This document shows positions 1 through 29,460 of a DNA stretch of 29,460 bases, piece after piece (the stretch's first letter is position 1; each line of letters begins with the position of its first letter). The stretch is from a virus. The position numbers and the translations under genes are program-made. The notes beneath the pieces were generated by a model, which saw only the letters and a list, made by a program, of their open reading frames with translations, did not search any database and was not told where the DNA came from. The DNA lies in IMG/VR virus record IMGVR_UViG_3300010354_000411, positions 1 through 29,460 of that record; one strand, given 5' to 3'.

Positions 1-1
1 C

Positions 2-736
2 ACGATTAACTCAAATGATTATGGCGCAATCCCCATTGTTTCTTGGTGCTGGGACGCCGGCTCATCGACAGTCACCAACACACAAGGCTCCATCACTAGT
101 CAGGTGAGGGCTAATGCCAGTGCGGGGTTCTCGGTTGTTACTTATACGGGAGGTGGATCTGGTTACAGCGTCGGACATGGACTTGGAGTTGCCCCAAAGC
201 TTTACATCGTCAAAGACCGTAACAATGCTCTCGCCTGGGGTGTATTCACCAAGGTTATAGATGGAAGCCTTGATTACCTTTATTTGAATCTCACAGATGC
301 AAAAGCGGATTCTGGAAGTTCTCTTCCTACCTCTACACTTATCTATCCAGGGCAATCAACATCATCAGACTATGTGATGTATTGCTTCGCCCCAGTAGCC
401 GGCTACAGCGCGTTCGGCAGCTACACCGGCAACGGCACTTCAGATGGTCCGTTTGTTTATACTGGGTTTAGGCCGAGGTGGGTGATTTTTAAGTCAACTA
501 CTGCGGCAACTGGTTGGTTCATTTGGGATTCCGCAACAAACACGTACAACGTGGCAACTAAGTATCTAGCAGCCAATACAAGTGACGCAGAAGGTACATA
601 TACCGGCCTAGATATATTAAGTAATGGGTTAAAGGCCAGGTCTAGCTCTGGTGCAGATGGTTTTAACCAGTCAGGGCAGACATACATCTACGCCGCCTTT
701 GCCGAATCACCTTTCCAATACGCTCGCGCTAGGTAG
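2..736 (+). CDS. Tail fibre / virion structural protein, C-terminal part (5' end outside window)
   Basis: The reading frame is open from the window edge, so this is the last 244 residues of a longer protein. The visible part has two units typical of cyanophage and marine-phage fibre proteins: a segment with VGHGLGVAPKL followed by a stretch ending in FAPVAGYSAFGSYTGNG, then DGPFVYTGFRPRWVIFKS. These beta-rich, Gly/Ser/Thr-rich domains normally lie in the distal fibre or a tail-surface protein that contacts the host. The first ATG-like codon, a GTG at 104, is internal and should not be taken as the start. The gene is more AT-rich than the DNA metabolism genes, as is common for exchanged receptor-binding regions. 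Role inferred from family resemblance; exact fibre type unknown. Confidence 0.8.
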   Translation, partial: TINSNDYGAIPIVSWCWDAGSSTVTNTQGSITSQVRANASAGFSVVTYTGGGSGYSVGHGLGVAPKLYIVKDRNNALAWGVFTKVIDGSLDYLYLNLTDAKADSGSSLPTSTLIYPGQSTSSDYVMYCFAPVAGYSAFGSYTGNGTSDGPFVYTGFRPRWVIFKSTTAATGWFIWDSATNTYNVATKYLAANTSDAEGTYTGLDILSNGLKARSSSGADGFNQSGQTYIYAAFAESPFQYARAR

Positions 737-787
737 TAGTGAACACAACTTCTGGGCATTGCCCCATGTAACACCGTACCGCCAGCC

Positions 788-1291
788 ATGTTCCTTCTAG
801 ACGGCAAGCCACTGTCTCCCGACGTGGCATTCACTGACATCAACGGCATCCAGCGACCCGCCAACTTCTTGCGCTTGGCGACGCCTGAGGAGCGCGAAGC
901 CGCAGGGGTCACAGAAGTACCTGACCCTCCGACCTGGGACCAGCGTTTTGCATGGGGCTACTCCGAAGATGGCACCCTGATCTGGAAAGATCACACCCAA
1001 CTCGTTGAACAGTGGGTGGCGCAAACTCGCCAGACCGCCAACACCCTGCTCTCGCCCACCGACTGGATCATCATCCGTGAAGCGGATAACGGCAAACCTG
1101 CCGATCCAGTACTTAAAACCTGGCGAGAAGACATCCGTCTAGCTGCCGGAGAGAAAAACACCGCTATCAACGCCACACTCGACACCCCCGAGCTCGCTGC
1201 TTACATCACTGGATCTGACTACCCCGTCTGGCCCAGTGATCCCTACGCTCCGGCACCTGTCGTAGCAGACGAAGCCGCAGTCGCTGCATAA
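788..1291 (+). CDS. Phage tail assembly chaperone-like protein
   Basis: A 167-residue soluble protein directly after the tail fibre gene. The middle carries NTLLSPTDWIIIREADNGK followed by a TWREDIRLAAGE-type helix. This matches the pattern of the phage tail assembly chaperone / DUF4376 families, in which a short conserved 'LL..TDW......G....W..YR..LR' segment follows a variable N-terminus. Such proteins help fibres fold or assemble, and their position next to the fibre gene fits. The N-terminal 50 residues (MFLLDGKPLSPDVAF) look like the short beta-rich part of fibre-associated proteins. The tail end is Ala/Pro/Val-rich and low complexity. The ATG at 788 is the first in the frame. Confidence 0.65.
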   Translation: MFLLDGKPLSPDVAFTDINGIQRPANFLRLATPEEREAAGVTEVPDPPTWDQRFAWGYSEDGTLIWKDHTQLVEQWVAQTRQTANTLLSPTDWIIIREADNGKPADPVLKTWREDIRLAAGEKNTAINATLDTPELAAYITGSDYPVWPSDPYAPAPVVADEAAVAA

Positions 1292-1327
1292 CCAACCTCC
1301 TTAATCTGGAGGACGTGCAAGCTCCCC

Positions 1328-1471
1328 TTGGCGACCAAGAGCAAAACCGGTATCTCCTCAGTCCGCCGTGCTTTTCAAGCAGGTCCCCCAAAGACAACTT
1401 CCCAGGGACAAGGGCAACACTCACGGCCTTCACGCCGAGGCCGTAAGAAACTGCGTGGCCAAGGCCGCTAA
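1328..1471 (+). CDS. Small basic protein (47 aa), conserved type in cyanophages
   Basis: A 47-residue, strongly basic ORF read from a TTG: MATKSKTGISSVRRAFQAGP at the start and RRGRKKLRGQGR at the end. The 'PPKTTSQGQGQHS...RRGRKK.RGQG' pattern resembles small Arg/Lys-rich proteins I recall from other cyanophage genomes, where the function is unknown. A GGAGG sits at 1308-1312, but 15 bases from the TTG is too far for a standard ribosome site, so the start is not certain. It fills what would otherwise be a 240-base gap between the tail and holin-like genes. Confidence 0.6.
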   Translation: MATKSKTGISSVRRAFQAGPPKTTSQGQGQHSRPSRRGRKKLRGQGR

Positions 1472-1529
1472 ACCTGATTTTCACCTCCGCACAACCTCGA
1501 TACGCTGGATCTAGTCTCCCCCTAGCCCA

Positions 1530-1772
1530 GTGGTCGAGGTCGCTGCCGCCGTCGTTGGAGCCGCGATCACTGTCGGTGCCATGGGCTTCGGATCTCAAGC
1601 ACGCCGCGCCGCCGAAGGCCGCGACGCTGTCATCCGACTAACCGCCGCCGTCGAGAACGTCGCTGTACGCCTCGATGAGATCCACGTCGACATCAAAGCG
1701 GACCGCAAAGAAACAAGCAGCCGTCTGAACAACCTCGAGGTCCGCGTCACCAAACTCGAGGCATCTCAGTGA
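1530..1772 (+). CDS. Small membrane protein with coiled coil (holin/lysis-region type)
   Basis: 80 residues. The first 25 (VEVAAAVVGAAITVGAMGFG) form one hydrophobic, Ala/Gly-rich membrane segment. The rest is a charged heptad-like helix (RLDEIHVDIKADRKETSSRL...LEVRVTKLEASQ). This architecture is common in phage lysis cassettes, either as a holin partner or as a small membrane anchor. It begins with GTG and its stop overlaps the GTG start of the next holin-like gene. Function is inferred from position and topology only. Confidence 0.6.
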   Translation: MVEVAAAVVGAAITVGAMGFGSQARRAAEGRDAVIRLTAAVENVAVRLDEIHVDIKADRKETSSRLNNLEVRVTKLEASQ

Positions 1773-2017
1773 ATCACCCCACCGTCGTCAGCCTCGTCCT
1801 CAAGCTGCTCGTCGGCTGTTACAGCTACATGCTCCTAATGGCCTCCGCCGGCGTCGCCACCTGCGAACTGCGCAAACCCGGCGAATGCGGCGCGTCCTGG
1901 ACCCAAGCCTTCACCGTCGCCGGCGGCGCCGCCTCCACCCTTTGGGCCTTCATCACCGACTCGCCCAACACTCCGAGCTCGGCCCAACGCAAACGCAATG
2001 GCCCTCCTACCTCCTGA
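1769..2017 (+). CDS. Holin-like membrane protein
   Basis: 82 residues with two predicted membrane helices, about residues 5-30 (VVSLVLKLLVGCYSYMLLMA) and 45-63 (AFTVAGGAASTLWAFITD), and a short polar tail. Size, two helices and place between the tail genes and an endolysin fit a class II-type holin, which would open the inner membrane for the lysin. The GTG start lies inside the preceding stop (GTGA), so translation is probably coupled. No family motif is recognised, so a non-holin membrane protein is possible. Confidence 0.55.
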   Translation: MNHPTVVSLVLKLLVGCYSYMLLMASAGVATCELRKPGECGASWTQAFTVAGGAASTLWAFITDSPNTPSSAQRKRNGPPTS

Positions 2018-2327
2018 GCTCATGTCACCGCGCACCCTGCTCGACGGCCTCGTTGCTTTCCTCCGCATAGGGCTCACCGAGGCCGTGATCAAACCCCTCG
2101 CCAAGGCCGCCATCGACCGCTCCCTCCGCCAAGCGCTTCCCTACATCTACGAGCGCCTGGACGACGAGATGCCAACGCTGCTCCGCACCGCCGATCCCGA
2201 AGTCATGACAGCCGAGATCGCCGCCTCCATTGCCCAAGCCACAGGCAACCCCGCCACGGCTCGCCAAATCGATCAGGTCGTCGCGCTGTACTCCCCAATC
2301 AAAGCCGCGATCCGCAACGCACGCTGA
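1998..2327 (+). CDS. Hypothetical protein, lysis region
   Basis: 109 residues, mostly helical by eye, with an N-terminal hydrophobic stretch LLDGLVAFLRIGLTEAVIKPLAKAAI and a charged C-terminal half. Not recognised. It overlaps the holin-like gene by 20 bases and ends exactly where a minus-strand gene ends (stops at 2325-2327 and 2328-2330), so the two transcription units converge with no spacer. A membrane-associated or scaffold role is possible but unsupported. Confidence 0.6.
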   Translation: MALLPPELMSPRTLLDGLVAFLRIGLTEAVIKPLAKAAIDRSLRQALPYIYERLDDEMPTLLRTADPEVMTAEIAASIAQATGNPATARQIDQVVALYSPIKAAIRNAR

Positions 2328-2465
2328 TCAGCCGAACTCCGGCCCCGGATCCCGCCCGGTCATCACCACAGCAACCGCACGCCGGTAGAACGAGCAATCC
2401 GTCTTCCCTGCCTTCTCGAGAGCGGCCTTGACCTTGGCCCAATTCTCCCGAGTGCGGTCGTCCAT
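2328..2465 (-). CDS. Small conserved-looking protein (45 aa) coupled to the endolysin gene
   Basis: Reads MDDRTRENWAKVKAALEKAG followed by KTDCSFYRRAVAVVMTGRDPGPEFG. The ATG shares its A with the endolysin stop (TGATG at 2467-2463), the usual sign of translational coupling. The sequence has a clean amphipathic helix and ordinary codon use. It matches a type of short 'W.KVK.ALE.AGK...F..RA..I' protein I have seen beside phage lysins, function unknown. It may modulate lysis, but that is a guess from position. Confidence 0.6.
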   Translation of the reverse strand: MDDRTRENWAKVKAALEKAGKTDCSFYRRAVAVVMTGRDPGPEFG

Positions 2466-3619
2466 CAGTACACCCACTCAGCGGCGGGCCTAGCGCCGGC
2501 CCCGGGCACGAAGCCTCCGCCTCCGCGCGTGTCGAGATGAATGAACCCCCGAGGACGGCCATCCCCAAGCCCGCCAGTCCACCGGTGACGAATCCACTGG
2601 TAGAAGCTCTCCAAGCTGCTACCCACTGGGTAGATGTCAAAGGCCTCACCGGTTACGTGTTTCGAGTTCAGCGCTCCGCCAACCTCCGCGTTCACGTCGG
2701 TCGGCCGATAGAAGCTCGTCACCCCGAGCGGCCTCCCCCACGCTTCCCGCACCCGCTGAAATTCTGCAGCAGTCCGCAGCAGTCGCGTCCGCACCGAAGC
2801 CGCCGGCCCAGGAACCCGCCGCTTATCCCACTGCAGGATCTCCCCCACGCTGAGGTTGGGCGTCACCAGGCAGTTGAAGTCACTCCAGTCGACCTCTGCC
2901 CGCATCGCCTCGCCCGAGCCGATCACCTTCCGCCAGTGCGGCTCGAACAGGAACCAAGTCCCACCGCCAGAGGCCAACTCCACCCGAGCGTGGCCATCAG
3001 CAGCAACCTCGGAGTATGCAACGACTGCATAATCCCGCCCCTTCGGGCAGTACACCTTCTCCTTCTCCCCGAGCTCGGCTGCTTGCACCGGCTCTTTCTT
3101 CAGCCATGTCGCCTGCACCGCCTCGACGCGATACAGGATCGGCTTGGGATTCGCCTTGACCACGGGCGTGGCCGGCTTTTCCGCCTTCACTTCGTTCTCG
3201 TCGCAGATGCGCAGCAACTTCTCCGCGTAGGCCGGATCCGTGGCGTAGCCCTGCTTGACCAGCTCCTTAGCTGCCGCCTCGAGCGTCGGAGCCCGATCCA
3301 CCCCCTCGTACTTGTCCCAGTCCTTGTACCACCGGGTCACGAGGTAACGGACGCAAGCCCCGAGGTCGGGAAAGTCCAGGAAGTCCGCTTCGATGTGAAC
3401 CCTGGCTCCGTTGACGTACTCGGTGGTCATCCGGGTCGTGCCCGCCCCCTTCAGCCCGAAGTAGTTGTTCCTGCCGCTGGTGTGTTTTCCATAGCCCGAC
3501 TCCAACGCCCACTGCGCCGCAACAAGCTGCGCCCACTTCGCTCCTGCATCTTTGGCAGCCTGCACCACCCCCTGCCAGGTATTGGGGTAGCTCTTTGCCT
3601 TGCTGCCGGCCATGCGCAT
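2465..3619 (-). CDS. Two-domain endolysin: glucosaminidase (GH73-like) plus M15-type peptidase
   Basis: About 384 residues from the ATG at 3619 (another ATG at 3613 is equally possible). The N-terminal third has the GH73 / FlgJ-like glucosaminidase pattern: WAQLVAAQWALESGYGKH with catalytic-type Glu near residue 40, then NYFGLKG and FLDFPDLGACVRYLVTRWYKDW. A linker of about 100 residues follows and may be SH3-like. The C-terminal part has the peptidase M15 pattern: VTSFYRPTDVNAEVGG, SKHVTGEAFDIYP (zinc-binding His and Asp) and FIHLDTR. It would cut both glycan strands and peptide cross-links. It has no signal peptide, so it needs a holin. It lies opposite in strand to the structural genes. 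The frame upstream of 3619 runs into the attP repeat and is probably not translated. Confidence 0.85.
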   Translation of the reverse strand: MRMAGSKAKSYPNTWQGVVQAAKDAGAKWAQLVAAQWALESGYGKHTSGRNNYFGLKGAGTTRMTTEYVNGARVHIEADFLDFPDLGACVRYLVTRWYKDWDKYEGVDRAPTLEAAAKELVKQGYATDPAYAEKLLRICDENEVKAEKPATPVVKANPKPILYRVEAVQATWLKKEPVQAAELGEKEKVYCPKGRDYAVVAYSEVAADGHARVELASGGGTWFLFEPHWRKVIGSGEAMRAEVDWSDFNCLVTPNLSVGEILQWDKRRVPGPAASVRTRLLRTAAEFQRVREAWGRPLGVTSFYRPTDVNAEVGGALNSKHVTGEAFDIYPVGSSLESFYQWIRHRWTGGLGDGRPRGFIHLDTRGGGGFVPGAGARPAAEWVY

Positions 3620-3641
3620 GGTGCCTATAAACCAGGCTAGC

Positions 3642-3659
3642 GGTCCACAAATGGTCCAC
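3642..3659. repeat. Integrase arm-type site candidate, left copy
   Basis: GGTCCACAAATGGTCCAC, 18 bases, itself a tandem of GGTCCAC with a 4-base spacer (11-base period). An identical copy lies at 3885-3902, and the pair flanks the tRNA-like attP core. Paired direct repeats on both arms of attP are typical binding sites for the N-terminal domain of tyrosine integrases. A looser copy (GGTCCACACCGGTCCAC) is at 4148-4164 inside the integrase gene. Confidence 0.6.
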
Positions 3660-3717
3660 ATTCTTCGCTTCAGAAAAACGAGATCAGTTATCGCAAGGGT
3701 TCTTGGGACATATCAGA

Positions 3718-3774
3718 CGGTCTTGAAAACCGGCGAGGTGAAAGCCTCCGTGGGTTCGAATCCCACCCTCTCCG
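3718..3774 (+). other. attP core: 3' half of tRNA-Ser(UGA)
   Basis: The sequence CGGTCTTGAAAACCGG gives the anticodon stem-loop (loop CTTGAAA, anticodon TGA). A Ser-type long variable arm follows (GAGG tgaaag CCTC), then the T arm GTGGGTTCGAATCCCAC and the 3' acceptor strand CTCTCC plus discriminator G. No matching 5' acceptor strand or D arm precedes it, and base 3717 (A) already breaks the anticodon stem, so the match starts at the anticodon stem. This is what a phage attachment site looks like when integration occurs in a tRNA anticodon loop and rebuilds the host gene. Phage genes lie on both sides, so attP is preferred over attL/attR. Confidence 0.82.
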
Positions 3775-3783
3775 TTTCAGTCA

Positions 3784-3803
3784 GGGCCTGAAATCGCAGG
3801 CCC
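3784..3803. other. Hairpin beside attP
   Basis: A perfect 7-bp inverted repeat GGGCCTG / CAGGCCC with a 6-base loop, 10 bases past the tRNA-like core. There is no T-run on either strand, so it is not a standard terminator. It may be a binding site in the attP complex or a transcript insulator between the divergent endolysin and integrase genes. Confidence 0.4.
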
Positions 3804-3884
3804 AGACAAGCTTTTCAAGCACCCGAGAGCGGCCCCACGCTCAAGAGCCTTCGCGTTGATTCGCACCTTCGCGCGTGGGAAAGT

Positions 3885-3902
3885 GGTCCACAAATGGTCC
3901 AC
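3885..3902. repeat. Integrase arm-type site candidate, right copy
   Basis: Second exact copy of the 18-base GGTCCACAAATGGTCCAC, just upstream of the integrase ATG at 3907. Integrase bound here could also repress its own gene. Its presence in front of the ATG argues that the integrase starts at 3907 rather than at the upstream TTG (3856). Confidence 0.6.
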
Positions 3903-3906
3903 GCTC

Positions 3907-5037
3907 ATGCTTGACCTGGCTCCTGTGAACGAAAACCTCCGTTCTCGGGGGCTCCGGATGCTGATCGAGCAACGCCGCCAGGCGCTTGTCGTGCGAGGAA
4001 CCTTCCCCGAGGACGACGGAACCCGCAAGCGCAAACGGATCTCACTGGATCTCCCCGCCGTCCCGACGAGCTTGGTCACGGCCGAGCTTCGTTGCCTTCA
4101 GTTACAGGAAGCCATCACGAAGGGCTCCTATCCCCCGAATCTTCCGTGGTCCACACCGGTCCACACCCCAGCGGAGCGCCCTGACGCACCCTTGAGCTGC
4201 GCCGCGGCGATCCACGCCTTCGAGACCCATTACTGGCAAGTGCGCCCACGCACCCCGGCCTCGGAGCGCACTTGGTCTCGCATTTCCCTGGAGCTCAGAC
4301 GCCTTCCTGCCAAAGCCCCCTGCACACTTCAGCAACTTTTAAGAACCGCCGCTGCGACACCGCCCGGCACCCGCACGCGACTGGAGTGCTGCAAAGTCTT
4401 CAAGCGCCTCGCGAAACACCAGGGAATCCCCGGCAACCTCGAAGAGCTCTCCGCCCTCAAGGGCGACTACGAACCCGCCGACCGCACCATCCCCGAGGAC
4501 GAAGCGATCCTCGCCCTCCTCGACGCTCTCCGCCCGACGAAGTGGGGCTGGTGCTACGCCGCTCTGGCGACCTTCGGATGCCGCCCTGCCGAAGTCCCCT
4601 CGCTCGTGCTCCACGAGGACGGCACAGCCGAGTGCCTCACGATCAAACGCCGCAACCGTGCCCCCGCCAAGCGCACCTGCTTCGCGCTACCGCGCGCATG
4701 GATCGCACGCTTTGACCTTCAAAACATCTCAATCCCTGGCGGGACTCGCTGGACTCAACCTGACGAGTACAACTCCGCCCTCGGGAAGAAGTTCGTCGAC
4801 TCCTGGCGCCACAGTCGTCGTTCGCAGGAGATCCACCCGATCATCGAAACTCACATCCCCGAGTTCGACCTGTACGACCTGCGCCACCGCTGGGCAATCC
4901 GCAGCATCGAGGGCGGAAAACGCCTGACGCTCTGCGCCCGAGCGATGGGCCACAGCGCCACGGTCCACGAGCAGACCTACCACCGCCATATCCAAGCCGC
5001 CGACCTTCGAACAGCCATGGCAACCGAGGCCGACTGA
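3907..5037 (+). CDS. int: Tyrosine recombinase (integrase)
   Basis: 376 residues from the ATG. The N-terminal half is a core-binding type domain (to about residue 150, HYWQVRPRTPASERTW). The catalytic half has the box I Arg226 in ATFGCRPAEV, box II FDLYDLRHRWAIR with Arg326, the conserved GH at His349 and the nucleophile Tyr358 in EQTYHRH. It would cut and rejoin attP with the host tRNA-Ser gene. The usual H-x-x-R of box II reads Y-x-x-R here (Tyr323). Some picocyanobacterial integrases, as I recall, also carry this form. It lies next to attP and is preceded by an arm-type repeat. It ends two bases before the convergent excisionase-like gene. Confidence 0.92.
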   Translation: MLDLAPVNENLRSRGLRMLIEQRRQALVVRGTFPEDDGTRKRKRISLDLPAVPTSLVTAELRCLQLQEAITKGSYPPNLPWSTPVHTPAERPDAPLSCAAAIHAFETHYWQVRPRTPASERTWSRISLELRRLPAKAPCTLQQLLRTAAATPPGTRTRLECCKVFKRLAKHQGIPGNLEELSALKGDYEPADRTIPEDEAILALLDALRPTKWGWCYAALATFGCRPAEVPSLVLHEDGTAECLTIKRRNRAPAKRTCFALPRAWIARFDLQNISIPGGTRWTQPDEYNSALGKKFVDSWRHSRRSQEIHPIIETHIPEFDLYDLRHRWAIRSIEGGKRLTLCARAMGHSATVHEQTYHRHIQAADLRTAMATEAD

Positions 5038-5039
5038 GC

Positions 5040-5312
5040 TCAGCGGAGCCCGAGATCACGCAAGGCCAACTCGCGGTGGTACCGGTAGTTGAATGTCTTA
5101 CCCCGAGCTTCGCGCTTGAAGCTGGCTTGCCCCAAGCGACCGCTTGAGACATAGCTCTGCAGTGTCCGAGGGGTGACCCCGCAGAGCTTGCTCATTTCCG
5201 TGGGCGTCAGCCAGGTGCGATCGACAGCTGGCAGAGCTTGCTCCAACTGCTCGAGACGCTGGCTGATGGAGCGGAGCTCCTGAAGAATGACAACCCCGAT
5301 GTCGGCAGCCAC
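5040..5312 (-). CDS. Small HTH protein, excisionase/RDF-like
   Basis: 90 residues from GTG. An N-terminal coiled coil (LQELRSISQRLEQLEQAL) precedes a MerR/HTH_17-like winged-helix segment: TWLTPTEMSKLCGVTPRTLQSYVSSGRLG. This is the usual DNA-binding fold of phage excisionases (recombination directionality factors) and small transcription regulators. Its tail-to-tail position with the integrase favours an excisionase or integration-switch role. A palindrome TACGC-N8-GCGTA lies 15 bases upstream and may be an operator. Confidence 0.65.
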   Translation of the reverse strand: MAADIGVVILQELRSISQRLEQLEQALPAVDRTWLTPTEMSKLCGVTPRTLQSYVSSGRLGQASFKREARGKTFNYRYHRELALRDLGLR

Positions 5313-5326
5313 AACTCACGCGCATC

Positions 5327-5344
5327 TACGCGAAGACTAGCGTA
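5327..5344. promoter_or_regulatory. Inverted repeat upstream of the HTH gene
   Basis: TACGC-N8-GCGTA, an 18-base dyad, 15 bases upstream of the GTG at 5312. The spacing suits a dimeric regulator binding over a promoter. No clear -35/-10 pair is visible, so the assignment is tentative. Confidence 0.35.
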
Positions 5345-5383
5345 TTCACGTCTTGGTTGGAGCTCCACCCGAGAGCGGACTGG

Positions 5384-6130
5384 TCAGGCGCTGACGCGGC
5401 TCCACACGGCTTTGACCGCTTCTACCAGCCAACCCCGCTTGTAGCTCTTGACCTGACGAGGGGCACCATCGACATACTGCGTCCGAGTCGGCGGCTCCTT
5501 GTCGAACTCCTCCCGGTAGAGCGCTGCAACCAGACGACCGACCCCCGGACCATCTCGGCGGGGCAGAGGCGAACCCGTCACTTCCAGCCAGGCATCCGAG
5601 AGCGTCAACTCCTCATCCTCGGGAGCTGGGGGCAACGCGATAGTCGAGCCTGCAGCGCGCAGGACGGTGTTGCGTGTCAGATCCCGGAACAGCAGCTGAT
5701 CCCGATCGTCAAGCCCGCCGAACTGCTCCATGAGGATCGCAGCCCGCTCCAGCGTGGTGAGCATGACTTCCACAGGAAGAGCTACGAGCGTGGGTTGAGG
5801 ATCCCGAACTCGGGTCTCCAACTCTTCGCGAAACCACTGATTGACAAACACCGAAAAGTCGGCGCTAATCCAGCGGGCCAGCTCCGTTGCAAGGTCCGGG
5901 TGGATCCACGTACCCTCGCCTTGCTTTGAGACTACAAGGTCGTAAACCGGGATTCCCGTTTTTCGGGACAGAGCCTCCATGTAGGAAGCGGCCGCCACAG
6001 ACTCGCGGAAGTCCGACCACCGCTTGCCATTGGCCTTGCACATGGAAGTGGCGTTCACGTACCCATCCGTCGAGCGCCGCGTGATGGGGGTGCCATTCCA
6101 CGAACGGCTCTGAAGCGCTTGAATGTTCAT
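5384..6130 (-). CDS. KilA-N domain protein (antirepressor type)
   Basis: 248 residues starting at MNIQALQSRSWNGTPITRR. Residues 10-100 fit the KilA-N fold: ITRRSTDGYVNATSMCKANGKRWSDF, then YDLVVSKQGEGTWIHPDLATELARWISADFSVFVNQWFREEL. KilA-N proteins are DNA-binding factors of temperate phages and large DNA viruses, often acting as antirepressors. The C-terminal 130 residues are not recognised; they end in a basic helical segment (VKSYKRGWLVEAVKAVW) that could be a second DNA-contact or partner domain. The frame is open further upstream, but that part (Arg-rich, no homology) overlaps the next gene, so the ATG at 6130 is preferred. It lies in the integration and decision module. Confidence 0.85.
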   Translation of the reverse strand: MNIQALQSRSWNGTPITRRSTDGYVNATSMCKANGKRWSDFRESVAAASYMEALSRKTGIPVYDLVVSKQGEGTWIHPDLATELARWISADFSVFVNQWFREELETRVRDPQPTLVALPVEVMLTTLERAAILMEQFGGLDDRDQLLFRDLTRNTVLRAAGSTIALPPAPEDEELTLSDAWLEVTGSPLPRRDGPGVGRLVAALYREEFDKEPPTRTQYVDGAPRQVKSYKRGWLVEAVKAVWSRVSA

Positions 6131-6224
6131 GATCGCTTTGCGACTTGGGTGATCCGGGGCCTGGGTGTGGTTGCGCCGCAGGCCCAACCAATCTAGGGGG
6201 CGTCTGCGGAGCGTCCCTTCCAGG

Positions 6225-6443
6225 TCAGCGCCGAACGCCCTTCCAGTAGCGCTCCTCGGCCTTGACCTCCCACCCTTTGTATTGCGCCAAACGCGCGGAA
6301 GCCCGAGCCCGGCGCTTGCGGAGGTTCCAGTCCTCAAAGAACTGAGCGTCATCCACCAGGCGTTGAAGCAACCCGTTCGGCAGCTTCTCTGCAATGTGGA
6401 CGAGCTTCCGCAAATACCGAGCCCGGGCCTCTGACGCGCTCAA
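6225..6443 (-). CDS. Small hypothetical protein downstream of cyAbrB
   Basis: 72 residues from TTG: helical and basic, with ARYLRKLVHIAEKLPNGLLQ and FFEDWNLRKRRARASARLAQ. Not recognised. It starts one base after the stop of the cyAbrB gene, which suggests one transcript and coupled translation. The KLPNGLLQRLVDDAQFFEDW segment looks conserved in style, so it is probably real. Confidence 0.55.
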   Translation of the reverse strand: MSASEARARYLRKLVHIAEKLPNGLLQRLVDDAQFFEDWNLRKRRARASARLAQYKGWEVKAEERYWKGVRR

Positions 6444-6444
6444 A

Positions 6445-6831
6445 TCAAGCCGCAGTCAGGACGACCTTCTTGATCACAGGTGCTGCTGCAGGCTGCACAG
6501 GCAGGGGCACCAGCTTGATGCAGTCCTCCTCGAGAAGAATCTCGAGCTCGTCTCCCGGGTTAAGGCCGAACTTCTCCGAGTAGGTCTTGCCCAGCAGGAT
6601 CACACCAGACTTGTGCACCGAGGTCGCAAACTGCGCACTCTTGCCCGGAGTACGCCCCAGGGGAATAGGCATGCCTTTAGCAGCAAGCAGCGAGTTGTAG
6701 AACTGCTTGACAAGTACCTGCTCACGGCCTGTCTTAGTAACGCGGAGATAACCCGCACCACGAGCAAGCTCCATCTGGTTCATACCGTCGTTTTCTTTGA
6801 CGAAGGCGATCAGGTCCGCTCCAGTCAGCAT
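6445..6831 (-). CDS. cyAbrB-type transcription regulator
   Basis: 128 residues from the ATG at 6831. The N-terminal half matches cyanobacterial AbrB proteins: LTGADLIAFVKENDGMNQME, then a GYLRVTKTGREQVLVKQFYN segment and SLLAAKG, parallel to 'LTGKALL.KV.ELG....E...CGY...K.G.ERL....FY.ALLEAKG' of that family. The C-terminal half is an AbrB swapped-hairpin DNA-binding domain (VILLGKTYSEKFGLNPGDEL...KLVPL). In hosts cyAbrB proteins control carbon/nitrogen genes. In a phage it could run lysogeny or reprogram host transcription. A perfect palindrome sits 18 bases upstream. The C-terminus ends in an Ala/Pro tail. Confidence 0.82.
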   Translation of the reverse strand: MLTGADLIAFVKENDGMNQMELARGAGYLRVTKTGREQVLVKQFYNSLLAAKGMPIPLGRTPGKSAQFATSVHKSGVILLGKTYSEKFGLNPGDELEILLEEDCIKLVPLPVQPAAAPVIKKVVLTAA

Positions 6832-6848
6832 TGGGATAGAGAAATGGA

Positions 6849-6861
6849 CTAACCAGGTTAG
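6849..6861. promoter_or_regulatory. Operator-like palindrome upstream of cyAbrB
   Basis: CTAACCAGGTTAG is a perfect 6+1+6 palindrome, 18-30 bases upstream of the cyAbrB ATG and between it and the end of the DNA polymerase gene upstream. The half-site CTAACC recurs twice at 11871-11886 in the divergent primase promoter region. Autoregulation is the simplest reading. Confidence 0.5.
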
Positions 6862-6887
6862 GGAGGGTGTCAGCAAAAGGAAAGCGG

Positions 6888-8840
6888 CTATTTGGCATCA
6901 GCCCAAGTTTTTCCCCATGACACCTCAGCGACGATCGGCACTTGCTGACAAACCTCAGCTCCTGCAGACTCCATCGCTTCCTTCAAGGCAGTAGCCCAAT
7001 GCTCAGCCTCTTCTTCCTGTACTTCTAAGACGATTTCATCGTGCACCATTGAGATGAGCTTTGCCGTATCAGCAGGGACACCACGTAGTTTCTCCCAGAT
7101 TTTACCGATAGCAATCTTGGCAATGTCTCCTGCTGTTCCTTGCACCTGTGTATTGATCCGCGTTGTGTACTTATCGTTGAACCCGTGAAGCTGGCGCCTA
7201 CGTCCAATAGCGGTGTAAACGCACTCGATTTCGGACGTACCTTCTTCCTGCTGCCAGTCATAAAGACGTGGGTATGCCTCGCGGAAACCGTCAACAATTT
7301 CCTTCGCTTCCGTTGGTGTCATATCCACACCGTACTGAGCGACTGCTTGCTTCCTGAGGGTGGCCGGACCCGCTCCATAGAGCAATCCGAAGTTAGCGAT
7401 TTTTGCAGAAGTTCTATCATTTTTAGTCACTTTGTCTTGATCCACTCCCTTCAGCCTGGCCGCCGTCTCTGTGTGCAAGTCCCTCCCATCTGCATACGCT
7501 TGAATCATAATCTTCTCACCGCTTAGCTCGGCCGCTACACGCAGCTCGATCTGCGAGAAGTCAGCCACCACAAGGACTTTCCCGAGGTCGGCAACAAACT
7601 TACTGCGGAAGTCTGCCGAGCGATTCACCTGCTGCAAATTGGGAGAGGCAGCGCTCAAACGCCCTGTATCCGTACCCATTTGTCTGTAATTGCAGTGAAT
7701 CCTGCCGTCCGCACCCACGGACTCGATGAGCTTCTCGATCTGCGTGACCTGAGTCACTGACTCCTTCCAGATCAGATACTCATCAATCAACGGATTAGTC
7801 TTCCTTAGAAATGCTAACAGGTTCTGATCAAGGCTCAGCTTTCCCTTCTCATTGGGCCTGAGCTTGATGCCAGCCTGCGTCATGCGAACGACCATCTGAT
7901 CAGTCGACCTCGGGTTGAAGCCTTTCTTTTTCTTGGTCCCAAGCCGCACCGAGCCTGTGTCCTTCTCCTGGGTGTTGAACTCGTTCGTGCCTTCGTAACG
8001 CGGCAGCCAAATCTGCGGCTCGTTCGGATTGAGTCGCCTGATCTCCGCGTCGAGGTGCTCCAGCAAAACGATCTTGAGCGCTTCGGAGTTCTCATGCAGG
8101 GTGTCCCGGAGCTTGATCGCAGCCTCCTTGTCGAACCCGAACCCATGCCACTGCATCAGGGCAATGGGCCGGAGCACCTTCATCTCGAGTGCGAACACCT
8201 CCCACAACAGCTTTCCACTCGGAACACGGCTCTTCTTTAGGGCCGTTGCCAGCAGATCTGCCAACCACGGCAAACAGAGCGCGTCACGAGCGCCGTACTC
8301 GAACATCTCAGCAGTAATCTCACCCGCCCAGTTCGCTTTCTGCAGCTCTTTGGGAAGCTCGTAATTGAGATTGCGCCTAACGATCGCACCTAAGTCGTTT
8401 TTAACACCACTACCATTATTGATTATTTTCGCTGCAACCATCGTGTCAAAGATCGGCCCACCGAGGACGATGCCTTCTCCCATCAGGAAGTTCAGGTCAA
8501 ATGCAGCATTTTGCAGCACCTTGAGCTTCGGTCCCTCAAGCAGCTCCGCCAATTCACGAAGTCCTGCTGCATACCAATCCACGTAGCGACTCTCGCCACG
8601 ACGGAACCCATCGAGATCAACAATCAGAACGGATTCTTTAGATGCGATCTGAATCAACCGCACTCGATTGGCATGTGGATCAAGGCCCGTTGTTTCTGTG
8701 TCAACGCCAAGAGCCGTTGCGGCAACTGCGTTCTGCCGAATCCAAATCGCCACGAGCCCGGCATCTTGCGGGCCTTGGACAACGGAGAAGTCCACAGCAT
8801 CGAGGACTTTCTTCACACTCTCAGTAGTCAGCGTCGGCAT
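6888..8840 (-). CDS. polA-like: DNA polymerase, family A, with 3'-5' exonuclease
   Basis: 650 residues. The N-terminal DEDD exonuclease begins with GVDTETTGLDP (Asp47, Glu49), with NAAFDLNFLMGEG and YGARDALCLPWL as later exonuclease motifs. The polymerase has motif A VVADFSQIELR (Asp427), motif B DRTSAKIANFGLLYG (Phe484 at the position of E. coli Phe762) and motif C MVHDEIVLE (Asp601). All catalytic residues look intact and there is no 5'-3' exonuclease domain, as in other phage polymerases. It is the replicative polymerase of the phage. Acts in the cytoplasm with the primase-helicase encoded upstream on the same strand. Confidence 0.95.
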   Translation of the reverse strand: MPTLTTESVKKVLDAVDFSVVQGPQDAGLVAIWIRQNAVAATALGVDTETTGLDPHANRVRLIQIASKESVLIVDLDGFRRGESRYVDWYAAGLRELAELLEGPKLKVLQNAAFDLNFLMGEGIVLGGPIFDTMVAAKIINNGSGVKNDLGAIVRRNLNYELPKELQKANWAGEITAEMFEYGARDALCLPWLADLLATALKKSRVPSGKLLWEVFALEMKVLRPIALMQWHGFGFDKEAAIKLRDTLHENSEALKIVLLEHLDAEIRRLNPNEPQIWLPRYEGTNEFNTQEKDTGSVRLGTKKKKGFNPRSTDQMVVRMTQAGIKLRPNEKGKLSLDQNLLAFLRKTNPLIDEYLIWKESVTQVTQIEKLIESVGADGRIHCNYRQMGTDTGRLSAASPNLQQVNRSADFRSKFVADLGKVLVVADFSQIELRVAAELSGEKIMIQAYADGRDLHTETAARLKGVDQDKVTKNDRTSAKIANFGLLYGAGPATLRKQAVAQYGVDMTPTEAKEIVDGFREAYPRLYDWQQEEGTSEIECVYTAIGRRRQLHGFNDKYTTRINTQVQGTAGDIAKIAIGKIWEKLRGVPADTAKLISMVHDEIVLEVQEEEAEHWATALKEAMESAGAEVCQQVPIVAEVSWGKTWADAK

Positions 8841-8864
8841 CGTGAAATAACTGCGATTGAGCGG

Positions 8865-9089
8865 ATGGACAACCTCTCGCTGAAATTTGCGGAGGAAGCA
8901 GCGTTACGCCAAGTTGAGGAATGCACCGACCTCGGGGAGCTCAAAAAACTGGCGAGCTCCCTGATCCGAGGTCACTTCAGCGCCAAAGCCCTGATCTGCC
9001 ACCTGATGCTTCAGGGCCTCGAGGACATGACACGCGACCTGCGTCATTCCTCGAACAGTGCCGAAAAGTCGTCCTCCGGTCCCTGGTAG
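8865..9089 (+). CDS. Small conserved cyanophage-type hypothetical protein
   Basis: 74 residues starting MDNLSLKFAEEAALRQVEEC. The core reads TDLGELKKLASSLIRGHFSAKALICHLMLQGLEDM, a helical pattern I recall from small proteins of several cyanophages and cyanobacteria, function unknown. It stands alone on the plus strand, divergent from the polymerase gene (25-base gap), and its last 46 bases overlap the end of the primase-helicase gene. The frame is open upstream over the polymerase gene, but that part is an antisense shadow. Confidence 0.65.
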   Translation: MDNLSLKFAEEAALRQVEECTDLGELKKLASSLIRGHFSAKALICHLMLQGLEDMTRDLRHSSNSAEKSSSGPW

Positions 9090-11776
9090 TACCGCAGCTC
9101 CCTTCGAGCGGGGGGTTCGACCTCGGGTTCCTCTTTAGTGTGCTTAGAAGTGCCTTTTGGGCGCTCAACCCCGAGATCGCCCTCTGGGACAGGGATCTCC
9201 TGAACAGACATCTTGACCTCATCCGGCGCGTGTCCGTTCATTCTCTGAGCAGTTTGCTCGCCAACCAAGGACGAGTTGGTCACGTCCTCGGATGAAGAGA
9301 CAACTTCCTCCCGGCCCTCAGCGTGTTCTTTCAAAGATCCGTTCTCCTGCAACCGTTCTCGGGGAAGGACGGACACGAGCCTCTTCTCCATACGCAACGC
9401 GCGCGTACAGGAGGGAGGAAGCGTATAGGAAGGGGCCGGTTTGCGCTGTCCTTCAACAGGCAGGGGCTTGCCCTGAGAGAGCACCCCGTCTTCCACCCAC
9501 CGATCAAGCCAGCGCTTCACCGTCTTGCTCGAGGGCGGTAGACGGAGCTGCCCGTTCATCTCCTCCACAAGGCGCTCCCAGACCTCCTTGGCGGTCATCC
9601 GGTCCTTGAGGGTCGAGCCCTCCTCGCACGCCTCCTTGACGCGGTCCTTGACGATGCGCAGCGCCATCGTGTGAGGCTCCGGAGCACCCTTCCCGTCGTC
9701 CTCACGCCGCTCAGTCGGGGTGTAGTCCGAGACCGAGTACGCAAAGCTCTCATCGCGCTCCACCACCAGCAGGTCGCCCTGCCGCCCAAGGCGCGACTTC
9801 TTGATCGCGATCATCCGGCAGTTCGACGGGTTGCTCCCCTTCTCGCGGATCGCCTCCCGCTCGTCCTCGGTGGTCGGCCTGAGGTGCCACTGCTCGTCGA
9901 TGGCATTGATCAGGTAGCGGGTGCCCCTGGCGTCGCCGTGAGCGTTGTCGTGGTGGATCCAGATGAACGTCGTCGCCGGGAAGCCCCCATCCGTGGGATC
10001 CCCGTTCTTGTCGGCGTAGAAGTACAGGGGGTGTGCGAACGCCTTGTCCTTCTCCTCGATCTGCATCTGAGTGGAGCAGGACCCAATCGAGTCCACGACC
10101 ACGAGGGCGGGCTTGTACGCCTTGATCCAGGAGACCATCTCCTGCTCGTGGTTGAGCTGCCACCCCCGCTTGACGATGAACCACCGGTCCACGGCCGGGT
10201 TGATGCCGTTGTCCTCGCAGTCACGCAGCAGCTTCGCTGGGTTCTGATCGTTCTGAATCCAGAGGACGGTGCCCTGCTTCACCGGTAGATCGATCCCTCG
10301 GATCCGCATGCTCTCGCCGCGCCCCACGGCCTTGGCGAGGCCCATGCACGCCGAGGTCTTCCCGAGGCCGCCAGCGGCATGGAGCATCACCTGCGTCGGC
10401 CTCATCAAGAGGTTCGGCACCAGGAAGTCCATCTTCTCGACGTTCTCCCACCACTCGGCCTTGTCGTTCTTCTCCTTCGAGCGCTTGTAGTAGCGGTACT
10501 CCTCCCTCGCCGCGAGGCACTGGACCCCGGTGAGGCGGCGCCCCGTCTCAGCCGCGAGACCCGCCATCCGGCCAATGCGAATCGCCGGGTTGGTCTCCTC
10601 GTCGTTGATCTTGATCAGCGCCTCGTGGAACTGGACCTCATCAAGCAGGAGACGAGGCACCTCCTTGACGACCTGTGCCCTGGCGTCCTCAGGGTAGTTG
10701 TATCCGAGGGCGGTGGTGATCTCCGCGACGTAGTTCTCGAGGTCGACCCCGCACGGCTTGCCCGCGTGCTTGTTGTTGGTGCGGATCTTGTGAACGAAAT
10801 CCAGCAGGTCCCCATGCACGTCGCACGCCTTGCAGTCCCAACAGCCGGACTCCATGGCAAAGGAGAAGGTGGTTCCAGACGACCCCCCGTGCCAAGGGCA
10901 CCCACACTTCATCTGGGGCTTGCTGCCACCGGTCTCCTTCCACCCGTACTCGTCGAACACCGGGTGGTTGAACACGAGGTCGGTGAGCCGAGGCATGAGC
11001 TTCGCCTGTATCTCATCCTTGAAGAACCAGCCCCGGATCTGCCGCGGCGGGATGATCGTGTCGCCGAGATCCTTGACCGATTCAGCCATCTCCTCTGAGA
11101 GGAAGGCCACCGGCTTGCGGTAGGGCCGCACAGCATCGAACACCCATCCCGGTGCCTTCGCCGGCATGCCCCCGTTGTACGAGAGGAACTTGTAGCGCCG
11201 CCCTTCAGGGTGCGCCGAGCCCGGCAGCACGCTCTGGCAGTTATTGAACCGAAGGACCACCTCCTGGTACTCCTCGCCTTCGGGCAGTGCCTCATCCCCG
11301 ACAACGCGGTCCTTGTCCCCCGAGCCCGAGTACCACTCGCCATCCAGCTTGAGGATCAGCGTCTTGAGGCTCGAGAGCTCATCGGTGATGTGAGACGGCA
11401 GCCGATAGAGGATCTGCCTGCGACCCTCCTTCCCCGAGGTCCAGGCCATGGTCTGCTCTTCGCCGTAGGGCTCGTACTCCTCGCCGGCCAGCGCCTTGTA
11501 GCGAGCATCAGCCAGAGGCCCGTCGATATCGAGGGCGATCAAGCCATCGGAGAAGGAGCCCGTAACGACACCGACGCCGTTGTATGCCTTGTTGGCGTTG
11601 TAAGCCTCGATGCAGAGGTCCTTCGTCAGAGGCTGTGTAGCCCATTGCTTCACGAAGGTCTTCTTGCCAGCAACCGGCACGAAGTGCCAAGCAGAAGGGA
11701 AGACGTTGTTACGCAGCAAATTGATCGCGCTCTCCCCTTTCCAGGGAAAACCGCTTGCATTGGTGCCATCAGTCAT
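9044..11776 (-). CDS. Prim-pol primase / helicase multidomain protein
   Basis: 910 residues in four parts. Residues 20-230 resemble a bifunctional primase-polymerase (AEP) domain: AWHFVPVAGKKTFVKQWA, GVGVVTGSFSDGLIALDIDG (acidic metal site) and FLSYNGG. A zinc-binding module follows, KCGCPWHGG (Cys291, Cys293) and WDCKACDVHGD (Cys315, Cys318, His321), like the DnaG CHC2 finger. A RepA/DnaB-like ATPase comes next, with Walker A HAAGGLGKTSA (Lys473) and Walker B PALVVVDSIGS (Asp562). The last 200 residues include a possible winged helix (LPPSSKTVKRWLDRWVEDGV) and an acidic, disordered tail. It would prime and unwind DNA for the phage polymerase. It is transcribed from a divergent control region at 11777-11970. 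Confidence 0.85.
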   Translation of the reverse strand: MTDGTNASGFPWKGESAINLLRNNVFPSAWHFVPVAGKKTFVKQWATQPLTKDLCIEAYNANKAYNGVGVVTGSFSDGLIALDIDGPLADARYKALAGEEYEPYGEEQTMAWTSGKEGRRQILYRLPSHITDELSSLKTLILKLDGEWYSGSGDKDRVVGDEALPEGEEYQEVVLRFNNCQSVLPGSAHPEGRRYKFLSYNGGMPAKAPGWVFDAVRPYRKPVAFLSEEMAESVKDLGDTIIPPRQIRGWFFKDEIQAKLMPRLTDLVFNHPVFDEYGWKETGGSKPQMKCGCPWHGGSSGTTFSFAMESGCWDCKACDVHGDLLDFVHKIRTNNKHAGKPCGVDLENYVAEITTALGYNYPEDARAQVVKEVPRLLLDEVQFHEALIKINDEETNPAIRIGRMAGLAAETGRRLTGVQCLAAREEYRYYKRSKEKNDKAEWWENVEKMDFLVPNLLMRPTQVMLHAAGGLGKTSACMGLAKAVGRGESMRIRGIDLPVKQGTVLWIQNDQNPAKLLRDCEDNGINPAVDRWFIVKRGWQLNHEQEMVSWIKAYKPALVVVDSIGSCSTQMQIEEKDKAFAHPLYFYADKNGDPTDGGFPATTFIWIHHDNAHGDARGTRYLINAIDEQWHLRPTTEDEREAIREKGSNPSNCRMIAIKKSRLGRQGDLLVVERDESFAYSVSDYTPTERREDDGKGAPEPHTMALRIVKDRVKEACEEGSTLKDRMTAKEVWERLVEEMNGQLRLPPSSKTVKRWLDRWVEDGVLSQGKPLPVEGQRKPAPSYTLPPSCTRALRMEKRLVSVLPRERLQENGSLKEHAEGREEVVSSSEDVTNSSLVGEQTAQRMNGHAPDEVKMSVQEIPVPEGDLGVERPKGTSKHTKEEPEVEPPARRELRYYQGPEDDFSALFEE

Positions 11777-11807
11777 GTAGCCTCTAGACGTAATTGAGAC
11801 ACCCGAG

Positions 11808-11838
11808 AGCCCCTTCCCCCGCCAGGGAGGGGCTTTTT
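11808..11838 (+). terminator. Rho-independent terminator, plus strand
   Basis: Stem AGCCCCT(t)CCC / GGGAGGGGCT with a 6-base loop, followed by TTTTT. It is oriented to stop plus-strand transcription, yet the only plus-strand gene upstream is at 8865-9089, so it may end an antisense transcript across the primase gene or insulate the divergent promoter. A competing pair GAGAGCC (11805-11811) with GGCTCTC (11850-11856) could open this stem. Confidence 0.65.
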
Positions 11839-11860
11839 ACTGCGCTAGCGGCTCTCAGGT

Positions 11861-11903
11861 ACTGGTCAACCTAACCGTCTAACCAGTTCTGGACAACCGT
11901 CCG
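11861..11903. promoter_or_regulatory. Divergent control region with CTAACC half-sites
   Basis: ACTGGT (11861-11866) and ACCAGT (11882-11887) form a dyad. Inside it lie CTAACC at 11871 and 11879, an 8-base direct repeat that shares eight bases with the cyAbrB palindrome. On the minus strand the same stretch gives TTAGGTTGACC, which could serve as a -35 for the primase gene. GGAC-aacc-GTCC follows at 11891-11902. Likely operator cluster between the primase gene (left) and the plus-strand module (right). Confidence 0.45.
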
Positions 11904-11970
11904 ATAAGCAAGAAGAATGTATGAAGCCTAGTAGTTAAGGCAGATATGGTATTTAGAGTCAGGACACGCC

Positions 11971-12720
11971 TTGCACGGTTCACTTTTGGAGTACACGCCC
12001 GATAGCACCTTCAAAACGGACGTGCCGGACTACCCCGCCATTTACGAAAAGGGACGGCGCACGTTCAAGCTGCTCTTCTCCCGCTGGATGGACACCAACT
12101 GCTGGTCCCACCCCGTGATGACCGAGCTCGCCTCCTGCGCCATGGGTGGTGTGCGCTGGCTGCACAGCTCCCAAATCAGTGGGTTGCGCCACCTCAAGAC
12201 CGAAAACCCAGGACCCCGCACCTTCGTCGCGATAGAACGCCTGAACTACTACGTCTACCGATATAGCACGGAAAAGCGCCTTATTCCTGGTACGGACAGC
12301 AGCCGTCTCTACTCACAAGCATTCGCCATCACCGAGGACGGCCAACCCCCCTCAGCCGGCTGGTTCTACGAGGTCTTCTGCGGCCTGCGCGTCCCTCAGG
12401 ACATCGACCTGCGCCAAGCCTTCTTCACCGATGCCCAGGCTGAAGACATCTCTTCCAACTGGGGCGCCCTGATCCGCAAGCTGATCCGCGACCAGGACCT
12501 CGATCTGATCACCGATCTTGACCGCATCCTGCGTGGGTCCTACCCGGTCAAAGAGCCCGAACGCCTAACCAATACGCGCGGTGTAATTCAAAACACCTAT
12601 GTCTGGAGCCCCGACGAGCTGATCGCCGAGCTTCCCGCCGTCCTTGCTCTGACAAGCGATTTGGGCGGCCCACGCACAGAAGACGAGCTGCTGCATCTGC
12701 TACAGGAAAAACGCCCTTAA
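11971..12720 (+). CDS. Conserved-type hypothetical protein, first gene of the right module
   Basis: 249 residues from TTG; the true start may be slightly different because no ATG lies near. Not assigned to a known family. Distinct segments are RRTFKLLFSRWMDTNCWSHP, MTELASCAMGGVRWLHSSQI, SGLRHLKTENPGPRTFVAIE and RLNYYVYRY. These look like a conserved cyanobacterial protein, perhaps DNA-binding given the aromatic and basic content (LHSSQISGLRHLK). The C-terminal half is acidic and helical. As first gene after the divergent control region it is a candidate regulator or early protein. Confidence 0.7.
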   Translation: MHGSLLEYTPDSTFKTDVPDYPAIYEKGRRTFKLLFSRWMDTNCWSHPVMTELASCAMGGVRWLHSSQISGLRHLKTENPGPRTFVAIERLNYYVYRYSTEKRLIPGTDSSRLYSQAFAITEDGQPPSAGWFYEVFCGLRVPQDIDLRQAFFTDAQAEDISSNWGALIRKLIRDQDLDLITDLDRILRGSYPVKEPERLTNTRGVIQNTYVWSPDELIAELPAVLALTSDLGGPRTEDELLHLLQEKRP

Positions 12721-12747
12721 GCTTTGCTATAGATTTCTCACACCATC

Positions 12748-12789
12748 TGTAGCGTTAACCAAGCCTGTAGGCACTACATACCGGCTACA
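12748..12789. promoter_or_regulatory. TGTAG / CTACA symmetric site array
   Basis: Two TGTAG (12748, 12766) followed by two CTACA (12774, 12785) make a nested dyad: an inner TGTAG-gca-CTACA and an outer pair. GTTAACCAA and TGTAACCAAA flank it. It lies in the 96-base gap before a GTG-start gene. A repressor or activator site is likely; the protein that binds is unknown. Confidence 0.35.
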
Positions 12790-12816
12790 TTTGCTGCGTT
12801 GTAACCAAACGCGGCT

Positions 12817-13149
12817 GTGAACGCCTGTCGCCCTATCCCCGTCAGCACCATTGATTGGGATTACGCCTATCTGATCGAAGTTCGCGCCTTGGGCGACAGC
12901 GCGACCCTCCTCTGTGGCACCGAGGCCGACTTCCCAGAGTTCGAGGTCGCCTGCACCTCGCTACACGCCTTAGCTCCCTTCACCGAGCTGCACGCTGCGT
13001 GGCGCCGGACGCCCGCCGCAGTCGCGCCTCCTCTGATCCCCTACACCCGAGAACGGTCAGGTCGCCGCACCTTCTGCACACGAGGCGCAGCACACGACTA
13101 TCCATTCCTGGACTCAGGAGACTCGGCCAACCTTTCCGAGATCGGTTGA
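12817..13149 (+). CDS. Hypothetical protein
   Basis: 110 residues from GTG. The first half reads like a small folded beta/alpha protein (TIDWDYAYLIEVRALGDSAT, LLCGTEADFPEFEVACTSLH); the second half is Arg/Pro-rich and probably flexible. Not recognised. It lies between a dyad-rich gap and the ribbon-helix-helix-like gene. Codon use matches the neighbours. Confidence 0.5.
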   Translation: MNACRPIPVSTIDWDYAYLIEVRALGDSATLLCGTEADFPEFEVACTSLHALAPFTELHAAWRRTPAAVAPPLIPYTRERSGRRTFCTRGAAHDYPFLDSGDSANLSEIG

Positions 13150-13195
13150 CGGCACCCTTCACCCGAACTAGGCTGATTTCAGTTGACCAAATGCC

Positions 13196-13378
13196 TTGGG
13201 CACCAAGCACCGCCTCTACGGCGAGCTGAAGCGCAAGCGGCACCTGTACCTCACAGACACCGCCTACGAGCACTTGGTCAACCTCGCCCGGGCCGCGGAC
13301 GCTTCACCTTCGCAGGCATGCGAGGTGTTGGTGCGCTCGCACCTCGTCCAGGCCAAGGGCACGTCGCCCCTTACTTAA
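13196..13378 (+). CDS. Ribbon-helix-helix-like small protein
   Basis: 60 residues from TTG, the only start possible in this frame. The segment RHLYLTDTAYEHLVNLARAADASPSQACEVLVRSHL has one strand followed by two helices, as in CopG/Arc-type DNA-binding proteins. It may regulate the module that starts just downstream with the ssDNA-binding-like gene (16-base gap). No other motif seen. Confidence 0.55.
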   Translation: MGTKHRLYGELKRKRHLYLTDTAYEHLVNLARAADASPSQACEVLVRSHLVQAKGTSPLT

Positions 13379-13394
13379 CAACACCCTCTTTCCA

Positions 13395-13931
13395 ATGGCA
13401 GTCCTCGACGCAACCTTCTTCGAAGAAGTCCTGACCGAGTCCGGTGGCTCTGGTCGCTACGTCAATCTCAGCAAGATCGACGGTGAAAAGCGCTTGCGCT
13501 ACATGGGCCACGGCATCTCGGGCTACACCGCCTGGACCACCGAAAACAAGCCCGTCCGCTGGGAACTGAAGCCCGAAGAGCTCCCCGACAACATCAAGCC
13601 CGACATGAACGGCAGCATCGCTGCCAAGAAGTTCATGGCTGGCGTCGTCTGGGACTACGACGACTCTGAGTTCAAGATCCTCGAGCTCACTCAGATCTCC
13701 GTGCTCAAGCAGCTCGCCAAGTACCTGGCTGACGAGGACTACGGCGACTGGTCGCAGTACGACATCAAGATCGCCCGCGAGCAGAAAGGCGAAAAGATCA
13801 CCTACACCCTGCTCGCCGCTCCGCCGAAACCGGTCAAAGCCGAGATCGCCAAGCAGTACGAAACGATGCCCGAGGTCAACCTCGACGCCCTGTACGAGGG
13901 CAAGGACCCCTGGGCCGCTCCCACGGCCTGA
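13395..13931 (+). CDS. Probable phage ssDNA-binding protein
   Basis: 178 residues. The pattern GRYVNLSKIDGEKRLRYMGH, YTAWTTENKPVRWELKPEEL, FMAGVVWDYDDSEFKILELT and QISVLKQLAKYL, followed by DYGDWSQYDIKIARE...TYTLLAAPPKP, is that of an OB-fold phage protein often annotated as ssDNA-binding. The aromatic, acidic C-terminus (GKDPWAAPTA) fits the partner-binding tail of such proteins. It would coat template strands during replication. A strong terminator follows directly, so it may be made as a separate, abundant transcript. Confidence 0.65.
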   Translation: MAVLDATFFEEVLTESGGSGRYVNLSKIDGEKRLRYMGHGISGYTAWTTENKPVRWELKPEELPDNIKPDMNGSIAAKKFMAGVVWDYDDSEFKILELTQISVLKQLAKYLADEDYGDWSQYDIKIAREQKGEKITYTLLAAPPKPVKAEIAKQYETMPEVNLDALYEGKDPWAAPTA

Positions 13932-13950
13932 GCTGACTGGTTCATAAACA

Positions 13951-13979
13951 GGGCGGCTTCCAACCCGCCCTTTTCTTTT
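13951..13979 (+). terminator. Rho-independent terminator after the ssDNA-binding gene
   Basis: GGGCGG (13951-13956), 8-base loop, CCGCCC (13965-13970), then TTTTCTTTT. It lies 20 bases after the TGA of the preceding gene and 11 bases before the nuclease ATG, so the nuclease gene needs read-through or its own promoter. Confidence 0.85.
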
Positions 13980-13989
13980 GCACTTCGCC

Positions 13990-14670
13990 ATGTCAGTCCT
14001 CACCGAACGTCTCCGCGCCTTGCCCCGCTACGAATTGGTGCGGCACGACGGCGAGACCCGCACCTACGACACCCCCAGCGGGCGCATGCCCTCTGTCACC
14101 ACGGTGCTCTCCGGCTCCCGCGACAACTCCGGCCTCGAAGAGTGGCGCGAATCCATCGGTGTCGAGCGCGCCGATCAGATCCTCAAGATCGCCTGCTTTC
14201 GCGGCACCGCGCACCACACCAACATCGAGCGCTTCCTGACGGACGGCACCGAGCCCCGCTTTGACGCCCTGCTCACCCCGTACTGGAAGAGCAGCCGCCG
14301 CTTCCTCGACCGCATCAATCACACCCTCCTGCTCGAGGGCGGTGTCTGGCACCCCGACGGGTACGCCGGCGCCCTGGATTGCATCGCCTATCTCGATTCG
14401 GACGATCTCCAGCCGACACTTCTCGATTGGAAGACAGCCGACACCCCTCGTAAGCCCGACAAGATCTACGAGTACTCCCTGCAGTGCGCGGCTTACGTCA
14501 ACGCCGCCAACTACGTGTACGGCCATATGGGCCTGCACATCACACAAGCGATGCTCGTTGTCGCTCTGCCTGACGAAGCACCTCAGATCGAAATCATCGA
14601 CGAGAGCGGCTTAACGCAGTACTACCAGCACTTCTTGGCACGGCTTCAACGCTTCGTTTACGCGAGGTGA
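13990..14670 (+). CDS. PD-(D/E)XK nuclease (Cas4/RecB-like exonuclease)
   Basis: 226 residues from the ATG just past the terminator. N-terminal SVTTVLSGSRDNSGLEEW and FRGTAHHTNIERFL (His-Glu region) lead to the nuclease core: YAGALDCIAYLDSDDLQPTL, then LDWKTAD with the Asp and the D/ExK-type Lys, and the helix YEYSLQCAAYVNAANYVYG with the conserved Gln/Tyr. This is the RecB-like exonuclease fold used by phages for recombination, end processing or degrading host DNA. It sits between the ssDNA-binding-like and nucleotide genes, which favours a role in replication and recombination. Confidence 0.8.
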   Translation: MSVLTERLRALPRYELVRHDGETRTYDTPSGRMPSVTTVLSGSRDNSGLEEWRESIGVERADQILKIACFRGTAHHTNIERFLTDGTEPRFDALLTPYWKSSRRFLDRINHTLLLEGGVWHPDGYAGALDCIAYLDSDDLQPTLLDWKTADTPRKPDKIYEYSLQCAAYVNAANYVYGHMGLHITQAMLVVALPDEAPQIEIIDESGLTQYYQHFLARLQRFVYAR

Positions 14671-15068
14671 CCGTGGCAGATGACCCCAACAAGCTCGAGG
14701 AATACCTCGCCACCGTGCTCGCCGGCTCTTTGGTCGGGCAACTCGCTGCCGAGCGCGGCCTGACCTACGCAGATCTCGGCCCGGGCAGCACCCAGCTGCG
14801 TTCCCTCGCTAATGAGCTCGCAAACCTCGGATTCGCCCCCGAGATCCTCGCGTCGCACTGCTTGCACTCGCTGGTCGCGCTCTTCGCCCAACCCAGCAAC
14901 GCCGACCTGATCACCGGTCAGTTCACCGCACTGCTCTGGTCAATTCTCGGCGACCCCAAGAACGGAGGCCGCCCTCCCGAGATCTACCGCCGCGCCGGGG
15001 CGGCCATGCACCTCGCCCTACTCGGAATCCTTGATCCCTCCATCGTCGAAAAGCACGCACGCTCATGA
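14667..15068 (+). CDS. Hypothetical protein in the nuclease-kinase operon
   Basis: 133 residues, all-helical by eye (LEEYLATVLAGSLVGQLAAE, LANELANLGFAPEILASHCL, HSLVALFAQPSNADLITGQF). Not recognised. It starts at a GTG inside the stop of the nuclease gene (a second GTG at 14673 is also possible) and its stop overlaps the kinase ATG, so it is part of one tightly coupled operon. A small partner of either neighbour is possible. Confidence 0.65.
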   Translation: MTVADDPNKLEEYLATVLAGSLVGQLAAERGLTYADLGPGSTQLRSLANELANLGFAPEILASHCLHSLVALFAQPSNADLITGQFTALLWSILGDPKNGGRPPEIYRRAGAAMHLALLGILDPSIVEKHARS

Positions 15069-15637
15069 CTTCACCTCGCCTGATCGGCCTCTACAGCCCC
15101 GCTCCCCGCAGCGGTAAATCCACCGTTGCCGCCTACCTCACCGAGCACGGCTTCTACACCGTGCCCTTCGCGCGCCCCATCAAGTTGATGGTCCGCACCT
15201 TCCTGATCCAGCTGGGTTACGGCCCAAGCGAGATCGACCACTTCCTCGAGGCCGGCAAGAACGACGTCATCGAAGGAATCCGCACCACACCCCGGCAGCT
15301 GATGCAGCTCCTCGGCACCGAGTGGGGTCGGGGGTGCGTGCACCCTCAGGTCTGGCTGATGTGCTGGGAACGCGCAACGCAGCAAAAGCTCGAAGCCGGC
15401 ATCCCTGTCGTCGTGGACGACTGCAGATTCCCCAACGAAGCCGCCCTGATCCGCCGCCTCGGCGGTGAGCTCTGGCGCATCGAACGCCCGGGCAACGAAC
15501 GCCAAACCGATCACGCCTCCGAGGGCGGCCTCGACGAATACCCGCTCTTCGACCGCCGCCTGGTCAACGACGGCTCGCTACTCACGCTTCACAGCCGGGT
15601 ACGCGAAATCGTCACTCCTCTTTCACTCGCGTCTTGA
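15065..15637 (+). CDS. Deoxynucleoside monophosphate kinase-like protein
   Basis: 190 residues. The P-loop is SPAPRSGKST at about residues 10-20. The lid and acceptor part includes RTTPRQLMQLLGTEWGR, DDCRFPNEAALIRRLGGELW and ERPGNERQTDHASE, the pattern of the T4 gp1-like dNMP kinase family ('R.LLQ..GTE..R', 'D.RFPNE....', 'DHaSE'). It would phosphorylate dNMPs to dNDPs for phage DNA synthesis. This fits the ThyX gene two genes downstream. Confidence 0.82.
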   Translation: MTSPRLIGLYSPAPRSGKSTVAAYLTEHGFYTVPFARPIKLMVRTFLIQLGYGPSEIDHFLEAGKNDVIEGIRTTPRQLMQLLGTEWGRGCVHPQVWLMCWERATQQKLEAGIPVVVDDCRFPNEAALIRRLGGELWRIERPGNERQTDHASEGGLDEYPLFDRRLVNDGSLLTLHSRVREIVTPLSLAS

Positions 15638-15640
15638 GCC

Positions 15641-15895
15641 ATGCCGATCATTCCGTCAGTACCGATGACGCTTGCGCCAAAGCCAGCCGATACCCATCAG
15701 GTGTACCCCTGGCGCTTCCGCATCGGTTCTTTGGTCTACGTGAAGGGCCACCCGACCGATGACACCTTCACGGTGATCGGAGGCGAACTGTGGCTGGGCT
15801 TCCCCCATCTGCATCTCTACGACCGCGACGGCAAGACGTGGCGCATCCCGCAGCTGCACTGCTCGTCAAAGCCAATCACTTTCCGCAAGGGCTGA
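15641..15895 (+). CDS. Small hypothetical protein before thyX
   Basis: 84 residues: a beta-rich core (YPWRFRIGSLVYVKGHPTDD, TFTVIGGELWLGFPHLHLYD) that resembles a small SH3/KOW-like barrel. Function unknown. Its TGA overlaps the thyX ATG (TGATG), so the two are probably translated together. ATG at 15641 is preferred; an internal ATG gives a shorter form. Confidence 0.65.
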   Translation: MPIIPSVPMTLAPKPADTHQVYPWRFRIGSLVYVKGHPTDDTFTVIGGELWLGFPHLHLYDRDGKTWRIPQLHCSSKPITFRKG

Positions 15896-16614
15896 TGGAT
15901 CCTTACTTCCGCGTTGAGGTTCTAAATAGAACCGAACATCCCCAAACGCTTTGCTGGTGGGCAATGCACCAGGATTACAGCGAGAACTTCGTCTTTGATG
16001 AAGAACCGCCCGGCGAATCCGAGGCCGGTGCCCTCATCGTCAAACACCTCCTCGCTGGCGAGCGCGGTCATTACGGACCCCTCGAGCACCCATCCATCAC
16101 CTTCAACGTCGGCGGCTTCCCTCACTCGGTGATGCAACAAGCCCGCACCCACCGGGTGGGCGTTTCATTCGATGTGCAATCCGGCCGCTACACCGGCAAG
16201 CGCATCCTTGATGTCTGCACTGGTGAGCGCGACGTCGAAGAAGTCTTCTACCTCCGCCCGGTCGGCACCTACCGAGACCGCCAAGGCAAGAAGTACGAGT
16301 ACACCGAAGACCAACGCATGGTCCACCGGATCATCTGCATCGACTCCGCCGGCCGCTACAAGCTCGCCCTCGAGGACGGCTTCAGCGAAGAGCACGCCAG
16401 GGACATCATTCCCTACGCAATTCGCCAGGACTTCGTGGTGTCTTTCAACCTGCGCAGCCTGCTGCATTTCATGGATCTCCGCGCCAAGCGCGACGCTCAA
16501 CTCGAGATCCAAGCGCTATGCGATCTGATGTGGCCCCACCTTGAAGCATGGGCCCCCGAGATCGCCGGGTGGTACGGCGCTTCGCGCCTTCATAAAGCTC
16601 GTCTTGCACCTTGA
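15895..16614 (+). CDS. thyX: Flavin-dependent thymidylate synthase
   Basis: 239 residues. It makes dTMP from dUMP with FAD, NADPH and methylene-THF. The ThyX signature appears as RTHRVGVSFDVQSGRY at residues 84-99, the cyanobacterial version of RHRxxSxNExSxR, with Asp93 and Gln95 in place of Asn and Glu as I recall from picocyanobacterial ThyX. Other marks are LIVKHLLAGERGHYGPLEHP near residue 60, IPYAIRQDFVVSFNLRSLLH, and MDLRAKRDAQLEIQALCDLM. The C-terminal AGWYGASRLHKARLAP closely resembles host proteins. The ATG lies inside the stop of the preceding gene; the longer upstream frame is out-of-family. Together with dCTP deaminase downstream it completes a dUMP-to-dTMP route. Confidence 0.93.
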   Translation: MDPYFRVEVLNRTEHPQTLCWWAMHQDYSENFVFDEEPPGESEAGALIVKHLLAGERGHYGPLEHPSITFNVGGFPHSVMQQARTHRVGVSFDVQSGRYTGKRILDVCTGERDVEEVFYLRPVGTYRDRQGKKYEYTEDQRMVHRIICIDSAGRYKLALEDGFSEEHARDIIPYAIRQDFVVSFNLRSLLHFMDLRAKRDAQLEIQALCDLMWPHLEAWAPEIAGWYGASRLHKARLAP

Positions 16615-16618
16615 ACCC

Positions 16619-17023
16619 ATGAACCGCACGCCATTCACGGTCTTCATCACGATTGGTTCACTTGCTGCAATCGCCTTTGTTCTGTGGGGGCTCCCGCAAC
16701 TCGGCGTTTACAACCGCACCCTCCGAGGCCGGGCCGCCCTGATGGAAGCCGAGTCCACCCGTCAGGTCCGAGTACTCGAAGCCAAAGCCCGCCAAGAGTC
16801 GGCCCAACTCGAAGCTCAGGCCGAGATCACCAAAGCCGAGGGCAGCGCCAAAGCGATTGCCGCGCTAAAGCAAGAACTCGGCTCCAGCGAGGCATACCTG
16901 CGCTGGCTTTACATCCAGGGCCTGCAGGAGCAGGGCAACACCGCCGGCGAAAAGACCGTCGTCTACATCCCCACCGACGGCCTGGTGCCGCTGCCCATCT
17001 CCGAAGCCCCACGGATCAAATGA
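16619..17023 (+). CDS. SPFH-tail-like membrane protein
   Basis: 134 residues from the ATG at 16619. One membrane helix at about residues 6-28 (FTVFITIGSLAAIAFVLWGL) is followed by a long helix rich in Ala, Glu and Lys (RGRAALMEAESTRQVRVLEA, KARQESAQLEAQAEITKAEG) and ends KTVVYIPTDGLVPLP. This is the layout of phage proteins that look like the C-terminal half of band-7/prohibitin proteins, found in many cyanophages. Function unknown; a host membrane or protease interaction has been suggested for related proteins. Its stop overlaps the next ATG. Confidence 0.7.
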   Translation: MNRTPFTVFITIGSLAAIAFVLWGLPQLGVYNRTLRGRAALMEAESTRQVRVLEAKARQESAQLEAQAEITKAEGSAKAIAALKQELGSSEAYLRWLYIQGLQEQGNTAGEKTVVYIPTDGLVPLPISEAPRIK

Positions 17024-17313
17024 ACATCACCATCCGCTCCACCGAGGACGGCTACTACCGCTGGGAGCTATGCGACGGCCCTGACGGCGCCTTCGAGTTC
17101 GCCGGCACGGCGCCTCTGCTCGAGCGCGTCTTCGAGGACATCATTCGCGCCCAGTGGGTCCTCGCAGAGAACCTCACAGGAGAAGCCGACTCCGTGCCCT
17201 TGGTGGATACGTATGGCGGCCTTCACCTGGCGCCCATCGCCCAGATCCATACGCCCCCGGGCGCTTCGCTCCCCGCTCAGCAGGACATCCCACCCCCGCG
17301 CCATACGCATTAA
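17020..17313 (+). CDS. Hypothetical protein before the sigma factor
   Basis: 97 residues: MNITIRSTEDGYYRWELCDG then a helix (FEDIIRAQWVLAENL) and a Pro/His-rich tail. Small beta-alpha fold, not recognised. The ATG lies in the stop of the membrane protein gene (ATGA). It ends 51 bases before the sigma factor ATG. Confidence 0.65.
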   Translation: MNITIRSTEDGYYRWELCDGPDGAFEFAGTAPLLERVFEDIIRAQWVLAENLTGEADSVPLVDTYGGLHLAPIAQIHTPPGASLPAQQDIPPPRHTH

Positions 17314-17364
17314 GCCTCCATTTCATTTACCTTCTCCCGCCCTAATTAGGTTGACAATGCCCCA

Positions 17365-18234
17365 ATGTCCCAATCCGAAATACACGATTATTTGACCCAG
17401 GTTGGTCGGCACCCCGTCCTCTCCAAGGAGGCGCAACTACGCCACTGCCGCCGCATCCACGCCTGGCTCCACCACGAGGACGGCCGCGACGCCGCACCCC
17501 TCAGCATCCGCCGCGCCGGCAAACGCTCCATGGAGGTGATGACGGTCACGAACCTCCGCCTCGTCATCTCCATTGCCAAGCGCTATCAGAACCGCGGCCT
17601 CGATATGGCCGACCTCATCCAGGAAGGCAACCTCGGCCTGATCCGTGGCCTCGAGCTCTTCGACCCCACCCGTGGCTACGCCGTAAGCACGTATGCCTAC
17701 TGGTGGATCCGCCAAGCCATCACCCGCGCCATCCACACCCACGCCCGAACGATCCGCCTCCCCATCAATACTCACGAGCTGATCACCCGGGTGCAGCGTT
17801 TCAGCTACGAATTCACCTCACACGCCGGCCGCCCTCCTACGCACCAAGAAGTCGCCGAGGCCGTCGACGTCACCCCCGAGCGCATCGCTCAACTCCTACA
17901 AACCCACACCACGACGGTCTGCTGCTCCCTCGACGCCGTCTGCGCCGACAGCACCAGCCCCCTGATCGACATCCTTGCCAACCCGGAGGGCACCAACGGC
18001 GCCGAGCCCGACGAGTTCATCCTCGCCACCGCCGCCCGCGAAGATGTCACCGCCGCATTGGCCCAGCTGAACTCCACAGAAGAAGCCATCGTCCGAGGCC
18101 GGTACTTCGAAGGCCGCACCCTGCGCGAGATCTCCGAGGAGCTTGGCTTCACCCGCTCCCGAGCCGGCCAAGTTCAGCAGACCGCCCTACGCAAACTCCG
18201 CACGCAGCTCGCCCGCCAAGGCCATGACGACTGA
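17365..18234 (+). CDS. Phage-encoded sigma factor, cyanobacterial group 2/3 style
   Basis: 289 residues with the sigma-70 regions 2, 3 and 4. Region 2 is TNLRLVISIAKRYQNRGLDM, ADLIQEGNLGLIRGLELFDP and TRGYAVSTYAYWWIRQAITR, including the -10 recognition and melting stretch. Then RTIRLPINTHELITR, region 3 (RPPTHQEVAEAVDVTPERIA) and region 4 with the HTH EEAIVRGRYFEGRTLREISE and FTRSRAGQVQQTALRKLR. There is no long region 1.1. Wording such as 'YWWIRQAITRAI...IRLP' is closest to cyanobacterial sigma factors. It would direct host RNA polymerase to a phage or host promoter set, a likely switch between phases. Confidence 0.93.
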   Translation: MSQSEIHDYLTQVGRHPVLSKEAQLRHCRRIHAWLHHEDGRDAAPLSIRRAGKRSMEVMTVTNLRLVISIAKRYQNRGLDMADLIQEGNLGLIRGLELFDPTRGYAVSTYAYWWIRQAITRAIHTHARTIRLPINTHELITRVQRFSYEFTSHAGRPPTHQEVAEAVDVTPERIAQLLQTHTTTVCCSLDAVCADSTSPLIDILANPEGTNGAEPDEFILATAAREDVTAALAQLNSTEEAIVRGRYFEGRTLREISEELGFTRSRAGQVQQTALRKLRTQLARQGHDD

Positions 18235-18445
18235 CGACTTCAACACGGGCCTCCGCTGGTATGAGCAGTGGCTGCTCGAGCTCCTGGTGAAGAGCCCCCG
18301 GATCAGCCGGATCATGGTCGAGATCCCCGTGGACGAAGCAGAGGAAGAAGACGACGTCGATGACGAGCGCCACGAGGCCGATCTCCGTCAACAGCTGGAG
18401 TGGATCTACCAAGGCCCAAGCGCTGACGAAGAAGAGCAGGATTGA
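18224..18445 (+). CDS. Small acidic protein overlapping the sigma gene
   Basis: 73 residues: MTTDDFNTGLRWYEQWLLEL followed by a very acidic segment (VDEAEEEDDVDDERHEADL) and an acidic end. It overlaps the sigma gene by 11 bases (ATG at 18224). An acidic partner of the sigma factor, such as an anti-sigma or DNA-mimic protein, is possible but only inferred from charge and coupling. Confidence 0.6.
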   Translation: MTTDDFNTGLRWYEQWLLELLVKSPRISRIMVEIPVDEAEEEDDVDDERHEADLRQQLEWIYQGPSADEEEQD

Positions 18446-18495
18446 CGTTTCGCCTGCATTTGTGCCAAGGTTGGTGAGTTAGCCCCTCAGACCCA

Positions 18496-18882
18496 ATGCC
18501 AGGCCCAGCACCGAAAGTTCCGCTGCAGCAGCTCTTCGGAACCTGCGAAACCCTTTACCAACGCGACGGATTCGTGCGCTGGGCTGACGTCGGCAGAGTC
18601 CACGGCATCTCCCGCCAAAGCGTGCAGCTCCGCTTCAAGAAGGCGATCGAGACCGGCGAGCTCGACGAAGCGACCTACGAACGCTGGGAATCCGCCTCCT
18701 CCCGCCGCACGCTGACGGCGAAACGCGCCCAGGAGCGTAAGCGTGCGAAAGAAGCCCGTGCGGTGAACATTACGCTGAGCCCCGACAACAAAGCCTGGCT
18801 CGAAACTCAATGCACCGAGCGCGGTGTTACGAGCGCGGATATCATCAACGGGCTTCTGAACAAGGCTAGAACAGAGAAATAA
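18496..18882 (+). CDS. HTH plus ribbon-helix-helix-like protein
   Basis: 128 residues. The N-terminal half has an HTH-like part (FVRWADVGRVHGISRQSVQL followed by RFKKAIETGEL); a basic coil (LTAKRAQERKRAKEARA) joins it to a CopG-like end (VNITLSPDNKAWLETQCTER). It may be a DNA-binding regulator in the sigma module. It overlaps the convergent HNH gene by 17 bases. Confidence 0.65.
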   Translation: MPGPAPKVPLQQLFGTCETLYQRDGFVRWADVGRVHGISRQSVQLRFKKAIETGELDEATYERWESASSRRTLTAKRAQERKRAKEARAVNITLSPDNKAWLETQCTERGVTSADIINGLLNKARTEK

Positions 18883-19426
18883 TTCCAGTTATACTTTCGC
18901 GAGCAAATGCGTCTTCCGCAGTCATATTACATCTGTATATACGTTGATAAATAGTAGAGTATCCAACTCCCAGCTTACTGCACAAGCTTCTTAGGTTATA
19001 TATCCCATCCTCATGCATCACGAGATACTTACTCTTTTTACCGTTCACATTGGCACTATTGATCTCATCGTATCTGTTCTTTTCGTCGCGACCGTTGTCG
19101 TCCTGCCATCCAAGCACGAGCCCGTCGTCCGTGTGACGGACAATCATGCTGGAAGGATCTTGCCCCGTCTGCAGGTAATAGACGATTCGATGTACGTAGT
19201 AGAGCCCGTGCCCTTTAACACTTACTGTCCAGTACTTCGCCTGCCGTGTTCCAGCAGGTTTACCCGGGTATGCCACACCCGACTTGACACGCCACACCAA
19301 ACCAGAAGGCGACTGGTCGTCGAGGGCGAAAAGCTCCGCGACCACAGGGGGAATCGGGCGGGGAGGGCCCTTGCGGGTGTGCTTGTATCCGATCTCCGTG
19401 AGTGGCAAGCAGAGCTGGTAGGCCAT
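18866..19426 (-). CDS. HNH endonuclease (homing type)
   Basis: 186 residues. The HNH/AP2-like core reads GLVWRVKSGVAYPGKPAGT, KYWTVSVKGHGLYYVHRIVY and YLQTGQDPSSMIVRHTDDGLVLGWQDDNGR, with paired His (HR and RHTDD) and an Asn in the last helix. A C-terminal NUMOD-like helix-turn-helix (LRSLCSKLGVGYSTIYQRI) supports site-specific DNA binding. Such enzymes are free-standing homing endonucleases in phages and spread by cutting relatives. It is the only minus-strand gene in the right half and has a more AT-rich sequence, so it is probably acquired. No intron around it is visible. Confidence 0.78.
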   Translation of the reverse strand: MAYQLCLPLTEIGYKHTRKGPPRPIPPVVAELFALDDQSPSGLVWRVKSGVAYPGKPAGTRQAKYWTVSVKGHGLYYVHRIVYYLQTGQDPSSMIVRHTDDGLVLGWQDDNGRDEKNRYDEINSANVNGKKSKYLVMHEDGIYNLRSLCSKLGVGYSTIYQRIYRCNMTAEDAFARESITGIISLF

Positions 19427-19632
19427 CCATCCTGTCCTGGTTGCTCTAAGTATATACCCAGATCAAAAACACATATATACATTTAGCTGGGCGTGTTGTA
19501 AGTGCAATATGAGGTGCGCACACTGTTCGCACTCTGAGTCGCATGAGACTTGGCCGATACTATCTCTCTTATGCGCGCGCACAGCGTCTCACCCCAAGAC
19601 TCAAGAGACACGGCAACCCTGGTGGCGGGATC

Positions 19633-19664
19633 CGTCAGAACTGACGAAACCGGTGCTAGTGTTC
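19633..19664 (+). promoter_or_regulatory. Promoter-like site 1 with palindromic operator
   Basis: CGTCAGAACTGACG (19633-19646) is a perfect 6+2+6 palindrome. Ten bases later comes TAGTGT (19657-19662) with an upstream TG (TGcTAGTGT), an extended -10. The palindrome lies over the place of the -35, so a repressor there would block the promoter. Confidence 0.5.
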
Positions 19665-19665
19665 T

Positions 19666-19724
19666 GGCACAGCCGAAGGGGCCCCGGAGAGCGACGCTCT
19701 CGCGGACGGCGCCAGGGCTGTGCC
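19666..19724 (+). ncRNA. Long-stem hairpin just after promoter-like site 1
   Basis: GGCACAGCC (19666-19674) pairs with GGCTGTGCC (19716-19724) as a perfect 9-bp stem. Inside, GAGAGC (19687-19692) pairs with GCTCTC (19696-19701). It starts a few bases after the extended -10, where a transcript would begin. A small structured RNA is likely. No known RNA family recognised. Confidence 0.45.
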
Positions 19725-19921
19725 TCGCACCTGGACAACTTGGCACTTAGCCGCGGGTAACCGTGGAGGGGAGCTTCGCGCGGTTTCACGATCCGCGCAG
19801 GCGAGGATCCTCCCGTGCATTCCGCATGTAGTGGCGTTTGAGTAGCTGGGCCCTTATGGCTGTGGCGTGGGTGGTAACGGCTCCCGCTAGTGACGATCTC
19901 AAACCCGGCGACCCATAGGGG

Positions 19922-19954
19922 TTGACCGATCCCGCGGCAAGGGTGCTAGTGTTC
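19922..19954 (+). promoter_or_regulatory. Promoter-like site 2
   Basis: TTGACC (19922-19927) and TGcTAGTGT (-10 at 19947-19952) with a 19-base spacer. The 13-mer GGTGCTAGTGTTC is identical to that of site 1, and as there a hairpin follows at once. Confidence 0.5.
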
Positions 19955-19958
19955 AGGG

Positions 19959-19977
19959 GCCAGCCGGAAGGGCTGGC
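19959..19977 (+). ncRNA. Hairpin after promoter-like site 2
   Basis: GCCAGCC / GGCTGGC, 7-bp stem with GGAAG loop, then CTGGC...GCCAG (19973 to about 19992) as an alternative pair. Second member of the twin promoter-hairpin arrangement; ends of the possible RNA are not known. Confidence 0.4.
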
Positions 19978-20511
19978 AGGCCGTCAGGCCAGAACCTAGG
20001 AAACCGAATAGGACTAGTGGCGCGGGCAGAGTCCGGCCAGCCGACACGGCCGATGGTAGGCATGTTCTACATGCTGAAACGTAGGCAATTCGTGTCAGTG
20101 AACCGTGCGGATGGCACAAGGCAGAGATGCTGCGTGCGTGGATGCTCCCTAGTCCTTTTTGGTAGTTACGTGGTTGAAACAGGACCGCGGGAACCTTGAC
20201 AATTTAGTTACACAGAGTTGGTGTGCCCTGGTATGGCGACGCTGCGACAGCTGCAGCCTCTCGAATCGCACGGGCTCCGTCCATACTGCAGGCATGCTGT
20301 CTCTCTGTAACGCAATAGCTTCCGCGTATAGTATCGCTGCCGGTAAGGTTTCCGGGTGTGACAGCATCGCTATACGTATCGCGTAAGACGTGAGATCTAG
20401 GTGGCAATCTAGCCACTGCTGCATAGCCTTAGTGACTATGTGGCGACCATGCAGCCGAATTAAGTAGGCTTTGGTTTGTACTTTGTCGTTCGATAACTGG
20501 AGGGACTTCGT

Positions 20512-20559
20512 GTGCCCTACTACGACGGTGAGGTCAAGCCATGGATAAGCACTCTTTAA
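20512..20559 (+). CDS. Possible 15-aa leader peptide
   Basis: GTG start with GGAGGG at 20499-20504, a 7-base spacing that is ideal and unusually strong for this genome. It reads MPYYDGEVKPWISTL and stops at TAA. Two hairpins follow at once, before the next real gene. This is the layout of a translated leader that controls hairpin choice, but chance cannot be excluded for so short a frame. Confidence 0.35.
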   Translation: MPYYDGEVKPWISTL

Positions 20560-20581
20560 TCACGTTCTAACTGTGTCCTTT

Positions 20582-20634
20582 CTCCTGGGTTACTCATACC
20601 CAGGAGGCGCAATACATCTAACCCTGTATTGCGT
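20582..20634 (+). promoter_or_regulatory. Two adjacent perfect hairpins
   Basis: CTCCTGGGT (20582-20590) / ACCCAGGAG (20598-20606), a perfect 9-bp stem, and GCGCAATACA (20607-20616) / TGTATTGCGT (20625-20634), ten pairs with one G-T. Neither has a T-run. A third, C/G-rich stem with TTGTTT after it is at about 20659-20690 and could terminate. Confidence 0.6.
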
Positions 20635-20711
20635 ATTGCCGAACATCTCCCCCAGACATTCCCCCAGGCGCACTGCGTCCGGGGGTTGTTTGGCTGAGGT
20701 GCTTTGCACCT

Positions 20712-20730
20712 TCATCCTCTCGCTGTGAGT
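20712..20730 (+). promoter_or_regulatory. Leader repeat copy 1
   Basis: TCATCCTCTCGCTGTGAGT, repeated exactly at 22436-22454 and in part at 26743-26766. In each case a hairpin precedes it and a gene start follows within 15-50 bases. Here the GTG at 20725 is in frame with the gene and could itself be the start. Confidence 0.6.
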
Positions 20731-20736
20731 TTCAGC

Positions 20737-20895
20737 ATGTACGAAACAGTTATGGGCCAAACGACCCGTGAAAAGCTCGCTGAGCTTATCGACGAATATC
20801 AAATGGGTGATTATCTTGCCCATGCTCTTATCCGTCGTATGACAACGGACGAGTGCCGCGATCTGCTCGCGGACCTTAAGGCTGAGCGTATCTGA
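20737..20895 (+). CDS. Small hypothetical protein (52 aa)
   Basis: MYETVMGQTTREKLAELIDE then YQMGDYLAHALIRRMTTDEC and RDLLADLKAERI. Two or three helices, acidic and basic mixed, no motif recognised. The GTG at 20725 in the leader repeat is in frame and would add VSFS. First gene of the right-hand accessory run, behind the leader peptide and hairpins. Confidence 0.6.
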   Translation: MYETVMGQTTREKLAELIDEYQMGDYLAHALIRRMTTDECRDLLADLKAERI

Positions 20896-20913
20896 CCCAT
20901 TCAGGAACTGACT

Positions 20914-21135
20914 GTGAAAAGCTTTGCTTCTGTTTACGCATGGCAGGTCTTTGTGCCTGCCCAAAAGGCATGGGTCCACTTCCGTCGCAGTGAAATGCAC
21001 GGCCCCGGCTGGTGGTTTAGCGAAGCTCGCAGCCAATCCGGCCGCGTGCTCGGCACCCGCACCATCAGTGCGGAATACGCAGCCGATCTCTTCGCCCGCT
21101 ACGGCTCCGATGCCGAAATCCAGTACTACAGCTAG
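20914..21135 (+). CDS. Small hypothetical protein
   Basis: 73 residues from GTG. WQVFVPAQKAWVHFRRSEMH is a short beta-rich start, followed by GPGWWFSEARSQSGRVLGTR and a helix TISAEYAADLFARYG. Aromatic-rich; no family recognised. The gap before it holds TGACCCATTC, a string repeated in part near 21375 and in full near 23188 after other stop codons. Confidence 0.6.
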   Translation: MKSFASVYAWQVFVPAQKAWVHFRRSEMHGPGWWFSEARSQSGRVLGTRTISAEYAADLFARYGSDAEIQYYS

Positions 21136-21143
21136 GAACTCGA

Positions 21144-21377
21144 ATGATCACCGAGCACGCAACAGCCGAGCACTTCGCTCGGTGGGAGTCCCATGCCCGG
21201 ACTCTCGATCAATACAGCCTCCGCTACATCGTGGCGGACTGCCACCAGGCCGCCGCCGGTATGCGCGGCTGGAATCCCTCTCGCGAGGGCTACTACCTCG
21301 ATCAGGCCGCGACCTACGGCATGGAGCTGACACGGCGCAACCGTGACCTCCCTGCCGGGCTCCGTGTCCGCCTTTGA
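21144..21377 (+). CDS. Small hypothetical protein
   Basis: 77 residues: MITEHATAEHFARWESHART, LDQYSLRYIVADCHQAAAGM, RGWNPSREGYYLDQAATYGM. Compact helical protein of the type found in many phages ('YI..DC..A...M.G.NP..EG.Y.D.A'), function unknown. Sits in a row of small genes with short gaps. Confidence 0.65.
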   Translation: MITEHATAEHFARWESHARTLDQYSLRYIVADCHQAAAGMRGWNPSREGYYLDQAATYGMELTRRNRDLPAGLRVRL

Positions 21378-21400
21378 CCTATTCACAAACTGTGTGCACT

Positions 21401-21688
21401 ATGTACTGCAACGACTGGTTTGAAGGCCGTCAGGCCATCCGCGCTCTCCCTACCGAGTGTGTTTCCGACATCGCCAGGCCCGGCCCGGCTGATGAAGCTG
21501 TTGAGCACTGGGTTGAGCGCCTGTCATTTGAAGGGCCTGCGTGGCTGATACGCGAGCACCTATCCGGCTATGGCGCGTGGGATCGCGCCCAACTATGCGA
21601 TCACCAGCAAAATCTCCGCCGTTTGCTGTGGGTTTGGGCTCACGACATTCATGAAAGCGGCGATGACATCCTCTATCTGATGCGCTAA
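21401..21688 (+). CDS. Small hypothetical protein
   Basis: 95 residues from ATG (an upstream TTG at 21374 is less likely). It has MYCNDWFEGRQAIRALPTEC and helices (AVEHWVERLSFEGPAWLIRE, LCDHQQNLRRLLWVWAHDIH). Not recognised. Its TAA shares a base with the next ATG. Confidence 0.6.
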   Translation: MYCNDWFEGRQAIRALPTECVSDIARPGPADEAVEHWVERLSFEGPAWLIREHLSGYGAWDRAQLCDHQQNLRRLLWVWAHDIHESGDDILYLMR

Positions 21689-21867
21689 TGAAACGCCCAG
21701 CAACAGCTGATGAGCGCTACACAAAGTGCCTAGAAATGTGGCGGCTGCTCTTTGACGTAGAGCAGTTCATCATCAATGATCCTGACTACGAATACATCCA
21801 GCACAGCATTTCTAACTGCCTGGATGTTGTCAACACAATGCACAATCGTTTGGAGACTGAACAATGA
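21688..21867 (+). CDS. Small hypothetical protein (59 aa)
   Basis: Starts at the ATG inside the previous stop (TAATG) and ends at a TGA that holds the next ATG (ATGA). Reads MKRPATADERYTKCLEMWRL then LFDVEQFIINDPDYEYIQHS and ISNCLDVVNTMHNRLETEQ. A helical protein; coupling on both sides makes it likely to be real. Confidence 0.7.
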   Translation: MKRPATADERYTKCLEMWRLLFDVEQFIINDPDYEYIQHSISNCLDVVNTMHNRLETEQ

Positions 21868-22109
21868 TCCCCACTCCCTATCACCACACAGAAGTCTTTC
21901 GCTTCCGCCACGTTCGCCCCGGCAACGTCTTCCGCGTCACTGCGGAATCCGCCACGGCAGACGTACCTGCCGGCTTCTACGTTCGTGCCACCGCTCGCAA
22001 GGCATTGCCTTGTGAATACAGCGAGTGGAGCAATTCACCCCACGTTGTTTCCGAGAACGGCGTGCGCTACGTCCCCGCCAACCTACCTGTCATTCAAGTG
22101 CAGGTCTGA
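21864..22109 (+). CDS. Small hypothetical protein
   Basis: 81 residues, mostly beta: FRFRHVRPGNVFRVTAESAT, DVPAGFYVRATARKALPCEY, VRYVPANLPVIQVQV. Looks like a small beta-barrel. It overlaps genes on both sides (ATGA and TGATG). No function known. Confidence 0.65.
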   Translation: MIPTPYHHTEVFRFRHVRPGNVFRVTAESATADVPAGFYVRATARKALPCEYSEWSNSPHVVSENGVRYVPANLPVIQVQV

Positions 22110-22381
22110 TGGGTACCTACAAGCCAGGCACACTGCGGTTCGACCCTGTACTGAATCAGTTCTACTTACAGCCAAAACCAATGAACATTACTTTTAGTCG
22201 CTACTTAGGCGGATACGTTGTGCGCTTAAACCGCACACTAATCGGCCTGATACTCGCCCCACGCGCTGACGAACGTGACTGGCGAGTTATCACCGAGCAC
22301 GGCGATCTGTCGTCCGCCCCGACTCTGCAGGACGCTCAGCGCCTCGCTGCTGACTACCTGCTGCTCGATCACGCCGCCTGA
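22109..22381 (+). CDS. Small hypothetical protein
   Basis: 90 residues from the ATG in the previous stop. MGTYKPGTLRFDPVLNQFYL and MNITFSRYLGGYVVRLNRTL, then a helix LQDAQRLAADYLLLDHAA. An internal ATG (at the MNITF) would give a shorter form. No family recognised. A hairpin and leader repeat follow. Confidence 0.6.
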   Translation: MGTYKPGTLRFDPVLNQFYLQPKPMNITFSRYLGGYVVRLNRTLIGLILAPRADERDWRVITEHGDLSSAPTLQDAQRLAADYLLLDHAA

Positions 22382-22387
22382 CTCGCC

Positions 22388-22454
22388 CCCAGAGCCTTTC
22401 CCTTCTATGGGTGGGCTCTCTGGGCGCCTCGCGCCTCATCCTCTCGCTGTGAGT
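22388..22454 (+). promoter_or_regulatory. Hairpin plus leader repeat copy 2
   Basis: AGAGCC (22391-22396) / GGCTCT (22414-22419) with an inner CCC/GGG and an outer CCC/GGG gives a strong hairpin. Then comes TCATCCTCTCGCTGTGAGT (22436-22454), identical to copy 1. The GTG at 22449 opens a 6-codon frame (VSTSNA) that ends over the start codon of the next gene. Confidence 0.65.
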
Positions 22455-22461
22455 ACAAGCA

Positions 22462-23190
22462 ATGCGTAAGCCAATCGGCTTCGTGATCGACCGTGGCATC
22501 TCGCCCATCGACGGGCAGCCCTACGTGGCGATTGCCACGTTGAAAAGCACCAACGCCAAGACCGGCGACATGGTGCAAGTGTTCATTCTCCGCCCGGATG
22601 TACACCCGCTCGACGCCATTGCGTCGGGCAACGACCGCACGATCTGCGGTGACTGCCCTCACCGCCGCCGCCTGGTGTGGGACGCCAAGCGCAAGCGCAC
22701 GCGCTGGGTCCGCACCTGCTACGTCGACGTGGGCAAATCAGTAGGTGCCGTCTGGCGCGCCTTCGCCCGCGGCTCCTACCCCGAGTACGACCCCACCATG
22801 CACAGCCGCTATCTCCGCGGCCGCCGCATCCGCTGGGGTGCCTATGGCGATCCGGCGATTCTTCACGAGTCCGTCGTGCGCGATCTCACCGCCGTGGCAG
22901 ACGGCCACACCGGCTATACCCACCAATGGCGCCACGAGTTCGCCCAATGGGCGCGTGGCTTTTTCCAGGCGTCTTGCGACTCCTTCGCCGACTACCTCGC
23001 CGCCTCTGACGCCGGCTGGCGCACATTCGCCGTCGTCCCCCAGGGCGACACGCCCTACAGCGGCAAGCTGTGCCCGGCGACGGCCGAGGGCTCGCAAGCG
23101 CAGTGCCTTACCTGCCGCCTATGCGACGGCGCCAAGCAAGACGTGTTCGTGGAAGCCCACGGCGTCGGCGCTTCGTTTGTCGGCGTTTGA
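22462..23190 (+). CDS. DUF7227-like phage protein with Cys motifs
   Basis: 242 residues. The pattern GFVIDRGISPIDGQPYVAIA, then LKSTNAKTGDMVQVFILRPD, VHPLDAIASGNDRTICGDCP, HRRR, RTCYVDVGKSVGAVWRAFAR and a C-terminal cluster QCLTCRLCDG matches a very widespread phage protein family (DUF7227 type) of unknown function. The Cys pairs (CGDC, C in RTCY, CLTC/C) suggest metal binding. It is the largest protein of this part and is preceded by the leader repeat. Function unknown. Confidence 0.7.
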   Translation: MRKPIGFVIDRGISPIDGQPYVAIATLKSTNAKTGDMVQVFILRPDVHPLDAIASGNDRTICGDCPHRRRLVWDAKRKRTRWVRTCYVDVGKSVGAVWRAFARGSYPEYDPTMHSRYLRGRRIRWGAYGDPAILHESVVRDLTAVADGHTGYTHQWRHEFAQWARGFFQASCDSFADYLAASDAGWRTFAVVPQGDTPYSGKLCPATAEGSQAQCLTCRLCDGAKQDVFVEAHGVGASFVGV

Positions 23191-23219
23191 CCCATTCCTG
23201 AATCAGTTGACCTTTTGCC

Positions 23220-23399
23220 ATGTCCTCTCTACGCTCCAAGCGCGCACCTCACCGCCGCCCCATGCCCCCATGGCTCGCAGCCGAGCACGTCGCCGGCTTC
23301 CTTCTCGGCCTAGCCCTTGCCGCCATGGCCGTCGACTACGGCTACCAGCGCCCCAGCAACACCCTTCCGCCTACGCCCATGGCGTACCCCGGCCCATGA
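23220..23399 (+). CDS. Small membrane protein (59 aa)
   Basis: MSSLRSKRAPHRRPMPPWLA then one membrane helix (AEHVAGFLLGLALAAMAVDY) and a Pro-rich tail. Basic N-terminus, so inside-facing. Its TGA overlaps the next ATG. A small inner-membrane protein of unknown role. Confidence 0.6.
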   Translation: MSSLRSKRAPHRRPMPPWLAAEHVAGFLLGLALAAMAVDYGYQRPSNTLPPTPMAYPGP

Positions 23400-23596
23400 C
23401 CTGCCTCGATCCGCGACCCCTGTCCCCGCCGGACCCCGAGCCCGGCCCTGAGCCTCATCCCGTCTGGCATTTCCTGTCAGACGACCATGAGCACGAGCAT
23501 TGGCTGGAAGACCCCACCGAGGTCGACCTGCTCCTCAGCGAGTACGCCAAACGAGGCGAACCGTTCACCTTCCGCCAGCTGCTGTTAACCGATTAA
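23396..23596 (+). CDS. Small acidic hypothetical protein
   Basis: 66 residues: MTCLDPRPLSPPDPEPGPEP, then HPVWHFLSDDHEHEHWLEDP and TEVDLLLSEYAKRGEPFTFRQLL. Pro-rich start, acidic/His-rich middle, helical end. Starts in the previous stop (ATGA). Not recognised. Confidence 0.55.
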   Translation: MTCLDPRPLSPPDPEPGPEPHPVWHFLSDDHEHEHWLEDPTEVDLLLSEYAKRGEPFTFRQLLLTD

Positions 23597-23631
23597 CGAA
23601 TCAGTCATCAGCCAACCTTTTTCAAAGAACT

Positions 23632-23976
23632 ATGACCATCTCTTTCGTAAAGCGCCGAGCGCGCACCTATGTGCCCACCGGCGAAGTCGGCCAGCACCTC
23701 TCCCGAGCGCGTGAGCTGCAACTCGAGATCCAGCGCCTCACCGCTGCGTATGACGCAGAACGCGACTGGCTCCTGAGCCACATGCAAACCAAGGCGCTTA
23801 CCAACGTCGCCCTGGGCGATGTGAAGTGCGTGCTCAAGCAGCGCAATCGTTGGATCTACTCCATCGAAACGCAGCGCGAGATGGAGCGCCTACAGATCAC
23901 CCAAAAGTGGGAGCAATCCCGCGGCATCGCTAGTAACGAACCCTCTTTCTACGTCTCTGTTTCTGAAGCCAAATGA
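23632..23976 (+). CDS. Hypothetical protein with coiled coil
   Basis: 114 residues. TYVPTGEVGQHLSRARELQL and EIQRLTAAYDAERDWLLSHM form a long helix, then VALGDVKCVLKQRNRWIYSI and a C-terminal helix. The pattern 'L..E...L......R..LL..M......V..GD....L..R.RW.YS' is typical of a small phage protein family of unknown function. The ATG follows an intergenic gap of 35 bases. Confidence 0.65.
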   Translation: MTISFVKRRARTYVPTGEVGQHLSRARELQLEIQRLTAAYDAERDWLLSHMQTKALTNVALGDVKCVLKQRNRWIYSIETQREMERLQITQKWEQSRGIASNEPSFYVSVSEAK

Positions 23977-24173
23977 ATTCCACCCTTTCCTACGTCGAGA
24001 CCTTCCGCACTTTCGCTGCCATGGAGCGCCACGGCGGCGGCTTCTGCGCTGCCCTGGCGCATGCTTGGTACAAGGCCGACGGGGCCAATAAGCGCCGCCT
24101 CGAGATCGCTTTCCCTCATCTCCTGGCTGACTTCGGCCCTGGGTCCCGTTACTACAGCAACGAGGCTCTGTGA
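23973..24173 (+). CDS. Small hypothetical protein
   Basis: 66 residues: MNSTLSYVETFRTFAAMERH, GGGFCAALAHAWYKADGANK, RRLEIAFPHLLADFGPGSRY. The 'GGGFC..LA.A...AD..N+.++..AFP.L...FGPGS.YY' pattern is that of small proteins seen in many phages, function unknown. Overlaps both neighbours. Confidence 0.7.
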   Translation: MNSTLSYVETFRTFAAMERHGGGFCAALAHAWYKADGANKRRLEIAFPHLLADFGPGSRYYSNEAL

Positions 24174-24490
24174 TGAAGCGCCTCGCCCTATTTGCGGCGC
24201 TTGCGCTCTGCGCTCCAGCCCAAGCACGCCACGTCACAGCCACCGTCTACCACGAGTGGTATCACGGCCGCACGACGTATTGCGGCCAGACCTTCCAGTT
24301 CTGGGGCGTCTCGGCCGCCCACCCCTGGCTCCCCTGCGGCACCCGAGTGCGTGTCTCTCACCGAGGCCGTGTGCTCACAGTGCCTGTGACCGACCGCTGC
24401 GACTGTGCGTCTCTGGATCTCAGCGCCGGTGCCGCCTACCGCCTGGGCGTTCCGATTGACGGCATCGCCACTGTTCACATCAGCTACTGA
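24173..24490 (+). CDS. Secreted RlpA-like (double-psi beta-barrel) protein
   Basis: 105 residues from ATG. A Sec-type signal peptide (MKRLALFAALALCAPAQA) with a likely cut after AQA precedes a small RlpA-like barrel: VTATVYHEWYHGRTTYCGQT, AHPWLPCGTRVRVSHRGRVL, VPVTDRCDCASLDLSAGAAY and RLGVPIDGIATVHI. The conserved Asp of the DPBB (DRC) is present. RlpA proteins are lytic transglycosylases acting on peptidoglycan, so this may remodel the host wall from the periplasm. It lies far from the endolysin, among accessory genes. Confidence 0.78.
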   Translation: MKRLALFAALALCAPAQARHVTATVYHEWYHGRTTYCGQTFQFWGVSAAHPWLPCGTRVRVSHRGRVLTVPVTDRCDCASLDLSAGAAYRLGVPIDGIATVHISY

Positions 24491-24493
24491 ATT

Positions 24494-24754
24494 ATGACGA
24501 CTGATCTCACTTTCCCCACCGTTCACCTGAACGGCACCGGCCGCAAGATGCTCGCCGAGGGCTACTTCGAAGCCTGGAATCGCCTCAACGAAGCAATCGA
24601 CGCCTTCAACAAGATCGAGTTCAACGCTCGCGACTACTACGTCCAACCCGAGGGCGCTTGGGCTAAGGCCCGTACAGAGCGGGACTGCGCCGCCGCACAC
24701 CTCCACCAAGCCCACGCCTACCTCGAAGCCCACCTCATCCACCTAGGCGAATGA
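24494..24754 (+). CDS. Small conserved phage protein
   Basis: 86 residues: FPTVHLNGTGRKMLAEGYFE, AWNRLNEAIDAFNKIEFNAR, DYYVQPEGAWAKARTERDCA. The 'VHLNGT....L......A...L..A........NARDYY....A...A..E' pattern is widespread in phages, function unknown. Stop overlaps the next ATG. Confidence 0.7.
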   Translation: MTTDLTFPTVHLNGTGRKMLAEGYFEAWNRLNEAIDAFNKIEFNARDYYVQPEGAWAKARTERDCAAAHLHQAHAYLEAHLIHLGE

Positions 24755-25026
24755 ACGACCCAGCTTTCAACCTCGCCATGGCCGCCAAGGTCGGCGACTC
24801 CTGGTACCAACACCTCGGCGCCGTCGAAGCCGCCATGGCTGAAGAGGACCGCATCGCCGGTGCCCGCTGGCGCGCCGGATGGACCGGCGACGAGGGCGGT
24901 TGGTACGCCCCCTGCGGCATGCACGAGTCCGACTGGGAAAACGAGGGCTACCCCCTCCCGGAAGACCCCGAGTTTCCCGCTTGGGCCGCTGCCTTCTACC
25001 ACTACGAAGCCCTGGACAACGAATGA
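24751..25026 (+). CDS. Hypothetical protein
   Basis: 91 residues, acidic and Trp-rich: FNLAMAAKVGDSWYQHLGAV, EAAMAEEDRIAGARWRAGWT, GDEGGWYAPCGMHESDWENE. Not recognised. Starts in the previous stop and its stop overlaps the next ATG. Confidence 0.6.
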   Translation: MNDPAFNLAMAAKVGDSWYQHLGAVEAAMAEEDRIAGARWRAGWTGDEGGWYAPCGMHESDWENEGYPLPEDPEFPAWAAAFYHYEALDNE

Positions 25027-25208
25027 GCACCCCCAACTACAAGCGCACCAGCCAGCGGGTCACGATCACCCTCCCCTTCCACGTCCACGAGCGCATCTGC
25101 ACCATCGCTGATGCGCAAGGCCGCTCCCAATCGAACCTCATGGCCTACCTGCTCGAGCGAGGCGTCGAGATCCTTTTCCCGGCTTCCGACCCAACCCGTC
25201 TGGGTTGA
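25023..25208 (+). CDS. Ribbon-helix-helix-like protein
   Basis: 61 residues: NYKRTSQRVTITLPFHVHER then ICTIADAQGRSQSNLMAYLLERGVE. The strand VTITLPF and two helices match the CopG/Arc DNA-binding fold, as in the smaller gene at 13196. It may regulate the DUF932 region just downstream, where a hairpin leader follows. Confidence 0.65.
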   Translation: MSTPNYKRTSQRVTITLPFHVHERICTIADAQGRSQSNLMAYLLERGVEILFPASDPTRLG

Positions 25209-25237
25209 GCTCCCGCCCCAACCGCTCTAGTCTTGCC

Positions 25238-25277
25238 CCGAGGGGCGCGCCTCGGCACAACGCGCACTCATCCACGT
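25238..25277 (+). promoter_or_regulatory. Hairpin plus CTCATCCACGT leader (copy 3)
   Basis: CCGAGG (25238-25243) / CCTCGG (25250-25255), then CTCATCCACGT (25267-25277), found identically at 27253-27263. It lies in the gap before the DUF932 GTG and resembles the other leader repeats in having a hairpin followed by TCATCC. Confidence 0.55.
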
Positions 25278-25293
25278 CTCTCACAAAAGCCAA

Positions 25294-26709
25294 GTGACTT
25301 TCACCACCAACCGCGTCACCACCGCCTACGCCGCCGACGGCAACGGCCCGCTGGTCTACGGCCGCTACCGCGACAAGGGCTACGCCGTGAACCCCCTCAT
25401 CGGCCGCGTCGGCACCATGGTCCCCGAGAACGTCACCGCCCGTGACGCCTTCGAGATCGCCGGCCTCAACTGGACCGCCGACAAGCGCCCCGCCTTCTTC
25501 ATGGGACCGGACGGCCCGCTGCAGTCACCGGAGCACTGCTCCATCGTCCGCAGCGACACCGACGCCCTGCTCGGCATCCACGGTGCCGGCTACACCCCGG
25601 TGCAGAACGACGCCCTGATCAACCTCCTGGACTACCTCCACGAGGACGTCACCATCGAGAACGTCCTCTCGATCCGCGACGGCCGCAAAGTGTTCGCCAC
25701 CGCCTCGATCGACACCGAGGACGAGGTCGTCCCGGGCGACAAGGTGCGTCGCTACCTCCACCTGTTCAACTCCCATGACGGGAGCTCCGGCTTCGGTGTG
25801 TTCTTCAGCGACGTCCGCCTGCGCTGCGCCAACCAGCTCGCCTATCTCACCGGCAAAGCGGTGGGCAAAGCCGTCGCCAAGGGCGCCGGGCTCCGCGCCA
25901 AACACACCGCATCCGTGACGCAGTTCGCCGAGCGCCTCCCGCTGCTGATCGACCTGGAGCGCCGGAGCTTCCGCCAATCGATCAACGAGCTGCGCGACCT
26001 CACCAACGTGCAACTCACCACCGAGATCGCCCGTCGCGTCCTCGAGACCACCTACGCCGACAAGCTCGCCACCCCCTACAAGGACAAGTCCGGCGCCACC
26101 CGTCCCCGCACCCTCGGTGACATCCCCGAGGTCGCCACGATTCGCAGCCACTACGCCGGCGAAACCGGCCTAGGGATCCGCGACATCCCCGGCGTGGCCG
26201 GCACCGTCTACGGCTTGTTCAACGCCATCACCCAGGCCGAAACACACGACGTTGGCCGAGCCAAAGACGAAACCGAGCGCGCCCGCATCCGCCTGGAAAG
26301 CCTCTGGGTGGCACAAGCGCTAAGCGCATCGATCTGGCGCGGCAAGCTTGTCTTGCACTTGTGTGATTTCGGGGGCTTCCGCCTTCGTTTCTCGCACATT
26401 CACAACTCTTCGTTTCTAATGTCCGACAGCATCATTGTTAGCAAGAACCCCAGCCTTGTTGCTTGGCTTAATGACAAGGGAGTGAAAGCCCCTGTTCTGG
26501 GTTACGCCAATCCAAGCGATGTGGCTCACAAACACGTCTACGGCATCGTCCCCTACTGGATGGGTGCCTTCGCCGAGTGCGTGTCTGAAGTCACCATGCC
26601 CGGCCTTGACCGACTCGACCGTGACCGCTTCAACCGGGGCGAGCTCACCGTTCAGGAGATGGACGCTGCCGGTGCGGAGATCATCTCCTACCGAGTACGG
26701 CGCGTGTGA
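25294..26709 (+). CDS. DUF932-type protein fused in frame to a Csx16-like domain (probable one-base shift)
   Basis: 471 residues as an open frame from GTG. Residues 1 to about 338 are a DUF932 protein (phage/plasmid-like TIGR03299 type): NPLIGRVGTMVPENVTARDA, then LLGIHGAGYTPVQNDALINL, DGSSGFGVFFSDVRLRCANQ. Up to SLW at residues 336-338 the sequence fits the family; after it the frame (VAQALSASIWRGKLVLHLCD) does not. Reading one base back at TGGG (26305-26308) gives GGTSAKRIDLARQACLALV and a stop at 26364-26366, like a normal DUF932 end. So either a G is lost (mutation or sequencing error) or a -1 shift makes the shorter form. The rest, from 26419, is a different protein. Confidence 0.8.
   Translation: MTFTTNRVTTAYAADGNGPLVYGRYRDKGYAVNPLIGRVGTMVPENVTARDAFEIAGLNWTADKRPAFFMGPDGPLQSPEHCSIVRSDTDALLGIHGAGYTPVQNDALINLLDYLHEDVTIENVLSIRDGRKVFATASIDTEDEVVPGDKVRRYLHLFNSHDGSSGFGVFFSDVRLRCANQLAYLTGKAVGKAVAKGAGLRAKHTASVTQFAERLPLLIDLERRSFRQSINELRDLTNVQLTTEIARRVLETTYADKLATPYKDKSGATRPRTLGDIPEVATIRSHYAGETGLGIRDIPGVAGTVYGLFNAITQAETHDVGRAKDETERARIRLESLWVAQALSASIWRGKLVLHLCDFGGFRLRFSHIHNSSFLMSDSIIVSKNPSLVAWLNDKGVKAPVLGYANPSDVAHKHVYGIVPYWMGAFAECVSEVTMPGLDRLDRDRFNRGELTVQEMDAAGAEIISYRVRRV
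26419..26709 (+). CDS. Csx16-like (CRISPR-associated, proposed ring nuclease) protein or domain
   Basis: 96 residues from the ATG at 26419, which lies in the same frame as the upstream fusion. The order IIVSKNPSLVAWLNDKG, VYGIVPYWMGAFAE, RGELTVQEMDAAGAEIISYRV parallels the Csx16 (VVA1548) pattern 'FVSRHPGA..WL...G....V.G.LP..LA......RG.EL...E....GA.L..Y.V'. Csx16 is found with type III CRISPR systems and, as I recall, is linked to degradation of cyclic oligoadenylate signals. In a phage it could act as an anti-defence enzyme. There is no clear ribosome site before the ATG. Resemblance is by eye; the middle (LDRLDRDRFN) differs from the family. Confidence 0.6.
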   Translation: MSDSIIVSKNPSLVAWLNDKGVKAPVLGYANPSDVAHKHVYGIVPYWMGAFAECVSEVTMPGLDRLDRDRFNRGELTVQEMDAAGAEIISYRVRRV

Positions 26710-26714
26710 GGAAA

Positions 26715-26766
26715 CGCCCTGGGCTCTCACCCCCAGGGCGGATCATCCACGCAGGTCGCTGTGAGT
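26715..26766 (+). promoter_or_regulatory. Hairpin plus leader repeat copy 4
   Basis: CGCCCTGGG (26715-26723) / CCCAGGGCG (26732-26740), a perfect 9-bp stem with 8-base loop, then TCATCC and TCGCTGTGAGT (26756-26766) as in copies 1 and 2. It directly follows the Csx16-like stop codon and opens the next group of small genes. Confidence 0.65.
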
Positions 26767-26807
26767 TACCACCCCGCGTGCTCCCACCCTACGGGAAGCG
26801 CGGCAGA

Positions 26808-26930
26808 ATGACCAAGCGGGCCCGCCACTGTCGCGCCTACCCGCACTGCGTTCTCTGCCGCCCTTCGACATGGACACATCCATGGCAGGTTTTGCTGCGT
26901 ATGAGCTTATGCAAATCACCACAGGAATAG
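26808..26930 (+). CDS. Possible small Cys/Arg-rich protein (40 aa)
   Basis: MTKRARHCRAYPHCVLCRPS then TWTHPWQVLLRMSLCKSPQE. C-x5-C-x2-C gives a weak metal-binding look. A GTG frame (VSYHPACSHPTGSAAE, 26761-26811) starts at the leader repeat and ends over this ATG (ATGA), which would couple the two. It overlaps the next gene by 61 bases, so only one may be real. Confidence 0.3.
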   Translation: MTKRARHCRAYPHCVLCRPSTWTHPWQVLLRMSLCKSPQE

Positions 26931-27055
26931 CGCTTTACACCACCTTTGCTACAGCAAATGAAATCCTAAAAGCCAATGCAAATCTCAAACAACGTGGCAT
27001 CGATTCTCGCTTCGTCCTCGCAGGATCCTTTGTTGTGCCGTCACTACACCACTAG
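26870..27055 (+). CDS. Small hypothetical protein
   Basis: 61 residues: MDTSMAGFAAYELMQITTGI, ALYTTFATANEILKANANLK, QRGIDSRFVLAGSFVVPSLH. Helix-rich with a strand at the end; more AT-rich than the neighbours. A second ATG (MAGF) is possible. Not recognised. Confidence 0.5.
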   Translation: MDTSMAGFAAYELMQITTGIALYTTFATANEILKANANLKQRGIDSRFVLAGSFVVPSLHH

Positions 27056-27059
27056 GTAT

Positions 27060-27251
27060 GTGATACGCACCGAAAGTGGCTTCCTTGCCGCCTGCACCGG
27101 CATCGGCGGTGTCCCTGTTGAAGAGGTCTCTGATCCCTTCACTGCCGTTCGCTTTGCGGATTTAGACACCGCTGGCCTACGTGCCCGAGCCCTTCTCAAG
27201 CTCGGCTGGACCAACCTCCGCATCGTGGCGCTCCGCGCTCCACTGTTCTGA
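27060..27251 (+). CDS. Small hypothetical protein
   Basis: 63 residues from GTG with AGG four nucleotides upstream. MIRTESGFLAACTGIGGVPV, EEVSDPFTAVRFADLDTAGL and a helix RARALLKLGWTNLRIVAL. An alpha/beta fold of the type common in cyanophages, no function known. The frame is open further upstream but there overlaps the previous gene. Confidence 0.55.
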   Translation: MIRTESGFLAACTGIGGVPVEEVSDPFTAVRFADLDTAGLRARALLKLGWTNLRIVALRAPLF

Positions 27252-27252
27252 A

Positions 27253-27263
27253 CTCATCCACGT
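27253..27263 (+). promoter_or_regulatory. CTCATCCACGT leader element
   Basis: Exact copy of the 11-mer at 25267-25277. It lies at the end of the previous gene, 9 bases before the next ATG. No hairpin precedes it. Confidence 0.4.
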
Positions 27264-27271
27264 ATTTCGCC

Positions 27272-27463
27272 ATGACTCAAGCCAACTTCTGGACCTCACT
27301 CGCCTCCTATTGCCAGGAGCTCGCCCCCGTGGCCGGTCCCTTGCTCGACGCCGTAGGCAACACCGCCGAAGCGGTCGACCGCGCCGGCCGCCAAACGAAG
27401 TCACTCCGCGCCTCGTCGCGCTCGTTTAAGGCTGAGCTCCTCGCCACCGAGGACGACTTCTAA
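27272..27463 (+). CDS. Small hypothetical protein
   Basis: 63 residues: MTQANFWTSLASYCQELAPV then AGPLLDAVGNTAEAVDRAGR, QTKSLRASSRSFKAELLATE. Amphipathic helices, no motif. Good codon use; likely real. Confidence 0.55.
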   Translation: MTQANFWTSLASYCQELAPVAGPLLDAVGNTAEAVDRAGRQTKSLRASSRSFKAELLATEDDF

Positions 27464-27482
27464 ACCCTTCTGCACCCTGTTC

Positions 27483-27668
27483 ATGCCTGAGTCTCCTTCC
27501 TACTCGTTCATGCCAGGGTGCAATCCCCTGGCGCAACAAGCCCGCCAGGACTTCATCGACACCCTCTACGCCCCGGACGGACGCCAAGAGCCTGGACATC
27601 CATTGCACGGAACGTACACAGCACTTTGGGGTCTCTACGTCGGTCTCCGTTGCACGGACGAAGACTAA
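27483..27668 (+). CDS. Small hypothetical protein
   Basis: 61 residues: MPESPSYSFMPGCNPLAQQA, RQDFIDTLYAPDGRQEPGHP, LHGTYTALWGLYVGLRCTDED. Not recognised. Its TAA shares an A with the next ATG, so it is coupled to the following gene. Confidence 0.6.
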   Translation: MPESPSYSFMPGCNPLAQQARQDFIDTLYAPDGRQEPGHPLHGTYTALWGLYVGLRCTDED

Positions 27669-27844
27669 TGACCGAGCCCGTGAGTGTGACCTACTACGTC
27701 GACGGCACAGGCAACGACTGTTATCGCGTGTGCCTCGAGAGCGGCCTCTGCTCAATCGTTTCCTCCGCGCATCTCATCGAAGAGCGCAAGACGCAGCTCC
27801 TCCGCATGTATCCCCCATGCCCCCCGTCATCGTCTTCGGACTGA
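27668..27844 (+). CDS. Small hypothetical protein (58 aa)
   Basis: MTEPVSVTYYVDGTGNDCYR, VCLESGLCSIVSSAHLIEER and a short basic end. Beta-rich start (VTYYVDG...YRV.LESG) then a helix. Its end overlaps the next, membrane-protein gene by 28 bases in another frame. Confidence 0.55.
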   Translation: MTEPVSVTYYVDGTGNDCYRVCLESGLCSIVSSAHLIEERKTQLLRMYPPCPPSSSSD

Positions 27845-27897
27845 CCTGGCTCCTAGGCATCCTCGCAGTCACCATCTACCTCACCCAAATCGCATGA
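27817..27897 (+). CDS. Tiny membrane protein (26 aa)
   Basis: MPPVIVFGLTWLLGILAVTI then YLTQIA: a single membrane helix and nothing else. It ends in ATGA with the next gene. Tiny membrane peptides like this are common in phage accessory regions. The paired overlaps support it despite its size. Confidence 0.5.
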   Translation: MPPVIVFGLTWLLGILAVTIYLTQIA

Positions 27898-28016
27898 AGC
27901 GCTACGCCGTGTTGGTCATCGCCCTGGGCATCGTCCTCGGCGCTGGCGCCCGCTGGGCCACTTCACCCTGGCGCCCCACGCAATCCCCCCACGCCCCTGA
28001 CACCTGGGAGCACTGA
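27894..28016 (+). CDS. Small membrane or secreted peptide (40 aa)
   Basis: MKRYAVLVIALGIVLGAGAR then WATSPWRPTQSPHAPDTWEH. A basic start, hydrophobic core and Pro-rich periplasmic-type tail give one membrane anchor or a signal sequence. It overlaps genes on both sides (ATGA and TGATG). Confidence 0.55.
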   Translation: MKRYAVLVIALGIVLGAGARWATSPWRPTQSPHAPDTWEH

Positions 28017-28360
28017 TGCGGTGCAACAGCTGTGGCTCACTCACGCGCGTCATCAACACGGAACACCGTGACGACGGCACTCACAGATGGATTCGCTGCA
28101 CGTCCTGCAGAAGCCTGCTTCGCACTCTCGAGACCTACATAGGCCCTAAGAAGCCGGGACCTAGCCCCGGAACTCCCCGAAACGGAGTCACGGCAAAGGG
28201 CTCCCGAAACGCAGCTTCTGTACTCACTGAGAACGACGTCAACCGACTGCGCCAGTTGGCCGCCGATGGCGTCATGCAGAAAGAACTGGCCCGGAGCTAT
28301 GGCATCGCCCCGGCCACCGTTTCTCGCATCATTACCCGCAAAACTTGGACCCACATCTAA
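28016..28360 (+). CDS. Zinc-ribbon / HTH DNA-binding protein
   Basis: 114 residues. Residues 3-38 hold CNSCGSLTRVINTEHRDDGT and RWIRCTSCRSLLRTLE, a four-Cys zinc ribbon as at the start of NrdR. A basic, Pro/Gly-rich linker leads to an HTH: LTENDVNRLRQLAADGVMQK then ELARSYGIAPATVSRIITRK. A transcription regulator is likely. Its TAA shares a base with the dCTP deaminase ATG, so it may control nucleotide genes. Confidence 0.75.
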   Translation: MRCNSCGSLTRVINTEHRDDGTHRWIRCTSCRSLLRTLETYIGPKKPGPSPGTPRNGVTAKGSRNAASVLTENDVNRLRQLAADGVMQKELARSYGIAPATVSRIITRKTWTHI

Positions 28361-28941
28361 TGCTGAAGAACGACATCTGGATCCGCGTCCGCGCTGCTGG
28401 CGGCATGATCCAGCCCTTCGAGCCTGACCTCATCCGCCAGGTCGAGGACCGCAAGGTGTTGAGCTATGGCTGCAGCTCCTACGGCTACGACCTTCGCCTG
28501 TCGCCCCGCGAATTCCTGGTGTTCCGCCACGTCCCCGGCACGGTGATGGATCCCAAGGACTTCAATCCCGCCAACCTCGAGGCTGTCCCCCTGCACGAGG
28601 ACGAACGCGGCAGCTACCTCATCCTCCCCGGCCACAGCTACGGCCTGGGCGTCGCCCTGGAGTACCTCGCTATCCCCTCGAGCATCACCTGCCTGTTCAT
28701 CGGCAAGTCGACCTACGCCCGCATGGGCGTGATCGCCAACACAACCCCAGGTGAAGCTGGCTGGAAAGGTCACCTCACTCTGGACTTCAGCAACTCCTCC
28801 GGCGCCGACTGCCGCATCTACGCGAACGAAGGTATCGTGCAAGCGCTTTTCTTCGAGGGTGAGCCCTGTGCCGTCTCCTACGAGAACCGCGAAGGCAAGT
28901 ACCAAAACCAACCCGAGAGCGTCACCTTGGCGCGGGTTTAG
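28360..28941 (+). CDS. dcd: dCTP deaminase
   Basis: 193 residues. It converts dCTP to dUTP, feeding dUMP to ThyX. The pattern is GGMIQPFEPDLIRQVEDRKV, LSYGCSSYGYDLRLSPREF, FRHVPGTVMDPKDFNP, then LFIGKSTYARMGVIANTTPG, GWKGHLTLDFSNSSGADCRI and YANEGIVQALFF, and it looks very close to picocyanobacterial Dcd. The residue usually a catalytic Glu (E in 'LTLEFSN') is Asp142 here. The start is the ATG in the previous stop. The change could lower or shift activity; all else looks intact. Confidence 0.9.
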   Translation: MLKNDIWIRVRAAGGMIQPFEPDLIRQVEDRKVLSYGCSSYGYDLRLSPREFLVFRHVPGTVMDPKDFNPANLEAVPLHEDERGSYLILPGHSYGLGVALEYLAIPSSITCLFIGKSTYARMGVIANTTPGEAGWKGHLTLDFSNSSGADCRIYANEGIVQALFFEGEPCAVSYENREGKYQNQPESVTLARV

Positions 28942-28965
28942 ATCTACACACTACGAGGTTTGACA

Positions 28966-29169
28966 GTGGCTAAGTATCGCATCATTCGCAGGGCAGGGTA
29001 TGTAGAACCAACGAAAGCTGTTTATGACGTAGAAAGGCGTGAGCTGTGGTGGTGGGATAAGGTCGGGATTGCTTATCTAAGCATTGAATCCGCCAAGGCG
29101 CGAATACAGGAACTGCAAGAGGCAGATGCAAATCCAATCAAGCCAGCACTAGTGCATCAAGCACCATGA
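28966..29169 (+). CDS. Small hypothetical protein
   Basis: 67 residues from GTG (TTG at 28960 also in frame). VAKYRIIRRAGYVEPTKAVY, DVERRELWWWDKVGIAYLSI, ESAKARIQELQEA. A small beta-alpha protein of the type 'YRI....Y.V.......WW....Y.S.E.A...I', seen in many phages, function unknown. Its end overlaps the next ATG by four bases. Confidence 0.65.
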   Translation: MAKYRIIRRAGYVEPTKAVYDVERRELWWWDKVGIAYLSIESAKARIQELQEADANPIKPALVHQAP

Positions 29170-29460
29170 CTCAAGAACACACGATCACTCCGCCGCCTGA
29201 GCTGGTGGAGCAGTGGCTGGAGAACACCCGCTCGCAAGACTGCATCGGAGCTTATCCGGCGAACTACGAGCAGCTCATCTGCACCCAAGCCGCCCGCTGG
29301 GGCGCTGACCAGGAGCTGGAGGCGTGCTGTGAGTGGCTCCACAGCAGCCTGCCTGGTTACGACAAACACTACGCGGATTATCTCCGCGCCGCCCGCCGCC
29401 CCAAGCCGCCGAGCTTGAAGGAGCAGGCACTTGCTGAGCTGGAGCTGTTGAGAGGAGATG
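29166..29460 (+). CDS. Hypothetical phage protein, 3' end outside window
   Basis: 98 codons of a frame that runs off the window: TITPPPELVEQWLENTRSQD, then YEQLICTQAARWGADQELEA, CCEWLHSSLPGYDKHYADYL and a basic, helical continuation. The start 'ITPPPELV.QW.......' and 'A.QAA.WGADQELEACCEWL' is typical of small proteins in cyanophages and other phages. Function unknown. Confidence 0.7.
   Translation, partial: MTQEHTITPPPELVEQWLENTRSQDCIGAYPANYEQLICTQAARWGADQELEACCEWLHSSLPGYDKHYADYLRAARRPKPPSLKEQALAELELLRGD

Follow-up and report, generated by a model that had tools for sequence, protein, structure and literature searches.

Csx16, a protein associated with type III CRISPR loci, is a confirmed ring nuclease specific for cA4, and the question raised by the viral contig analyzed here (IMG/VR record IMGVR_UViG_3300010354_000411; 29,460 nucleotides, hereafter 'the window') is whether a small Csx16-like protein that it encodes is still an enzyme of this kind. 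The csx16-like gene (26419..26709, + strand, stop codon included) encodes 96 amino acids and is a stand-alone gene in its relatives. The protein matches the Pfam family PF09652 (Cas_VVA1548) over residues 6–93 at 25.7 bits (E = 1.4e-5), barely above the curated cut-off of 25 bits, and the PADLOC model for Csx16 at E = 4.7e-6. It was not matched by NCBIfam TIGR02620 even at E = 10, a model that gives a canonical Csx16 113 bits and another phage Csx16 44.8 bits against a cut-off of 46.35. PHROGs contained no match for the protein, a sequence search of the PDB returned repeat-protein noise only, and a match in a crAss-like phage (E = 0.2) was dismissed as chance. Because a single threshold-level score is thin, further tests of homology were run. 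PF09652 is the sole family matched by all 16 of the aligned relatives, with some of them scoring slightly under the cut-off, and hhalign comparison of the clade formed by these relatives with 88 Csx16s gave a probability of 97.8 (E = 8.9e-13) over 90 columns. The clade profile retrieves other phage Csx16s, which bear the Arg-His pair of the family, at E-values from 1e-22 to 1e-11 (E = 1e-22 for the protein of contig L124), and a tblastn search of 72,556 plasmids with the window protein alone returned three records, all annotated as Csx16. The preliminary description of this locus had placed the protein in the Csx16 family; this placement is borne out by PF09652 and hhalign, though of the two profiles that the description named as a check, TIGR02620 does not match. 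The window protein is a true but divergent Csx16, and its homology is secure.

The csx16-like gene follows a conserved upstream neighbor, a DUF932 (TIGR03299-like) gene at 25294..26366 (+ strand; expected stop codon at 26364-26366), the frame of which is broken near its 3' end. Relative to the sister contig L001, the window has one G fewer in the G run at 26306-26308, and the two are otherwise identical over 721 aligned bases. Because of this missing base, DUF932 and the csx16-like open reading frame form one 471-aa frame in the window, whereas they are separate genes in L001. A genuine DUF932-Csx16 fusion was rejected, since the in-frame join reflects this one-base difference. The frameshift falls in DUF932, outside the csx16-like gene, and in the L001 reading frame the end of DUF932 and the csx16-like start codon are separated by 52 bases (26367..26418). 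DUF932 adjoins the csx16-like gene in most contigs, i.e., the gene occupies a fixed slot after DUF932. A full DUF932 gene of the window's type was found in 20 contigs, with the csx16-like gene in 18 of them and an unrelated small gene in its slot in the other two (L141 and L142); several of these contigs are near-duplicates, so that 18/20 and 2/20 overstate independence. The gene in the slot of L141 and L142 lies about 1.1 kb past the DUF932 start, and the L141 version begins MQIPETPEALFE. It had no Pfam match, and is a candidate functional substitute for the csx16-like gene. In contig L010, the csx16-like gene is present in a different setting. In line with the preliminary description, no CRISPR components were found in the window: a repeat search gave no CRISPR-like array, and the only cas match among the window proteins scanned with PADLOC was a weak one, to DEDDh, within the DNA polymerase. 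Association with a type III CRISPR locus was therefore not seen, either as a cas neighbor among the genes scanned or as an array in the window.

The csx16-like clade comprises 26 IMG/VR contigs or loci. In most pairs of clade members dN/dS is 0.03–0.4, with a few pairs up to 0.7, and the csx16-like gene is under purifying selection. The gene is absent from the cultured phage S-CBS2, and the patterns used found no clade copies in hosts among 84,980 genomes; the clade shows a conserved locus with occasional replacement. The nearest cultured relatives of the window virus are mostly phages of picocyanobacteria, i.e., S-CBS2, S-H1 and S-RIP1 by DNA, with the primase pointing to S-LBS1 and the sigma factor to S-CBS3. 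This sigma-70-type factor, encoded at 17365-18234 of the window, is, among phage proteins, closest to a group 2 sigma factor from S-CBS3, a phage of Synechococcus (38% identical). Related contigs reach 70–72 kb, and S-CBS2 is 72 kb. We place the carriers of the clade among the picocyanobacterial siphoviruses, as distant kin of S-CBS2, with the window virus coming from freshwater; a cyanobacterial host is the probable one, given the cultured phage relatives. According to the literature, picocyanobacteria, the hosts of such phages, are mostly without CRISPR, type III included.

The canonical Csx16 motif after strand 1 is S/T-R-H-x-G-A. In the clade it reads (K/R/T/F)-N-x-S/A, with Ser or Ala at the position of the invariant Gly, and the site of the canonical Arg-His pair, at the end of strand 1 and before helix 1, is occupied in the window by K9-N10 (26443..26448, + strand). 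The N10 column holds His in 95/95 other Csx16s and Asn in 16/16 clade members, none of which has His; the column before it holds Arg in 94 of the 95 others, and the H29 column holds His in 94/95 others and Tyr in 13/16 of the clade, the Arg-His counts of the canonical set being inflated because that set was fetched by patterns containing R-H. To correct for this bias, we searched 398 genomes with a profile, independently of the R-H patterns, and 12/12 genuine Csx16s kept the Arg-His pair; matches from R-H-free patterns and from tblastn were used as well. Further viral Csx16s keep the His, one of them with Lys in place of Arg. Thus His was found in every other Csx16 examined, whether chromosomal, plasmid, archaeal-virus or phage, and Arg in nearly all. 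The preliminary description had read SKNPSLVAWL as following the family and suggested a possible ring nuclease; that suggestion finds no support here, since the stretch departs from the family's SRHPGAxxW and the invariant His, the near-invariant Arg and H29 are lost. In the literature searched, we found no paper mutating active-site residues of Csx16.

The clade has acquired a conserved set of its own, comprising H37, W47, E57, R65 and R70. In all, 26 positions are invariant across 16 sequences of the clade. H37 (26527..26529, + strand) is invariant in the clade and is Gly in most canonical Csx16s, and E57 (26587..26589, + strand) is likewise invariant in the clade and is H or N in most canonical Csx16s. 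By column counts, the core motif VYGIVPYWMG (residues 40–49; 26536..26565, + strand) contains G42 and P45, which are common to all Csx16s examined, and the clade-specific W47, where canonical proteins have N or H. Column counts and secondary structure mark residues 65–74 (26611..26640, + strand) as a clade-specific stretch carrying R65, R68 and R70. A four-residue insertion, FNRG, the placement of which is approximate, lengthens a helix in the loop that holds the canonical R-G pair. The window protein resembles Csx16 in full-length sequence profile, predicted fold and length, and keeps the G-x-x-P core as well as the Arg of the R-G pair (R68), but it differs in having no cas neighbors, no TIGR02620 match and a replaced R-H-x-G-A motif; the clade as a whole differs in having mostly Tyr for H29, Trp for N/H47 and the four-residue insertion.

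Closer in setting are the Csx16s of phages and archaeal viruses (L120-L125, L147-L160, Drs3 and PhiF3), which are likewise small, viral and outside CRISPR loci. They are the nearest to the window protein by profile score, and the tree places them outside the clade of chromosomal Csx16s, but all of them keep the His, unlike the long-stemmed cyanophage clade. In that tree, built from 98 columns and with most deeper forks lacking resolution, the cyanophage clade is monophyletic (support 100/97) on a long stem of 1.08 changes per column, and lies outside the chromosomal Csx16s (support 98/93). A published survey reported Csx16 in two of 28,114 phage genomes. The two cultured Csx16 carriers found in the present work are archaeal viruses, and the new viral carriers are the 26 cyanophage contigs and about 15–20 other viral contigs. 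Among the latter, contigs L147-L159 (15 viral contigs in one scan) encode compact, His-keeping Csx16s. The viral contigs with a His-keeping Csx16 far outnumber the two phage genomes of the published survey. Activity of Csx16 on cA4 and its rare occurrence in phages were already known; the new element is a cyanophage clade without the Arg-His pair, of which we found no mention in the literature searched. Csx16 was also observed on plasmids. Plasmid pMESIL02 of Allomeiothermus silvanus (L035) encodes a 671-aa protein (2998-5013) with an N-terminal Csx16 domain that has Q-H for R-H; its residues 154–210 form a weak second Csx16-like stretch, apparently without the His, and the plasmid carries a second Csx16 match. 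Orphan Csx16s are encoded by plasmid pSC2 of Paenibacillus polymyxa (L034, 2728-3276) and by an archaeal plasmid (L030, 2995-3291), in each case with no annotated cas neighbor in the stretch viewed.

The AlphaFold model of the window protein (pLDDT 91.9, pTM 0.80) was compared with that of a control, the phage Csx16 of L124, which has the Arg-His pair (pLDDT 95.7). Both models show a five-stranded Rossmann-like (CARF-like) fold with the same order of strands and helices, strand 2 of the window protein being just two residues long, and both N10 of the window protein and H9 of the control lie between strand 1 and helix 1. The best solved-structure matches of the window model are proteins of cyclic oligoadenylate biology: the Cad1 CARF domain (9c68; Z 4.2, rmsd 3.7, 87 residues aligned), AcrIII-1 (6scf; Z 4.1, rmsd 3.4, 75 aligned), Cam1 (8t66; Z 4.0, rmsd 2.9, 81 aligned) and Sis0455 (7z55; Z 3.7, rmsd 3.3, 88 aligned). 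All of these Z-scores are below 5, in a range where unrelated Rossmann folds appear too. The best matches of the control were 2j6b (Z 5.2, rmsd 2.4, 72 aligned), which the literature also gives as the structure that DALI matched to Csx16, and Csx1-Crn2 with cA4 (8y7g; Z 4.5, rmsd 2.4, 71 aligned). Foldseek against BFVD gave no significant match, and fold matches of the modeled proteins at Z of about 4–5 are suggestive only. The viral AcrIII-1/Crn2 family (DUF1874) provides the best or a near-best match of both models, with no sequence match. Judged by the superposition ranges, if these are ungapped at the start, H9 of the control lies on H495 of Crn2 and N10 of the window protein on residue 47 of AcrIII-1, so that the catalytic His position of this family, between strand 1 and helix 1, appears to coincide with the site at which the window protein has Asn. 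Both histidines are catalytic: Crn2 H495A cannot cleave cA4, and AcrIII-1 H47A has lost activity but still binds cA4 (KD about 25 nM).

The reading that we prefer, with a rough probability of 0.45, is that this derived Csx16-fold protein binds a host nucleotide signal, and that it is not a standard cA4 ring nuclease but acts by sequestration or by His-free chemistry. The Csx16 pocket would bind a host alarm nucleotide, i.e., cyclic oligoadenylate or another cyclic nucleotide, and signaling defense would be blunted either by sequestration of that signal or by chemistry that does without the lost histidine; ligand or chemistry would be altered, and the target perhaps lies beyond type III CRISPR. 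Selection has kept the fold and a new polar set and has removed the signature, which favors a protein that binds without cleaving, or one with a changed ligand, over a standard cA4 ring nuclease. Nucleotide sponges are well known from viruses. Precedents for the binding of cyclic nucleotides with at most inefficient cleavage are Csx15, which belongs to the CARF superfamily and mostly sequesters cA4, and sponges of the Acb2/Tad type. Csx15 is not known from phages, and the Acb2/Tad-type sponges differ in fold from the window protein, a putative binder. Against type III CRISPR, which produces its signal in large amounts, a pure sponge may be of little effect. The conserved polar residues of the clade could also be a sign of a new catalytic set. 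An anti-defense role is plausible, with the viral location of the gene and its replacement in the slot as indirect indications. Because the hosts are mostly without CRISPR, type III CRISPR is just one of several possible targets; more tentatively, and as a somewhat unlikely proposal, picocyanobacterial phages may have turned the Csx16 fold against a non-CRISPR nucleotide defense such as CBASS, either as a sponge for the signal or as an enzyme with a new specificity.

It is unlikely that the protein has remained an active cA4 ring nuclease and anti-CRISPR by way of other residues such as H37, H39, E57 or the R65/R68/R70 cluster. Csx16 is confirmed as such an enzyme and the clade keeps the fold with a strongly conserved polar set, but it has lost the R-H-x-G-A motif, with its universal His, as well as the near-universal H29, and CRISPR is scarce in the likely hosts. 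This scarcity would also fit repurposing of the Csx16 fold for a non-defense job of the phage, e.g., regulation or nucleotide metabolism, as would the near-fixation of the gene beside DUF932 in most of the clade's genomes, the dCTP deaminase encoded close by, and the thymidylate synthase and dNMP kinase encoded elsewhere in the window; genes for such jobs abound in this region. We regard repurposing, too, as unlikely: the gene behaves as an accessory one, being absent from S-CBS2, replaced in two DUF932 contigs and differently placed in L010, and known Csx16s act in nucleotide-signal defense. A decaying gene or chance open reading frame, to which the in-frame join with a frameshifted DUF932 in the window assembly and the borderline Pfam score might point, is refuted by conservation, i.e., by the occurrence in 26 contigs, dN/dS values well under 1 for the majority of pairs, the 26 invariant positions, and a frameshift that lies in DUF932 and spares the csx16-like gene.

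For the Csx16 family, a clade that keeps the fold and replaces the signature permits a direct test of whether a ring nuclease can become a sponge or switch its ligand. For picocyanobacteria, the clade points to a nucleotide-signal defense that would be worth seeking.
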